Shown: piece after piece, positions 1 through 64,000 of the stretch | Position numbering within the stretch: position 1 is the first letter of the stretch | How the letters are laid out: each line of letters starts with the position of its first letter | NCBI RefSeq assembly: GCF_001606025.1 | Contig: NZ_CP014945.1 | Coordinates: 3,100,001-3,164,000 of the forward strand | Direction: 5' to 3' | Length of the DNA stretch: 64,000 nucleotides | Source: Psychrobacter alimentarius | GTDB taxonomy: Bacteria; Pseudomonadota; Gammaproteobacteria; Pseudomonadales; Moraxellaceae | Position numbers and translations under genes: made by a program | The notes under the pieces: model-generated | Database searches by the model: none | What the model saw: only the letters and a program-made list of their open reading frames with translations | What the model was told of the DNA's origin: nothing

Positions 1-48
1 CATTCATTAGAACAGCCAGCCTTCATCAAAAAACAGGAGGCTGATTGA
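1..48 (+). CDS. tatB: Probable TatB C-terminal end (partial)
   Basis: Only the last 15 codons and a stop (TGA at 46-48) are inside the window, reading HSLEQPAFIKKQEAD. The stop overlaps the tatC start as TGATG. The TatB assignment is inferred only from the usual tatA-tatB-tatC order and this overlap; the residues themselves are not diagnostic. A second frame stopping at 42-44 is also open, so the frame choice is not certain. Confidence 0.4.
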   Translation, partial: HSLEQPAFIKKQEAD

Positions 49-935
49 TGGGATTGTTTAAACGTAAAAAAAGCCGCCAAGAAAAAATCATGGATGCAGA
101 GATTGCTGGGACGGAAAGCGAAGATCTAGATATCAATGTCAAGACAGATAATACCTATGAGGAGTCGGCCACCGATGTGTTAAGTACATTGGGTGATATG
201 CCGATCACTGAGCATTTGATTGAGCTGCGTCGACACTTGATCAAAATATGTGTGGCAGTATTGGTGATATTTTTGGCACTAGCAGGGTTTTCGCGTGAGT
301 TATATAACTTTTTATCAGACCCTCTAGTGGCTCAACTCCCTGCCAATTCCACCATGATTGCGACAGATATTACCTCCAACTTTATGGCACCGATACGTCT
401 GACGGTATTTGTCGCAGCGTTTTTTGCAATGCCTTATATTTTGTATCAAATTTGGTCATTTGTAGCACCCGGTTTGTATAAAAAAGAGAAGAAAATTGCG
501 ATTCCAGTACTACTCTCCTCTATATTTTTATTCTATGCTGGCGTGGCTTTTTCTTATTTTATTGTACTAAAAGGCGTGCTGAAATTCTTCATTATGTTTG
601 CTCCGCAAAACGTCCTACCGATGACAGATATAGACAGCTATCTGAGCTTTGCCCTAAAGCTGTTTATGGTATTTGGGTTAACGTTTGAGATTCCAGTCGT
701 CACTTTGCTCTTGATATTGACTGGCATTGTCTCCATTCAGAGACTAGAAGACAAACGTCGTTATATTATCGTGGGCTGTTTTGCAGTGGCTGCTGTCGTG
801 ACGCCGCCTGATGGGGTATCTATGCTGATGCTTGCGATTCCCATGTGGTTATTATTTGAGCTTGGTTTATTGTTGGCCAAAATTTTAATCAAAGAAGAAC
901 GTACGCCTGTTTTATCCACGACTAATAAAGAGTAA
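48..935 (+). CDS. tatC: Sec-independent protein translocase subunit TatC
   Basis: TatC is the multispanning receptor of the twin-arginine translocase, which moves folded proteins across the inner membrane with TatA and TatB. The hallmark HLIELRRHLI segment is followed by six hydrophobic segments, with the conserved PF/APG-type periplasmic loops and an acidic residue in FEIPVV. At 295 residues it is longer than E. coli TatC because about 50 charged residues precede the HLIELR motif. The ATG at 48 has an AGGAGG site seven bases upstream; a TTG just before it (45) is less likely. The gene ends the tat operon. Confidence 0.95.
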   Translation: MGLFKRKKSRQEKIMDAEIAGTESEDLDINVKTDNTYEESATDVLSTLGDMPITEHLIELRRHLIKICVAVLVIFLALAGFSRELYNFLSDPLVAQLPANSTMIATDITSNFMAPIRLTVFVAAFFAMPYILYQIWSFVAPGLYKKEKKIAIPVLLSSIFLFYAGVAFSYFIVLKGVLKFFIMFAPQNVLPMTDIDSYLSFALKLFMVFGLTFEIPVVTLLLILTGIVSIQRLEDKRRYIIVGCFAVAAVVTPPDGVSMLMLAIPMWLLFELGLLLAKILIKEERTPVLSTTNKE

Positions 936-1142
936 AATAATGACATCCTCATTTGGCTCGATGTGAGTCTAGTCAATATATAAAATACAGTTTTGACTGT
1001 TTGACTCTTCTTATCCCATCAATAAGCGTAATGCTTATTATCATGATTGCGCATCATCACAATTTATCAGCCATTGTCTATGCAGTGGCTTTTTTTACTG
1101 TCGTTGTTTTTAATCACTCTCTGTACTTTAGGTAGCTTTATT

Positions 1143-2642
1143 ATGTCCGCATCTATGCCAGCTTATATGAGCGACCCCACTGATGAGCAGCTGAGCGCGC
1201 TGAATATGGCCATGGATCATAAGTCATTCAAAGTGGTCGCTTATGCAGGTGCTGGTAAAACAACGACGCTCAAATTGATTGGTGAGCGCTTGCGTGGACG
1301 CGGTTTATATCTCGCCTTCAACAAAGCGATTGCTAATGACGCACGGCAGAAGTTTCCGCCCCATGTAGAATGTCGCACGTTTCATTCGCTCGCTTATCGT
1401 CATGTTGCTCGCGATATTACGGCAAAATTATCTTTGCCACGCTTTTCACCCAAGCGTTTGGGCGATGATTTGGGATTGCAGCCTGTACAAGTCCGTCGAC
1501 AAATGGACGGCGTCAATAAGTACATTACACTGACGCCAGCACGGTTGTCTCGTTTTGTTAGCGATGCCGTCAGCAACTTTTGTAGCACACATGCCAGCTA
1601 CCCTGCGCCAAGGCATTTATTGTTTCCCAGCTGGCTGGACGAATCAGACTCAGAGCAGCTGCGCGAGATGCTATACCCTGCTGTTGAACAGCGCTGGCTA
1701 CAGTCGATTGATGCCCGTCATCCTGCGGGTATTGGTCATGATATTTATCTCAAACTCTGGGCACTATCCAAACCCAGCATTCCTGCTGATTTTATTTTAT
1801 TTGATGAGGCGCAAGATGCCGATCCATTGATGATGGGTATCTTGACCCAGCAGTCAAGGCAGGTAATCTATGTGGGTGACGCGCACCAGCAGATTTATGA
1901 ATGGCGCGGTGCGGTCAATGCCATGAAAAAATTGCCACTGCCGCAGACCTTATTGACGCAGTCGTTTCGTTTTGGTGAACCCATTGCAGAAGTGGCCAAT
2001 ACCTTACTAAAGGCCTTACAAGAAGAAGTGCCGTTAAAAGGCAATCCCAATAAACAATCCTCAACTGACAAAGGCATGGTGCATAGCAAAAAAGATGCCA
2101 TCCTATGCCGTACCAATGCTGCTGCTATGGCACAATTATTGACAGGACTAAAACTCGGGCATCGGGTGGCGCTGCAAGCGGATACCGATCGTATGCTCAA
2201 ATTCTGTCAGGCGGCAGAAAACTTAAAAAACGGTAAATCGGCATACGGCGTCCCTGAGCTAGCGTATTTTTATAATTGGGGTGATGTACAAGAATACTCT
2301 GAAACCAATGAAGGCAGTGATCTAAAAACACTGGTAAAACTGGTCGACGATCATGGCACCAATGTATTAAGCCAAGCGGTCAATAGTCTCACCAGTATCG
2401 AAAATGCCGACTATGTCATCTCAACGGCGCATAAAGCCAAAGGGCTGGAATGGGGCAAAGTACAGTTAGACGATGACTTCTATTATGATGTTACAACTAA
2501 TGCCGTTAAGATAAGCCCAGAAGAATTACGCTTGCTTTATGTCGCCTGTACACGTGCCCAAAGTAACTTGGATATTCATCATATTAAAGACTTAATATCA
2601 GGATTACAGACAGGCAAAAAAGTAATTTTTGGCAATACTTAA
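1143..2642 (+). CDS. UvrD/FBH1-like superfamily 1 DNA helicase
   Basis: A 3'-5' DNA helicase of superfamily 1, 499 residues from the ATG at 1143. Motifs visible in order: Walker A AYAGAGKTT near residues 33-41, Walker B FDEAQDAD near 220-227, motif III YVGDAHQQIYEWRGA, motif V STAHKAKGLEW, and motif VI LLYVACTRA. It is much shorter than UvrD or Rep, and the AYAGAGKT and GDAHQQIYEWRGA signatures resemble eukaryotic FBH1, an anti-recombinase. The open frame extends upstream to 1047, but those extra residues look non-coding. A role in trimming RecA filaments is inference from the family. It stands alone between tatC and dusC. Confidence 0.85.
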   Translation: MSASMPAYMSDPTDEQLSALNMAMDHKSFKVVAYAGAGKTTTLKLIGERLRGRGLYLAFNKAIANDARQKFPPHVECRTFHSLAYRHVARDITAKLSLPRFSPKRLGDDLGLQPVQVRRQMDGVNKYITLTPARLSRFVSDAVSNFCSTHASYPAPRHLLFPSWLDESDSEQLREMLYPAVEQRWLQSIDARHPAGIGHDIYLKLWALSKPSIPADFILFDEAQDADPLMMGILTQQSRQVIYVGDAHQQIYEWRGAVNAMKKLPLPQTLLTQSFRFGEPIAEVANTLLKALQEEVPLKGNPNKQSSTDKGMVHSKKDAILCRTNAAAMAQLLTGLKLGHRVALQADTDRMLKFCQAAENLKNGKSAYGVPELAYFYNWGDVQEYSETNEGSDLKTLVKLVDDHGTNVLSQAVNSLTSIENADYVISTAHKAKGLEWGKVQLDDDFYYDVTTNAVKISPEELRLLYVACTRAQSNLDIHHIKDLISGLQTGKKVIFGNT

Positions 2643-2714
2643 TTACTCTTTGTAGTTACCTATCCAGACTTTCAATTTCTATTTATCACGACTCTTTAGC
2701 AGTGAAACACAAGC

Positions 2715-3734
2715 ATGAATACCGATCAGCCATGTCAAGTACGTAAAAACACGATCAGCCAACTGTTTGCCAATCCCGTTCGTCTCCTCGCCCCGATGGA
2801 AGGCTTAACTGATCCTTTAATGCGCCAAATCCTAACGCAAATTGCATCAGACTTGGGTCGTCCCTATGATTGGTCAGTGAGCGAATTTATTCGCATCACT
2901 CAGCATGTCTTGCCGGCGCATGTCTTTTATAAATACGTACCTGAGCTACATCATGATGCCAAAACGTCCTCTGGTACGCCTATTCATGTGCAGCTACTCG
3001 GTAGCGAGGCACAGCTGATGGCAGAAAACGCCGCTTATGCTGCCGAGCTTGGTGCGCCCGCTATCGATATTAACTTTGGTTGCCCTGCCAAAACCGTCAA
3101 CAGCCATCGTGGCGGCTCCGTCTTGCTCGATGAGCCTGAAGTTATGTATGACATTATCAGCGCGGTGCGCGGTGCAGTGCCTGATCACCTTCCTGTCTCG
3201 GCTAAGATTCGTTTGGGCTATACCGATACAAGTCGTATGGATGATATTCGCGGTGCGATTGCGTCAAGCGGTGCTGATTGGCTGACTATTCATGCACGCA
3301 CCAAAACCCAAGGCTACAAACCACCTGCTTATTGGGACAAGATTCAGAATTTTAATACGCTGAGCATTCCCGTCATTGCAAATGGCGAGATTTGGAATGT
3401 AGAGCAAGCACAAAACTGTATGGAGCAAGCAGCAACTAAGCATCTTATGTTAGGTCGCGGCGCGGTCACTCGTCCTGATTTGGTTGCACAGGTTGATAAT
3501 AACGCTGAAAACCTAGACAACACGGCTACGCTATTATGGCAAGATTTGATTGCGCATCAGATTAAATTTTTGGAAGGTGCAGCGAAAAGCGATGTGGTCT
3601 TGGTCGGTCGTTATAAGCAATGGCTAGGCATGCTCACCAAAGGATTTAGTGAAGCGCAAACCCTGTGGGAAGAGATCAAGCGAGAAAAAAATAAGACAGT
3701 CATTATTAACGCACTGCAAGCCAGTGTACGATAA
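2715..3734 (+). CDS. dusC: tRNA-dihydrouridine(16) synthase DusC
   Basis: A flavin-dependent enzyme that reduces uridine to dihydrouridine in tRNA; DusC acts on U16. The N-terminal TIM barrel opens with the FMN-binding LLAPMEGLTD, followed by DINFGCPAKTVNSHRGGS, which holds the catalytic cysteine, and a phosphate-binding LMLGRGAVTRPDL. The small helical C-terminal domain completes 339 residues, slightly longer than E. coli DusC. The short first turn and the HRGG segment fit DusC better than DusA or DusB. It forms its own transcription unit and converges on the MAPEG gene. Confidence 0.9.
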   Translation: MNTDQPCQVRKNTISQLFANPVRLLAPMEGLTDPLMRQILTQIASDLGRPYDWSVSEFIRITQHVLPAHVFYKYVPELHHDAKTSSGTPIHVQLLGSEAQLMAENAAYAAELGAPAIDINFGCPAKTVNSHRGGSVLLDEPEVMYDIISAVRGAVPDHLPVSAKIRLGYTDTSRMDDIRGAIASSGADWLTIHARTKTQGYKPPAYWDKIQNFNTLSIPVIANGEIWNVEQAQNCMEQAATKHLMLGRGAVTRPDLVAQVDNNAENLDNTATLLWQDLIAHQIKFLEGAAKSDVVLVGRYKQWLGMLTKGFSEAQTLWEEIKREKNKTVIINALQASVR

Positions 3735-3782
3735 TGACCAACTGTCTTTTTTTGATAAATGACGGTGAGAACAGCTGTTAAA

Positions 3783-4208
3783 TTAAGTGCTGATGCGAAT
3801 TGCTAAATAAAATAGCATCAAACAACAAGCAATAGACAGCACCCAAAGTATGGAACGAAACGTTGCCAAATTGGTGATATAAGCTACGCAATAACCAATC
3901 CGAATCAACACATACAGCCACGCCAATGTGTTAATAATCAATTGCGGTACAAAGAACAGCATCGCCACCAATACGGCAGCCAAAAATACTGGCAACGTCT
4001 CATAACTGTTTTGCTGTGCCGCATTTGCACGGGCGGCCGTACCTGTTGTCTGTTGCAAAAAATCACGCGGATGCGCGTTATCAGCCAGATGAAAGCCGCC
4101 AAATACCTTTGACAACATTGCCATCGTTACTGGCAGTAAGCTTGCCACTACCATCGCCCAAATGGCGGATGCGGCTGTATCAGAGACCATTCCAAAGAGT
4201 GCATTCAT
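3783..4208 (-). CDS. MAPEG family membrane protein
   Basis: A 141-residue protein with four predicted hydrophobic segments and the MAPEG core containing RANAAQQNSYETLPVF, the region that in eukaryotic relatives contributes to glutathione and lipid binding. Bacterial MAPEG proteins are inner-membrane proteins, mostly of unknown substrate. It lies directly downstream of the OsmC-like gene with about 14 bases between, so the two are probably co-transcribed. A shared link to thiol or peroxide chemistry is possible but is inference. Confidence 0.85.
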   Translation of the reverse strand: MNALFGMVSDTAASAIWAMVVASLLPVTMAMLSKVFGGFHLADNAHPRDFLQQTTGTAARANAAQQNSYETLPVFLAAVLVAMLFFVPQLIINTLAWLYVLIRIGYCVAYITNLATFRSILWVLSIACCLMLFYLAIRIST

Positions 4209-4222
4209 TAGCGTCTTTGCCC

Positions 4223-4636
4223 CTACCCTGCAACAATTTCAAAATCATGAGTGATGTTTACGCCACCTTGCGCCAACATACGACTGGCTGAGCAGTACTT
4301 TTCTGCTGATAGATTCACAGCCTTTTCAACTTGCTTATCCTTGATGTCTTTACCAGTCACGATGAAATGTAGATGGATATCCGTATACACCGCTGGTATG
4401 GTCTCAGCACGCTGCGCCGTCAGCTCGCAACGCACATCTTGCACTTCTTGACGAGATTTTTGTAAAATCGATACCACATCATAACTGGCACAGCCACCAA
4501 GTCCTAACAGAATCAGCTCCATTGGGCTGGCACCCTTTTCTTTACCGCCATCCATTTGTACATTGTGCCCTGATGGTGACACGCCCATGAATGCTTTGTT
4601 TTCTTGCCATGCAACACTTGCTTTTAACTCTGACAT
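4223..4636 (-). CDS. OsmC family protein
   Basis: A 137-residue OsmC/YhfA-type protein. The fold carries a first conserved cysteine in GLGGCASYDVV and a second in AEKYCSASRML, the pair that reduces organic hydroperoxides in Ohr/OsmC enzymes. The length and the ELILLGLGGC context fit the YhfA-like subgroup, whose substrate is not established. It is probably the first gene of a two-gene unit with the MAPEG protein downstream. Confidence 0.88.
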   Translation of the reverse strand: MSELKASVAWQENKAFMGVSPSGHNVQMDGGKEKGASPMELILLGLGGCASYDVVSILQKSRQEVQDVRCELTAQRAETIPAVYTDIHLHFIVTGKDIKDKQVEKAVNLSAEKYCSASRMLAQGGVNITHDFEIVAG

Positions 4637-5280
4637 TTCGAGTAATCCTTATAGTAATTGGTAAATTATCTGTTTTTTATTTTTAAAAACGATCTAGCTT
4701 GCTAGAACGTGCCTTAATTTTGATTTTCATAATCACATGCAATAAATATGAGTCAATTGAAAAGATGCTCACAGGCAATATCAATCAATTGACTTATTTT
4801 CTGATCATCATTCAGCCATTTAGCTATTAATATTATCCTAGCTATAATGATTCGAGCAAAAACCTGTCCTAGTGTAGCACAAGCCAATATGAGGTTTTAT
4901 AGCACCCTTGTCTTAGATTGTCGTCAAAATCAGCGCAATGCAAGTTGAATATTTCTCCTTTTATTGCTTATTTCTTATAAATGCTATTTATTAAAGGTCA
5001 TCACCATTTTTTGTTCTAACAGCAACCTGTCCTTAACGTAAAATTTTCTAGAAAAGTTTACAAAAGTCCAATTATAACTACCTGATTTTAAACAGTAAAA
5101 CTCGTGAAACATTTTATAGCAAAATACTGTTACACATTTTGCTTGTTTCTTGGTTTAATGATGGTAATGAATCCTATTCTAACTGGATGTCGATAATAAT
5201 CACCCTATAATAATTATGATTGCTGTCACGATGTCTTGTCTGAATGGGCTATGTTTTAAACAAATTAAAAAGGTTTAGTC
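4637..5280. other. Intergenic region, 644 bp, divergent promoters
   Basis: AT-rich spacer between the OsmC gene (leftward) and rppH (rightward). No convincing coding frame was found. The one visible structure is a 10-bp inverted repeat, AGTCAATTGA at 4751-4760 and its complement at 4785-4794, separated by 24 bases. Both promoters presumably lie here, but no clear -35/-10 pair stands out. Confidence 0.6.
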
Positions 5281-5802
5281 ATGATAGATGCAGACGGCTT
5301 TCGCGCCAATGTCGGCATCATCTTGGCAAATACACAAGGGCAAGTACTGTGGGCAAAACGCATTGGTCACAACGCTTGGCAGTTTCCGCAAGGTGGTATC
5401 GACCGCGGGGAGACGCCGATGGATGCGATGTATCGAGAGCTCTGGGAAGAGGTCGGCTTACATCCGCGTCATGTAGACTTATTGGCAGTGACGCAAGATT
5501 GGTTGCGTTATCGGCTGCCAAAACGTTATGTACGGCATGGACAGCACCCTTTATGTATTGGGCAAAAACAGAAATGGTTTTTGCTACGCTTAGATGAGCC
5601 AAATACACAACATATCCGCTTTGATGAAGGGAAACCAGAGTTTGATCATTGGCAATGGGTCAGTTACTGGTATCCACTCGGACAAGTAATTCACTTTAAA
5701 CGTGGGGTATATCGTCGCGCTTTGCAAGAGTTGGTGCGCGAACTCCCCCTAAAACAAGAGCTGATTATTCCTGAGCAAGACAACCACTTATTGGTGGAAT
5801 AA
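5281..5802 (+). CDS. rppH: RNA pyrophosphohydrolase RppH
   Basis: A Nudix hydrolase that removes pyrophosphate from the 5' triphosphate end of mRNAs and so starts RNase E-dependent decay. The Nudix box reads [23 protein letters not shown], spanning residues 38-60, with the REL-EEVG metal-binding glutamates. The family N-terminus [13 protein letters not shown] and the later QKWFLLRL strand are both present. Length 173 is typical. It is a single gene followed by a hairpin with a T-run at 5829-5879. Confidence 0.95.
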
Positions 5803-5828
5803 GCCACTTGATAAAAACGTATTAAGAG

Positions 5829-5879
5829 ATGTACACGATAATCGCTAGAAATCTTAGTGTTTATCGTGGACATTTTTTA
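5829..5879 (+). terminator. Rho-independent terminator after rppH
   Basis: Inverted repeat with CACGATAA at 5834-5841 pairing TTATCGTG at 5861-5868, extended by a further TGT/ACA after one mismatch, followed by six T residues. The loop is long (about 19 bases). It lies between rppH and the convergent NRDE gene. Confidence 0.65.
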
Positions 5880-5889
5880 TGAGCGCAAT

Positions 5890-6702
5890 TTACGAGGCGT
5901 AAGCACATTCTCGACTGGTTATCTCTGCAATGACAGTTGTACTTGTTTCACTATTTTTGGTCAAAGTCACAATACTTTGCGTGCGTGTGCCATAGGTTGG
6001 TACATCTTTTGCTCCATTGCCAAAAGCAACCGGCTTAATATAAACAGACGATAAGACGTGCTCAATTTCAACAGCCACACCTGTATGCGGCAAATGCTCT
6101 TTGGGTGCTTGCACAGTATCGGACAATACGTCAAAAGCAGCCTGTTGCCAGTATTCAGGTGAGTTATTTTCAGCAATGAGAGGCAGTACTTCTTGCCGCA
6201 GCCTGCCGCGTAATCGTTCAGTTTTGAACCAACTGTCTTCTGGTTGACCGTTGGATATCACATGCAATCCTGCGTACAACGGTGTGGGAGCATGGCCACG
6301 ATTATTAACAATAACCGCTTGCGTTGCATCACCAATAATCAGATTAAAGCCGGCATAATCTTGCAATCTGATATTTCGCGCAAAATCCATCGGACTTAAA
6401 GCACTGGTTAAAAACTCAGTCACAAGCTCACCACGTGAGCGCTCATCACGACCAGCTTGCACACCATCACGAAAATTTAAGATCGCCGCCCAGCGTCCAT
6501 TTTGTTGATATACACCATCATGCGCTTCTTGGTGAATCCCTAACCACGTACCGCCGCTTTGGTTGTCACGTCCGGCATAGATGGGCTGATCAGACCACTG
6601 ATGCAACTCTTGTGTTGGACGCTCTAAAAACTCATCACGATTAGAGAGTAATACCAAAGGCAGCTCATCAAATAATTGCCAAGCAATGGCGACAATACAC
6701 AT
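5890..6702 (-). CDS. NRDE family protein (TANGO2-like)
   Basis: A 270-residue protein starting MCIVAIAW, with the family's invariant Cys2 immediately after the initiator and the NRDE signature in LLSNRDEFLERPT. TANGO2/NRDE proteins have an Ntn-hydrolase-like fold, and roles in haem trafficking have been proposed for eukaryotic members; the bacterial function is unclear. The frame extends 15 codons upstream to 6747, but a start at 6702 puts Cys2 where the family needs it. It converges on rppH and lies downstream of the DUF4139 gene on the same strand. Confidence 0.88.
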   Translation of the reverse strand: MCIVAIAWQLFDELPLVLLSNRDEFLERPTQELHQWSDQPIYAGRDNQSGGTWLGIHQEAHDGVYQQNGRWAAILNFRDGVQAGRDERSRGELVTEFLTSALSPMDFARNIRLQDYAGFNLIIGDATQAVIVNNRGHAPTPLYAGLHVISNGQPEDSWFKTERLRGRLRQEVLPLIAENNSPEYWQQAAFDVLSDTVQAPKEHLPHTGVAVEIEHVLSSVYIKPVAFGNGAKDVPTYGTRTQSIVTLTKNSETSTTVIAEITSRECAYAS

Positions 6703-6795
6703 AGTATTCCTTTTACAACAGTCTGTTATGGGAGTGATTTTTAGCAAAAATAAAAGCTATCTTTTAAAGCGAATTAACTAAAAAATCATTTTTTA

Positions 6796-8433
6796 TTAAT
6801 TTCCATTCAATATCTTATTGGCAGGATAACTGATTTGAGACGTCGAGCGTATCACTTGTGACTGCTTACTTGGTAAATCAAATTCCCACGCTACCATACC
6901 TTGATTGTCATTCCAATTTCGCTTAGTGACAGGCGGTGTATGAGTGACCGAAACTTTTAGACTGTCATCGCGACTGATAGGCTCACTGCCTAATACTTGC
7001 AAACGCACAGATCGGTTATGCTGGTTGGCAAATTGATAAGCTTTAGTTGTTGTTAAAATTTGCTGCCGACTCAGCACGCCTTTCTCACCCTGCTTGTCTT
7101 CATTTATTATCTCCTTTACCATGATGTTTGGGTCACGACCAAAGCCAATCCCCTGCTCTTTTAGCATCTGATAATTGTAACGCGATTGTCCAACGTAGTT
7201 ATCGTCACGGTACAGCTGCAATGACCCATCTACCCAATCTGAAGTTAAGAATGGTGCAGACGCATACCAATAGGCAGCTGTCTCAATACTGGGCGTACTT
7301 CGAACCCACAGCTTACTACTGCCAGATTGCTCTCCAATGACCGTACGTACTCGTCTACCACCACTGGGAATAGTCACTAGTTGTGGCAACCGATACTCAA
7401 TGAGACCGTTTTTATTTTGGCTACTAATGGCAAAGCTTGGTAGCGATGATCCAGCAATAGCATTGCCATACTCTTCTCTTCCAGAGACCACGACAGGCGT
7501 ATTATCCGCCATAGGTGGTACATGCTCAACATTTTGGTTTTCTTCATAGAGTGATAAGCGCGGTACATAAGGCAGCTGTCCTGTCGTACTTTGGTTGGGG
7601 TTGGCCGTACTGAGGATCACAGGGACGTTGGTCCAATTCTCGCCCGTTTGTTGGGCAATGATTGCAGAGGCGGTGATATTTAGCTGATCACTATTGGTGT
7701 TTAGACGCGCTTGATATGTCGGCTTCCAACCTGCGCCTTGTACCTGATAATGCAATTTAAGAGTGCTTGGCGCGCGGCTGGCGGTACGTACACTCACTTG
7801 TGTCACATTATTAGAAATTGACGTTGAATTACCTGTCATCAGCTGATTCAATGTGTCTTGTGCACTTACCCGACGCTGCTCGATCTCCAAAATCTTTTGG
7901 TTAAGACTGGCGGCTTGAGTCTCTATATCGCGTGCGTTATTGGCAATAGTTCCATCCATATTGACTTGCGTGACTATGGTCAAATTTTGCAAGTATGCTT
8001 TTGCCAAGCGCGCCGCTTCTAATTCAGCATTGATACTGGCTAGGGTATTTTGCTGAGCCTTAGCATTACCTCGATATTGACATTGAGTTGCTTGCTCCCC
8101 CGCCAACTCTTGAATACTGACTTCACCAATATTGACGTTACCCATTGACTGTACGCTTAGACTCTCTTTATCAATATAAGGCGATAAGCACGAAAATACA
8201 ACGGTTTGCTCACCACTCCCTGTGATCGGTAATGCCCGTGTGACGCTTGCCAAGCCTTGGTAAACGGTCACTTGCTCGATACTACTTATTGCCGCCTGTG
8301 CGCTAGACAATCCCAATATGGCACTGCCACCAAATACAAGCGGCAAAACAAAGCATCTACTCATTAAACTAAGCGGCGATAATGCGCATACATCATAAGT
8401 CGATAAAGACCAGAGGATTGGGCGTGCTTTCAT
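6796..8433 (-). CDS. DUF4139 domain protein (MuiA-like), exported
   Basis: A 545-residue exported protein. The hydrophobic stretch around residues 27-45 followed by SSAQAA looks like a signal peptide with a cleavage site; the start at 8433 has an AGGGAAAG ribosome site, so the n-region is long. An N-terminal DUF4140-like part (VTVYQGLASVTRALP) is followed by a coiled-coil segment with LNQKILEIEQRR and then the beta-rich DUF4139 domain with YQVQGAGWKPTYQAR. Related proteins are called mucoidy inhibitor A-like; the biochemical role is unknown. Transcribed leftward, away from lgt. Confidence 0.82.
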   Translation of the reverse strand: MKARPILWSLSTYDVCALSPLSLMSRCFVLPLVFGGSAILGLSSAQAAISSIEQVTVYQGLASVTRALPITGSGEQTVVFSCLSPYIDKESLSVQSMGNVNIGEVSIQELAGEQATQCQYRGNAKAQQNTLASINAELEAARLAKAYLQNLTIVTQVNMDGTIANNARDIETQAASLNQKILEIEQRRVSAQDTLNQLMTGNSTSISNNVTQVSVRTASRAPSTLKLHYQVQGAGWKPTYQARLNTNSDQLNITASAIIAQQTGENWTNVPVILSTANPNQSTTGQLPYVPRLSLYEENQNVEHVPPMADNTPVVVSGREEYGNAIAGSSLPSFAISSQNKNGLIEYRLPQLVTIPSGGRRVRTVIGEQSGSSKLWVRSTPSIETAAYWYASAPFLTSDWVDGSLQLYRDDNYVGQSRYNYQMLKEQGIGFGRDPNIMVKEIINEDKQGEKGVLSRQQILTTTKAYQFANQHNRSVRLQVLGSEPISRDDSLKVSVTHTPPVTKRNWNDNQGMVAWEFDLPSKQSQVIRSTSQISYPANKILNGN

Positions 8434-8854
8434 ATATCTTTCCCTAGAAGTGAAATATTAGAAGTGAAATCTCTCATAATGTCAGCGCACGTCTCATATG
8501 AGATAAATGCACAACAAAATATTAAATGTATGACTGCCACTTTTTATGATGGTTGGTCATAAATACCTTTATAAAATCATACTCTATTACATGACTGATC
8601 TAAAAACTATAGTTTACTCTTATCCATTATCAATACCACCTCTATTCGCCCAAAAAATTTTCCGACCACGGCTCTTATCACCGATACCTGCTGCATTTTA
8701 TTTATTGTTTTTCGTACCTAACAACCAAAAGATGCGGCACAAGACAAATGCGTTAACTCACCCTCGCTGATTGTCGGTATAGCAATAATGTATGCCCGAC
8801 GCATGAAATTTGCTATTATAGTCAGCACTTTATTACCAATATTATGATGCCCTT
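8434..8854. other. Intergenic region, 421 bp, divergent promoters
   Basis: Spacer between the DUF4139 gene and lgt. A 74-codon open frame (8546-8770) has no recognisable features or ribosome site and is not accepted as a gene. A TATTAT hexamer at 8814-8819, some 40 bases before lgt, could be the lgt -10 element, but a matching -35 is weak. Confidence 0.5.
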
Positions 8855-9739
8855 ATGATGATTCATCCTCAGTACGATCCGGTAGCCTTGGCACTTGGAC
8901 CAGTCGAAGTCCATTGGTATGGCCTCATGTATCTGCTGGCATTTGCCGCAGCTTACGGTTTGGCTTGGTATCGCAGCACCAAACGCGACAATTGGACGAC
9001 TGATATGGTCTCCGACTTGGTCTTTTATGGTGCCCTTGGCGTTATTTTAGGTGGCCGCGTTGGTTACGTCTTATTTTATCAATTTGGTGAATTGCTACAA
9101 AACCCTGCCTATCTGTTCAAAGTTTGGGAAGGCGGCATGTCTTTCCATGGCGGTATGATTGGTGTCTTGCTTGGCATGTTGTACTTTGCCCGCAAATACA
9201 AAAAAACACCGTTTCAAGTGCTGGATTTTATCGTGCCTTGCGTACCAACAGGTTTGTTATTTGGCCGTATCGGTAATTATATCAATGGTGAACTATGGGG
9301 CCGTGTCTCGGATGGTGGATATAACTGGCTGACCTATTTCCCGCAAGCCGCTCCGTTTGATGTGCAGCAACTACAAGCCAATCCTCAGCTACAAGAATTG
9401 ATGGTCGAAGTAAACGGACAATACCTATTGCCGCGCCATCCATCGCAGCTATATGAAGCGTTTGCTGAAGGTTTATTATTGTTCCTTTTTCTGTGGTGGT
9501 ACTCATCAAAACCGCGTCCACGTATGGCCGTCACTGCTGTATTTTTATTAGGTTATGGTATCAGTCGCTTTATCATTGAGTTCTTCCGCCAGCCAGATGC
9601 TGACCAAGGGTTTGTGTTGCTTGGATGGCTCACCAAAGGTCAGATGTTAAGTGCGCCAATGATCATTATTGGCTTTGCCTTACTGATTTATGCTTACAAG
9701 CGCGGTATTTATGACTGGGGTAAGCAAGCCGCTTATTAA
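8855..9739 (+). CDS. lgt: Prolipoprotein diacylglyceryl transferase Lgt
   Basis: An inner-membrane enzyme that transfers diacylglycerol from phosphatidylglycerol to the lipobox cysteine of prolipoproteins, the first step of lipoprotein maturation. The conserved pieces are MSFHGGMIG with the essential His, the Lgt signature GRIGNYINGELWGR, and RHPSQLYEA. Seven hydrophobic segments are visible; length 294 is normal. Two adjacent ATGs (8855, 8858) are possible starts. It leads the lgt-thyA-folA cluster, with 61 bases to thyA. Confidence 0.96.
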   Translation: MMIHPQYDPVALALGPVEVHWYGLMYLLAFAAAYGLAWYRSTKRDNWTTDMVSDLVFYGALGVILGGRVGYVLFYQFGELLQNPAYLFKVWEGGMSFHGGMIGVLLGMLYFARKYKKTPFQVLDFIVPCVPTGLLFGRIGNYINGELWGRVSDGGYNWLTYFPQAAPFDVQQLQANPQLQELMVEVNGQYLLPRHPSQLYEAFAEGLLLFLFLWWYSSKPRPRMAVTAVFLLGYGISRFIIEFFRQPDADQGFVLLGWLTKGQMLSAPMIIIGFALLIYAYKRGIYDWGKQAAY

Positions 9740-9800
9740 GCGTTATTTTTAGCGAGTATCAAATTAATAATATGCTTTGATAGCATAGAAGAGCCGTTTT

Positions 9801-10688
9801 ATGAACAGTAGTAACCTTGATAGTAAACCTTTAAATAATAAAAATGAGCAGGCGTATCTGAATTTGCTGCATCAGGTACTAACCGAAGGAACAGAAAAAG
9901 GTGACCGTACTGGTACTGGTACACTCAGTCACTTTGGTGCGCAATTGCGCTTTGATTTAGCGTCAGGGTTTCCCTTATTAACCACAAAAAAAGTCCATTT
10001 TAAATCCATTGTTTATGAGCTATTGTGGTTTTTGAGTGGTAGCACTCATGTCGATTATCTGCAAAAAAATGGCGTCCGTATTTGGAATGAATGGGCGACA
10101 GCAGAACAAACCGCTCGCTTTAATCGTCCTGAAGGCGATTTGGGTCCTGTGTATGGTCACCAATGGCGTAATTATGGTGCAAGCCAGCTTGATGACGGCA
10201 GCTACCACAACGATGGCGTCGATCAAATCACACAAGTTGTTGAGCAAATAAAGAGCAATCCCAATTCAAGACGCTTAATCGTATCGGGCTGGAACCCAGG
10301 AGAGGCCGAACAAGTCGCCTTGCCGCCCTGCCATACTCTATTTCAGTTCTTTGTCGCTGACAATAAACTGTCATGCCAGCTATATCAGCGCTCAGCAGAT
10401 TTATTCCTAGGTGTGCCATTCAATATTGCAAGCTACGCGCTCTTGACCCACATGGTCGCACAGGTTTGCGGATTGGACGTTGGTGAGTTTATCTGGACAG
10501 GCGGTGATTGCCATATTTATCAAAACCACCGCGAACAGGTTGAGTTGCAATTGACCCGCTCACTTTATGAGCTGCCAACCTTAACACTCAATCCCGATGT
10601 TGATGATATTTTTGCTTTCAACTATGAAGATATTAGCGTTAATGGTTATGAGTCACACCCTGCCATCAAAGCAAAAGTCGCTGTATAA
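9801..10688 (+). CDS. thyA: Thymidylate synthase
   Basis: Methylates dUMP to dTMP using methylenetetrahydrofolate and yields dihydrofolate. The catalytic cysteine lies in [11 protein letters not shown], the phosphate-binding arginines in [12 protein letters not shown], and the nucleotide-binding [20 protein letters not shown] is intact. The protein is 295 residues, longer than the 264 of E. coli, because of an insertion around [19 protein letters not shown], which is common in longer bacterial ThyA. Its dihydrofolate product is the substrate of the next gene, folA, 45 bases downstream. Confidence 0.97.
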
Positions 10689-10733
10689 ATAGTGATTTTT
10701 ACTATATTTTAAAAAGAAAAATAAGGATAAATT

Positions 10734-11300
10734 ATGAGTTATGCCCACACTGAAGTTGCCCAAATCGCTGCGATTAGTAGCAATCGCTGTATCGGTAAGA
10801 ACAACGAGTTGCCGTGGCATATCTCAGCAGATTTGCAGCATTTTAAACAGATGACGACCAGACAAAATGATAGTGGCATACAAGGTATTGTCATTATGGG
10901 TCGCAAGACATTTGAGTCGATGGGCAGCAAGCCGTTGCCAAAACGTGTGAGCTTTATCATCAGCACTCAAATGGATTATGCTGAGCAAAAAGGTCTGGTC
11001 GGCAAAGACAACGCCCATGTGGTGCATAATTTAGACGATGCCTTAACGCAAGCGGCCAGCCTTGCTCATGGTGCTCACCTTGATACGATTTGGGTCATTG
11101 GTGGTGAGCGTGTATTCAATGATGCGTTGATGTATACCGATCGTATTGAGCTGACACACGTCAATACTGATATTGCTGATGGCGATGCTTTTTATCCTGA
11201 ACTACCAGAGCGCTTCAAAGCAGTAAAAGAGTCTGAGCAAATGCACGATGACAAAAGTGCTTTAAGCTTTAAGTTTGTGACTTATAAAGTAGAAGCCTAA
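10734..11300 (+). CDS. folA: Dihydrofolate reductase
   Basis: Reduces dihydrofolate to tetrahydrofolate with NADPH; the target of trimethoprim. Core signatures visible are AAISSNRCIGKNNELPWH, VIMGRKTFESMG, and WVIGGERVFNDAL. It carries small insertions relative to the 159-residue E. coli enzyme (188 residues here), for example around GLVGKDNAHVVHNLDDA. The ATG at 10734 is preceded by an AAGGA site. It ends the lgt-thyA-folA cluster; thyA and folA together recycle folate for dTMP synthesis. Confidence 0.95.
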   Translation: MSYAHTEVAQIAAISSNRCIGKNNELPWHISADLQHFKQMTTRQNDSGIQGIVIMGRKTFESMGSKPLPKRVSFIISTQMDYAEQKGLVGKDNAHVVHNLDDALTQAASLAHGAHLDTIWVIGGERVFNDALMYTDRIELTHVNTDIADGDAFYPELPERFKAVKESEQMHDDKSALSFKFVTYKVEA

Positions 11301-11372
11301 CGTTAGTCAGTCTTCTATTTAACTTTAATAAGATATAACTTAAGAGGAGAAATCAAATATGGAAAATTAAAA

Positions 11373-11400
11373 AAGCTCAGCAAGATTAATTGCTGAGCTT
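11373..11400 (-). terminator. Hairpin with T-run on the minus side
   Basis: A perfect 11-bp inverted repeat, AAGCTCAGCAA at 11373-11383 pairing with 11390-11400 over a 6-base loop. The A-run to its left gives a U-tract only for leftward transcripts; on the plus strand the stem is followed by TTAAAAAAC. It lies 70 bases after folA, so it may simply protect the folA 3' end. Confidence 0.6.
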
Positions 11401-11575
11401 AAAAAACTTTTAGATAAGACAACTATGGAGCGAGACTCCATTGCTAGCACACTAATAAAGTTTATTTACCTTGGTAGGGTTCATATATTTTATAGTAAAT
11501 GCTGATAATAGCAAATGCTAATAAACGTCTGTGCTTCATAGTTGTGAAATTTTCATCATAACTATGGAGGTCGTA

Positions 11576-11707
11576 ATGACCATTCAATGCGGTTATCCTA
11601 GAGCTGTGCACGTACGTTGGTACTGGAGATATAGATTTAATCGTTGGGAACACGTTTGCGAGCATTGTCGCAGTTATCCAAATCAACAATTGAGTTTTGA
11701 TTTTTAA
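11576..11707 (+). CDS. 43-residue small protein, Cys-pair, unknown
   Basis: A short gene read directly from the sequence: it begins MTIQCGYPRAV, has a basic aromatic centre (RWYWRYRFNRW), and then VCEHCRSYP, ending SFDF. A GGAGG site at 11566-11570 sits five bases before the ATG. It is bracketed by hairpins at 11373-11400 and 11727-11765, so it looks like an independent unit. The CEHC pair with Cys5 and nearby histidines could bind a metal, but that is inference. A 7-bp stem (11537-11543 with 11560-11566) ends at the ribosome site. I do not recognise the family. Confidence 0.6.
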   Translation: MTIQCGYPRAVHVRWYWRYRFNRWEHVCEHCRSYPNQQLSFDF

Positions 11708-11726
11708 TAATCAAAATTTTCTAATA

Positions 11727-11765
11727 CTAAAAAGACAACAGCCTAATGGGTGTTGTCTTTTTTTA
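11727..11765 (-). terminator. Bidirectional terminator, uvrC and small gene
   Basis: AAAGACAACA pairs with TGTTGTCTTT across the loop GCCTAATGGG, with a T-run on the right and an A-run on the left. It would end both the leftward uvrC transcript and the rightward 43-residue gene. Confidence 0.8.
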
Positions 11766-11779
11766 TATAATGAAAAAAG

Positions 11780-13624
11780 TTACTCATGCAATACTTTATA
11801 GACGGTTTTTGCAAGTACAGGCCCAATCCCTTGTACGCCTGCCAGCTCTTGCTGGGATGCACCAAGTAGTTGCTGCATACCACCAAAGTGATTGAGTAAG
11901 TCACGACGGCGCTTTTCACCCAACCCTGGTATAACCTCCAGCACTGACGACGAGCGGCGCTTGTCACGCTTCTTACGGTGCGCAGTAATGGCAAAACGAT
12001 GCGCCTCATCACGAATATGCATCAATAAATGCAATGCCTTACTGTCCATCGGCAGATCTAACGGCTCATGATCGATAAAGTGCAAGACTTCAAGACCTGC
12101 TTTACGCCCCTCGCCTTTTGCCACACTGATGAGCAGCGTATCTCCCAAGATACCCAGCTCTGTCAGCACTTCTTTTGCGATACCAAGCTGGCCTTTACCC
12201 CCATCAATGAGCAACAAATCAGGCAATGGTTGTTTTTTATAGCGACGCGTCAAGACTTGTTTCATCGCGGCATAGTCATCACCGCCTTGAATGTCATGAA
12301 TGGCGTACTGGCGATAATCGCGACGACGCGAACCCCCTTGATCAAAGACCACGCAGCTACCAATCGTAGCCTCACCCATCGTATGCGAAATATCAAAACA
12401 CTCAATCCGATCAATGGTGCGCTCTGTAACATTGGTTAATACATCTTTTAGCGCACCAAAACGCGCATGCAGCTCTAAATAATCGCCCAGTTTGGTTTTT
12501 AGGGCGTTGTTGGTATTTAATTTTGCTAAATCCAACCATTCTGACCGATGCTCACGCACGCTAGTCTTGATGACCACCTTACTGCCAAAATGTGTCGCCA
12601 GCGCTTCACCAACCGCATTTTGGTCAGGTAGCTCATGACTTAAAATAATCTCTGCTGGCAAGTCATCGGTCACCTGAAAATAAAACGAGGTGATGAACGC
12701 CGATAAGTTGTCCGCTAGTGGCTCGCTACTATCGACATCAGGGAAGTAATTTTTACCACCCAACACACGCCCGCCGCGTACGGTCAATACATTGACGCAA
12801 GTCATACCTGCTTGACTGGCAATGGCAATCACATCAGCCTCGCCTTCTACCGTATAAACCGCCTGCCGCGCTTGTACTTCTCGCAGCATTGACAGCTGAT
12901 CGCGATAAAACACCGCCTTTTCAAAATCCAATGCTTCAGCAGCGCCCTCCATTTTTTCAATCAACGTGCTATGGATATCACCAGAATCGCCCTTCAAAAA
13001 GCGAATGGTGTTATTGACATCTTCGCTATATTCCTCGGGTGACACCAAACCCACACAAGGCGCACGGCAACGCTTAATCTGATACTCAAGACAAGGACGC
13101 TTACGCTGCTTAAAAAAAGTATTGGTGCATTGACGCATTTGAAACATTTTTTGCATCAATACCAGCGTTTCTTTGGCAGCATGGGCTGAGGGGAATGGGC
13201 CAAAAAATCGACCTTTTTGATGATTACCTTTGCCGCGACCATAAGCCAATCTTGGATACGGCTTATCCGCTGAGATAAACACATAAAGATAAGATTTATC
13301 ATCACGCAATAGCACATTGTAAGGAGGACGATGCTCTTTAATCAGGTTTTGCTCAAGTAGCAGCGCTTCCGTTTCGCTACGAGTAATGATGGTTTCGATG
13401 TTATGAATACGAGCCACCAGCGCCCGTGTTTTTGGATGATCAATCGTCTTGGCAAAATAGCTGTTCACACGGCTTTTTAGAGATTTTGCTTTACCAACGT
13501 ACAAAATATCCCCATTTTTACCCAGCATTTTATATACCCCAGGTAGGTTCGGTAGACGTTGAATCAAATGCTTAAGGCGGGCTTTTTTATCGTCGACGGG
13601 ACTCGATGCTGAGACATTGACCAT
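11780..13624 (-). CDS. uvrC: Excinuclease ABC subunit C (UvrC)
   Basis: The nuclease of nucleotide excision repair, which cuts on both sides of a lesion bound by UvrB. Domains in order: an N-terminal GIY-YIG nuclease ([20 protein letters not shown]), a cysteine segment ([15 protein letters not shown]), a UvrB-binding UVR motif ([22 protein letters not shown]), the RNase H-like second nuclease ([12 protein letters not shown]), and a tandem HhH at the C-terminus. About 614 residues from the ATG at 13624; the frame extends to 13663, and neither start has a good ribosome site. Full length. Confidence 0.95.
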
Positions 13625-13718
13625 AGAATTTTTTGCTCTCAAAAATGTGAGTAATACCAACATTTATGGGGCAACGTAAAGAGTTTTGCAAGCCAACGTA
13701 CGATTTTGCAATCGCCAC

Positions 13719-13745
13719 AAAAAACCAGCACAAGGCTGGCTTTCT
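13719..13745 (-). terminator. Terminator after the DUF3360 gene
   Basis: Read leftward: GCCAGC, a short loop, then GCTGG followed by six T residues. The stem is only five or six pairs. It lies 20 bases beyond the stop of the DUF3360 gene and before uvrC. Confidence 0.55.
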
Positions 13746-13763
13746 GGATAAGACACGAAGTCT

Positions 13764-15284
13764 CTAGTGACGAAAATTCGGTAATAACGCTGGAATACCA
13801 GGCAACATGCCGACGATTGCCATAACCCCAGTTAAGATCACAAAAGTAACGACAGGAATAATCCAGCGACTCATTTTCGACAGGTTGGCACTGCGCTCTT
13901 TTGAACCAATAAGACCTAAGTTATCTAATACCAAAGTAATTGACCAACCAAAAGCTGGATTTACTAAGGCTGACGCAAATACCACAATGGCAGCAGACTG
14001 CGTTGTTTTACCTTCACGTGTCATCTCCATCCCCGCCTCAAGAAGCGGAATAAAGACCCCAACGATCAACGCCACACACATAACCGGTTCCCAGATGGCC
14101 AGATCCATAGGATAGCCCCAAATACCAGCGATAAGACAAAACAGCCCTGTTAAAACTGCTCCTGCGGGAATGGGACGCTTGGCAATCGCTGCGGGCACAA
14201 TATAAGTTCCCCACGATGACGCAAAGTTTGCGCCACCAAGTATTGAGCCTGCAACTTGACGAATAGAAGCACTGGTCATCGTATCATCGATATCCATAAG
14301 CACACGTTCAGTACGTTTTGGATAGCTGATTTTTTGGAATACTTGATGACCTAAGAAGTCTGGTGACCACATGGCTACCGCTAGTACCGCAAATGGCAAG
14401 ACCACAATAAAGCTTTCAACTGTGGGTAACCCCAACATCCAACCCGTATTTTCACCCCACCAGTACATTGGGTTCATGTTTGGTAATCCAGGCGCCGTTT
14501 CAAATGCAAATGGTGCCCCCATAGCAAACGCAACGCCGCCGCCTAATAAACAGCTGAGAGGAACCGCAAGCCAGCGCTTTTGAAAATTCTCTAGCACCGC
14601 ATAGAGGATAATCGTCAGAAGAATCACCACAAAAGCAATATGTGCCATGCCAATACCTTCGGCCCAAGCAAATAGATTTTTGACTTGAGAGGTGGTTCCG
14701 ATAAAACCCAGATAAAGTAGCAAACCGCCACACACGCCTTTGCTGGTCAAGTTTGCCAGCAAACTGCCTCCTTTACTGATTGCCAGCAGCAAACCAAAAG
14801 CGCCAATGAGCAAACCAAATGCCATGGGGTGACCACCCGTAGCAACGACAATAGGAATAAGTGGGATAAGCGGACCATGAGTACCAGCAAGGTTGGCAGT
14901 CGGTAGTAAAAACCCTGAAAATAAAATCACAAAAAATGAAACTATCAAAAGCTCATAGCGTACATTTTCTAAAACAAATGCATCGCTTAAACCTAACGGC
15001 CCTGCAAAAGTTGCCGCAATAGCACCGACCATCACCACTTTTCCAATGGTTGCGGCCATCGCTGGAATGGTATCTTCATACTCAAAACGATAATCGCGGA
15101 ACGGCAAATTAGGCCGCCAGCGTTTTGGCTGCATGATCTGTAGTTCATGATTTAAGTAAGCATCACGATTTTCAAAATCTGAACTGGGCTCATGCAAATC
15201 TACATAGCTTGCGTGTAAATCATTATCAGAGGGGGTTGGGTGCTGCGGATTGGCTCCTGAAGTGGGAAGCTGTGTATCACTCAT
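13764..15284 (-). CDS. DUF3360 family membrane transporter
   Basis: A 506-residue multispanning protein. About 70 polar residues are followed by PKRWRPNLPFRDYRFEYED, characteristic of DUF3360, and then roughly 12 to 14 hydrophobic segments including GTHGPLIPLIP. The family is distantly related in fold to SulP and nucleobase-ascorbate carriers; the substrate is unknown. The start at 15284 has an AGGAAA site; an upstream open stretch to 15437 looks non-coding. Confidence 0.8.
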   Translation of the reverse strand: MSDTQLPTSGANPQHPTPSDNDLHASYVDLHEPSSDFENRDAYLNHELQIMQPKRWRPNLPFRDYRFEYEDTIPAMAATIGKVVMVGAIAATFAGPLGLSDAFVLENVRYELLIVSFFVILFSGFLLPTANLAGTHGPLIPLIPIVVATGGHPMAFGLLIGAFGLLLAISKGGSLLANLTSKGVCGGLLLYLGFIGTTSQVKNLFAWAEGIGMAHIAFVVILLTIILYAVLENFQKRWLAVPLSCLLGGGVAFAMGAPFAFETAPGLPNMNPMYWWGENTGWMLGLPTVESFIVVLPFAVLAVAMWSPDFLGHQVFQKISYPKRTERVLMDIDDTMTSASIRQVAGSILGGANFASSWGTYIVPAAIAKRPIPAGAVLTGLFCLIAGIWGYPMDLAIWEPVMCVALIVGVFIPLLEAGMEMTREGKTTQSAAIVVFASALVNPAFGWSITLVLDNLGLIGSKERSANLSKMSRWIIPVVTFVILTGVMAIVGMLPGIPALLPNFRH

Positions 15285-15735
15285 CACATTTCCTAATATC
15301 GGCTGAGGTTGCGGTTGATTAAGCCTAGAGATGTGAATGTTTATCCAATCTCTAAGCCTAGCCAAGAATTGCAGACTATTGTATGTCAACGAACCTTGAA
15401 ATACGAACTTATAACCATTTAGAGATATTATGTTCATTATGGCGAGCCATCACTCAAAATTTATGACTGTCTTTCTAAAAGCTGTCTTTGTATTTTGAAA
15501 GTAACATTAGAATATAAGATACTGATACGTTACTATGAAAGTAATCAAGTGAAGCGTTTTTTCAGCTTGCTATCATTATTATGGTACTGCTGCCTTTAGC
15601 CACTTTAAGACTAGCGACATATATAATTTTTAATTATGATGAGAGCTTTTATTATCCATTGATCTTGAAGACTTAATAAACGTCTCTCGACTGGCAAATA
15701 CAAAAGATTCAGAAGCAAGATAGTAGGATTAATTT
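15285..15735. other. Intergenic region, 451 bp, divergent promoters
   Basis: Spacer between the DUF3360 transporter (leftward) and the DUF4442 gene (rightward). It is AT-rich and holds no coding frame I accept and no clear repeat beyond two copies of AGCCTAG. Promoters for both genes presumably lie here. Confidence 0.5.
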
Positions 15736-16293
15736 ATGAGTTTACTACCCATCAACTTTGAGACATTAAAACGCAAAGCCAAAAAGAACATCATGCCGTT
15801 GCTAACGCCTCATTTGCTCAAGCTGCGTATCAATACGTATGCACCCTATGTTGGCGCGGGTATCAAAATTGATCATATCGACCTTGATCAAGGGCTTTGC
15901 GTGGTGAGTATGGGATTGAATAGCCTGAATAAAAACATCGTTGGCACACAGTTTGGTGGCAGCTTGTACTCAATGGTTGATCCATTTTATATGCTGATAC
16001 TCATGCACCAACTGGGCAACAGTTACGTGGTCTGGGATAAAAGCTCGCACATTGAATTTATTGCGCCAGGTAATAGCAAAGTAACCACGCGAATGAAGAT
16101 ACCCAGCTCTGAGATTATGACTATCCAAGAGCTGGCAAAAGATGGCGATGCTGTGTTTCGTGAATACCAAGCCGATATCGTCGATGATCAGCAAAAAGTG
16201 ATCGCCACGATTACTAAGACAATATATATTCGATTACGTAAGTACAGTAAGTCTAAAGATCAAAGTAGTCGCATAGAAAATCTAGATGACTAG
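15736..16293 (+). CDS. DUF4442 hotdog-fold protein
   Basis: A 185-residue protein with the DUF4442 hotdog fold related to PaaI-type thioesterases. The central NIVGTQFGGSLYSMVDPFYMLILM helix region (residues 64-87) and the following WDKSSHIEFIAPG strand are the family core. A thioesterase activity is inferred from the fold and not shown. The last 20 residues are polar. It is a single gene ended by the terminator at 16359-16395. Confidence 0.8.
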   Translation: MSLLPINFETLKRKAKKNIMPLLTPHLLKLRINTYAPYVGAGIKIDHIDLDQGLCVVSMGLNSLNKNIVGTQFGGSLYSMVDPFYMLILMHQLGNSYVVWDKSSHIEFIAPGNSKVTTRMKIPSSEIMTIQELAKDGDAVFREYQADIVDDQQKVIATITKTIYIRLRKYSKSKDQSSRIENLDD

Positions 16294-16358
16294 CTTGAAG
16301 GGTTAAAAAATACAGATCAATGCTGAGCGCTTAATTTAAAATTGTCTTTGCACATACA

Positions 16359-16395
16359 AAAACCCCAATCTAGCATTCGCATAGATTGGGGTTTT
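16359..16395. terminator. Bidirectional rho-independent terminator
   Basis: A perfect 13-bp inverted repeat, AAAACCCCAATCT at 16359-16371 with its complement at 16383-16395, has A and T runs on both sides. It separates the DUF4442 gene from the convergent rplS operon and serves both. Confidence 0.93.
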
Positions 16396-16516
16396 GTCTT
16401 TTTTGGTATGGCCCGCTTATTTATAAATAAACCTATGAATAAGGGCTTGTATCTACTTTTACCTTACTTTTAGTCAACCAAAAATTTACAATCAACTAAG
16501 AGCAATAAGCTGCTGC

Positions 16517-16936
16517 TTAAATACCAGGCGCAGTGTCAACTGCATTAGGTACGCCAGCGTCAGTTTTTTTCTGAGCTGAACGAGCAGGAAGCTTTTCGCG
16601 GATACGTGCTGATTTACCAGAACGCTCACGTAAGTAGTACAGTTTCGCACGGCGAACAGCACCACGGCGTTTCACTTCAATACTGTCAATGATTGGTGAA
16701 TGCAATTGGAATGCACGCTCAACACCAACGCCGCTTGAGATTTTACGTACAGTGAACGCTGAGTTTACACCGCGGTTACGCTTAGCGATTACAATGCCTT
16801 CAAAAGCCTGTAGACGCTCACGCTCACCTTCACGTACTTTTACTTGAACCACAACGGTATCGCCGGGTGCAAAGTTTGGGCGCTCAAGCAATTGAGCGTT
16901 TTCGATGACCTGAACCAATGGATGCTTGTTGCTCAT
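16517..16936 (-). CDS. rplS: 50S ribosomal protein L19
   Basis: L19 sits at the interface of the ribosomal subunits. The core is clear: [19 protein letters not shown] near the N-terminus, then [25 protein letters not shown] and [18 protein letters not shown]. At 139 residues it is longer than E. coli L19 (115), through a Lys/Ala-rich C-terminal tail. It is the last gene of rpsP-rimM-trmD-rplS, 218 bases after trmD with a stem-loop in the gap. Confidence 0.97.
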
Positions 16937-17033
16937 GAGAGTTATCTCCTCACATTAGATAATAGAGGCTTAACGCATATCACCTGTTTGTAATAATTAA
17001 TCGTATCTCTTTATAATGAGACACAACGTAAAT

Positions 17034-17066
17034 GGGTTATAACCAACGGCCATTATGTTATGACCC
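17034..17066 (-). other. Stem-loop in the trmD-rplS gap
   Basis: GGGTTATAAC at 17034-17043 pairs with GTTATGACCC at 17057-17066 (one G-U wobble) over a 13-base loop. There is no U-tract. It may mark an mRNA processing or partial attenuation point between trmD, needed in small amounts, and rplS, needed in large amounts; that role is inference. Confidence 0.4.
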
Positions 17067-17154
17067 GTTTTATTATTGCTCAAAATTTTACTACTTAACT
17101 GTTTATCGAAATAACGTTCCATGCACTTTTTAAAAAAATTCAGCGTCATGAAAG

Positions 17155-17919
17155 CTACTTTTTATTTGCTTTTGCCAATGCTTTTAACCATTTTGCTTGC
17201 TCTACCGTTGGTGTAAACGCTTGCCATAAGTCTGGACGACGCGATTGCGTGCGACTGACTTGCTGACTAAAGCGCCACTTAGCGATATTGGCATGGTGAC
17301 CTGAAAGTAACACTTCCGGCACTGCCATACCTGCAAACTCGTGGGGCTTAGTATAATGTGGGCAGTCAAGCAATCCATCAACAAAGGAGTCTTGCTCAGC
17401 TGACTTATCATCACCCATGGTATCAGGCAAACGACGTATCACACTATCCATCAGTACCATTGCTGGCAGTTCACCACCTGTCAGCACATAATCGCCAATC
17501 GATATTTCCATATCAACATACTGCGACAGCAAACGCTCATCAATACCTTCGTAACGACCGCATAGTAGAATCATGCCGTCATACTTAGCCATACTGACCA
17601 CGCTGCTTTCATTAAGCGTTTGTCCTTGTGGCGACATATAAATCACCGGACAATACTCACTGTCGACACGGCAACCGTACTGACCAGCACGCAAGCGCGC
17701 ATCCTCAATAGCTTTTGATAATGGCTCAGCCATCATCACCATTCCAGGACCACCACCATACGGGCGTTCGTCAATGCGACGATAGTTATCCTCGGTATAA
17801 TCACGTGGATTAATACAATCAATCGTAACTTGTCCCTGAGTAACCGCCCGACCCGTAATACCAAACTCACGAATCGTAGCAAACATCTCGGGGAAAATAC
17901 TAATGACAGCACAATACAT
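17155..17919 (-). CDS. trmD: tRNA (guanine37-N1)-methyltransferase TrmD
   Basis: Methylates G37 next to the anticodon and prevents +1 frameshifting. It is a SPOUT enzyme; the trefoil knot is visible in [38 protein letters not shown] (split over residues 112-150), which binds S-adenosylmethionine. The N-terminus reads ISIFPEMF, typical for the family. The 254 residues are normal. It lies 76 bases downstream of rimM in the ribosomal operon. Confidence 0.97.
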
Positions 17920-17995
17920 CTGATTTCTACTTGAATAACGGCTAAAAAATCGGAGTTCCTATTGAAAACGCTTAGCTATAAAGCCAAAAGTTATA

Positions 17996-18529
17996 CTAAT
18001 AGTCACTTGGCCATGCCACAAGTACTGTTTTTTCAGTCATATCGACCTCTATTACCGTTTGCTTGTGCCAAGGAATCAGGCGCTCTTCTTTATCCAAACT
18101 GTCTGAATTTGCCGTCACCCGCATGATGTCATGGGCACCGGTTTCAAACATCTCAGTAATATTGCCTAAATACTCATCTTGCTCGTTGACAACGCGCAAG
18201 CTGACCAAATCCGACCAATAATATTCGTCCTCGGCTGTTTCTGGCAAAACGTTTTGCTCGACCCAAACGGTCACCCCGTTCATAGTCTCAGCAACATTAC
18301 GGTCAGGAACTTGCTCAAATTGAGCCACAATTCCTGTCCCTTGCTCACGCCAAGCTTTAACAGTCAAAGGTTTCATGCCTGTGGCGGTTTTCATCCACCA
18401 CGGCTGCATGTCGAATATCGCCGTTCGATCATCAGTATCACTAAATACCCAAAGCCAGCCTTTGATACCGTAAGGCTTTTTAAGCTGACCAATTTTCATA
18501 AGGGCACTAGCGTTTGGAACAGATGACAT
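17996..18529 (-). CDS. rimM: Ribosome maturation factor RimM
   Basis: RimM binds S19 and helps assemble the 30S head. The N-terminal domain has the family start IGQLKKPYGIKGWLWVFS and the C-terminal PRC-barrel has YYWSDLVSLRVVNEQDEYLG and RLIPWHKQTVIEVD. Length 177. Second gene of the rpsP-rimM-trmD-rplS operon, with a hairpin in the rpsP-rimM gap. Confidence 0.95.
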   Translation of the reverse strand: MSSVPNASALMKIGQLKKPYGIKGWLWVFSDTDDRTAIFDMQPWWMKTATGMKPLTVKAWREQGTGIVAQFEQVPDRNVAETMNGVTVWVEQNVLPETAEDEYYWSDLVSLRVVNEQDEYLGNITEMFETGAHDIMRVTANSDSLDKEERLIPWHKQTVIEVDMTEKTVLVAWPSDY

Positions 18530-18600
18530 AACAGCTAACCTAACGATGATTTAAACAGCAATTATAAAAACAATTGAGTCAAAAGCGATAAACAGTTAAT

Positions 18601-18628
18601 GGCGTACCCTGGTTAGACCAGTTACGCT
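18601..18628 (-). other. Stem-loop between rpsP and rimM
   Basis: GGCGTA pairs with TACGCT, and inside it CTGGT pairs with ACCAG. There is no T-run, so it is not a classical terminator; it may stabilise the rpsP message end. Confidence 0.4.
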
Positions 18629-18686
18629 ATGTGTTCTAGAGTCTATCAAGTCATGCCATTGGCATCTTGATAACAGTCACAAAAAC

Positions 18687-18956
18687 TTAAGCAGTTGCTT
18701 CAGTTTGAGCTGCAGACTTGTTGTAAGCTTTTGCTAATGAAGCAACGCGATCTGAAGGCTGTGCACCTTTTGCGATCCACGCATTGTACGCTTCCATATT
18801 CAAACGTACCGCTTCTTCAGACTCTTTAGCGAGTGGGTTAAAAAAGCCGATGTTTTCAATATAGCGACCGTCACGCGCGCGGCGTTGATCAGCAACAACT
18901 ACTTGATAAAATGGGCGTTTCTTGGCACCGCCCCGTGCTAAACGAATAACAACCAT
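18687..18956 (-). CDS. rpsP: 30S ribosomal protein S16
   Basis: S16 is an early-binding 30S assembly protein. The sequence [20 protein letters not shown] is the family start, and [21 protein letters not shown] follows. The protein has 89 residues, slightly longer than E. coli (82) because of an Ala/Thr tail. It is the first gene of rpsP-rimM-trmD-rplS. The operon promoter should lie in the upstream 340 bp, but no strong match was picked out. Confidence 0.97.
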
Positions 18957-19382
18957 GTGAATTCTCTCTTTCGCAGGTATACCAAAAAGGGCATAATTAT
19001 ATCACAGTCTTGATTTATTGAAAACATAAACTGTGCTTATTTAATTATTTATTAACAATAGCTTAAATGCGTATCGATGTACAATACAATTGCTAGCGAT
19101 CCTTGATATTTAGCCCGCAATTTCTATGCTCATCTGCCCCTTACGTAGACCAAAACAGTCAGATACCATAGCTTATTTAAGTATTAAAGTTGGTAGCGTC
19201 ACCACCTTTTAGAGCCATCAGTGTTACTTATAGATTGTGATACTCTATCACAACATGTCACTGCCATACCCTAATAGAGTTGCACTGATATAATAGTGAA
19301 AAGAGTCACGCCCTTGCGATATAAGTTGGGCATGGACTTCGTATTGGATTTAATAAAACCCATCTTCACACTTTGGATTCAC
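18957..19382. other. Intergenic region, divergent promoters
   Basis: Spacer between rpsP and the EnvZ-like kinase, about 340 to 425 bp depending on the kinase start. A TATAAT hexamer at 19289-19294 sits immediately before the GTG at 19296 but lacks a convincing -35. No coding frame or repeat was found. Confidence 0.5.
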
Positions 19383-20870
19383 ATGACCAAACCAAACCCA
19401 CCACCCCGCCGTAGAAGTTGGCTCGCGCGCTCTTATTCCAACACTTGGCTGACAACCTTGATGGTGTCTTTCATTGTTCTAATCAGTGTGAGCTTGTCGA
19501 TCTTGTTTTTTTGGCGCAGTCTGTATTTACCCGAACTCAAAAACCATGCCCGCTACCTCACCAGCGAATTACGGCTCATGATTAGCGTCAACGAAGACTG
19601 GAAGGATCAGCCTGAAGTACGACGCTGGGTATACGAACATTCACATGTGGTGGTGGTAAACAATCCCAATGATTTTCCAAAAGTGTCTGATAAAGCCTTT
19701 GTAGGCGTATTTACTGACGTATTACAGCGTGAAATCAGCGCGCAGCTAGGGCGACCTGTTGAGGTATATTTTAAGTTCAAGCCAACACCGCAACTATGGG
19801 TACAAGACAGCCGAGATGATAGCTTTTGGATTCGCGAACCGGTGGTCTATTACTCGCAGTATAGCCCAGGATTATTGGTGCTATTTCTCATTGGTTTGCC
19901 TATTTTATCGCTATTAACCATCATCTTACTGGCACGACAATTAAACCGCCCACTACGATACTTACAACGGGCAGCGACCAATTACATTCGACTTGGCCAC
20001 GCAACCACGCTGCCAACACAAAAAGGCCCTACTGAGATACGTCAAGTGAATATGGCATTTAACCGTCTATTCACCACGCTGAACCAAGCACAAAAAGAAC
20101 GAACGATTATGCTTGCAGGTATTTCGCATGATCTGCGTACGCCTTTAACTCGTATGCGTTTGACCGCCGAGATGCTACCAGATGATTTTTTTCGTGAAGG
20201 GTTGATTTATGATATTGAAGACATGGATGCCATTTTGGAGCAGTTCATCTCATTTATGAAAGATGGCTCCGATGAACCTGTCAGCTTAACCAATCTAGAC
20301 ACTATCTTTAATGAAATTATGGTGCAATTTGCACCGATGGCTTTTGTTTATCAGTCAGAGTGTCACAAAGTGGTGCCCATACGTCCCTTGTCTATCAAAC
20401 GCCTGATCATCAATTTGGTCAATAACGCAAAACGGTATGGCGAGCCACCAATTTATCTATCCGCGACTGTCGTGCCAACCTTTATTGAGACTGTTGCAGA
20501 AGACGATGATAATGTTGTTAGTGAAAATGTTGTCAATAAAGAAGCACAAGAGCAGCTATTGATATGTGTGCGCGACTGCGGTGATGGTGTTGCAGAAGAC
20601 CAGCTAGAGCGAATCATGCAGCCGTTTGAGCGTGGAGAGACCGCCCGTACCACACAAGGCAGTGGTCTTGGTCTTGCCATTGTAGATCGTATTGCAAGAT
20701 TGCATCACGGTACAGTAGAGGCTATCAACCACCCTGATGGCGGCTTGCAAGTCTGTGTGCGCATCCCTCTACTTTCTAAAGTAGCGGGCGATACAACCGT
20801 GCCTGCGGATGCAGAAAAAAACATCAGCACTGATAACAATGAGCTGAATCAAAAAACTGAAAGTAAATGA
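19383..20870 (+). CDS. EnvZ-like sensor histidine kinase, orphan
   Basis: A two-transmembrane sensor kinase. First membrane segment near residues 24-45 (MVSFIVLISVSLSILFF), a periplasmic region, a second segment (VLFLIGLPILSLLTIILLA), HAMP (RQLNRPLRYLQRAA), the phosphoacceptor H-box AGISHDLRTPLTRMR with His249, and HATPase boxes N (LVNNAKRYGE), G1 (VRDCGDGV) and G2 (GSGLGLAIV). The H-box is EnvZ-like. The frame is open from a GTG at 19296, but neither that nor the ATG at 19332 has a good ribosome site; 19383 gives a normal EnvZ length before the first membrane segment. No regulator gene lies next to it. Confidence 0.85.
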   Translation: MTKPNPPPRRRSWLARSYSNTWLTTLMVSFIVLISVSLSILFFWRSLYLPELKNHARYLTSELRLMISVNEDWKDQPEVRRWVYEHSHVVVVNNPNDFPKVSDKAFVGVFTDVLQREISAQLGRPVEVYFKFKPTPQLWVQDSRDDSFWIREPVVYYSQYSPGLLVLFLIGLPILSLLTIILLARQLNRPLRYLQRAATNYIRLGHATTLPTQKGPTEIRQVNMAFNRLFTTLNQAQKERTIMLAGISHDLRTPLTRMRLTAEMLPDDFFREGLIYDIEDMDAILEQFISFMKDGSDEPVSLTNLDTIFNEIMVQFAPMAFVYQSECHKVVPIRPLSIKRLIINLVNNAKRYGEPPIYLSATVVPTFIETVAEDDDNVVSENVVNKEAQEQLLICVRDCGDGVAEDQLERIMQPFERGETARTTQGSGLGLAIVDRIARLHHGTVEAINHPDGGLQVCVRIPLLSKVAGDTTVPADAEKNISTDNNELNQKTESK

Positions 20871-20929
20871 TAAATAAGAGAAGAGAACCTGTGTCAGGTG
20901 CTGTGTTAAGACCATATTTTATACAGCGT

Positions 20930-21109
20930 CTAGTCTTTAGTCCCAATCATAGGCGGAATATATTTGGCACTGTTGGTAAACGCTAAGGGTTGAGTAATGT
21001 CTTCTTGCGCCGCTTTTAAGGTTTGAGTCGTGGATGGCTGCTGCAAGAATAGATAATAGCCCAAGGTTATCGCATTTAAAAGTACCAAACCGCCGAATAA
21101 ATATGGCAT
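20930..21109 (-). CDS. 59-residue single-span membrane protein
   Basis: A small gene read directly from the minus strand: MPYLFGGLVLLNAITLGYYL then a polar tail ending YIPPMIGTKD. Residues 4-22 form one hydrophobic span, placing about 37 residues outside or inside the membrane. A strong AGGAGGG ribosome site lies six bases before the ATG. It is downstream of bfmS on the same strand, after a 148-base gap with a 13-bp stem-loop, and converges on the EnvZ-like kinase. The N-terminus resembles those of small membrane or SPOR-type proteins; I do not recognise a family. Confidence 0.65.
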   Translation of the reverse strand: MPYLFGGLVLLNAITLGYYLFLQQPSTTQTLKAAQEDITQPLAFTNSAKYIPPMIGTKD

Positions 21110-21170
21110 CCTTTGCCCTCCTATATTTTCAAGCTGTTTTCAAAATCACTATCAGTGATGAACAGTCTGT

Positions 21171-21211
21171 TTATAGGTTAATCAAAGGATTCCATAATCT
21201 GATTAACCTAT
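21171..21211. repeat. 13-bp perfect stem-loop between bfmS and the 59-residue gene
   Basis: TATAGGTTAATCA at 21171-21183 pairs perfectly with 21199-21211 over a 15-base loop. There is no T-run on either side, so it may act in mRNA processing or stability and not as a classical terminator. Confidence 0.6.
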
Positions 21212-21257
21212 ATGTTTACTTTTGACCAAAACAAACCTGTCATCTCATATGACGAAT

Positions 21258-22946
21258 TTATTTGGCGTCGAAATCACGTTCGCTTTTCTCTTGCGTCAAT
21301 TCATCCGCAGCAAGGATTTGTGTCAGAGGTTTGATCGGCCATGTCATGATAAATCGGGCGCCGCCGAGCTCTTCACTCTCATCGACTTTCATGCCACCAT
21401 TAAACCAAAAAGCGATTCGCGACACAATCGATAGACCCAAGCCATAGCCGCCAGAGGCACGTGTGCGACTGTCATCCAAACGTGAGAAAGGTATGAACAC
21501 CTTTTCACGGTCTGCTTCAGGAATTCCATGCCCATCATCTTCGACTGTCACAAAAGCATTACCCTTTTTGACCCCAGCACTAATGATAATTGTCGTTTCT
21601 GCATATCGTAATGCGTTACCAGCAAGGTTTTGAATCACACGGTGTAAGTAACGGCGATCTGCAATTGCCGTTACTTTAGCACTTGGTAATTTAGTCACGA
21701 TTTTGATCGGCTTACCTAAGGCATTGGTCTCACGTTCGACTTGCTCCAATAGCTCTCTAAGATTGACCGGCTCCAAATCTAGCTTTGGTGAGCCTTCTTC
21801 TAGCTTAGCATAAGTCAAAATTTCATCAATTAAACCATTTAGTGCTTCAATATCTTCATCGATATAGTCACGCTGCATAAATCGAGAATCTTCGTCGTCA
21901 GTATCCGCCAACATATCTACAGCGAAACGAATACGGGCAACAGGTGTACGTAGCTCATGCGAGACCGCTCGCGTCAACTCGCGCTGTGACTCAATCAAAC
22001 GTTTGATGTGCGAAGTCATCGCGTTAAAGGTTGCCGATAGACGAGCAATTTCATCTTGTCCAATGACCTGGACTTGAATATCCAGATTGCCTTTACTGAC
22101 TTCATTAACACCAACTTGGATCAATTGCAGTTTGCGCTCGAGTGGGAAGATCAGTGCATAGACACCCAAACTTATTAAGAACATACTGATAAGAATCATA
22201 CTGATGATCAGGTTGAGAGGAAACCAATTAAATAATGGTACAGGCCCAATCAAAATTGCCATGTCGTTGATTTCAGAAGGTACCACAATCTTAATGGCCG
22301 AATTGCTTTTACTACTATTGGTGTCCTGTAATGAAATAACCACTTCATCACGTCGCAAGCGCGCCATCTGATCTGTATCCAGATCTAATGTGTTTGCTGC
22401 TCTTAATTCCAATGGAAAGGTAAATTTTTCTTCTAATTGATCCAAACGTGCTCGTTTATCTGCCAATGTCATGTGATAGGACAAATCATCTAATAAGAAA
22501 ACAGCGATTGCTCGTACTTGCTGTTCAGTCACTTGCGATATTCTTGCCGTCAAAACATTCTGTTTATCTGGCAGACGATAATAGACATCAGCGTAGACTG
22601 GCTGACTGACATAACGAACGACTGTACCACCACTTTCAAAACGTCTCAGTTCACTGCCGTTAAAATCTACTTCATCGATAGGAATAATACTGAATTTTGA
22701 GCCAAATAAGCTGCTGGCATCTGATAACCAGTATTCGCGCTGCTGCTCACTGTCCTGATGTGCGATTCCCTCACTCACCAGATGAAATGCCCCATTTGCC
22801 ATACTTTCACGGTAGGACTGCACGCGTTCTTTATTGATTGTATCCATCAATAGCTGAGCAAACAATGCTACACACAGACAGACTATGAGTAGTCCAGCAT
22901 AAATACGAACAAAAATACTATGTTTTAAAGAAGAAACTAATGACAT
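21258..22946 (-). CDS. bfmS: BfmS-like sensor histidine kinase
   Basis: The membrane kinase partner of BfmR, which in Acinetobacter controls envelope, capsule and biofilm genes. About 562 residues: a short N-terminus then a membrane segment (IYAGLLIVCLCVALFAQLL), a periplasmic sensor, a second segment (LIISMILISMFLISLGVYAL), HAMP, the H-box RAVSHELRTPVARIRF, and ATP-binding boxes NLAGNALRYAE, VEDDGHGIP and GGYGLGLSIV. The ATG at 22946 is chosen; a TTG at 22961 is in frame. It is separated from bfmR by about 310 bp with a terminator. Confidence 0.88.
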   Translation of the reverse strand: MSLVSSLKHSIFVRIYAGLLIVCLCVALFAQLLMDTINKERVQSYRESMANGAFHLVSEGIAHQDSEQQREYWLSDASSLFGSKFSIIPIDEVDFNGSELRRFESGGTVVRYVSQPVYADVYYRLPDKQNVLTARISQVTEQQVRAIAVFLLDDLSYHMTLADKRARLDQLEEKFTFPLELRAANTLDLDTDQMARLRRDEVVISLQDTNSSKSNSAIKIVVPSEINDMAILIGPVPLFNWFPLNLIISMILISMFLISLGVYALIFPLERKLQLIQVGVNEVSKGNLDIQVQVIGQDEIARLSATFNAMTSHIKRLIESQRELTRAVSHELRTPVARIRFAVDMLADTDDEDSRFMQRDYIDEDIEALNGLIDEILTYAKLEEGSPKLDLEPVNLRELLEQVERETNALGKPIKIVTKLPSAKVTAIADRRYLHRVIQNLAGNALRYAETTIIISAGVKKGNAFVTVEDDGHGIPEADREKVFIPFSRLDDSRTRASGGYGLGLSIVSRIAFWFNGGMKVDESEELGGARFIMTWPIKPLTQILAADELTQEKSERDFDAK

Positions 22947-23259
22947 ACGTGCCGTGACCAACTTAATGAATAAAAACTGCTCATATTATTTATAAATGAA
23001 CGCTACATTATAAATGATACGGAGCACTGTTGAGTAAAGACCATTTTGGCTGCTATATTCTACCTGATATGTGCCCACTTCATAAAACTGCATTCTAATC
23101 TTGTCTATTTAGTCAGCACTCATCAATAATCGCTTAATTAAACCACATAACGCTGCATTTAAGTTTAAAAATTAAAGTTTAGTCAAAAAAAAACCAGCGT
23201 GTAGGCTGGTTTTTTCTTTACTGTAATAGCCAGTAAGATACTAGATAAGCAAAATAGAC
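22947..23259. other. bfmR-bfmS intergenic region
   Basis: A 313-bp gap between the two same-strand genes. It holds the bfmR terminator at its bfmR side and must contain a bfmS promoter if bfmS is transcribed independently. No other feature was seen. Confidence 0.5.
23187..23216 (-). terminator. Terminator after bfmR
   Basis: AAAAACCAGC at 23189-23198 pairs with GCTGGTTTTT at 23205-23214, with a run of A residues to its left that gives a long U-tract to leftward transcripts. It also works on the plus strand. It lies about 45 bases after the bfmR stop. Confidence 0.88.
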
Positions 23260-23976
23260 TTAGTTACCCTCTTTCACAAACAAGTAACCTTTACTGCGTA
23301 CCGTTTTGATGCGTTTCGGGTTTTCTGGATCATCACCAATTTTTGGACGAATACGAGAAATACGTACGTCAATTGAACGATCTTGACCATCGTATTCAAT
23401 ACCGCGTAAACGCTCGAAAATATCTTCACGTGATAAAATGCGGCCAGCGTTCGAAGCAAGCAACCACAATAGATCATATTCAGCACTGGTGAAATCAACC
23501 AACTCATCGCCTAGGTTGACAGAACGTCCACCATTATCGATAACCAGTTCACCAAACTCTAAGCGCTGTGGTACATCTTCTGATGGTGCGTTTTCTGAGC
23601 GACGTAGTAGAGCGCGAATACGAGCAAGCAATACGCGTGGTTGAGCAGGTTTTGCGACATAATCATCAGCACCCATTTCAAGACCCAATACTTGATCCAT
23701 ATCTTCAGTACGCGCAGTCAACATCAAAATAGGATTTTGATAATGAGGGCGAACTTCACGGCACACAGTAAGACCATCACTACCAGGAAGCATGACATCA
23801 AGTACGACCAAATCTGGTTGTTCATTGACGATACGGCGAATGGCGCGGTTACCATCAGTTTCAATTGCTACTTCTAAACCGTTTTTGACCAAGTAATCTT
23901 GCGTCAACATGGCCAGACGCTCATCATCCTCAACAATCAAGATTCGGGGGGTGTTGTCTTCTTCAGTCGTTGTCAT
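23260..23976 (-). CDS. bfmR: Response regulator BfmR (OmpR family)
   Basis: A 238-residue OmpR-type regulator that closely matches Acinetobacter BfmR as I recall it, including EQPDLVVLDVMLPG (phosphoacceptor Asp60), ARTEDMDQVLGLEMGADDY, and a winged-helix output domain with SAEYDLLWLLASNAGRILSR and RSIDVRISRIRPKIGDD. In Acinetobacter it governs envelope stress, capsule and virulence; the same targets here are inference. It is followed by its own terminator, then bfmS. Confidence 0.93.
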   Translation of the reverse strand: MTTTEEDNTPRILIVEDDERLAMLTQDYLVKNGLEVAIETDGNRAIRRIVNEQPDLVVLDVMLPGSDGLTVCREVRPHYQNPILMLTARTEDMDQVLGLEMGADDYVAKPAQPRVLLARIRALLRRSENAPSEDVPQRLEFGELVIDNGGRSVNLGDELVDFTSAEYDLLWLLASNAGRILSREDIFERLRGIEYDGQDRSIDVRISRIRPKIGDDPENPKRIKTVRSKGYLFVKEGN

Positions 23977-24593
23977 TGTTATATCCTCTAATACATCTAA
24001 TTTAAAAGCAGTAAAAGTAAGAGCGGTAAAATTAATAGCACCATAAACTGGTGCAATTGATGTTCGTATAGCTGTTACAAACTTGGTAGCACAGTATACT
24101 ATTAAACCTACAGCTTCCTATACTATAGCTTATAGTCGTTAACAAAACCTATAAACTACACTCATTAAAACTTTAGTCTACGTCCGAATATTACGCACTC
24201 TAAGTGAATGACAGTGAGCAAAGTAGGTATATCAACCTTTTACTCTTTAAATATTTAGAAGTAATCAAGCTTAGTAGCTTTTACAGTAACATCGCGTTCG
24301 ATTCCTACTCAATACTTATTATCTATCATATCTAATATAACGACATATTATCATTGTCGCTAGCAACATTTTTAATAATTTCTTAATATTGTTTTTTGCA
24401 CTTATTATTCATATGCATATTGCGAAAAATACTCTCAATCACGCCTATACTACAAATGCTATCCTATTAATATCTCAGTTTGATACGCTCTAAGACAGCT
24501 AAGAGAGTGAATAGTAGGTATAAAAAAACAGCCCATAATGGACTGTTCTTTTATTATCGTCTAAAATCAGATTCAACCTTGTAAACAATAATC
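23977..24593. other. Intergenic region between atpC and bfmR
   Basis: A 617-bp AT-rich gap between two leftward units. It holds the atp operon terminator near 24521 and, closer to bfmR, presumably the bfmR promoter. No coding frame was accepted. Confidence 0.55.
24521..24553 (-). terminator. Terminator of the atp operon
   Basis: Read leftward, AACAGTCCA, loop, TGGGCTGTT followed by seven T residues; one mismatch in the stem. It sits about 40 bases after the atpC stop. Confidence 0.82.
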
Positions 24594-25010
24594 TTAAGCA
24601 CGATTTTTATATTTACGGATGGTCTGTAGCTGTGCCACTGACTCTGCCAACGAAGCTAACGCTGCATTGGTTTGTACCGTATCAGACTGGTTGACTAGCA
24701 TCTGTTCAGCTTTTTGGCGTGCTGCAACGATCTTACTTTCGTCAAGATTGTGGGCGCGCGTAGCCGTATCAGCCAATACTGTTACCATCTTTGGTTGTAC
24801 TTCTAGCACACCACCTGATACATAAATTACTTCTTCTTCACCGTCTGGTGTTTGCACTCGCATTGCACCCGGTTTCAGCAAAGTAATAAGCGGTGTGTGA
24901 CCTGGCAATACACCAATCTCGCCTTCGGTGCCAGTAGCTATTAACATGCTAATTTCGCCTGAATACAGCTCTTCGCGAGCACTTACGACGCGACATTGTA
25001 ACGTTGCCAT
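24594..25010 (-). CDS. atpC: ATP synthase F1 epsilon subunit
   Basis: Part of the central stalk of the F1Fo ATP synthase; it couples rotation and can inhibit ATP hydrolysis. The N-terminal beta barrel is recognisable from MATLQCRVVSAREELYSGEI and GEIGVLPGHTPLITLLKPGA, followed by the helical C-terminus. The start at 25010 has an AAGGAG site; the upstream open stretch to 25058 is not used. 138 residues. Last gene of the atp operon. Confidence 0.96.
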   Translation of the reverse strand: MATLQCRVVSAREELYSGEISMLIATGTEGEIGVLPGHTPLITLLKPGAMRVQTPDGEEEVIYVSGGVLEVQPKMVTVLADTATRAHNLDESKIVAARQKAEQMLVNQSDTVQTNAALASLAESVAQLQTIRKYKNRA

Positions 25011-25104
25011 ACTTAACTCCTTACAATCAAAACTGCGATGCGTTATACCTACCAGCAAATAGGCTGTGAAAACCTATCTGCTCTTTAGCAAATGCTAACA
25101 CAAC

Positions 25105-26556
<1,452 letters not shown>

Positions 26557-26576
26557 CTATATATAGGTGTAGTCAA

Positions 26577-27458
26577 TTATGAAACAGCAGCAGCACCGCC
26601 AACGATTTCCGAAATCTCTCGGGTAATCGCCGCTTGACGCAGCTTGTTATAAACCAACTGTAAATCGTTAATAAGGTCACCAGCATTATCTGTTGCTGCT
26701 TTCATCGCTACCATACGCGAGGACTGCTCAGAGGCAATGTTTTCCATTACCGCTTGATAAACAATCGACTCAATATAACGGCCAAGCAATTCATCAATCA
26801 ACGTCTTGATGTCAGGCTCGTAGATGTAGTCCCAGCTAAGCTCTGTCTGTATGCCACTGTCTTCACCATCTAGTGAACCTTCTGGTAAAGGCACTAACTG
26901 ATTGACGGTCGGCTTTTGTGTCATAGCATTGATAAACTGATTGTATACCACGTAAATACGGTCTAACTTACCGTTACTATAGTCTTCAAGCATCGCCTGA
27001 ACTGGTGCATTTAGTTGTTCAAACGTGGGTTTATCGCCATAATCAGTCACTGCTGACGTCACTTTTCCACCAAAGTTTTTGAAAAAGCTCACACCTTTAG
27101 CGCCAATGACTGCAAACTCAGCTTGTACTGACTGGTCTTGATACTGCTGGATACTTTTAGATAAAGCTTTGAATAGGTTAATATTCAAACCACCCGCCAG
27201 ACCGCGGTCAGAGGTAATGACAATATAGCCAACCTTATTGACTGGACGCGATACCATGTACGGATGCTTATAGTCTGATGAGGCATGCACCAAATGTGAA
27301 ATAACCCGGCGCATACTATCAGCATACGGGCGACCCACTTCCATGCGCTCTTGAGCACGACGCATTTTACTTGCTGCTACCATTTGCATAGCACGAGTAA
27401 TTTTTTGGGTGCTTTTAATACTGGTGACTTTGGCACGTATCTCTTTTAAGCTTGCCAT
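26577..27458 (-). CDS. atpG: ATP synthase F1 gamma subunit
   Basis: The rotating shaft of F1. The N-terminal helix begins [22 protein letters not shown] and the C-terminal helix ends in [18 protein letters not shown], the two segments that form the coiled coil inside the hexamer. The central [16 protein letters not shown] is the family signature. 293 residues. It follows atpA after a 208-bp gap holding a stem-loop. Confidence 0.97.
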
Positions 27459-27589
27459 AATGATTCCAATATAAGAGGGTTAAAAAGCATTGGCGCATGC
27501 AACAATCATTTAATATATAACATCAATCTTATAGAATAATATTTTATATCTTGTGCATTACGCGATCTAATACCGTCAATGGTTAAAAC

Positions 27590-27624
27590 AGTGGCGCAAA
27601 TATCTGGTCAGACAACGCGCCACT
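27590..27624 (-). other. Stem-loop in the atpA-atpG gap
   Basis: A perfect 8-bp stem, AGTGGCGC at 27590-27597 with GCGCCACT at 27617-27624. Leftward, it is followed by GTTTT only. In an operon whose subunits are needed in different ratios it could mark processing or partial termination; that role is inference. Confidence 0.45.
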
Positions 27625-27666
27625 TTATAAACGACAGTTATAACCAATTCGGTTTAACCCGTTAAA

Positions 27667-29211
27667 TTAATAACTGTGATTTTGTTTAAAGGTCTCTAAA
27701 GCTGACTTTAAACGACCTGCGATATCATCGTTATAGTTCGCAGTATCATCAATCTCACGCATCAATTCACTTTGTTCATCATGCATGTAACGTAAGTAAG
27801 CTTCTTCGAAAGAACCAATTTTTTCAACAGGAACGTCAGCTAAGAACCCTTCGTTTGAAGCATAAATAACAGCAGCTTGTTCAGAAATTGACATCGGCTG
27901 ATACTGTTTTTGCTTCATAAGTTCAGTCACGCGCTCGCCATGATCAAGCTGTTCGCGAGTCGCATCGTCAAGATCAGAAGCAAACTGAGCGAATGCAGCC
28001 AATTCACGATACTGAGCTAGAGCCGTACGAATACCGCCAGATAGCTTTTTGATGATCTTAGTCTGAGCAGCACCACCAACACGTGATACCGAAATACCAG
28101 CGTTTACTGCTGGACGGATACCTGAGTTAAATAAGCTTGACTCTAAGAAAATCTGACCATCAGTGATTGAAATCACGTTGGTTGGTACGAATGCAGATAC
28201 GTCACCCGCTTGAGTTTCAATGATAGGTAGCGCAGTTAAAGAACCTGTTTTACCTTTCACTTCACCATTAGTAAATTTTTCTACGTAATCAGCATTTACA
28301 CGTGATGCACGCTCAAGTAAGCGTGAGTGTAAATAGAATACATCACCAGGATAAGCTTCACGACCTGGTGGACGACGTAATAGTAGTGAAATTTGGCGAT
28401 AAGCAACGGCTTGCTTTGATAAGTCATCAAATACAATCAATGCATCTTCACCGCGATCACGGAAGTACTCACCCATCGTACAACCTGAATACGGTGCAAT
28501 GTACTGTAGTGCTGCTGGCTCTGATGCTGAAGCTACCACAACAGTGGTATATTCTAATGCGCCTGTTTGCTCAAGCTTACGTACAACGTTAGCAATGGTC
28601 GAACGTTTTTGACCGATTGCCACATATACACACTTGATACCAGATGACTTCTGAGCGATGATCGCATCGATGGCCATCGCGGTTTTACCCGTTTGACGGT
28701 CACCAATGATAAGTTCACGCTGACCACGACCAATTGGAATCATGGTATCAACGGCTTTATAACCAGTCATTACTGGCTGATCTACTGATTGACGATCGAT
28801 AACGCCTGGGGCGATCTTTTCGACTTTGTCAGTCATTTTGGCATCGATAGGACCTTTGCCATCAATAGGATTACCCAAGGCGTCAACAACACGACCTAGC
28901 AGCTCAGGACCTACTGGTACTTCAAGGATACGACCAGTACAATAGGCTTTTTGACCTTCTTGCAGCTTTAGGTAATCACCAAGTACTACCGCGCCGACAG
29001 AATCACGCTCTAAGTTAAGCGCCATTCCGTAGATTTCGCCTTCAAACTCAATCATTTCGCCGTACATGGCATCTTCAAGACCATGAATCTGCACGATACC
29101 GTCAGATACTTTGACAATCGTGCCTTCATTCTTTGCAGTTGCACCCGCATCAAGGTCTTGAATACGCTGCTTAATCAGGTTACTGATTTCCGCTGGATTC
29201 AATTGTTGCAT
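27667..29211 (-). CDS. atpA: ATP synthase F1 alpha subunit
   Basis: The non-catalytic nucleotide-binding subunit of F1. P-loop GDRQTGKTA, a later [20 protein letters not shown] signature (the ATPase alpha/beta signature [20 protein letters not shown] follows), and the N-terminal [11 protein letters not shown] helix that contacts the delta subunit. 514 residues, normal. It has its usual place between atpH and atpG. Confidence 0.98.
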
Positions 29212-29304
29212 TGCCTTGTTTCCTTTAATTTATGATAACCCGCCCACTGACTTAAATACTCTGATAATTACGTAGTTGTTATATGACTACGTTAATAAAT
29301 AGTA

Positions 29305-29928
29305 TTAGGCAGTTAGCTGTGTTTTTAACTGTTGTAACTTGCCGCGCATCGAATCATCAATGACTTTGTCACCGACCTTGATGGTGGCGCCTGCCAATAG
29401 ACTCGGATCGACCGACTCGTGAATCACCACACTAGCATTTAGCGATGCGGCAAGACGCGTTTGAAGCGTTTCACGCTGGGCGTCGGTCAATGGATAGGCA
29501 GAGGTCACATATGCGTCAAGCTGCTTTAAGCTTATTGCCTTGTGGCGGCGATAATGCTCATAAACTTCAGGAAGCAGCGCCAGACGCTCTTGTTCTGATA
29601 ACTGTTTAACGAAGTTACTAAGTGCTACTGATACATTTGGATAGCTGGCATTACTGTCAGGGCGAACCCCTCGAGTCTCACCTAACAATTGCTTAAAAGC
29701 AGAGTCATTAGGACTAGCTATTTGTGTATCATAAAGATCGATCAAAGCAGCTGACTTATGCTCAGCAGAAACAGCTGGATTGTCTAGCCAAGTGCTAAAA
29801 GACTTGTCATTGACAACGGTACTGGCAATAAATAAGAAATCTTCCCACTCATTTACTACCCCGTTTTCGTTGGCATAGTCAAACGCGGCTTTAGCGTACG
29901 GTCGTGCTAATGTTGATAAGTCAGCCAT
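29305..29928 (-). CDS. atpH: ATP synthase F1 delta subunit
   Basis: Links the F1 head to the peripheral stalk. It starts [19 protein letters not shown] and ends in the C-terminal [22 protein letters not shown] region, both family hallmarks. At 207 residues it is about 30 longer than E. coli delta. The extra residues appear to lie near 72-100 ([19 protein letters not shown]), between the two conserved parts. The gene is 13 bases after atpF. Confidence 0.95.
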
Positions 29929-29941
29929 TATATCCTCACAA

Positions 29942-30412
29942 TTACAGCTTCGCCGCCAGTTGGTCTAACATGCTGGCATGTTTTTGCACATCGACTTTGT
30001 CTTGCAAAATCTTTTCTGCACCAAGTACTGCTAGTTCAGCGACTTGGGCACGCAATGACTCACGCGCTTGATTGATTTCTTGGTCGATAGACGCTTGAGC
30101 TTGTTGACGAATACGCTCGCTTTCTGCTTGGGCTTGCGCTTTGGCATCTTCAACAAGCTGATTTGCACTCTTGTTCGCTTGCTCGATTAAAGCAGCAGCT
30201 TTGGTCTTTGCAAGATCAAGTTCGTTCTGGACCTCTTGCTCCGCGGTTGCCAAATCTGCTTTTGCTTTTTCTGCGGCATTCAGGCCTTCAGTGATTTTAC
30301 GCTGACGTTCATTAATGGCACCGATCAGTGGTGGCCACACGAATTTCATGCAAAAAATCACAAATATTGCAAAAGCAATGGCTTGACCGACGAGGGTAAA
30401 ATTGATATTCAC
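29942..30412 (-). CDS. atpF: ATP synthase Fo b subunit
   Basis: The peripheral stalk. One N-terminal membrane segment ([27 protein letters not shown]) is followed by a long charged helix rich in Ala, Glu and Gln that forms the coiled-coil dimer. 156 residues matches the E. coli subunit. Located between atpE and atpH. Confidence 0.97.
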
Positions 30413-30529
30413 GTGATCACCTCTTTGTTAATGAAAAATCAGTTTCATTGATCATGTTTGGCAGTCAAATTTTGACTATATTTAATAGAAAGCACTTGAG
30501 TACCAAACATTTACAACTGAGCTTTCGGA

Positions 30530-30796
<267 letters not shown>

Positions 30797-30811
30797 CTAT
30801 TGAATGTCTAA

Positions 30812-32354
<1,543 letters not shown>

Positions 32355-32756
32355 CTAGCGTATATGCCACAACATCCAACTGTGACTAATTTGCATTACC
32401 ATAAAACCGATAAACAGCGCAGGCGCTGATAGGGGTTGTACGGTAATAAAAATTAGTGCGAAACCAAACACGGTCAATAACCATTTGGCCATCTGACCTC
32501 GGTAAAGCTGGCTAACAATATGTTGGCGCGCGCGATAACCGGTATACCAAAAAATAAAAAAAGCGAATACTGCTTGAGTGACAAAACTAAGTAGCGCACC
32601 AATCGCGGTACTTTTCGCTATGGTCAACTGACTACTGTTAAGCCAAACCGTATCTAGTGCCCAAACAATCAGGATAAGAATAAATAATATCCATGCTTGG
32701 CGTTTGATATAGATGCCGATTTTATCTTTTTGTGTGCGTTTAGCAGGCTTGGTCAT
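32355..32756 (-). CDS. atpI: ATP synthase subunit I (AtpI)
   Basis: A 133-residue, four-span membrane protein that helps assemble the c ring. Family features are the basic N-terminus and the hydrophobic segments IGALLSFVTQAVFAFFIFWYTGYRAR and VFGFALIFITVQPLSAPALFIGFMVMQISH. Sequence conservation in this family is low; position upstream of atpB supports the call. It is separated from atpB by an unusual 680-bp gap. Confidence 0.75.
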   Translation of the reverse strand: MTKPAKRTQKDKIGIYIKRQAWILFILILIVWALDTVWLNSSQLTIAKSTAIGALLSFVTQAVFAFFIFWYTGYRARQHIVSQLYRGQMAKWLLTVFGFALIFITVQPLSAPALFIGFMVMQISHSWMLWHIR

Positions 32757-33027
32757 GAGTATTCCTATAGCATTATAGCAGCAGGATAATGTCGTATACC
32801 TATGCGTACGATATTTTTATCCTTAAACAGCTTACGCTATATCATTACTTTTTAACCAAAATAAAACGCTACTTATTATAAGGAGCCTAACTCCTTTAAG
32901 CAAGCATAATATTAAATTTGTCAATTATTTAACATCAAACCATGACCAAAACCAAGTCTTATCTACATTTGATTGACTTGATTTGTGCGTATACTAACAC
33001 TTATTTGGTCAATGGTTGCATTTAATC

Positions 33028-33915
33028 TTATTTACCATCGATACAGTGATTGATTTGCTGCGCCATATTTGTCCAACCTTCTACAAATTCTTGGCTGTCA
33101 CTCATGTCTTCAATTTGTACGGTAGTGCTGACTGGCTGTAGCTTAGCAAGTAGGCCTTTTGCTGCTGTGCTCTGATTGACCAAACACATCTGTTTAGTAG
33201 GACGATGTTCGTTCAACCAACGCAATTGACTGGCTTTTGGAGACAAGTGATGATCTGGGCTTAAACTGCCAGCCAGCTTTACTTGTGCTGCTTTTTCGAT
33301 GTATTGATACGCATCATGATATGCCCAATAAGGACGAGCTTTTTGTCTGGTCTTTTGGATTTGAGCGACGGCTGCATCCATACGCTGAGCAAATTTTTCG
33401 GTATTGGCTTGGTAAGTTTCTTTATATTCTGGATTGGCGTTGCTATGAATAACTGCCAATGCGCGGGTGATGGCTTTAGCGTTTTCTGGATCAAGCCAGA
33501 TATGCGGGTCAAGAGTACCTGCAATCGGTGCACCTGTGATATCACGAAGCGGATGACGATTAAAGGCCTTAAAATCGAATAGTGCAATGGCATTGGGTGC
33601 GGTCTTTAAACTTCCTGTAAGACTATTCTCTAAAGCGTCACCAAACCAAACCACATACTTGCTGTCTTTGATGGCTTTTTTATCACTCGGACTAATACTA
33701 CCATGATGCCCGACATCACCAGCTTGTAGGATTTGATTGGCAGCGGGTGTGCCTTCAGTGACCGCTTGACTGAGCAGAGACATTGGATGGTTGCTGACGC
33801 TGACCGTTGCAGCTTGTGCCTGTAGAGCCAAAGAGCCAAGTAGCACAGCACCAGTCATCAACAATCTCTTTGATAAGACGTTTGAACATAGGGGAAGTTT
33901 GGAAACTGAGATCAT
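33028..33915 (-). CDS. znuA: Zinc ABC transporter, binding protein ZnuA
   Basis: Periplasmic zinc-binding protein of the ZnuABC importer. A signal peptide (residues 14-36, ending AQA) is followed by the metal site residues: His in DVGHHGSISPSD, His in LDPHIWLDPENAKAI, His in AYHDAYQYI, and the late acidic segment. The long His-rich loop of E. coli ZnuA is absent. 295 residues. It runs opposite to zur-znuC-znuB, with a Zur-box palindrome at 34038-34052 between them. Confidence 0.93.
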   Translation of the reverse strand: MISVSKLPLCSNVLSKRLLMTGAVLLGSLALQAQAATVSVSNHPMSLLSQAVTEGTPAANQILQAGDVGHHGSISPSDKKAIKDSKYVVWFGDALENSLTGSLKTAPNAIALFDFKAFNRHPLRDITGAPIAGTLDPHIWLDPENAKAITRALAVIHSNANPEYKETYQANTEKFAQRMDAAVAQIQKTRQKARPYWAYHDAYQYIEKAAQVKLAGSLSPDHHLSPKASQLRWLNEHRPTKQMCLVNQSTAAKGLLAKLQPVSTTVQIEDMSDSQEFVEGWTNMAQQINHCIDGK

Positions 33916-34037
33916 AGTAAATTCTTAGATAGTTGAATAATAGAAGGATGAATCAATATCTTGGTATAACTTGGATGATTGAAAATAGAGGTATGTCGAG
34001 ATAATTTAAGACAACTCCTCTGTTTTTCACTTTATTA

Positions 34038-34052
34038 TGTTATACTATAACA
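34038..34052. promoter_or_regulatory. Candidate Zur box between znuA and zur
   Basis: A perfect palindrome, TGTTATACTATAACA, centred on 34045, lies in the 208-bp divergent region. It matches the core of the Fur-family Zur consensus (GTTATAxTATAAC). From this position one Zur dimer could control both znuA (leftward) and the zur-znuCB operon (rightward). Nearby ACTATRATAAAA sequences could be extra weak sites. Confidence 0.8.
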
Positions 34053-34123
34053 ATAAAAAATACTATGATAAAACAAAAAACACTATAATAAAATGAGCCA
34101 TTTTATTTTTAGGAGCATGCAGT

Positions 34124-34678
34124 ATGTCCAACAGTTTATCTATGTGCGAACATTTGCATGATGTACAAGACTTTACGCCGCAGGATGTAACTGAACGTTT
34201 GGCGGCAGCCAAAGAGCAATGTACCTCAACTGGCGCACGCTTTACTGCTTTGCGTCAACAAATATATCAGTTGGTATTAGAGGCCAACAAACCTATTGGT
34301 GCCTACGATTTAATCACCCAGTTGCAGCAAATGCGATCGTTGGAATCTGATATCTCAGATGAGACGCCAAAAGGATCATCAAAACAACAAGCCCCGAAGA
34401 ACGTTGCACCGCCGACCGTTTATCGCAGTTTGGAGTTTTTATTAGGTGAAGGCTTGATTCATCAATTGACTTCTATCAATGCTTATGTACCTTGTTGTCA
34501 TCCAAGAGCGCAACATACGGCAGCATTTTTGATTTGTGAGCAGTGCCAACGTGTACAAGAATGTAGTAGCTTACCCGTACAAGAGATGATGGGTTTTGCT
34601 GAACAAGACATTGGTTTTGTTGTCGCACGTAGTGTGATTGAGCTGAGTGGTTTATGTCAGACATGCCAGTCAAGATAA
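34124..34678 (+). CDS. zur: Zinc uptake regulator Zur (Fur family)
   Basis: A Fur-family repressor that binds DNA when zinc is sufficient. The N-terminal winged helix has FTALRQQIYQLV and APPTVYRSLEFLL; the C-terminal domain has the metal cluster HPRAQHTAAFLICEQCQRVQEC and a final CQTC. The two CxxC sites bind structural zinc. At 184 residues it is longer than E. coli Zur because of an insertion after DLITQLQQMRS. It heads the zur-znuC-znuB unit and most likely regulates itself and znuA. Confidence 0.93.
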   Translation: MSNSLSMCEHLHDVQDFTPQDVTERLAAAKEQCTSTGARFTALRQQIYQLVLEANKPIGAYDLITQLQQMRSLESDISDETPKGSSKQQAPKNVAPPTVYRSLEFLLGEGLIHQLTSINAYVPCCHPRAQHTAAFLICEQCQRVQECSSLPVQEMMGFAEQDIGFVVARSVIELSGLCQTCQSR

Positions 34679-34738
34679 GTCGTATTATTACTGATACTTC
34701 TTATTTCTATTCTTTTTTAATTAAGTCGCTGTGACCTT

Positions 34739-35542
34739 ATGAAAACTTCTGCCTTCTCTTCGAATAAACAATCAGTCTCCCCCACTGATACTCACGCTAT
34801 CGATGATAAAACGCAGCTATTGAGTTTGCAAAACGTGAGTTACTACATCGGGCAACAGCGGTTACTCTCAGATATTGATATCGATATTGCTGTCAATGAA
34901 ACAGTGAGTCTTGTCGGTCCTAATGGCGCTGGTAAGTCAACATTGGTGAAGCTGATTTTAGGGTTGATTGATCCAACCAAAGGTGGCATTAAAGCACATC
35001 AACCCTTGCAGCTTGGCTATGTGCCGCAGCGCTTTACTGTACCGCCCATACTACCGTTACGAGTAAGCGATTTATTGGGGCAAGCAAACAAAACAAGGTT
35101 AACGCCTGAGCAGCGCCAGTTCATCTTTGATAATTTGTCATTGACGCATTTATTATCGCGACAAATGCTACATTTATCTGGTGGGGAGACACAGCGCGTA
35201 TTGCTGGCTCGAGCATTACTAGACAAGCCCAATTTATTGGTTTTGGATGAACCTATGCAAGGATTGGATCCTGACACTGAGGTTTGGCTTTATCAGTTCA
35301 TCGATCAATTACCAGATTTCTTGCGTTGTGCCATGCTGGTAGTATCCCATGACTTACATTGGGTCATGAGAGGCAGTCGCCGAGTGATTTGTCTGAATAA
35401 GCATATTTGTTGTGAGGGGCAACCAAGCGAGCTTGCGATTAGCACAGAATTTCAAAAGCTTTTTGGTCATTACTACGAGCAGCCCTATGTACATCAACCT
35501 CACGCTTGTACACATAGCGCGCCAAGTGAGCTTGAGCTCTAA
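34739..35542 (+). CDS. znuC: Zinc ABC transporter ATPase ZnuC
   Basis: The ATPase of the ZnuABC importer. Walker A GPNGAGKSTLVKLILG, the Q-loop in GYVPQRF, the signature LSGGETQRVLLARAL, Walker B LLVLDEPMQGLDPDTE, and H-loop VVSHDLHWVM are all present. 267 residues. It follows zur after 60 bases and is ended by a hairpin before znuB, with which it acts. Confidence 0.96.
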   Translation: MKTSAFSSNKQSVSPTDTHAIDDKTQLLSLQNVSYYIGQQRLLSDIDIDIAVNETVSLVGPNGAGKSTLVKLILGLIDPTKGGIKAHQPLQLGYVPQRFTVPPILPLRVSDLLGQANKTRLTPEQRQFIFDNLSLTHLLSRQMLHLSGGETQRVLLARALLDKPNLLVLDEPMQGLDPDTEVWLYQFIDQLPDFLRCAMLVVSHDLHWVMRGSRRVICLNKHICCEGQPSELAISTEFQKLFGHYYEQPYVHQPHACTHSAPSELEL

Positions 35543-35565
35543 TTATTACCATCAAACCCACCTAA

Positions 35566-35592
35566 GCTGAATGCATAATATTTGCATTCGGC
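35566..35592 (+). other. Hairpin in the znuC-znuB gap
   Basis: GCTGAATGCA at 35566-35575 pairs with TGCATTCGGC at 35583-35592, with a G-U pair and a 7-base loop. There is no T-run, so transcription probably continues into znuB; the stem may separate or stabilise the two messages. Confidence 0.45.
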
Positions 35593-35626
35593 GTTATGTT
35601 TTATAAAAATTTTACGGATATATATT

Positions 35627-36445
35627 ATGACTGCTTGGTTAGCCATCATTGCCCCTGCTTGGATCGCTGGCAGTATTTTAGCGCTATTATCAGCACCCTT
35701 AGGCTGTTTGGTATTGTGGCGACGTATGGCATTTTTTGCGGATGCATTGGCACATGGCACCTTACTCGGCGTTGCCTTGGCAGTATGGTGGCAGTTACCA
35801 ATGGGTATTGGTATTGGCTTGGTCAGTCTTGTGGTGGTATTTGGCTTAGTACTGATTGATGATGAGCGCCTGCCATCTGATGCCGTATTGGCAGTTGTGG
35901 CGGTATCTTTACTATGTTTGGGTCTATTAACCTTGACTCAGTTGACCGACCATCAGGCCAATGTGCTGGGATTCTTATTTGGTAATCTGCTTGAGCTAGA
36001 TTGGGCCGATTTGCCGTTGATTGCTGGCAGCGTAGCCGTTGGATTGGGCTTGCTTATTTATATATGGCCGGCGCAAATCAAACTTGCCACCCATGAAGCG
36101 TTAGCCCGTATTCAGGGCATCAATCCAACCCGTCAGCGACTATTTTTTATGGGTGTGCTGGCAGGATTCTGCGCGATTGCCTTACAAGCGGTGGGTAGTT
36201 TATTAATCAGTGGCTTGTTGGTCTTGCCAGCACTCACAGCGCGCCTATGGTCAAAATCACCGAAACATATGGTAATCATAGCATTGCTTATTGCTCAGCT
36301 TGGTGTCACATTAGGCGTTTGGGGTAGCATTTGGCTCGATATACAGACTGGACTCTCTATCGTATTAATCCTAGCCATTTTATTCTTTGTGGCGCTAATC
36401 GTCTCAAAACTGATCGCTAAGAAGTTTTGGTCTGCTCGTCATTAA
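35627..36445 (+). CDS. znuB: Zinc ABC transporter permease ZnuB
   Basis: The membrane channel of the ZnuABC importer. Multiple hydrophobic helices, the RRMAFFADALAHGTLLGVAL segment, and the family's GLLVLPALTAR motif facing the ATPase are clear. The ATG at 35627 has a GGA site ten bases upstream; an upstream open stretch to 35582 is not used. 272 residues. Third gene of zur-znuC-znuB. Confidence 0.94.
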   Translation: MTAWLAIIAPAWIAGSILALLSAPLGCLVLWRRMAFFADALAHGTLLGVALAVWWQLPMGIGIGLVSLVVVFGLVLIDDERLPSDAVLAVVAVSLLCLGLLTLTQLTDHQANVLGFLFGNLLELDWADLPLIAGSVAVGLGLLIYIWPAQIKLATHEALARIQGINPTRQRLFFMGVLAGFCAIALQAVGSLLISGLLVLPALTARLWSKSPKHMVIIALLIAQLGVTLGVWGSIWLDIQTGLSIVLILAILFFVALIVSKLIAKKFWSARH

Positions 36446-36688
36446 TCGCTATATAGGGCCAAGCATTATTGTTTTGCCCTACTTTCTAATTCAACTTTAT
36501 TTTATCAATAATGCTAGAGCTTTCATGGGCTTTATGTTATAAATTTTTCTTAGCATTATTGACAACCACGTTAGACTTTCGTTGAAGATGCTCATTGATG
36601 CGACGCATAACGGCAGTAAACGATAGAAGGCGCTTACTTATTTATTTTAACAACATTCATTGTTTTGACTCGATAAGGGGCTCATCCA

Positions 36689-37525
36689 ATGCCAACCTAT
36701 CCGGCTCATAAAATCAGCACAGTAGATAAACAGGTAAACATACTACAGATCACAGATTTGCACTTATCAACGCCTCTGACGTCTATAACGGATGGCGATG
36801 ATAAAGCAGCTGTTTGTCAAGATTGCTTTGAGACCGTTCTACACCAAGCATTAAGTACAGAAATTCGTTGTGATTTGATTCTTGTGACTGGCGACTTGGT
36901 CAATCAAGTTAAGACCACGATTTATGATCATATTTTTGAGACACTACACGCAACTGGCATCCCGTTTGCTTGTATTGCTGGCAACCATGATGTCACCGAT
37001 GAAGCAGGTTGCGATTTACCGTTTTTACAGCGTCAATTGATTCCTCAGCCAACCGATGCCCGTTTACTGAGTCGACATGTTATTGATACAGATTATTGGC
37101 AGTTGTTGTTATTGGATTCGTCTATCACAGGTAAAGTGGCAGGTGAAGTGACGCCTGCGGATATTGTTTGGTTGTGCAAAAGACTAGAGAGCTGCGATAA
37201 ACCTGCTTTAATTGCTCTACATCACCATGTAATACCAGTAGATTCTGCTTGGATTGATGGTCATATGACAGAAAACGCCGAAGACTTTTGGCAACATATG
37301 GCAGCATATGAACATTTAAAAGTCATTATCAGCGGTCATACTCACCAAGATCAGATTCGTCATCGTCAAGGAGTGACGGTCTACAGCACGCCCTCTACTT
37401 GTTACCAGTTTAAGCCTTTTGAAAACGATTTTGCTTATGATAAAAGCACTCAGCCTGGTTATCGCTGGTTGCAATTAGCCAACAATGGAAAGGTTGCAAG
37501 CTGGGTTGAAAGACTGGATACTTGA
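36689..37525 (+). CDS. cpdA: CpdA-like metallophosphoesterase
   Basis: A class III cyclic nucleotide phosphodiesterase, related to E. coli CpdA which hydrolyses cAMP. The binuclear metal site is spread over QITDLHLS, VTGDLVNQ, IAGNHDV, LHHHVIP, and ISGHTHQDQ. 278 residues. In the Moraxellaceae cAMP signals through Vfr-like proteins; that this enzyme tunes that pathway is inference. Its TGA overlaps the ATG of a tiny downstream frame. Confidence 0.87.
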   Translation: MPTYPAHKISTVDKQVNILQITDLHLSTPLTSITDGDDKAAVCQDCFETVLHQALSTEIRCDLILVTGDLVNQVKTTIYDHIFETLHATGIPFACIAGNHDVTDEAGCDLPFLQRQLIPQPTDARLLSRHVIDTDYWQLLLLDSSITGKVAGEVTPADIVWLCKRLESCDKPALIALHHHVIPVDSAWIDGHMTENAEDFWQHMAAYEHLKVIISGHTHQDQIRHRQGVTVYSTPSTCYQFKPFENDFAYDKSTQPGYRWLQLANNGKVASWVERLDT

Positions 37526-37638
37526 TGCCCAGATTTATTGACAACCTAATGATTCTAGGCCTTGTGCGCTATGGTTTTAGCCCATATATTTTGGTTGAAT
37601 GTGGAAGGCTTCACGAGGTAAAGAGGTTGGTAATATGA
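37525..37638 (+). CDS. 37-residue small frame coupled to cpdA
   Basis: A small open frame whose ATG overlaps the cpdA stop as TGATG. It reads MPRFIDNLMILGLVRYGFSP and ends KRLVI. The stop overlaps the next frame's ATG as ATGA. No ribosome site of its own is needed if translation is coupled. No family is recognised; it may be spurious or a remnant. Confidence 0.3.
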   Translation: MPRFIDNLMILGLVRYGFSPYILVECGRLHEVKRLVI

Positions 37639-37727
37639 AAAATCACTTCATTATTTTTAGAAACAATGATACAACTTATAAAATAAAACGAGGACTACCA
37701 GATATTGGATATTGGGCAGAATTATAA
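37635..37727 (+). CDS. 30-residue small frame, chained
   Basis: A 30-codon frame, MKNHFIIFRN to YWAEL, starting in ATGA overlap with the preceding frame and preceded by a GAGG. Not recognised. Together with the upstream frame it could be a remnant or a pair of coupled leader-like peptides. Confidence 0.25.
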   Translation: MKNHFIIFRNNDTTYKIKRGLPDIGYWAEL

Positions 37728-38016
37728 TAGCTAGGATGGCTTGACCGACCACAAGCTAAGTTTTCACAGTCAACAATTTGTAGCATTGTATAGACGATGC
37801 TATTTAAATAAAAAAATATACAACAATATACCTGACTAGCCATGTGTCAATGTCAGCACATCAAGATACCGTACTATTAGATCAGCTGTGTTACTTGTGT
37901 CACCAAGTGGTAAAACGTTTAGTAAAGGGACAAATCTTAGCGTTGGTAAATTGATAGCGTCTTGTCTTTTGATACGTCGTTTTATTGAATTAATTTGAGA
38001 AAAGTAGGATACCTAT
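37728..38016. other. Intergenic region before dksA
   Basis: A 289-bp AT-rich stretch with no accepted frame. It must hold the dksA promoter and leader; no clear hexamers were identified. Confidence 0.5.
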
Positions 38017-38454
38017 ATGAGCACCCTGACCACAAACCCGAGTGAAGTGAAATTTACTCCTTATGTGCCTGCCGAAGGCGAAGAGTATATGTCTGATGCG
38101 CAGCTAGAGCACTTCAAGGCTATTTTATTAGACTGGAAGAACCAATTGATTGGTGAAGCGGATCGTACTAAGACCTATATCCAAGACGAATCAAGTGCCA
38201 TGCCAGATATCAATGACCGTGCCACTCAAGAAGAAGAATTTGCATTGGCTTTACGTACGCGTGACCGTGAACGTAAGCTTATCCGCAAAATCGACAAATC
38301 TATGGCAGAAATTGAAAATGACGACTATGGATTTTGTGAGACTTGCGGGGTAGAGATTGGTCTACGCCGTCTTGAAGCTCGTCCGACAGCCACCCAATGT
38401 ATTGATTGTAAGACACTGTCTGAGATCAAAGAACGTCAAAATCAGGGCGCTTAA
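38017..38454 (+). CDS. dksA: RNA polymerase-binding transcription factor DksA
   Basis: Binds the secondary channel of RNA polymerase and, with ppGpp, redirects transcription during starvation. The coiled-coil tip holds DINDRATQEEEFAL, with the Asp residues of the tip, and the zinc finger is FCETCGVEIGLRRLEARPTATQCIDCKT (four cysteines). 145 residues. The gluQ gene follows, an arrangement common in gammaproteobacteria. A hairpin at 38493-38520 ends it. Confidence 0.97.
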   Translation: MSTLTTNPSEVKFTPYVPAEGEEYMSDAQLEHFKAILLDWKNQLIGEADRTKTYIQDESSAMPDINDRATQEEEFALALRTRDRERKLIRKIDKSMAEIENDDYGFCETCGVEIGLRRLEARPTATQCIDCKTLSEIKERQNQGA

Positions 38455-38492
38455 AAGACTTTCTCACATAATACGATGCGTTAAGTAAAAAC

Positions 38493-38524
38493 ACGAGCGA
38501 CCATGCTATTGGTCGCTCGTTGCG
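38493..38524 (+). terminator. Hairpin after dksA
   Basis: ACGAGCGACCA at 38493-38503 pairs perfectly with 38510-38520. The stem is strong, but only a short, interrupted T-run (TGCGTTTC) follows. Confidence 0.65.
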
Positions 38525-38734
38525 TTTCATACTATGCAATTTTGACTAGCAATCATAAGTAATTGTCTTTTCTGCGCTAGAGTAAAGACAGCTGATACGT
38601 ATGATGACCACCATGAACTAAATCTAACTAAAATAGACCTAGTTTATGCATATCTTTTTGCAGCCTTCTTTATTATTCTAGTCATATATCTCTTTTATCA
38701 CTCATCTTTTATTTTACAAGTCACTCAAATCCTT

Positions 38735-39673
38735 ATGCCAACGTCAATCACACCCCCGCCTATTGGCCGTTTCGCTCCTTCACCAACTGGTGAGTTACAT
38801 CTGGGCTCATTAACGACCGCCCTTGCCAGCTTTTGCCACATAAAATCATTGGGTGGTCGATGGCTATTACGCATTGAAGATACGGATACCGAGCGCTGCG
38901 ATCAGCAGTTTACTGAACAAATCCTAATAGACCTAGAAGCGCTTGGGCTGCATTGGGATGGCGATGTTATTTATCAGTCCGAACGCATCGATATTTATAA
39001 TGATTACTTATCCTCTGCTCTGCGTCCTTTAACTTACGGTTGTGAGTGCTCACGTAAGAATTTGGAGCAGTATTGGGCAAAGGAGAAACAAACAAATCTT
39101 CTCGATGAGGCTAATCAATTACAGCCAAATAGAACGCATTATCCACGCTGCTGTGTCTCTAAAGAGCTAGATAGGCAGCAGCATAAGCTACGTATACAGT
39201 TACCAAATTATTGGATTGGCTTTAACGACGGCATTCAAGGCATACAATGGGACAATCCTCAGCAGACACTGGGGGACATGGTGGCTCGTCGCCAAGATGG
39301 TATGATTAATTATATATTGGCAGCGAGTATCGACGATGGTTTGCAGCAAATCACTCATATCATGCGAGGCTTGGATATCTTGCCAATGACAACAGCACAA
39401 GTCAGTATCATGCAGGCCGCTCAGCTGCCAGCCGTCGACCATTGGTATCATTTACCACTGATCTGCAACCCAGATGGGCAAAAACTCTCTAAACAAAATC
39501 TTGCTCAGCCCATCGACACACGTGACCCTAGTGGTTTAATTGCTAAAGCGCTCCAGCTATTACAGCAGCCTGCTGTTGACAAAGACACACCCACCAATAT
39601 GCTCAAACAGGCGATTGCTCAGTGGGATAATACGCCTTTACAAGGCAAACAACAGCTCAACGCTATTGAGTAA
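38735..39673 (+). CDS. gluQ: Glutamyl-Q tRNA(Asp) synthetase
   Basis: A truncated GluRS-like enzyme that attaches glutamate to queuosine in the anticodon of tRNA(Asp). It has [21 protein letters not shown] with the HIGH-like [15 protein letters not shown], and a KMSKS-like QKLSKQN, and no anticodon-binding domain. Cysteines in CECSRKNL and PRCC correspond to the zinc-binding site. 312 residues. Located after dksA as in many gammaproteobacteria. Confidence 0.93.
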
Positions 39674-39760
39674 TAAGCACAAAAAAGCGCCGCCATTAGC
39701 GATGCTTTAACAAACTCAAAATTCACTTATTAAGACCATTATTACTATGAATGCTACTAT

Positions 39761-39834
39761 AAGACTGGGATGAATTTTTCGAAGCCTCTGACGTGCCAAA
39801 CACGCAGCAAGCGAGTAAAATTCATACCAGTCTT
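39761..39834. repeat. Long inverted repeat, candidate dispersed element
   Basis: AAGACTGGGATGAATTTT at 39761-39778 pairs with 39817-39834 (17 of 18 positions) across a 38-base centre that contains ACGTGCCAAACACGCAGCAAG. The arms plus conserved-looking centre resemble a dispersed palindromic element between the convergent gluQ and ftsW genes. It may also act as a bidirectional terminator. Confidence 0.6.
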
Positions 39835-39868
39835 ACCTCGCTATTGGCGTAGCGCTTTCAATTTTCAT

Positions 39869-41065
39869 TTAGTAATAACGGCACTGACTCTTTTCAATCT
39901 CAGGACTCTCTTTGTAGATTTTCAATAGTAATGCAACCATCACCAAGCTAATCAGCATAGAAGAACCACCGTAACTGAAGAATGGCATGGTCAAGCCCTT
40001 GGTTGGGAGCGCACCCATATTCATACCAGCGTTAATGATTGTCTGCGCGATAAACACCACACCAATCCCAAACGCGGTATAGCTCATACGCATCTGTCGA
40101 CGTTTTAGCGCGTTATAACTAATACGCATCGCACTACCAATAATTAGTGCCTCGAGTATCAATACCATAGCGACACCAACAAACCCCAGTTCTTCACCCG
40201 TAATGGCCAACAAGAAATCGGTATGCGCCTCTGGTAGATGCGAGAGTTTTTGTATGCTCTCACCATAACCCACCCCGGCAAACTCTCCGCGACCAAAAGC
40301 AATCAAACTGCGTGCTAACTGATAATCGGTATCTTGCACATCGTCAAAAGGATCGACAAACGACAGCACACGCACCAATCGATACTGTGCCGTTGTCACC
40401 ATCAGAACGGCACCACCAATGGCGGCTGCGCCCAATGCTAAAAAATGCTTATAAGGGGCACCAGCGATATAAAAAATCGCAAAGATGGTACCTAAAATCA
40501 CAACGAAGGAACCAAAATCTGGTTGTGACAACAACAAGATAGTTATCAGCGCAACCACCAACATAATCCGCAAAAAGCCATCCAAGCCATTACGTACTTC
40601 AAATGAGCGGCGCACCACAAAGTCTGACACAAAGACTATCATGACCAATTTGGCCAGCTCTGCCACCTGAAAATTGAAAACGCCCAAATTCAGCCAGCGT
40701 TTAGAACCATTAATTGGTGCACTAAACAAGGTGGCTACTAATAATAAGCCCGTGATGCCCAATAACATAAACTGAGTTTCAGTCTTATATAAGGTTCGTA
40801 AGGACACGCCATAATAAGGGATAGCCGCAATTATCAGACCGATGGCCATATATAGAAGCTGATTATCAAAAAAGTAAAGCTCTGTCATACCGCGACTGAG
40901 CGCAAAAGGAATGGATGCAGAAGCCACCATCAATAAACTCAGTACCATCATACAGCCGACGCTTGAGATTAAGATGGCACGGGCTGACGGTATAGATAGC
41001 ACACCATCTGTACCTGAGGCTGGTTTTGGCTGAGATGAGGAACGAAACAAGGAAGAGAGCGCCAT
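39869..41065 (-). CDS. ftsW: Peptidoglycan glycosyltransferase FtsW
   Basis: A SEDS-family enzyme that polymerises septal glycan strands from lipid II with FtsI. About ten hydrophobic segments, with QPDFGSFVVILGT, LLAITGEELGFVG and the C-terminal TKGLTMPFFSYGGSSML typical of FtsW and not RodA. The ATG at 41065 (398 residues) gives a normal N-terminus; a GTG-initiated longer form from 41116 is possible. murD lies 280 bases upstream on the same strand. Confidence 0.92.
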   Translation of the reverse strand: MALSSLFRSSSQPKPASGTDGVLSIPSARAILISSVGCMMVLSLLMVASASIPFALSRGMTELYFFDNQLLYMAIGLIIAAIPYYGVSLRTLYKTETQFMLLGITGLLLVATLFSAPINGSKRWLNLGVFNFQVAELAKLVMIVFVSDFVVRRSFEVRNGLDGFLRIMLVVALITILLLSQPDFGSFVVILGTIFAIFYIAGAPYKHFLALGAAAIGGAVLMVTTAQYRLVRVLSFVDPFDDVQDTDYQLARSLIAFGRGEFAGVGYGESIQKLSHLPEAHTDFLLAITGEELGFVGVAMVLILEALIIGSAMRISYNALKRRQMRMSYTAFGIGVVFIAQTIINAGMNMGALPTKGLTMPFFSYGGSSMLISLVMVALLLKIYKESPEIEKSQCRYY

Positions 41066-41347
41066 AATTTTATATACACTAACGAACGAAAAAACACGGC
41101 GTCTATTAAACGCCACCGTTTGAAAAATAAAAAGTAAATCGAATCAGATGCCGACAGTACGGCCCAATCCTGATAGAGGAATAATGTCGTACTCAACATC
41201 TATTCCCCGTTCAATACAGCCTTAATATGGAACATATCGTTGAGCGAACCATAGAGGCTACTACCCAATAGGCTAATCATGGTTGACAGTATCAGTAATC
41301 TATAGCCAAAACAATCATTTATACAGAAAATACAAGCGTCTACTTAA

Positions 41348-42772
41348 TCAGACCACCTGATTGGCCATACTCAATTGATTGACGAGTTGAATGAAGTGTT
41401 CACCACGGGCAGCATAACCGCTATATTGATCAAAGCTGGCACAAGCTGGTGACAATAACACAGCCTGCACTTGTGATAAGCTACTTTTAGTCACTTGCGG
41501 TACAGTGGCAAAAGCATTCTCCATCGTCTGACACTGATAGAGTGCTACATCCTCGCTTAGCTTAGCTGATCGAAGATGCTGCTCGATCATTTTGGCATCT
41601 TCTCCAATCATCAGTACATGACTGACATATTGATTAATAAAAGACGTCAACTCACCAAATTGTTGACCTTTACCCTGCCCGCCTAAAATCAATAATAGCT
41701 TACCATCTTTTGGCGCATAGACTTCGCCGAGTCCTTGAATAGCGGCTATGGTCGAGCCAATATTAGTACCTTTCGAATCATTGAAATAATCGATATTGGT
41801 AACTTTGGCGACGTACTGACAGCGATGATCAAGTCCTGAAAACTGTTGCAAAGTCTGTAGCATGCTATCAAGTGGCAAACCGGCAAGCTCACCTAACGCC
41901 AATGCAGCTTGGGCATTGAGCAAATTATGACGACCTTTAATCAACAGTTTGTCTGCCGACAGTAGCCTTTCTGTACCGCGCGCAAGATAAGTTTGACCTT
42001 CAGAATCAATGATAAGACCATACTGCCCTTTATCAGGAGCCTGAATACTGGTGCTCACTCTAGGTAGGTTATCGGCAACCAGCGGGCGAGTGAGTGCGTC
42101 TTCTCGGTTAATGACCACAGATTTGGCACCTTGAAAGATGCGATGTTTTGCTTGATGATAGCCAAGCATATCGCCATGGCGATCCAAATGATCAGGCGAC
42201 ATATTAAGGACCGTGGCCACCTGCGCTCCCAAATTGGTCACCGTTTCTAGCTGAAAGCTGGACAATTCAAGCACGGCCAGTTCCATATCGTCATTGGCAA
42301 GTAGGGTCAATGCTGGTACGCCTATGTTGCCACCGACACCAACATTCACCCCAGCATCCGCTGCCATTTGTCCAACCAATGTCGTCACTGTACTTTTGGC
42401 GTTAGAGCCTGTTATCGCTACTATTGGTACAGTGCAAGCTTCACAGAATAGCTGAATATCACTGACAACGGGAATGTTGGCTTGCCGTGCAGCCGCCACA
42501 GCATCGGTATCAAGAGAGATACCAGGACTAATAATAATACGCGCCGCTTGTTGTAATAGCTCTGCGTCGATGCTACCAAACTGGCGAATGCTAATCTCAG
42601 GAGGTAACTGATTGGCTAACTTGGGTGCAGCTTGCGCGTCTGTGACAGCTACCTGATAGCCTTGATTGGCCAAATAGTGCGCGACCGATAGCCCCGATTG
42701 TCCCAAACCGACCACGACTTGTAGACCACTGCCTTTATGAAGTAAAACGTCTGCTGCAGTACTGGTGGTCAT
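41348..42772 (-). CDS. murD: UDP-MurNAc-L-Ala:D-glutamate ligase MurD
   Basis: Adds D-glutamate to UDP-MurNAc-L-alanine in the cytoplasm. The N-terminal domain reads VVGLGQSGLSVAHYL; the ATP loop is AITGSNAKSTVTTLV; later motifs include NMSPDHLDRHGD, GRHNLLNAQAALAL and NDSKGTNIGSTI. 474 residues, normal. An AAGGA site precedes the ATG. It pairs with ftsW downstream; in E. coli both sit in the dcw cluster, here they are detached from it. Confidence 0.97.
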   Translation of the reverse strand: MTTSTAADVLLHKGSGLQVVVGLGQSGLSVAHYLANQGYQVAVTDAQAAPKLANQLPPEISIRQFGSIDAELLQQAARIIISPGISLDTDAVAAARQANIPVVSDIQLFCEACTVPIVAITGSNAKSTVTTLVGQMAADAGVNVGVGGNIGVPALTLLANDDMELAVLELSSFQLETVTNLGAQVATVLNMSPDHLDRHGDMLGYHQAKHRIFQGAKSVVINREDALTRPLVADNLPRVSTSIQAPDKGQYGLIIDSEGQTYLARGTERLLSADKLLIKGRHNLLNAQAALALGELAGLPLDSMLQTLQQFSGLDHRCQYVAKVTNIDYFNDSKGTNIGSTIAAIQGLGEVYAPKDGKLLLILGGQGKGQQFGELTSFINQYVSHVLMIGEDAKMIEQHLRSAKLSEDVALYQCQTMENAFATVPQVTKSSLSQVQAVLLSPACASFDQYSGYAARGEHFIQLVNQLSMANQVV

Positions 42773-43417
42773 ATCTATTCCTTCTATTAAATGCGCGAAA
42801 TGGCATCAAACAAACCTAGGGTGGCAATAAGCAAAACGATACCATTGAGATGAGAAGCATCATAACGGTATCGTTTAGATTTCGGTACTGCTTTTTTATG
42901 ACTTTATGCTATGATGCGCCTGTTTTTATATACAGAAGCTAATGTTATAATAGTCATTCTGATTTATATATGACTGGGTATTAATCCACCCGTTTTAGTT
43001 TATCATGTTGTCACTGTTGGCGCGCTATTGTCATCTCTTTAGCAACAGTCCATGTTGTGATAACGGTATATCAGACTATCGCTGTCATCTGACAGGTTAT
43101 TTATCACTCTCTAACGCAGCAACTCACTGCTGACGCTATTCGTTATTATATACGCTATTTTTAATACCTGACTTTACGCATCCTATTTTAAACATGATTT
43201 TTAGGCAATCTCACAGCATTTATCCTCGTGTTGATGAATGTTGAGCGCATGCATAATGTGAGTAAACATATTTTGTACTGGTCCTTAATAATTCAATACT
43301 ACAACGCGACACAACTCACGTTGTTGTAAAAATGACCCGCTATGATTATAGCGACGCAATCATTTTATCAGTGAATAATGATTACTCTTTTTGCCTCCAA
43401 CCTTATACAGTTTACTT
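42773..43417. other. Intergenic region, 645 bp, divergent promoters
   Basis: AT-rich spacer between murD (leftward) and the SulP transporter (rightward). No open frame of interest and no RNA gene I recognise. Promoters for both sides must lie here. Confidence 0.5.
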
Positions 43418-44917
43418 ATGACATCTTTTATTGATAACTTACGTGATGAGTGGTTTTCCAATGTACGCGGTGATGTTTTATCAGGTTTGGTCGTTGCACT
43501 GGCCTTAATTCCTGAAGCCATTGCTTTTTCTATAATCGCAGGGGTTGATCCCAAAGTTGGCTTATACGCTTCGTTTTGTATCGCTGTGGTCATCAGTTTT
43601 GTCGGAGGTCGTCCTGCTATGATTTCGGCAGCAACAGGGGCCATGGCGCTGGTGATGGTCGATTTGGTTGCCGAGCACGGCTTGCAGTATTTACTGGCAG
43701 CGACTTTATTATGCGGTGTCTTTCAGATTGTGATGGGCATTTTAAAGCTTGGTAATTTGATGCGCTTTGTTTCGCGCTCAGTGGTCATTGGCTTTGTTAA
43801 TGCGCTGGCAATATTGATATTCGCTGCTCAGCTACCAGAGCTAAACCCGATGACTGAAGGCGTCGGTATGACGGTTTATATCATGACCGCAGTGGGTTTA
43901 GCGATTATCTACTTGTTCCCGCTCATTCCTAAGGTTGGGCGTGTCATTCCCTCACCCCTTATCTGTATTGTTGGGTTAACCGCTGTTGCGATGTATATGA
44001 ATCTTGATATTCGTAATGTTGGCAGTATGGGCGATCTGCCTGACTCACTACCGATGTTTTTGTTGCCTGATATTCCATTGAACCTAAACACGCTATTTAT
44101 CATTGCACCTTATTCTATCGCGCTTGCCATCGTTGGTTTATTAGAGTCTATGATGACAGCCACGATTGTCGATGAATTGACAGACACACCAAGTGATAAA
44201 AACCGTGAATGTCGCGGCCAAGGTATGGCAAACGTCGTTTCTGGTTTTTTTGGTGGTATGGCAGGCTGTGCGATGATTGGTCAATCTATGATCAATGTCA
44301 AATCAGGTGGGCGGACACGGTTGTCTACCTTGATCGCAGGGGCGGTTTTGCTCATTATGGTGGTATTTTTAAGTGAGTGGGTCAGCCAAATCCCAATGGC
44401 AGCCCTCGTTGCAGTAATGATTATGGTCTCTATCGGTACATTTAACTGGCAATCTATTCGCGAGTTTAAAACGCATCCTATGTCATTCAATATTGTGATG
44501 TTAGCGACCGTTTTGACTACCGTGTTTACACACAATCTGGCTTATGGCGTGGGTGTGGGTGTATTGTTTTCTGCCTTGGCCTTTGCCAATAAGATTGGTC
44601 AGTTTTTAACCATATTTAGTGAGTATGATGAAAGCAGCAACACGCGCTATTATTATGTGCAAGGGCAAGTTTTCTTTGCGTCTACGACACAATTTTTAGG
44701 CAGTTTTGATACCAAAGAAGCATTGGACAACGTTCAGATCGACGTCAGCCAAGCACATTTTTGGGATGTCAGTGCCGTCGATACGCTAGATAAGCTGGTT
44801 ATGCGCTTGCAACGTGAAGGCACAGATGTCAAAGTGGTAGGACTCAATCATGCAAGCCGAACCTTGATTGATCGCTTTTCTGTCCATGATCTTCGCGAGA
44901 TTGGTTTGCTCGATTAA
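43418..44917 (+). CDS. SulP family anion transporter with STAS domain
   Basis: A SLC26/SulP transporter of about 499 residues from the ATG at 43418. The first segment reads [38 protein letters not shown], spanning residues 15-53, followed by further spans with [15 protein letters not shown] and [19 protein letters not shown]. The C-terminal STAS domain holds [20 protein letters not shown]. Substrates could be sulfate or bicarbonate; the neighbouring stress protein does not decide it. A TTG frame start at 43391 is less likely. Confidence 0.88.
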
Positions 44918-45076
44918 TCAACGCTACATTTATTGATCGAACAGACCGTCAGATGTCGATCATCAATAAACGGTTGAATAAACAGCTGTATTGGCATAAA
45001 AAACTGGGTATCAATCTGACTGCCCTTAGTTGAAGCAAGCAGCTGCATCTTATTACTGCAATGATAGAGTGGTCTT

Positions 45077-45937
45077 ATGAGTAATTTAAAACCCGATAGT
45101 GTGATCGCCTGCTTGGACTGCCCAGATCATGTACAGGCCGTATTAGAAGCAAGTATGTGGGCCTCTACTCGTATGCAAGCACCTGTGGGATTGCTACATT
45201 CTGTACCAAGCTTGCAACAAAAAGCCGCTGTCAATTATTCAGGCTGCCTGAATATCGATGATGAAAACACTTTGCTTGAGCAGTTTACAACCACAGAGCA
45301 TTTGGGTAATTGTGAACTAAAATCGCAAGGCAAACTGCTGCTACATCAAGCCACCACTTACTGCGAACAGCAGCGCCACAAGCTCAAGACTTATACCTTA
45401 CATCGCCACGAAAACTTGAGTGAGAGTATCGATTATGTCGATGATGAAGCACAATTGATTGTGATCGGTCACCATGTGACCTGCAAATCAACATTGGGCC
45501 AACTGATTAGAGTCAGTCATTGCCCCATTTTGGTGACTCATGCACCATTTTTGCCCCCTACTACGGCCTTATTCGCCTTCGATAATAGTCCAACGTCTCA
45601 CAAACTCCTCAATTGGCTGTGCAAAACGTCCCTTGTTCGTGCTTTGACGGTTCACATTGTCATGGTAGGCAAAGAGAACTCTGAGAATTGTGATGCGCTA
45701 CGTGAAGCCTATGCGCGCCTCAGGCAGGCGGGTATCAAATCTAAAAAAGCCCTATTAGACTGCCGTGATGTGACTGCGGCTTTGAATTACTATCAAACTC
45801 AAAACAATATCGGGCTTTTGATGACAGGTGCTTTTGGCCAATCTCGTCTGCGTGGCCTACTAAAAGGCAGCGATACCAAAAAACTGCTACACAGTACTAA
45901 AACACCTTACCTTCTTTTACCGAAAGATTACGCGTAG
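45077..45937 (+). CDS. Universal stress protein, tandem UspA domains
   Basis: A 286-residue protein with two UspA-like halves. The second half has ALFAFDNSPTSHKLLNWL and the nucleotide-loop-type GLLMTGAFGQSRLRGLLKGSDTKKLL; the first half has LIVIGHHVTCKSTLGQLI, which is less complete. UspA proteins bind ATP and support stress survival; the target is unknown. It follows the SulP gene after 159 bases; the two are often paired in gammaproteobacteria and archaea. Confidence 0.85.
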   Translation: MSNLKPDSVIACLDCPDHVQAVLEASMWASTRMQAPVGLLHSVPSLQQKAAVNYSGCLNIDDENTLLEQFTTTEHLGNCELKSQGKLLLHQATTYCEQQRHKLKTYTLHRHENLSESIDYVDDEAQLIVIGHHVTCKSTLGQLIRVSHCPILVTHAPFLPPTTALFAFDNSPTSHKLLNWLCKTSLVRALTVHIVMVGKENSENCDALREAYARLRQAGIKSKKALLDCRDVTAALNYYQTQNNIGLLMTGAFGQSRLRGLLKGSDTKKLLHSTKTPYLLLPKDYA

Positions 45938-46716
<779 letters not shown>

Positions 46717-46792
46717 CGCATCAGACCAATTTATAGATAGACCATAACAGTCATACCGATAGCTTATTGCATCAATTCAAGGGGGAATTAAC

Positions 46793-48055
46793 ATGCAAAA
46801 CCAAATCTTCGAGCTCCAGTACGCACTTGATACCTTTTACTTTTTAATATGTGGGGCGCTAGTCATGTGGATGGCAGCGGGCTTCACTATGCTAGAAGCC
46901 GGTCTGGTTCGTTCAAAAAACACGGTTGAAATCTTAACCAAAAACGTCGCCCTTTTTGCTACTGCTAGTATCATGTACATGGTATGCGGTTACGCGATTA
47001 TGTATGGTGGCGAGTTTTTCTTAAGCGGTATCGCAGGCGGTGAGACATTGGTACAAGATGCTTTAGCTGCTTCAGCAGAAAATGGCTTTGGTGGTGATTC
47101 TGTTTACTCCGCTGCGTCTGACTTCTTTTTCCAAGTGGTGTTTGTTGCGACCTGTATGTCCATCGTATCAGGTGCAGTGGCTGAGCGTATGAAGCTATGG
47201 TCCTTTTTATTGTTTGCGGTCATTATGACTGGGTTTATTTACCCGTTGGAAGGAAGCTGGACATGGGGCGGTAATGATGTCTTTGGCTTATACAATCTTG
47301 GCGACATGGGTTTTTCTGACTTTGCCGGTTCTGGTATTGTACATATGGCAGGGGCAGCAGCAGCCTTGGCAGGTGTTTTGCTACTAGGTGCACGTAAAGG
47401 TAAATATGGCTCTAATGGTGAGATACGTGCTATTCCTGGAGCAAATTTACCACTCGCGGCCCTTGGTACACTGATCTTATGGATGGGCTGGTTCGGCTTC
47501 AATGGCGGCTCTGTATTAAAACTTGGTGATATTGCCAGTGCCAACTCAGTCGCTGTGGTATTTTTGAATACCAACGCAGCAGCAGCAGGCGGCGCTATTG
47601 GCGCACTACTAATCGCTCGCTTAATTTTTGGCAAAGCAGATTTGACCATGCTCTTAAATGGTGCACTTGCAGGTTTGGTCGCAATTACCGCAGAACCCTC
47701 TACACCTTCTGCCCTGCAAGCCACTCTATTTGGTTTGATCGCTGGTGTCATCGTGGTACTGTCTATTTTAGCATTGGATAAAATAAAAATAGATGATCCA
47801 GTTGGTGCTATTTCAGTTCATGGTGTGGTAGGTCTGTTTGGCATACTTATTGTACCGATTACCAATTCAGGCGTCACGTTTGTCGGACAACTCGCTGGTG
47901 CTGCCACGATCTTTGTATGGGTGTTCGTTGCCAGTTTAATCGTGTGGTCTATTATCAAATTAGTGATTGGTCTACGTATCTCTGAAGAAGATGAGTATGA
48001 AGGTGCGGATATCGCTGAGTGTGGTATGGAAGCGTATCCAGAGTTTGTCAGATAA
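46793..48055 (+). CDS. amtB: Ammonium transporter AmtB
   Basis: An ammonium channel in the inner membrane with about 11 to 12 spans. Conserved pieces: WMAAGFTMLEAGLVRSKN, the region DFAGSGIVHMAGAAAALAG with the pore His, and HGVVGLFG with the second pore His. 420 residues. It follows glnK after 76 bases and works with it. A strong terminator follows at 48088-48125. Confidence 0.96.
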   Translation: MQNQIFELQYALDTFYFLICGALVMWMAAGFTMLEAGLVRSKNTVEILTKNVALFATASIMYMVCGYAIMYGGEFFLSGIAGGETLVQDALAASAENGFGGDSVYSAASDFFFQVVFVATCMSIVSGAVAERMKLWSFLLFAVIMTGFIYPLEGSWTWGGNDVFGLYNLGDMGFSDFAGSGIVHMAGAAAALAGVLLLGARKGKYGSNGEIRAIPGANLPLAALGTLILWMGWFGFNGGSVLKLGDIASANSVAVVFLNTNAAAAGGAIGALLIARLIFGKADLTMLLNGALAGLVAITAEPSTPSALQATLFGLIAGVIVVLSILALDKIKIDDPVGAISVHGVVGLFGILIVPITNSGVTFVGQLAGAATIFVWVFVASLIVWSIIKLVIGLRISEEDEYEGADIAECGMEAYPEFVR

Positions 48056-48087
48056 CATGAGAATGCTTTACTAAATACTCATCCAAC

Positions 48088-48125
48088 AAAAAACCCGCAG
48101 AGCCAAAAGGTTCTGCGGGTTTTTA
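48088..48125. terminator. Bidirectional terminator after amtB
   Basis: AAAACCCGCAGA at 48090-48101 pairs with TCTGCGGGTTTT at 48112-48123, extended by CC/GG around an AAAA loop. It separates amtB from the convergent DUF2147 gene. Confidence 0.94.
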
Positions 48126-48159
48126 TTAGTTTTAACTTTATAAAAAATATACGATCAGC

Positions 48160-48543
48160 TTATTTCTTTTTCCATTGTTGACTGCGTGAAAATGGACCGA
48201 TATACCCTTTAATGTTCAAGGTATTGCCACTTAAGGTAGCTGTCATACGATAGTCTTTACCTTTTGCTGGGTCAGTAATTGTACCGCCACTATATTTGCC
48301 ATTGCCATCAGATTTCAGGCCTTTGATGACTGTCGTACCAATATATTGTTTACCCTTTTCCGTATTAGCAGCGATAAGTTTACCAGTCAACACGCCATTA
48401 GATTCAGTAATTTTTACAGTACCTTTTGGCTGACCTTCATCAAACGTCTGCCAAGTGGTATTGGCTAATGGATCAGCGGCAAATGCCATGCTAGCAATAC
48501 TGATACCGGCAACAGCTAACGTGGTTTTTGTAAATAGTTTCAT
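48160..48543 (-). CDS. DUF2147 family exported protein
   Basis: A 127-residue protein with a signal peptide (MKLFTKTTLAVAGISIASMAFA) and a small beta-rich domain starting DPLANTTWQTFDEGQPKGTV. DUF2147 proteins are periplasmic and of unknown function. The start at 48543 has an AGGGAG ribosome site; the upstream open stretch to 48564 is discarded. The end, RSQQWKKK, is close to the amtB terminator, which it shares. Confidence 0.82.
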   Translation of the reverse strand: MKLFTKTTLAVAGISIASMAFAADPLANTTWQTFDEGQPKGTVKITESNGVLTGKLIAANTEKGKQYIGTTVIKGLKSDGNGKYSGGTITDPAKGKDYRMTATLSGNTLNIKGYIGPFSRSQQWKKK

Positions 48544-48623
48544 AGATTGACTCCCTTCATACAATGATTGCTCGAAACATGATGTTTCTGATTTCTATGC
48601 TTATCCTTTGCTAGAATTTCCTA

Positions 48624-48758
48624 CTATAGGCACCGCGATTTTATATAATGTGAAAGATATTTATCGTGTTTGCCTGCTAGTTTTTTCAAAGACATAAGCG
48701 ATGTCTTGAATTCATTATAAGCAATTTTTAGCGTTTGCCTAGTAATTTTTTTACGCAT
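48624..48758 (-). CDS. 44-residue basic protein, unknown
   Basis: A short frame reading MRKKITRQTLKIAYNEFKTS and ending KSRCL, very rich in Lys and Arg, with a GGA site about nine bases upstream (another ATG lies four codons earlier). The stop is close to the DUF2147 start. A longer open frame to 48896 overlaps the next gene and is not used. Unrecognised; it may be spurious. Confidence 0.4.
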   Translation of the reverse strand: MRKKITRQTLKIAYNEFKTSLMSLKKLAGKHDKYLSHYIKSRCL

Positions 48759-48792
48759 TATTATTTCCATAAAACAAAACCATATCAAAGAG

Positions 48793-49056
48793 TTACAGAA
48801 AGGGGTTGTCGATATTTTTGTCCAATTGGTCATCTTTTTCTTTTGACTTACCCTCTTGCTTACTATAGAGACTATAACTTTCGAACGCTTGGACAATTTT
48901 ATTCGCTAGCTCCTGCAACTGCTGCGCTTGCTCATACCCAGCAGCGTCTAGCGTCAATTCGACATCGCCATACATAATGATTTTGTATTCTTGATTCTCA
49001 ATGACAAGCTCACCTATTTGCATGCTTTGGTGGTTGTTGGCAAATGGTTCAATCAT
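48793..49056 (-). CDS. 87-residue hypothetical protein
   Basis: A small soluble protein from the ATG at 49056 (AAGGA site), reading MIEPFANNHQSMQIGELVIE, then YKIIMYGDVELTLDAAGYEQAQ, and a charged Lys/Asp-rich C-terminus. The helix after AGYEQAQQLQELANKIVQAF has heptad-like spacing. The family is not recognised. It lies downstream of the endonuclease gene on the same strand. Confidence 0.6.
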   Translation of the reverse strand: MIEPFANNHQSMQIGELVIENQEYKIIMYGDVELTLDAAGYEQAQQLQELANKIVQAFESYSLYSKQEGKSKEKDDQLDKNIDNPFL

Positions 49057-49201
49057 CTGATCATCCTTTTTATTGACAGTCTTTTGCTTATATTTGTTTA
49101 CCAAACAGCCTTTGACCAATCAGTATCTGATCAACGGCTTCATAAATCATTATTTAAAATAAAGTACCATGAAATCAATACCTTCTTGGTTTGCTCTCTC
49201 T

Positions 49202-50110
49202 TTACGCTTGTAGCTGCGTTAATATCCAATCAATAATTGCCCAAACGAATAGCATCCATTCAGGCTCTTTTTGTGACGCCTCAGGCACGTCTGAACTCTC
49301 TCCTGCCTTCAATGGCAAATCAAAAGCCTGTGCCTTGGTTTCGGTATCAAGCACAGGTAATGCATCGATACCCGTCTTGTCCATCAACTCATCAACACTG
49401 ATAACTTGTATACGCTCTGACTCGTCGTTAGGCGCGTAATAAACGCCTGCTTGGTTAATTGCTGGAATATAAACAGCTTTATAAAAGTGGCTGGGTACAA
49501 GCACTCGATCCGCCAGTTGCTTGGTTTTTTTGTCTGTAAATGCTACCCCTGTTACCGCATAAACCTCACCATACTGCTGAGTCAAGTAACGAGTTGCCGA
49601 TTCAATATTGCGCCAGATATAGCGATTGTTGCGTGGCGACTGCGGAGCAATGTTGGCCAGACTAAAGCTATCATATTGCTGGCTACGCGTTGCCATATCC
49701 CCATTTGGCGATAAATGACCGCGATCATAGCCAGAGCCTGAATAGTCAGATAATGAGGCGCGCATAGATTTTGGTAATCTACTCTCTTCATGAAAGCTGT
49801 CTTCGCGATCTATCTGCTTGGCTTGTTGTAAACGGGTACGATCCAAATACTCTGCTGACCATAGTGGTGTACGTGATACACCAGAGTACATCACTGCAAA
49901 ACCATCCATGCACAATGCCTGCGTCTTATTATTTAATTTGGTATTAGTAAACTCAGGATAAATACCGCCATAAAAAGACTGACTACATTGACTAAAATCA
50001 TGAGCATATGCTGTCGCTAAAGGGATTGCCATAGCCATCACTGTCATCATGACGTTGTTTTTAAAACTGTGTTTGAGCCTGCCAAGACTTATCATGCAAC
50101 TATCAACCAT
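49202..50110 (-). CDS. Exported DNA/RNA non-specific endonuclease
   Basis: A NUC1-family nuclease, 302 residues. The active-site motif is DRGHLSPNGDMA, the His being the general base, with the metal-binding Asn in the following helix (NNRYIWRNIE). A hydrophobic segment (VMMTVMAMAIPLATAYA) precedes it and looks like a signal peptide, so the enzyme is probably periplasmic or secreted. A further hydrophobic end is FVWAIIDWILTQLQA. It may digest external nucleic acid as a nutrient source; that is inference. Confidence 0.87.
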   Translation of the reverse strand: MVDSCMISLGRLKHSFKNNVMMTVMAMAIPLATAYAHDFSQCSQSFYGGIYPEFTNTKLNNKTQALCMDGFAVMYSGVSRTPLWSAEYLDRTRLQQAKQIDREDSFHEESRLPKSMRASLSDYSGSGYDRGHLSPNGDMATRSQQYDSFSLANIAPQSPRNNRYIWRNIESATRYLTQQYGEVYAVTGVAFTDKKTKQLADRVLVPSHFYKAVYIPAINQAGVYYAPNDESERIQVISVDELMDKTGIDALPVLDTETKAQAFDLPLKAGESSDVPEASQKEPEWMLFVWAIIDWILTQLQA

Positions 50111-50183
50111 CTATCTATGCGTATCATTACGTGTACGCTATCGTAGCAGGCGTCTGCAAATAAAGAAAGATAAGGCGTAAGTC

Positions 50184-50212
50184 GTGACATTTTAAATGCT
50201 ATCGGCTATACT
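50184..50212 (+). promoter_or_regulatory. Promoter of tRNA-Ser
   Basis: A -35 GTGACA at 50184-50189, a 17-base spacer, and a -10 TATACT at 50207-50212. Start of transcription is expected about 8 bases before the tRNA. Confidence 0.7.
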
Positions 50213-50227
50213 AACCCGTCTCAAAAC

Positions 50228-50318
50228 GGTGAAGTGGGTGAGTGGCTGAAACCGCACGCCTGGAAAGTGTGTATACGTTAATCGCGTATCGAGGGTTCGA
50301 ATCCCTCCTTCACCGCCA
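50228..50318 (+). tRNA. tRNA-Ser (GGA anticodon)
   Basis: A 91-nt class II tRNA with CCA encoded. The acceptor stem GGTGAAG pairs with CTTCACC; the anticodon loop is CTGGAAA with anticodon GGA at 50262-50264; there is a long variable arm and a T-arm GAGGGTTCGAATCCCTC. It matches E. coli tRNA-Ser(GGA) well. Its 3' end is the integration site for the element that follows. Confidence 0.97.
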
Positions 50319-50463
50319 ATCTTATAAAAACCTAGTTTTCCCATCTTGTCCTAAATACTCCTATATCTCTCTGTAAACCTTTATAAATAACGCGTCTAGC
50401 GTTTTTTTTATGTCTACTGTTTTCCCAAGCTATCCGAACATAACCCACCTATTCCGTGGCTTG

Positions 50464-50602
50464 TGTTGGTCTATTCGTTGGTCTATGATTCATATACACC
50501 GTAATTAGACCAACATTCGATCTAGATTTATATGCCTTAGACCAACATAATCGTCTTAAAGCTTTAAACATATAGCTCGTAGGTATAGGAAATAGACCAA
50601 CA
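50464..50602. repeat. Five TAGACCAACA motifs upstream of the integrase
   Basis: Copies at 50506-50515, 50538-50547 and 50593-50602 in forward orientation, and inverted at 50464-50473 and 50476-50485 (one mismatch). The last overlaps the integrase ATG. They look like arm-type binding sites for the integrase between attL and the gene, and could also let it repress itself. Confidence 0.75.
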
Positions 50603-51960
50603 TGTTAAGTGATAGTAAGATCCGTAAGCTCAAACCCACTGATAAATGCACCCCTTCTCGTCCAGATAAATATAGCGATCATCAAGGTCTACAATTGCTC
50701 GTGCGTAGCACTGGTACAAAGTCATGGATAAGTGCTTATCGCTTTGATGGTAAGCAGCAAAAAACTACTTTAGGTACATACCCACAGATGAGCTTAGCAG
50801 AAGCTAGAGGTGCTAACGCTGATATTAAAACTTTAGTAGCTAATGGAATCAATCCAAAAAATAAAAAGCGTCAAGACAGACTTGCGAACGAGCAAGCTAA
50901 AATGTTCAATGATTATGCGCTTGAATGGCTAGAGGAGCGTGAGCGCAACGTAAAGCCTCGCACTTATCAGCAAGACTATAACCGTATGCATAAAGACGTG
51001 CTGCCGAGCTTTGAAGGCATCGCTTTAAAAGATGTAACATTCGAAGATTGCAAATCGATGGCAGACAAAATTGAAAGTAGGGCTGAAAAAGGAACACCGC
51101 CACGAGAAGTAACCAGACGTACTATTGATCTCGTTGGCAATATTCTCAAAAGAGCTAAGAGAGAACGTCTAATTGAGGTAAATCATACAGAAGGGTTAAA
51201 AGAGCTATATCCGAAAGCGAAAACTAAGCACATGAAACACGTTGAGCTTAGTCAGCTACCTAAGCTCTTACAAGACATTGAAAGCTACCATGGTCATGAC
51301 CAAACTCGATTGGGAATGAAATTTCTAGCCTATTCATTCTGTCGTACTATCGAGCTACGTATGATGAAATGGGAGCATATCGACTTCCCTAACCGTCTAT
51401 GGCGTGTTGATATCGATAATCTTAAGATAGCGCGTAAGCATGTTGTTCCTTTATCAGATCAGATGCTAGCAGTGTTAGAAGAGATGAGACCCATTACAGG
51501 TCAATATGAATACGTGTTCTATCATACTGGTATGCACCAGCCTTATAGCGAAGAATTCATTAATAATGCTTTAGACATCCTTGGCTACGCTGGCAAGCAA
51601 ACTGGTCACGGATTCCGGCATATCGCCTCAACTAACCTAAACGAGCTTGGCTATATGGGCGATGCCATCGAAAAGCAGATGGCACATGATAAGAAAAGTA
51701 GCATCCGCGCAGTTTATAACCACGCGCAACACTTAGAGGAACGACGCAAAATCATGCAGGTTTGGGCAGATTTTTTAGATCTACTCAGAGACAAAGGTGA
51801 AGTTGTAGACTTTCAGACAGCACGGCAACAGATTGAGAGTTCTTTAGCCAAATCTGAGAATGGATTAACGAAACACAGGAAAAATATAATGATAAACGCT
51901 TTACTAGATCAAGGTTTGACTATAGAAGACTTAAAACGATTCATCATTTCTGAAGACTAG
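50602..51960 (+). CDS. Tyrosine integrase (P4 type, DUF4102)
   Basis: A site-specific recombinase of 452 residues. The N-terminal arm-binding DUF4102 domain (LSDSKIRKLKPTD, GLQLLVRSTGTKSWISAYR) is followed by a core-binding domain and the catalytic domain with Arg248 (CRTIELRMMKW), HGFRH (His336, Arg339), His362, and Tyr372 in RAVYNHAQH. All catalytic residues are intact. It lies 283 bases after tRNA-Ser(GGA), whose 3' end is the attachment site. The frame runs on past the core for about 60 more residues. Confidence 0.95.
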   Translation: MLSDSKIRKLKPTDKCTPSRPDKYSDHQGLQLLVRSTGTKSWISAYRFDGKQQKTTLGTYPQMSLAEARGANADIKTLVANGINPKNKKRQDRLANEQAKMFNDYALEWLEERERNVKPRTYQQDYNRMHKDVLPSFEGIALKDVTFEDCKSMADKIESRAEKGTPPREVTRRTIDLVGNILKRAKRERLIEVNHTEGLKELYPKAKTKHMKHVELSQLPKLLQDIESYHGHDQTRLGMKFLAYSFCRTIELRMMKWEHIDFPNRLWRVDIDNLKIARKHVVPLSDQMLAVLEEMRPITGQYEYVFYHTGMHQPYSEEFINNALDILGYAGKQTGHGFRHIASTNLNELGYMGDAIEKQMAHDKKSSIRAVYNHAQHLEERRKIMQVWADFLDLLRDKGEVVDFQTARQQIESSLAKSENGLTKHRKNIMINALLDQGLTIEDLKRFIISED

Positions 51961-52163
51961 AACTTTTTGCTATGCTCGAAACTATTATGTAGTCAGCACA
52001 AACTTTACAACCTTTGTAGTGCTCGTTGCAGAAACAACAGTCTCAGATACCGTCATGACTACCCCTCTATTCACCTATTTTTTTAATAATAGATTTAATA
52101 GCCATTACTTATTTTTCGATTATTTAATCACAAGCATTTACACATTTCTATCAAAAAATCTCA
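51961..52163. other. Gap after the integrase
   Basis: About 200 bp between the convergent integrase and the RHH-tailed gene; only a weak inverted repeat (AGCAC/GTGCT) near 51998-52022 was noticed. Confidence 0.4.
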
Positions 52164-53267
52164 TCAAATCTTAACATCATATCTATCATTACCGTTATTA
52201 TTCAAATACTTGAGTTCATATTCTTTGTTAATCAACCGCTCAAGAATAGCAGAATCTGATAGTCCTTCGATAATAGATATCTTGTTCAACCTATCTTTGG
52301 TATTTTTAGTTAATGGTAGGTGATATTGTTTTTTTACCATTCCTGAGTCACGATGTACCTTCTGATTCCAAGATTTTTTCATTCTATCTATAAACTTCCT
52401 CTTAGAATCTGTCTCCTTATATTTTCGATTTTCTAGACCAAAAGATTCTATATCTATAAAATCAAGAGCTGCTAATAACACACTATGAAAATGTTCAGTT
52501 GAACTTATGCCTCTAATACCATTAATGTAACATCCTTTGTCTTCAAGATACTTTTTTAACCATTTTATTTGGTAATCATCAGCAGTTTCAATCCAATTTG
52601 TGTAGGTACATTGGTCATATATATCCGACCACAACAATCTAGCATGATCCATGATTTTTATCTTTTTATTTTTATCTTGAAATATATGATCTATGCTATA
52701 ACTATCAAACAACTCATAAATGCATTTAATTACATACCCGTGTTCATCAACTAATATGTCTCCGTATTCAGGTGGATATAGATATCCAGTAACATCTTTA
52801 TTGCCAATTTTGTTTTTATTGAGTATCTCTAAATTGAATAAAGATCTTAAATATATCAATATAAAAAATTGAGCTCTTAAATCTCCATATAACCATTTGA
52901 AATATTTTTCCTCAATAAAGAAAATTTCTTCCATAGTCTTTAAAGATTTTTCTATCTCAGGATAATTTTTATTTCTTAAAATATATTTGATAAAATCTTC
53001 TTTATCTATTTTTTTATATTCATAATTATGATTATAAACAGGATAGCGATTATGAAAAAATACAAGACTGTTTAACTTTCTTTGACTTAATCCTTCTATT
53101 TTTGTAATAAAAGCAGCTTTGTGTTCACTAATATTATTGAGTTGTCTTTCATTATCTTTCATAGTCATGACCTTGTTCGTATAAAAATATGCTATCACGC
53201 GTGATAAAACTGAAAACAATCTGAATATTTTACCTATTGTATGTAAAATCGGCAATATTTCTTTCAT
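52164..53267 (-). CDS. Unknown protein with RHH-like C-terminus
   Basis: A 367-residue protein from the ATG at 53267, which has an AAGGA site; the gene is visibly AT-rich compared with its neighbours. No enzymatic motif is seen in the long helical body. The C-terminal 50 residues, with KKQYHLPLTKNTKDRLNKIS and LSDSAILERLI, resemble a ribbon-helix-helix DNA-binding unit. One or two hydrophobic patches at the N-terminus are not enough to call a membrane protein. It is convergent with the integrase. Unrecognised; it could be an element regulator. Confidence 0.65.
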   Translation of the reverse strand: MKEILPILHTIGKIFRLFSVLSRVIAYFYTNKVMTMKDNERQLNNISEHKAAFITKIEGLSQRKLNSLVFFHNRYPVYNHNYEYKKIDKEDFIKYILRNKNYPEIEKSLKTMEEIFFIEEKYFKWLYGDLRAQFFILIYLRSLFNLEILNKNKIGNKDVTGYLYPPEYGDILVDEHGYVIKCIYELFDSYSIDHIFQDKNKKIKIMDHARLLWSDIYDQCTYTNWIETADDYQIKWLKKYLEDKGCYINGIRGISSTEHFHSVLLAALDFIDIESFGLENRKYKETDSKRKFIDRMKKSWNQKVHRDSGMVKKQYHLPLTKNTKDRLNKISIIEGLSDSAILERLINKEYELKYLNNNGNDRYDVKI

Positions 53268-53615
53268 GCTTTCCTTCACTCTTAAGACACAATAGACTTG
53301 AATGTTAAGTGAAAAATTCACTTAAGATTTTTTCTTGATCTCAATATAATTTTATTTTCTCAAAAATCATGATGATAATTTAAATATTTATCAACTAAAA
53401 ATCGTAACTCCCCATCTAGAGAAATGACGCATAGATAGGCTTTTTCAAAAACTAAAGCTATGCTACAGCGTGGTATTTTTTGATCTTAAAATCCGGTTAT
53501 TAATATTATTAATAAAATATAAGCCATAAGCAGATTCGCTAATCACTCTCACTATTGAAAATAATAATTTACTTATTTGCCTAAGATTATGAACGTATAA
53601 CTTTAGGTAGATAAC
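53268..53615. other. Divergent region with a perfect palindrome
   Basis: Spacer between the RHH-tailed gene and the Gp2-like gene, AT-rich. It holds the palindrome at 53497-53515 and presumably both promoters. No open frame was accepted. Confidence 0.55.
53497..53515. repeat. 19-bp perfect palindrome
   Basis: TTATTAATATTATTAATAA, 9+1+9, lies about 100 bases before the Gp2-like gene. It may be an operator for the RHH-tailed protein or part of an AT-rich replication origin; both are inference. Confidence 0.5.
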
Positions 53616-54554
53616 ATGATCATCCCAAACTTAAGCCATGAGGTAGTAGTCGCTAAAGTCGACAAACTTGTGAGCGATATCCTTAACCCTAAAAATCGAA
53701 TTAGCATTCAACAAATTAGTTATCGACTAAATCTTTATTATCAGCCAATGACACTGCTCTACAATAACGAACTAAAATACACGAACTCGATAGAATGGTT
53801 TATAGGCAGCTGCTACCTTGTTTGCGGTAATTGCTATCCTCATGAGGTTTTTTGGGATGAGGCGATGGCAGAGAGTTTTTTGAATGCGCTAAATTTTTAT
53901 CAGTACGAGTATGCCACTGATAAAGCAGATTTTGCTTTTCAAGAACAACGCAATAGCCAATCACTTATGGAATATATGAGTTATTACTTAGAGAAATATG
54001 CACGTGTGCTTATCGTAAGAGTAGATCTTAAACTGAAAGTAGAGTTTGCACACCTTGTTGACACTGAGATCTTTCAGGGTTTCATGAATCAGCTTATGGT
54101 AAAAATCCAAAGAGACAGAGAAAAGGAAAAGAAAAGGAAAAATGGAAAGTTAGCAAATGCTAGTAAAGGCTGTTTTGAGGATCTAAGGGGTTATGCTTGG
54201 GCTATAGAGCAGGGTATTGAGACTGGTGGTCTACACTGTCACTTAGTTTTGATTTATAACGGTGATAAGCGTCAGAAAGACTGGTTTTTAGGCGATACTG
54301 TTGGTAAGAGATGGGTTGAGATTACAGAGGGTTTAGGCTGGTATTACAATGGTAATACCTCTAAGCGTAAAGCACGCTATAGGCGTCGAGGTAAGCTCGG
54401 TATAGGGATGATTGATAGAGACAAGCCTTTAGAGGTGAATAACGCTATTAATGCAGCGCTGTATCTAGCTCGCCCCAACAAGTATGAGCAACGCCTCAAA
54501 TCTTGGCCACTTAACATGCGTAGCTTTGGTCGCGGGACTCTACCTAATAGCTAA
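53616..54554 (+). CDS. Inovirus Gp2-like (YagK/YfjJ) protein
   Basis: A 312-residue protein with the YagK/YfjJ C-terminal domain, also called the inovirus Gp2 family. The HxH core is in TGGLHCHLVLIYNGD (His207, His209), followed by VGKRWVEIT and, near the end, NAALYLARPNKYEQ with a conserved Tyr. HUH-type replication initiators share the HxH pattern, so a single-strand initiator or relaxase role is possible; this is inference from fold similarity. No zinc cluster is seen. It precedes a terminator at 54654. Confidence 0.82.
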   Translation: MIIPNLSHEVVVAKVDKLVSDILNPKNRISIQQISYRLNLYYQPMTLLYNNELKYTNSIEWFIGSCYLVCGNCYPHEVFWDEAMAESFLNALNFYQYEYATDKADFAFQEQRNSQSLMEYMSYYLEKYARVLIVRVDLKLKVEFAHLVDTEIFQGFMNQLMVKIQRDREKEKKRKNGKLANASKGCFEDLRGYAWAIEQGIETGGLHCHLVLIYNGDKRQKDWFLGDTVGKRWVEITEGLGWYYNGNTSKRKARYRRRGKLGIGMIDRDKPLEVNNAINAALYLARPNKYEQRLKSWPLNMRSFGRGTLPNS

Positions 54555-54653
54555 GTAGTACTCAACATATACGATATCAAAATAATTTCAGATACATACT
54601 ACCTCCATGAGATCGAGCATTAGCGTCCTAGTGCTTATCCTACTTTACCCATT

Positions 54654-54681
54654 AAAGGTCTGCCTCGTGCAGACCTTTTTT
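54654..54681 (+). terminator. Terminator after the Gp2-like gene
   Basis: AAAGGTCTGC at 54654-54663 pairs with GCAGACCTTT at 54669-54678 and is followed by T residues. It precedes the small zinc-ribbon gene by about 25 bases. Confidence 0.9.
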
Positions 54682-54705
54682 ATGCCATTAATAAAAGGAA
54701 TCCTT

Positions 54706-55002
54706 ATGAAACCAGTATGTCCACATTGTAAGTCATCTAGCGTTGATGAGATGACTAATGGAACTAACCACACTATGAATGAGATGCTGTTATCACCTAC
54801 TGTATTGATCAGTATTAGCATCAGTCTATGCAGATCATTTAACGTTCATCCAGCAGTTGGCGTTATTGCAGGTACTGCAATCGCAACGTTATTCAAAATG
54901 TCTCAATCGAACAATGCTCTACCAATGCTGATTAATCAGCAGTATCGCTGTGAGGACTGTATTCACATGTTCTCAACCATCCATTCATTTGATTCAATCT
55001 AA
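54706..55002 (+). CDS. Small zinc-ribbon membrane protein
   Basis: A 98-residue protein starting MKPVCPHCKSSSVDE. Cys5/Cys8 and Cys82/Cys85 (CPHC and CEDC) form a zinc ribbon whose two halves flank a hydrophobic region, LLSPTVLISISISL and PAVGVIAGTAIATLF, which probably inserts in the membrane. An AAGGA site precedes the ATG; a longer frame from 54607 includes the terminator and is rejected. The family is not recognised. Confidence 0.65.
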   Translation: MKPVCPHCKSSSVDEMTNGTNHTMNEMLLSPTVLISISISLCRSFNVHPAVGVIAGTAIATLFKMSQSNNALPMLINQQYRCEDCIHMFSTIHSFDSI

Positions 55003-55046
55003 CTAAACCATCAACTCACTAAATAACACTTAAAAGGAAAATCAAC

Positions 55047-56042
55047 ATGGCACATTTAATCGAATCAATGGCATACGTCGGCGACACCCCATGGCACGGT
55101 CTTGGCAACGAGCTATCCCCCAAACAGCCGATTGAGGTCTGGGCGAAAGAGGCTAGGATGGATTGGCGTATCGAGTCCTCAGATGTCAGCTACATGGCCA
55201 CCAATGATAAAGGGCAAAACCTGATCATGCCTTATGACAATAACAAGGTACTGTATCGCTCAGACACGCTTGAGCCGTTATCTGTTGTCAGTCAGCGCTA
55301 CCAAGAAGTCCAGCCAAGTGAGATTTTAGAGTTTTATCGCGATCTGACTGAACAAGCAGACTTTGAGCTGGAAACCGCAGGGGTGCTTAAAGAAGGACGT
55401 AAGTTCTGGGCACTTGCACGTACAGGACAATCAGCGACGTTACGCGGCGGTGATATCAGTCATGGCTATCTGCTACTAGCGACCGCGTGTGATGGCACGC
55501 TTGCCACCACAGCACAGTTCACCAATATTCGCGTGGTATGTAATAACACTTTAGCGATCAGCTTGGCTAATGGTAGCGGCGGTGTGGTGAAAGTACCGCA
55601 TAGCACCACCTTTGATACCGAAAAGGTCAAACAGCAATTAGGCGTCTCCGTCAGCCAGTGGGATACGTTTAACTATGAGATGAAACAGTTGACCAATAGA
55701 CGCGTCACGCAAGCAGAAGCAGCCAACTATTTAAACCGTGTGTTTAATGATGTCAAAGACGATGGCCTCATTCTGTTTAATACGGCGAAGAAGGAAAAAG
55801 ATGCGGTTCCTAATGCAAAAGCGATGAATCAGGTGATGAGTATGTTTAACGGTCAAGGTCGCGGTGCAGATATGGCGTCCGCTAAGGACACGGCTTATGG
55901 GTTGTTAAATGCGATGACGGAATTTGTCGATCATGAACGCCGTGCCATGTCGCAAGATCATCGCCTTGACTCAGCATGGTTTGGGGCTGGTGCGAAGCTT
56001 AAAGACAAAAGCCTCGACGAAGCACTACGCTTGATTGCTTAG
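55047..56042 (+). CDS. DUF932 (phage/plasmid-like) protein
   Basis: A 331-residue DUF932 protein starting AHLIESMAYVGDTPWHGLGN, with ILEFYRDLTEQADFELETAG and VCNNTLAISL characteristic of the family. DUF932 proteins are carried by phages, plasmids and integrative elements, often next to YqaJ nucleases; their function is not settled. An AAAGGA site precedes the ATG. The gene has its own terminator at 56063 and is followed by the YqaJ gene. Confidence 0.88.
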   Translation: MAHLIESMAYVGDTPWHGLGNELSPKQPIEVWAKEARMDWRIESSDVSYMATNDKGQNLIMPYDNNKVLYRSDTLEPLSVVSQRYQEVQPSEILEFYRDLTEQADFELETAGVLKEGRKFWALARTGQSATLRGGDISHGYLLLATACDGTLATTAQFTNIRVVCNNTLAISLANGSGGVVKVPHSTTFDTEKVKQQLGVSVSQWDTFNYEMKQLTNRRVTQAEAANYLNRVFNDVKDDGLILFNTAKKEKDAVPNAKAMNQVMSMFNGQGRGADMASAKDTAYGLLNAMTEFVDHERRAMSQDHRLDSAWFGAGAKLKDKSLDEALRLIA

Positions 56043-56062
56043 ATAGTCTGATCTAATGAATC

Positions 56063-56090
56063 AACCACGCCTTTACGCGTGGTTTTTTTA
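56063..56090 (+). terminator. Terminator after DUF932
   Basis: AACCACGC at 56063-56070 pairs with GCGTGGTT at 56077-56084, then a T-run. Confidence 0.9.
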
Positions 56091-56153
56091 TGTCGTCAAT
56101 TAAGCAAGGCACATTTACAGATCACCAAGAATAAACTTAATAAGGAGTTCACT

Positions 56154-57308
56154 ATGAATATGATCGCATTAAACAATACAAATACGACTCAGCTAAAACC
56201 CAAACGTTCAGTCATGACAGGTAAAGCGTCTCGAACCGCTAAGTCTAAAACCAAGGGCAAACCAGCAGAAGTCACGCTAAAGCAAAATAAAACGGTTGAT
56301 AAATCTGTTCGAGCAAAGACAGTAACCACGCCTAAGCGTTTGGTCAACACCAAAGGCCTAAGCCATGAAGATTGGCTCAAAATACGCAGACAAGGCATTG
56401 GCAGCTCTGACGCCGCCGCTGCCTGCGGTATCCACCCATACTTGTCCATGCTTGAGCTATGGATGATTAAGACGGGACGCATGAGCTCAAACATGGATGC
56501 CAGTGATAATAATGGTATCGATGGGTATTCGCCGCTCTACTGGGGCAATACCTTAGAGCCGATGGTGGCTAAATACTACCAAGAGCATACAGCCAATAAA
56601 GTACGCCGCGTGAATGCTGTCTTGCAGCATCCTGATCCTGACAACCACTTTATGCTGGCGAATTTAGACTATGCAATAACAGGCAATGATGAAGTACAGA
56701 TTCTAGAGTGCAAAACTGCTGGTGAACACGGTGCGAAATTATGGAGAGATGGCGTACCTCTCTACGTCACCTGCCAAGTACAACATCAGCTAGCGGTCAC
56801 AGGCAAACAGGCGGCTCATATCTGTGTTCTGCTGTGTGGACATGAAGCGAAAATTTATAAGGTTAAGCGCGATGAGCACTTGATTGAATCCATTACTCGT
56901 CATGAGCGTCTGTTCTGGCAATACGTAGAAATGGATACGCCACCAACGCCTGATCATTCAGAATCTGCTGCACAAGCATTAAAACTGCTGTATCCAAAGC
57001 CTAAACCCTCAAGCAAAGTTGATCTACGAGGAGATGACGGTGCTAACAAACTGTTTGAGAAATTGCTAAGCTACCGCGCATCTATAGAAGACTTTGAGCA
57101 GAGTTATGATCAAGTGAAACATCAGCTACAAACGTTTATCAAAGACAATGAGGTTGCCATCTTTAATAAAGGCGCTATTTCTTGGAAGCGCTCAAAAGAC
57201 AGTGTTGGTCTTGATAGCAAAGCTGTCATAAAAGCCTATCCTGAATTGCTTAAGCAGTTTAGTAAAACAAAGCACGGCAGTAGACGCTTTGTCATTCTTA
57301 ACGACTAA
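56154..57308 (+). CDS. YqaJ-type viral recombinase (exonuclease)
   Basis: A 384-residue lambda-exonuclease-like nuclease. The YqaJ start HEDWLKIRRQGIGSSDAAAA is near residue 71; the PD-(D/E)xK site is Glu135, Asp172 and Glu185-x-Lys187 in ANLDYAITG and ILECKTAGE, followed by YVTCQVQHQLAVTG. About 65 basic, Lys/Thr-rich residues precede the domain. It degrades DNA 5'-3' to make ssDNA; an annealing protein was not seen in the window. The ATG at 56154 has AAGGAG; a frame back to 56079 is rejected. Confidence 0.9.
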   Translation: MNMIALNNTNTTQLKPKRSVMTGKASRTAKSKTKGKPAEVTLKQNKTVDKSVRAKTVTTPKRLVNTKGLSHEDWLKIRRQGIGSSDAAAACGIHPYLSMLELWMIKTGRMSSNMDASDNNGIDGYSPLYWGNTLEPMVAKYYQEHTANKVRRVNAVLQHPDPDNHFMLANLDYAITGNDEVQILECKTAGEHGAKLWRDGVPLYVTCQVQHQLAVTGKQAAHICVLLCGHEAKIYKVKRDEHLIESITRHERLFWQYVEMDTPPTPDHSESAAQALKLLYPKPKPSSKVDLRGDDGANKLFEKLLSYRASIEDFEQSYDQVKHQLQTFIKDNEVAIFNKGAISWKRSKDSVGLDSKAVIKAYPELLKQFSKTKHGSRRFVILND

Positions 57309-57333
57309 GCCATCAGTCACTTAACCATCAATT

Positions 57334-57360
57334 AATCAAAGCGAATCAAAGCGAATCAAG
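57334..57360 (+). repeat. Short tandem repeat AATCAAAGCG
   Basis: Two full copies and a partial third of a 10-bp unit, in the gap after the YqaJ gene and just before its terminator. Likely to be variable in copy number among relatives. Confidence 0.6.
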
Positions 57361-57370
57361 CAAGCACATA

Positions 57371-57400
57371 AAGCCCACCTATCTCAGGTGGGCTTTTTTA
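57371..57400 (+). terminator. Terminator after the YqaJ gene
   Basis: AAGCCCACCT at 57371-57380 pairs with AGGTGGGCTT at 57386-57395, followed by T residues. Confidence 0.93.
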
Positions 57401-57437
57401 TGGCTTATCAAAACAAAAACACATAAGGAATATAACC

Positions 57438-58349
57438 ATGATTAAAGGTCTCACGATAACCCCGCCAGTACTCGGTCGCATTAGCATCGGTAAAGTCGTT
57501 CAAAAAGACGGTAAGCGTCTCCCTGCTAAAGATGACCAATTCACTATCACTAGCCAAGTCCAAAATAAGGATGGCTGGATTAATCATCCACTTGATGAGA
57601 AGCTGCGGGCAAATAATGACGGTAAGCTTAGACAAATACCAGTGCGACTGCTCTTCAATGACCCTGAGCTGAATTTACGAGCAGAATACACGCTATTTGA
57701 TAGACAAACTGGACGCCCTCTTTGCGTAGGCGATGGCGAGCATTGCCAGCGTCGAACGAGCAACGGTGTTGAGCATATGCCATGCCCATCACCCGATCGC
57801 TGTCCACTAGCCCAAGGCGGTGCTTGTAAGCCTTATGGTCGTCTCTATGTCAATCTGAGTGAAGACGATGAGCTGGGTACGTTTATCTTTCGCACCACAG
57901 GCTTTAATAGTATTAGAACGCTTGCAGCACGGCTAAGCTACTTTGCAGCGGTGTCCGGTAATAAGCTGTCTTGCCTGCCACTCCAATTAACGCTACGTGG
58001 CAAAAGTACCATGCAAAGCTATCGAACACCAATCTACTTTGTGGATTTGACGCTACGTGATGACGTGACTTTAAAGCAAGCGGTACAAGATGCTGGTGCC
58101 ATTGACGCAGAGTTAAGTGAACACGGTTTTGACCAAGCAGCGCTAGAAATAGCTGCAAAGCAAGGCTATGTTAATTCTTGCTTTGAGGTTGATAGCGATA
58201 ATCTATTGGATGTGGCAGAAGAGTTTTATCCATTAGAGACGGATGAGACTAATAGTAATGATCAAGGAGGGTCGCAAAATGGTATTGCGCCCTACAATGT
58301 CGGCAATATTGAAAGGAGTCTAAGGGAGAGTGTGACAGCTGTAAGTTGA
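57438..58349 (+). CDS. Gp3-like cysteine-cluster protein
   Basis: A 303-residue protein related to a family often annotated as hydrolase or metal-binding and, by distant similarity, to phage recombination directionality factors of the Gp3 type. It has a cysteine cluster (Cys96, 103, 116, 122 and 130: PLCVGDGEHC, MPCPSPDRC, GGACKPYG) that probably binds zinc and an FIFRTTGFNSIRTLAARL core. With DUF932 and YqaJ it makes a recurrent triplet on integrative elements. The function is not established. The tail after EEFYPLET is polar. Confidence 0.75.
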   Translation: MIKGLTITPPVLGRISIGKVVQKDGKRLPAKDDQFTITSQVQNKDGWINHPLDEKLRANNDGKLRQIPVRLLFNDPELNLRAEYTLFDRQTGRPLCVGDGEHCQRRTSNGVEHMPCPSPDRCPLAQGGACKPYGRLYVNLSEDDELGTFIFRTTGFNSIRTLAARLSYFAAVSGNKLSCLPLQLTLRGKSTMQSYRTPIYFVDLTLRDDVTLKQAVQDAGAIDAELSEHGFDQAALEIAAKQGYVNSCFEVDSDNLLDVAEEFYPLETDETNSNDQGGSQNGIAPYNVGNIERSLRESVTAVS

Positions 58350-58375
58350 AGCAGTGGTAAGGATATACGGCATAA

Positions 58376-58407
58376 AAGGGAGTTGATTATTCAGCTCCTT
58401 TTTTTAT
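58376..58407 (+). terminator. Terminator after the Gp3-like gene
   Basis: AAGGGAGTTGA pairs with TCAGCTCCTT (one G-U), followed by six T residues. Confidence 0.85.
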
Positions 58408-58439
58408 GTGATTGATAAGGAGTACGCACGGTCAATATA

Positions 58440-58470
58440 GGACACCGTAAAAAAATATGGGACTCCGTAA
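58440..58470 (+). repeat. 20-bp-spaced direct repeat before alpA
   Basis: GGACACCGTAA at 58440-58450 and GGACTCCGTAA at 58460-58470, differing in one base. The 20-bp period is two helical turns, as expected for two protein dimers on one face of the DNA. It lies about 45 bases before the AlpA-like gene. Confidence 0.55.
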
Positions 58471-58514
58471 CTGTATGAGAGGAAATGCTCTCAATAACTC
58501 ATAAGGAGCTAGTC

Positions 58515-58775
58515 ATGGAAAATTTGAATACAAGTACTCAGAAAAATACTTCAATATCAAGTATGCCACAAATACCTCGCATGCTACCGCTAAAGCAAGT
58601 CATACATTACACAGGACTTAGCAGTACAACTATTTACGATATGCTAGATAAAAAATCAAACCGTTACGACTCTACCTTTCCTGTTCAGGTCAAACTATCT
58701 AAGGGGCGCGTAGCATGGATTGAAAGCGAAGTTGCGCAATGGATTGAAGATAAAATAGCTGCTCGTATTCATTAA
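58515..58775 (+). CDS. AlpA-type regulator / excisionase
   Basis: An 86-residue AlpA-like protein from the ATG at 58515, which has an AAGGAG site. The helix-turn-helix is MLPLKQVIHYTGLSSTTIYDM, followed by FPVQVKLSKGRVAWIESEV typical of the AlpA/MerR-like wing. AlpA proteins control integrase or excision in P4-type elements, so it may help excise the island. A direct repeat at 58440 is a candidate operator. Confidence 0.87.
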   Translation: MENLNTSTQKNTSISSMPQIPRMLPLKQVIHYTGLSSTTIYDMLDKKSNRYDSTFPVQVKLSKGRVAWIESEVAQWIEDKIAARIH

Positions 58776-58782
58776 AAGGCAA

Positions 58783-58817
58783 AAAATAAGCCGCACTACG
58801 CGGCTTATTTTTTTTTA
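58783..58817 (+). terminator. Terminator after alpA
   Basis: AAAATAAGCCGC pairs with GCGGCTTATTTT; A and T runs on both sides make it usable in either direction, and it could equally end the leftward pseudogene. Confidence 0.93.
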
Positions 58818-58990
58818 GTAAATTTCCAGTTTGTGTATTGGCATCTAAATAATTGAGTGAGTTATCTAGCCATCTCAAGCAAGGTGAGAATTACAAGCAA
58901 TTTACTAAAAGTAATTGAGACTTATCTATTACATGAAAACAAGCAAGCCTTTTATACACCTTATCTTGAAAATTAGGGTTCAAAGAACCA
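58818..58990. other. Gap between the alpA terminator and the pseudogene
   Basis: An AT-rich stretch of 173 bp; nothing recognised. Confidence 0.4.
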
Positions 58991-59442
58991 TTATCTTTTC
59001 TTCTTATCAGCGATATCGAGTATTTCAGTGTTCTGTTTTTGGTCAAAAAGTGGCTCCTTTTCAGATTCAAATTGTTTGAACTTTAGCAGTCTTACTTACG
59101 CAAAATCATGGATGCTAGTGTTAGCTTTCTCCAATGTTTAATTTAGCTGACTAATCTGCTGTTGGTATTGGTAGTTATCTATCAGCTACCTTTAGTCACT
59201 GGCTTGTCGTCGCAGATGGGCAACCTTTAGTTTTTCCAGTTCCAGTTATTGTTCAAGTACTATACAGTTCTGTATAGTCTGACTATTGGATTGCGTTCTA
59301 TCAGAAACGTTCAGTGATTGTTCAGTACGTTCTTTAAGAATTGGCTCGCCAAATACCCAAAAGATCTTCGCAGTGTGTATTTTTTTGTCTGCTGTTCTAG
59401 CTATTCATCTTTGAATTCCTCATAGATGTTTTCTCCTGCCAT
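58991..59442 (-). pseudogene. Decayed Gln-rich coiled-coil gene
   Basis: Read leftward from ATG at 59442 (MAGENIYEEFKDE) to TAA at 58991 (DIADKKKR). The frame breaks once, in an A7 run at 59380-59386, and contains six internal stops. Joined across these it gives about 150 residues, with a coiled-coil-like Gln/Glu/Leu/Lys-rich middle (YQYQQQISQLN, TLEKAN). All six stops (TAA or TAG) are one C-to-T change from a Gln codon. The preserved amino-acid bias argues for a formerly coding gene. Family unknown. A 9+2+9 palindrome lies at 59259-59278. Confidence 0.6.
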
Positions 59443-59735
59443 GTCTTATTCTTTTGTGGCTTTTGTTACTGATATATTTATTGTCAGCATAGTGGCCAAG
59501 TACGTTTTTAGTAACTTCTAAACACACTATGCAGTGTCATAAGTGAAAAACATAAGGTTATTACTTTGTAGGATCAGTAAATTTATCGAAACGACATTTG
59601 TAGCTGAAACTAACGTTACAAAATCTAAGCTTACTACTTATGTAATAAGTATTGATTATTTTAATTGCTTCATATAAGCTTCAGTTTGTAACTTAAAGTA
59701 ATTAAGTATCTTGCTGATTTAATAGGAAAATATAG
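59443..59735. other. Gap before the methyltransferase operon
   Basis: About 290 bp, AT-rich, between the decayed gene and the N6-adenine methyltransferase. It presumably carries the operon promoter; no clear -35/-10 pair or coding frame was seen. Confidence 0.5.
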
Positions 59736-61361
59736 ATGAAGACTGAGTTGTACGCTCTAATATTAAATTACATAAACGAAAGCTATAAAGAGCATGAGAA
59801 GAGAGCCATATTTTCAGAGTTGGCTACGTTGATTGAACCAAGTTATTTGCAAGGTGATAGTTCAGAACTCACTAAGAGCGACTATGGCTCTGTACAGCGT
59901 CGGTTGTCTGTAATAAATGAAAAAGAGAGTATAAGAAAAAAGAAAGGTGTTTATTACACGCCTTTAGATTTAGTAAATTTTATTATAAATAACACCGTTA
60001 AAGAGTTGTATGGAGTGTTAACGCCTGACAACTTAAGTGATTCTTCACTAGATGCAATCAAGGTTGAAGATTTTTGCTTTAAAAAGACTTGTTATGATCC
60101 TACCTGCGGTACAGGTGAGTTTCTAATAAACACATTAATACTAAAATATGATTTAGCTGAAGCTAAATCGCTATCTTTAACCAAGGCTAAAATACAAAGA
60201 ATTGCTAAAACAATTTTTGGTAACGATATCAATCCTGAATCAACACTAATTGTAAAGTTGCGAATCTTCCTATTGGTTCTAGATAAGTTTGGTATTAGTG
60301 CAATTAAAGGTATTTTCAGTGCTATTAGTGAGAACTATACTAATTACGATTTTGTATGCGAAGAACAACACACCGAATATGACTTAGTAATTGGTAACCC
60401 ACCCTTTGTCGAAGACTCTAAATACCGAGAAGACTTGCAAGAAAAATTCGGCAACATTTATGCGAATGTCTTACTCAATGCTGCAAAATCATTGCATAAA
60501 GATGGGGCATTTGGCTTTGTGATTCCAATCTCGTATATCTCAACGCCTAGAATGAAAAAAATACGAGATATACTAATCAATATAATGCCAAACCAATACA
60601 TATTGAGCTACGCTGACCGACCTGACTGTCTTTTCACTGGTGTTCATCAAAAGCTTTGCATTGTCATAGCGAAAAAATCCTCGACAGAATCTATCCATAC
60701 CAGTCAATACAATTATTGGTATAAGAAAGAAAGATCAGCACTATTTGATAAAGCATCAGTTGTTAAAAACGAATACAACTATCCTAGTTTTATTCCAAAA
60801 CTAGGAAATGAATTAGACCTCCGCATATACGAGTCAGTCTCAATCACTAAAGATGCCGCAGGTTCAAAAAGCCTTAAATATCTTCTTTCGAACGGTGATA
60901 TTCCTATCTATCTGAATATGAGAGCTACCTTTTGGATAAAAGCTTTTTTAGCTAAGCATGACGGTAGTGAATATAAAGAATACGGATGTGGAACTCATAA
61001 TGATGCTAGCCTAGCATTTTGCATACTTAACTCATCTCTATTTTGGTGGCATTGGGTGTGTATCTCAGATTGCTGGCATATAACTAATAAAGAACTAGCA
61101 GATTTCAAGATACCTACTAGATTGAATGAAGAGGATTACGCTCAGTGCTTAAAACTTGCTAAGTCTCTAGAGGAAAAACTTGAGGAAACTAAAAAATTCG
61201 TTGGCACCAAGCAGACTAGCCATGAGTACAAACATAAATTGTGCTTAGATGAAATCCATAACATAGATGATTTTATTAATTCGCTTTATAACCTTTCTGA
61301 AGAAGAAAGCGAATATGTTAAATCATTTGCTTATAAATACAGAGTTGGCGAAGGAAATTAG
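59736..61361 (+). CDS. N6-adenine DNA methyltransferase
   Basis: A 541-residue adenine methyltransferase of the Eco57I-like group. The N-terminal KKGVYYTPLDLVNFI (motif X, residues 71-76) is followed by motif I DPTCGTGEF (121-129, SAM binding) and the catalytic motif IV NPPF (221-224). The C-terminal half is likely to recognise DNA. No nuclease motif is seen, so it is probably a modification subunit. The next gene, a C5 methylase, starts one base after its stop, so the two are translated together. Visibly AT-rich, like the rest of the module. Confidence 0.87.
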   Translation: MKTELYALILNYINESYKEHEKRAIFSELATLIEPSYLQGDSSELTKSDYGSVQRRLSVINEKESIRKKKGVYYTPLDLVNFIINNTVKELYGVLTPDNLSDSSLDAIKVEDFCFKKTCYDPTCGTGEFLINTLILKYDLAEAKSLSLTKAKIQRIAKTIFGNDINPESTLIVKLRIFLLVLDKFGISAIKGIFSAISENYTNYDFVCEEQHTEYDLVIGNPPFVEDSKYREDLQEKFGNIYANVLLNAAKSLHKDGAFGFVIPISYISTPRMKKIRDILINIMPNQYILSYADRPDCLFTGVHQKLCIVIAKKSSTESIHTSQYNYWYKKERSALFDKASVVKNEYNYPSFIPKLGNELDLRIYESVSITKDAAGSKSLKYLLSNGDIPIYLNMRATFWIKAFLAKHDGSEYKEYGCGTHNDASLAFCILNSSLFWWHWVCISDCWHITNKELADFKIPTRLNEEDYAQCLKLAKSLEEKLEETKKFVGTKQTSHEYKHKLCLDEIHNIDDFINSLYNLSEEESEYVKSFAYKYRVGEGN

Positions 61362-61362
61362 A

Positions 61363-62454
61363 ATGAAAGTAATAGATCTGTTTGCAGGTTGTGGCGGCTT
61401 ATCCTTAGGCTTTATCCAGAATGGATTTGAGATTACTAGGGCAGTTGAATTTGATTCAGAGATTGCAAAGACTTATTCAAAGAATCATCCACAGACAGAG
61501 ATGATCGTGGATGACATCGGGAATATTGATAACGATAAGTACTTCTCTGAAGGTGAGGCTGATATTGTAATAGGTGGATGCCCTTGCCAAGGCTTTTCTA
61601 CAGCAGGAGCACGAATAAGAAAAGGTTTTGTCGAAGATCCTCGGAACTATCTTTTTAAGCACTTCCTGAATATTGTCAAAACAGTAAAACCCAAGATGTT
61701 TATTATGGAAAATGTCAAAGGTATGATGACTATGCAAAAGAGTGAGATTTTCCAAGAAATCCTTACTGCCTTATCAGATAAGGAAATCATGGATGGTGAG
61801 CAATATTACATCTACTTTAAAGTTTTGAAAGGAATTGATCTAGGAATACCGCAAAAGAGAGAAAGATTATTTATTATAGGTATAAAGGATAAAGATATAG
61901 ATTTTGAATCAATGCTAAAAGCCACCAAACAGAAAATCGTTGAAAATCACGAAGGGTTTTTCAACAATGTAAGTATTAAGGATGCTATCTCTAATATGCC
62001 TACTGTAAGCCTTAACGGAATAGTAGATAACCCAAGTCCTAATACAGACTATGAGAAGTATTTAGCATCTGCTAAACTAACCATAACTAATCATATAAAG
62101 ACAAACCATTCAAAAAAAGCGATAGAGAGAATGCGTCAAGTAGGTAATGGTGAGAACTTTACTAGTCTTAGCGAAAAAATAAACTCCGTGCATAGCGGCG
62201 CTTATGGTAGGCTATGCTGGGATGAGGTAGCACCTACGATAACTACCCGTTTTGACACCCCTGCAGGCGGCCGGTTTATTCATCCTACTGAGGATAGAAC
62301 TTTAACTCCAAGAGAAGCGGCTAGAATACAGAGCTTTCCTGATAGTTTTATTTTTGTTGGTAATAAAACTTCTATCTGTAAGCAGATTGGAAATGCTGTA
62401 CCACCAAAAATGTCTTTTTATTGGGCTAATTTCGCTCAAATTGCTTTAGGTTAG
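61363..62454 (+). CDS. C5-cytosine DNA methyltransferase
   Basis: A 363-residue cytosine-5 methyltransferase. Motif I DLFAGCGGLSLGF (4-16, SAM), motif IV GGCPCQGFS with catalytic Cys75, motif VI MENVKG (ENV), motif VIII QKRERLFIIG, and the C-terminal motif X QIGNAVPPK are all present, so it should be active. The AAGGA at 61351-61355 precedes the ATG by seven bases. It lies one base after the N6 methylase and ten bases before the McrB-like gene. Confidence 0.95.
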   Translation: MKVIDLFAGCGGLSLGFIQNGFEITRAVEFDSEIAKTYSKNHPQTEMIVDDIGNIDNDKYFSEGEADIVIGGCPCQGFSTAGARIRKGFVEDPRNYLFKHFLNIVKTVKPKMFIMENVKGMMTMQKSEIFQEILTALSDKEIMDGEQYYIYFKVLKGIDLGIPQKRERLFIIGIKDKDIDFESMLKATKQKIVENHEGFFNNVSIKDAISNMPTVSLNGIVDNPSPNTDYEKYLASAKLTITNHIKTNHSKKAIERMRQVGNGENFTSLSEKINSVHSGAYGRLCWDEVAPTITTRFDTPAGGRFIHPTEDRTLTPREAARIQSFPDSFIFVGNKTSICKQIGNAVPPKMSFYWANFAQIALG

Positions 62455-62464
62455 AGTATTAGTT

Positions 62465-64000
62465 ATGAATGAATTGCTACAAAGAAAGTTAGCAGAGCTT
62501 GATGCGCTGAACAAACTTGAGTGCTGGTACTTGGTAAAACAGCCTACTGAGTTTAGTACAATATGTTATTTAGTTTTTTTATTAAAAAGATATAAAGAAG
62601 AAAAACCTGAAAGCAGCTTAGAGCAGTTTATTGCCGACGAAACTGGGACATTAAAATCAATTAAACCTAATGCCAAATTTTCTACAAATTACCGAGCATT
62701 AAGGGTTGCAGCATTTTTTGGTTTGATAAAACTTGAATTTATCGCGGCAAATAACAGCTATAGAAATAGTTATGAGAATGCAGAAATAACAGAAGTTTTT
62801 GAAGAAATCAACGATAGATGTTCGGGTAGTTTTGAAGAAACCAACTTATATTCAGATATCATTCAAAGACAAATTGAGAAGATGTTTGTCAGTTCAAAGA
62901 TAGATGAGCAATCCGAAGATATTCGTTCTGAATTTCGTCTTTACCCTGCCATGTTGTTGTACAAAGTTCTAATCGAACTAGGACTAAGCCAAGGTGAATA
63001 TCGTATCTCTTTAAATGAGTACAGATACTTAGTAGTTACCACTGAAAAATTTGAACAGTACCTAGATACACTCGTATTAATAAAGTTACTAAGAGAAGAT
63101 GAGTCGATTATTACTGAATTTAATAAATTTGGCGATAAGTTTGACAACAGGTTGATCCAAGCGTTAAAACAACTTCCTACTCTTTCGATCGACTCTCAAT
63201 ATATAACGTTGATTCCTGAAAAAATTAACGAAGTAGCTTTGAAAGTTTTCGCATTTGAGCAAAATCCTCAAATATTCAATACAGTTGAATATATTGATTT
63301 TCTCTGTAGTAAAGTTGGCCTTTTTGAGCTACCTAATTTCAAAAGAGAGTTATTGTCAACGGATGCTACAAAAGTCGTTACTAGGCAAGATAGCTATAAG
63401 CCCTTGAATAACGATTACGTTGATAATAGGAAAGGCGACAACATCTTACTTTACGGCGTACCAGGTGCTGGAAAGAGTCATTTTATATCTAAGTATTATT
63501 GTGATGACTACGAAAAATTTGAACGAATTGTTTTTCATCCAGACTATATGAACACTGATTTCATTGGTCAGATATTACCTTCCATTGATGAAAACGGTGT
63601 CATTGCCTATAAGTTTACTGCTGGTGCTTTCACTAGAATTTTAAGAAAAGCTCATCTAGACCCTTCCAATCATTACTACCTAATTATAGAAGAGATAAAT
63701 AGAGGTAATGCACCTGCAATATTTGGCGAGATTTTTCAACTATTAGACAGAAACCAAGCGGGAGTTAGTGAATACGCTATTTCTAATAACTACATATCTA
63801 AAGAAGTATACGGTAGTGATGACCAACCAATAAGAATACCATCCAACTTAACGTTATTAGCGACTATGAATACTGCGGATCAAAATGTTTTTACACTTGA
63901 TACGGCATTTCAAAGACGGTGGCAAATGCGAATGATAGAGAACGATATTAATAAATGTGTATTTAAAGATACACATATTCTCGATACTACAGTTTCATGG
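62465..64000 (+). CDS. McrB-like AAA+ GTPase (partial, open at the right edge)
   Basis: An unbroken 512-codon frame that runs off the right edge. The first 320 residues, starting MNELLQRKLAEL, are unrecognised. The AAA+ part has Walker A GVPGAGKS at 331-338, a McrB-type GTP segment EEINRGNAPAIFGEIFQLLDR (409-429, given here split), and MNTADQNVFTLDTAFQRRW near 468-486, matching the McrB signature. McrB-type enzymes use GTP hydrolysis to move on DNA and drive a separate McrC-like nuclease. The gene starts ten bases after the C5 methylase, so it forms one operon with both methylases. The nuclease partner would lie beyond 64000. Confidence 0.85.
   Translation, partial: MNELLQRKLAELDALNKLECWYLVKQPTEFSTICYLVFLLKRYKEEKPESSLEQFIADETGTLKSIKPNAKFSTNYRALRVAAFFGLIKLEFIAANNSYRNSYENAEITEVFEEINDRCSGSFEETNLYSDIIQRQIEKMFVSSKIDEQSEDIRSEFRLYPAMLLYKVLIELGLSQGEYRISLNEYRYLVVTTEKFEQYLDTLVLIKLLREDESIITEFNKFGDKFDNRLIQALKQLPTLSIDSQYITLIPEKINEVALKVFAFEQNPQIFNTVEYIDFLCSKVGLFELPNFKRELLSTDATKVVTRQDSYKPLNNDYVDNRKGDNILLYGVPGAGKSHFISKYYCDDYEKFERIVFHPDYMNTDFIGQILPSIDENGVIAYKFTAGAFTRILRKAHLDPSNHYYLIIEEINRGNAPAIFGEIFQLLDRNQAGVSEYAISNNYISKEVYGSDDQPIRIPSNLTLLATMNTADQNVFTLDTAFQRRWQMRMIENDINKCVFKDTHILDTTVSW

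Follow-up and report, generated by a model that had tools for sequence, protein, structure and literature searches.

What does an N6-adenine methylase do beside a C5-cytosine methylase and a McrB-like AAA+ protein in one operon, and do the two marks belong to one site or to two? The question is raised by the end of a 64,000-nucleotide stretch of Psychrobacter alimentarius DNA (the window; NZ_CP014945.1, positions 3,100,001 to 3,164,000), which breaks off within the third of these genes. The features that bear on it are as follows, with positions past 64000 given in the extended window.

50228..50318, + strand: tRNA-Ser (GGA), the island attachment site
50304..50319, + strand: left att, a 16-bp direct repeat matching the end of the tRNA (partner at 67208-67223 in the extended window)
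50602..51960, + strand: tyrosine integrase of the island (PF00589, PF13356)
53616..58775, + strand: island core, with YagK/YfjJ, DUF932, YqaJ, Gp3-like and AlpA
59736..61361, + strand: M1, N6-adenine DNA methyltransferase by family, 541 aa (Pfam N6_Mtase/Eco57I over cut-off; NPPF at 221, PTCGTG at 122)
61363..62454, + strand: M2, C5-cytosine DNA methyltransferase by family, 363 aa (PF00145, 256 bits; PCQ, ENV)
62465..64000 in the window and on to 64324, + strand: R1, McrB-like AAA+ subunit, 619 aa (Walker A, EEINR, MNTAD)
64338-65603 in the extended window (L009:9338-10603), + strand: R2, LlaJI-type PD-(D/E)XK nuclease by family, 421 aa (PF09563, 113 bits)
65705-66301 in the extended window (L009:10705-11301), - strand: X, PD-(D/E)XK protein whose family has no name, 198 aa

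The operon and its predicted nuclease

The original prediction described three genes, separated by 1 and 10 bases, in a LlaJI-like organisation with one adenine methylase slot, and the reading frames, intact and on one strand, agree with it as do their motifs, with a further gap of 13 bases between R1 and R2. M1 exceeds the cut-off for both N6_Mtase (45 bits) and Eco57I (46 bits), with its Pfam family and motif order pointing to a gamma-class enzyme. The start of M2 was set at an internal ATG (MKVIDLFAGCGG), the longest open reading frame opening at 61267; its translation contains QKRER and lacks the pattern QR.R, the usual form of the motif sought in this way being QxRxR. R1 comprises a specificity domain (residues 1-300) and a motor (about 320-619) whose Walker A, EEINR and MNTAD motifs, at 331, 409 and 468, are all intact.

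A search past 64000 for a nuclease gene had been proposed, with the lack of such a gene and a McrB-like protein broken beyond the window named as grounds for rejecting the reading. R1 is whole, and is followed by R2, which matches PF09563 (RE_LlaJI) at 112.7 bits against a cut-off of 23.6, this being its only Pfam match at E 0.01, with no McrC family found. Residues P290-D291 and D303-A304-K305 of R2 are invariant in 17 aligned sequences, a PD...D/EXK pattern that the accessible part of PMC1459862 describes for R2.LlaJI, and the nuclease sought thus exists. The two methylase genes lie directly 5' of R1 and R2 on the same strand, as in a LlaJI-type module. The four-gene set is not a chance assembly, since 2,125 proteins reach E 0.001 or less in the R2 search and the order M1-M2-R1-R2 recurs in another phylum, the Bacillota.

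Operon and X sit in an integrative island of about 16.9 kb. Among 10 relatives matching the right flank, one (G094) has flanks 412 bp apart, about 250 bp of which are unmatched right flank, fitting an empty site, and three (G090, G047, and G096) have spacings of 14, 23, and 34 kb, fitting other insertions; in the other six the flanks are on separate contigs or widely spaced, which shows that the right flank does not hold its place everywhere. Matches to R1 at E 1e-20 occur in 7 of 105 genomes of the genus, at full length only in the window's own genome.

Methylase classes beside the motor and nuclease

An R2 profile recovered 132 encoding stretches in named genomes, the best 80 of which were kept and classed, with the labels DPPY, NPPW, and SPPY resting on motif search only. 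Relatives of both M1 and M2 are present in 11 of these best 80 loci, including one in which M1 is split (L065), one in which it is cut by a contig end (L069), and one with a partial M2 (L086); a further m5C gene lies upstream of M1 in L077 and L088. In 14 of the 80 an m5C methylase stands beside a small DPPY protein (233-269 aa), by motif a probable m6A and m5C pair. Two m5C genes, the class of LlaJI itself (pNP40, L098), are found in 29, NPPW and DPPY proteins in four, and two SPPY proteins in four, the remaining 18 being truncated or otherwise outside these classes (among them L067, with two m5C genes and a split R2). The original prediction had treated the adenine methylase in this slot as exceptional, which these counts do not support; as far as homology and motifs tell, an adenine methylase in a LlaJI-type locus is not unusual, and the layout is widespread.

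A proposed exchangeable specificity cassette

For comparison R1 was cut into R1-N (residues 1-300) and motor (301-619). A relative of R1-N, 44-60% identical, is present in all 11 loci with an M1 relative, with neither found in the other 69 loci, a few of which are truncated; in two of the 69 (L019 and L066) no R1 was seen. The classes are not told apart by the identity of the motor (42-63% in the 78 loci with a match) or of R2 (37-52% in all 80). Among these 80 loci, the closest R2, at 52%, is that of another Psychrobacter (L011), whose R1 belongs to a different class; identity between the two R1 proteins rises from 15% over residues 281-320 to 67% over 321-360. The same step, from 15% to 55%, is seen against R1.LlaJI, whereas R1 proteins of the window's class (L012, L. 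plantarum) resemble the window R1 on both sides of the boundary.

A quick R2 tree was built from 81 proteins, namely those of 77 of the 80 loci, leaving out three with R2 under 330 aa, together with the window, LlaJI, an L. plantarum plasmid, and L111, which forms a long branch. The window's class, with 14 rows, requires 12 changes, of which well supported branches force at least 10; shuffled labels give a mean of 13.1 and counts as low in 101 of 500. The L. plantarum R2, of the window's class, pairs with the R2 of a two-m5C locus in Enterococcus at a support of 100, and LlaJI R2 joins this pair at 91. All class labels together are clustered, requiring 38 changes where shuffling gives a mean of 45.1 (1 shuffle in 200 as low), as is the two-m5C class taken singly, with 18 against 24.4 (as low in 1 of 500). 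Within the window's class the five modules all correlate in their distances (r from 0.64 to 0.95), most strongly for motor and R2 (0.95), next for M1 and M2 (0.92), and least for R1-N and R2 (0.64). Taken together, the tree changes, the label clustering, and the distance correlations show that exchange between cassettes and motor-nuclease has happened repeatedly, the two travelling jointly in between.

We propose that M1, M2, and R1-N together make up a specificity cassette, swapped as one block on a shared motor-nuclease consisting of the C-terminal part of R1 and R2. Such mix-and-match evolution looks new, and points to the LlaJI/McrBC-like motor-nuclease as a general chassis for whole specificity cassettes. 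The cassette would carry the chemistry of the protective mark too, with the joint lying inside one gene, and swapping domains to retarget a motor-driven restriction enzyme becomes directly testable.

The predicted recognition domain of R1

The predicted structure of R1-N is mostly helical and matches the recognition domains of the Type IIS enzymes Nt.BspD6I, BpuJI, and FokI, with the model showing their winged-helix fold. In BpuJI and FokI, the recognition domain serves an enzyme with its own cleavage domain. By sequence, a search of the PDB with R1-N gave no match of interest, and the R1 proteins of L016, L021, and LlaJI matched McrB and otherwise only chance-level chains. A B3-fold DNA-binding domain is reported for R1 of a Helicobacter pylori LlaJI homologue in the accessible portions of PMC12707154 and PMC7680126; a B3 entry is absent among the structural matches listed for R1-N, an absence that, by the tool's own account, does not exclude this fold. 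In the literature searched, McrB was not found together with BpuJI, and together with BspD6I only in a general review (PMC4081073), whilst a survey of McrB diversity (PMC11090510) makes no mention of LlaJI, winged, B3 domain, or FokI. The predicted joining of a Type IIS recognition fold to a McrB-like motor looks new.

The linked gene X

Gene X, like the Type IIS-like domain of R1, had been missed by the original prediction. X agrees in size (about 190 aa) and in type (PD-(D/E)XK nuclease) with a ss.BspD6I-like small subunit; ss.BspD6I itself (2p14) is not among the 50 structural matches listed for X, with none under E 0.001 by Foldseek. Duplication of R2 was ruled out as its origin (profile comparison probability 0.1%), and X could be assigned to no named family, with no match in Pfam, NCBIfam, or PADLOC up to E 0.01, and none by sequence in the PDB up to E 5. 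Among 30 relatives of X there are scattered weak family matches only, some to PD-(D/E)XK families, and none of the 20 viral stretches fitting a pattern holds a relative.

X is linked to the operon without belonging to every locus of the class: X or a remnant is present in 4 of 12 genomes or records and absent from 8, and in the family of G239 it is missing from three of five genomes with M1. A weak partial match of 26 bits in G380, a genome without M1, was not counted as X. X is most likely an optional fifth component, a second nuclease that would serve the same site as R1 and R2. A linked, probable extra nuclease of this kind looks new, and extends the known components of restriction systems by a nuclease family that has no name.

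Proposed mechanism and alternatives

We consider it likely that the operon encodes a Type II restriction-modification system acting on an asymmetric site, with LlaJI-type (McrBC-like) machinery, an m6A/m5C division between strands, an exchangeable cassette, and an optional X. The site would receive m6A from M1 on one strand and m5C from M2 on the opposite one, leaving each daughter duplex with a mark after replication; homology favours the suggestion, made in the original prediction, of two marks for the two strands of an asymmetric site. R1-N, as a Type IIS-like winged-helix module, would bind the same site when unmethylated, with the R1 AAA+ ring and R2 then cutting, probably after nucleotide-driven movement along the DNA. 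A rather doubtful extension of this scheme has two cutting modes in one chimaera, R1-N at the unmethylated site either recruiting X to cut beside it or starting the R1/R2 motor to cut elsewhere, for which the 604-aa BspD6I subunit that recruits a 186-aa partner would be the model. On this view either mode would suffice for restriction, leaving X dispensable and accounting for its repeated decay beside M1.

M1 and M2 might instead mark two different sites, with one or neither guarding against R1/R2 and the other a fellow traveller. Methylases can indeed accumulate, as the extra m5C genes of L077 and L088 attest, but the co-occurrence of M1, M2, and R1-N as a set in 11 of 11 loci and the M1-M2 distance correlation, second only to that of motor and R2, make this improbable, as does the pairing of one recognition domain with two methylases, the pattern of asymmetric sites in the accessible parts of PMC3874165 and PMC4081073. 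It is very improbable that the McrB-like module is a Type IV enzyme attacking methylated DNA and merely adjoins a two-gene methylation unit. The R1 motor is McrB-like, with McrB matches in the PDB and 60 bits to NF008457 (cut-off 637); R2, however, fits RE_LlaJI, the R1-N model resembles the site-recognition domains of Type IIS enzymes, the operon's own methylases would turn the host into a target, and LlaJI itself provides a precedent.

That the operon is silent or decaying island cargo is also very improbable. Its G+C of 0.345, against 0.42-0.44 in the chromosome, marks a newcomer, and broken copies exist elsewhere, with X, M1, M2, and R1 all in pieces in L119, in addition to the split M1 of L065. 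In the window and its extension, however, all five reading frames (M1, M2, R1, R2, and X) are open with their catalytic motifs kept, and the protein database holds relatives 93% (R2) and 96% (M1) identical.

Comparison with known systems

LlaJI of Lactococcus lactis pNP40 shares the four co-directed genes, with two methylases, a McrB-like R1, and a PD-(D/E)XK R2, at identities of 51% for the R1 motor and 41% for R2. Both LlaJI methylases are m5C enzymes, whereas M1 of the window belongs to N6_Mtase/Eco57I with NPPF, and the window R1-N has no sequence match to that of LlaJI. LlaJI recognises GACGC and restricts DNA lacking methylation there, a site that cannot be assumed for the window's operon. 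R1.LlaJI showed no GTPase activity in vitro according to the part of PMC1459862 available. A limited look at the LlaJI literature yielded no characterised LlaJI-type system with an adenine methylase, none being described in the accessible text of PMC1459862, PMC11779793, PMC12707154, PMC7680126, or PMC3990576.

Type IV McrBC differs in its McrC-family nuclease partner, a family that R2 does not match in Pfam at E 0.01. The recognition domains of Nt.BspD6I, BpuJI, and FokI share the fold predicted for R1-N, but serve enzymes with a cleavage domain of their own, whereas R1-N is joined to an AAA+ McrB-like motor. LlaI of Lactococcus lactis pTR2030 likewise combines McrB-like restriction genes and methylation in a single operon, but with one methylase gene, and BsuMI may be a five-gene parallel.

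For the marks, Eco31I/BsaI offer a likeness, a gamma-type m6A methylase partnering a separate m5C methylase at an asymmetric site (PMC3874165 and PMC4659465, as far as accessible), and M1 matches the Alw26I/Eco31I/Esp3I methylase model weakly (46 bits, cut-off 353.5), although Eco31I has its own Type IIS nuclease in place of LlaJI machinery. HpyAVI of Helicobacter pylori, with m5C on CCTC and m6A on GAGG, likewise carries the two marks on opposite strands of a single site, as proposed here, but M1.HpyAVI is listed as beta-class (both from the available part of PMC3936762). The machinery is of LlaJI type and the marks Eco31I-like in kind, with m6A and m5C long known as strand partners in the accessible parts of PMC3874165, PMC4659465, and PMC3936762.

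Integration site and island cargo

The tRNA-Ser site at window positions 50228-50319 looks like an integration hotspot; its flanks lie 14-34 kb apart in genomes G090, G047, and G096, and the site is probably empty in G094. One further protein, for which a Pfam search returned no match, is possibly additional island cargo:

52164-53321, minus strand, 385-aa protein adjoining the integrase

A full-length copy of X, the PD-(D/E)XK protein linked to the operon, is present at locus L109 (G389:C3:69116-69748), with no matches to operon genes within ~9.5 kb either side of it, and the M1 of this genome lies on a different contig.

Variation in gene content and R1 length

Two relatives of the operon carry an extra methylase gene:

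L077:1271-2260, m5C methylase upstream of M1
L088:1262-2311, m5C methylase upstream of M1

The R1 proteins of these two loci, of 880 aa and 876 aa respectively, hold ~220 extra residues ahead of Walker A compared with the window R1. At loci L057, L061, and L062, two methylases labelled SPPY by motif adjoin a LlaJI-type R1 of 359 aa in each case, and in L057, the one examined of the three, Walker A starts at residue 49, leaving scarcely any space for a recognition domain.

Candidate regulation of the operon

A helix-turn-helix gene directly precedes M1 on two L. plantarum plasmid loci:

L099:3566-3760, 64-aa helix-turn-helix gene
L119:7213-7407, 64-aa helix-turn-helix gene

The M1 relative P0219 itself carries an HTH_17 domain (PF12728), and both this domain and the plasmid genes are possible regulators. 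The ~960 bases between AlpA and M1 (window 58776-59735) contain no ORF of at least 60 aa. This interval may hold control sites, since recognition sites within the promoter region of LlaJI can serve to control that system (PMC11779793).
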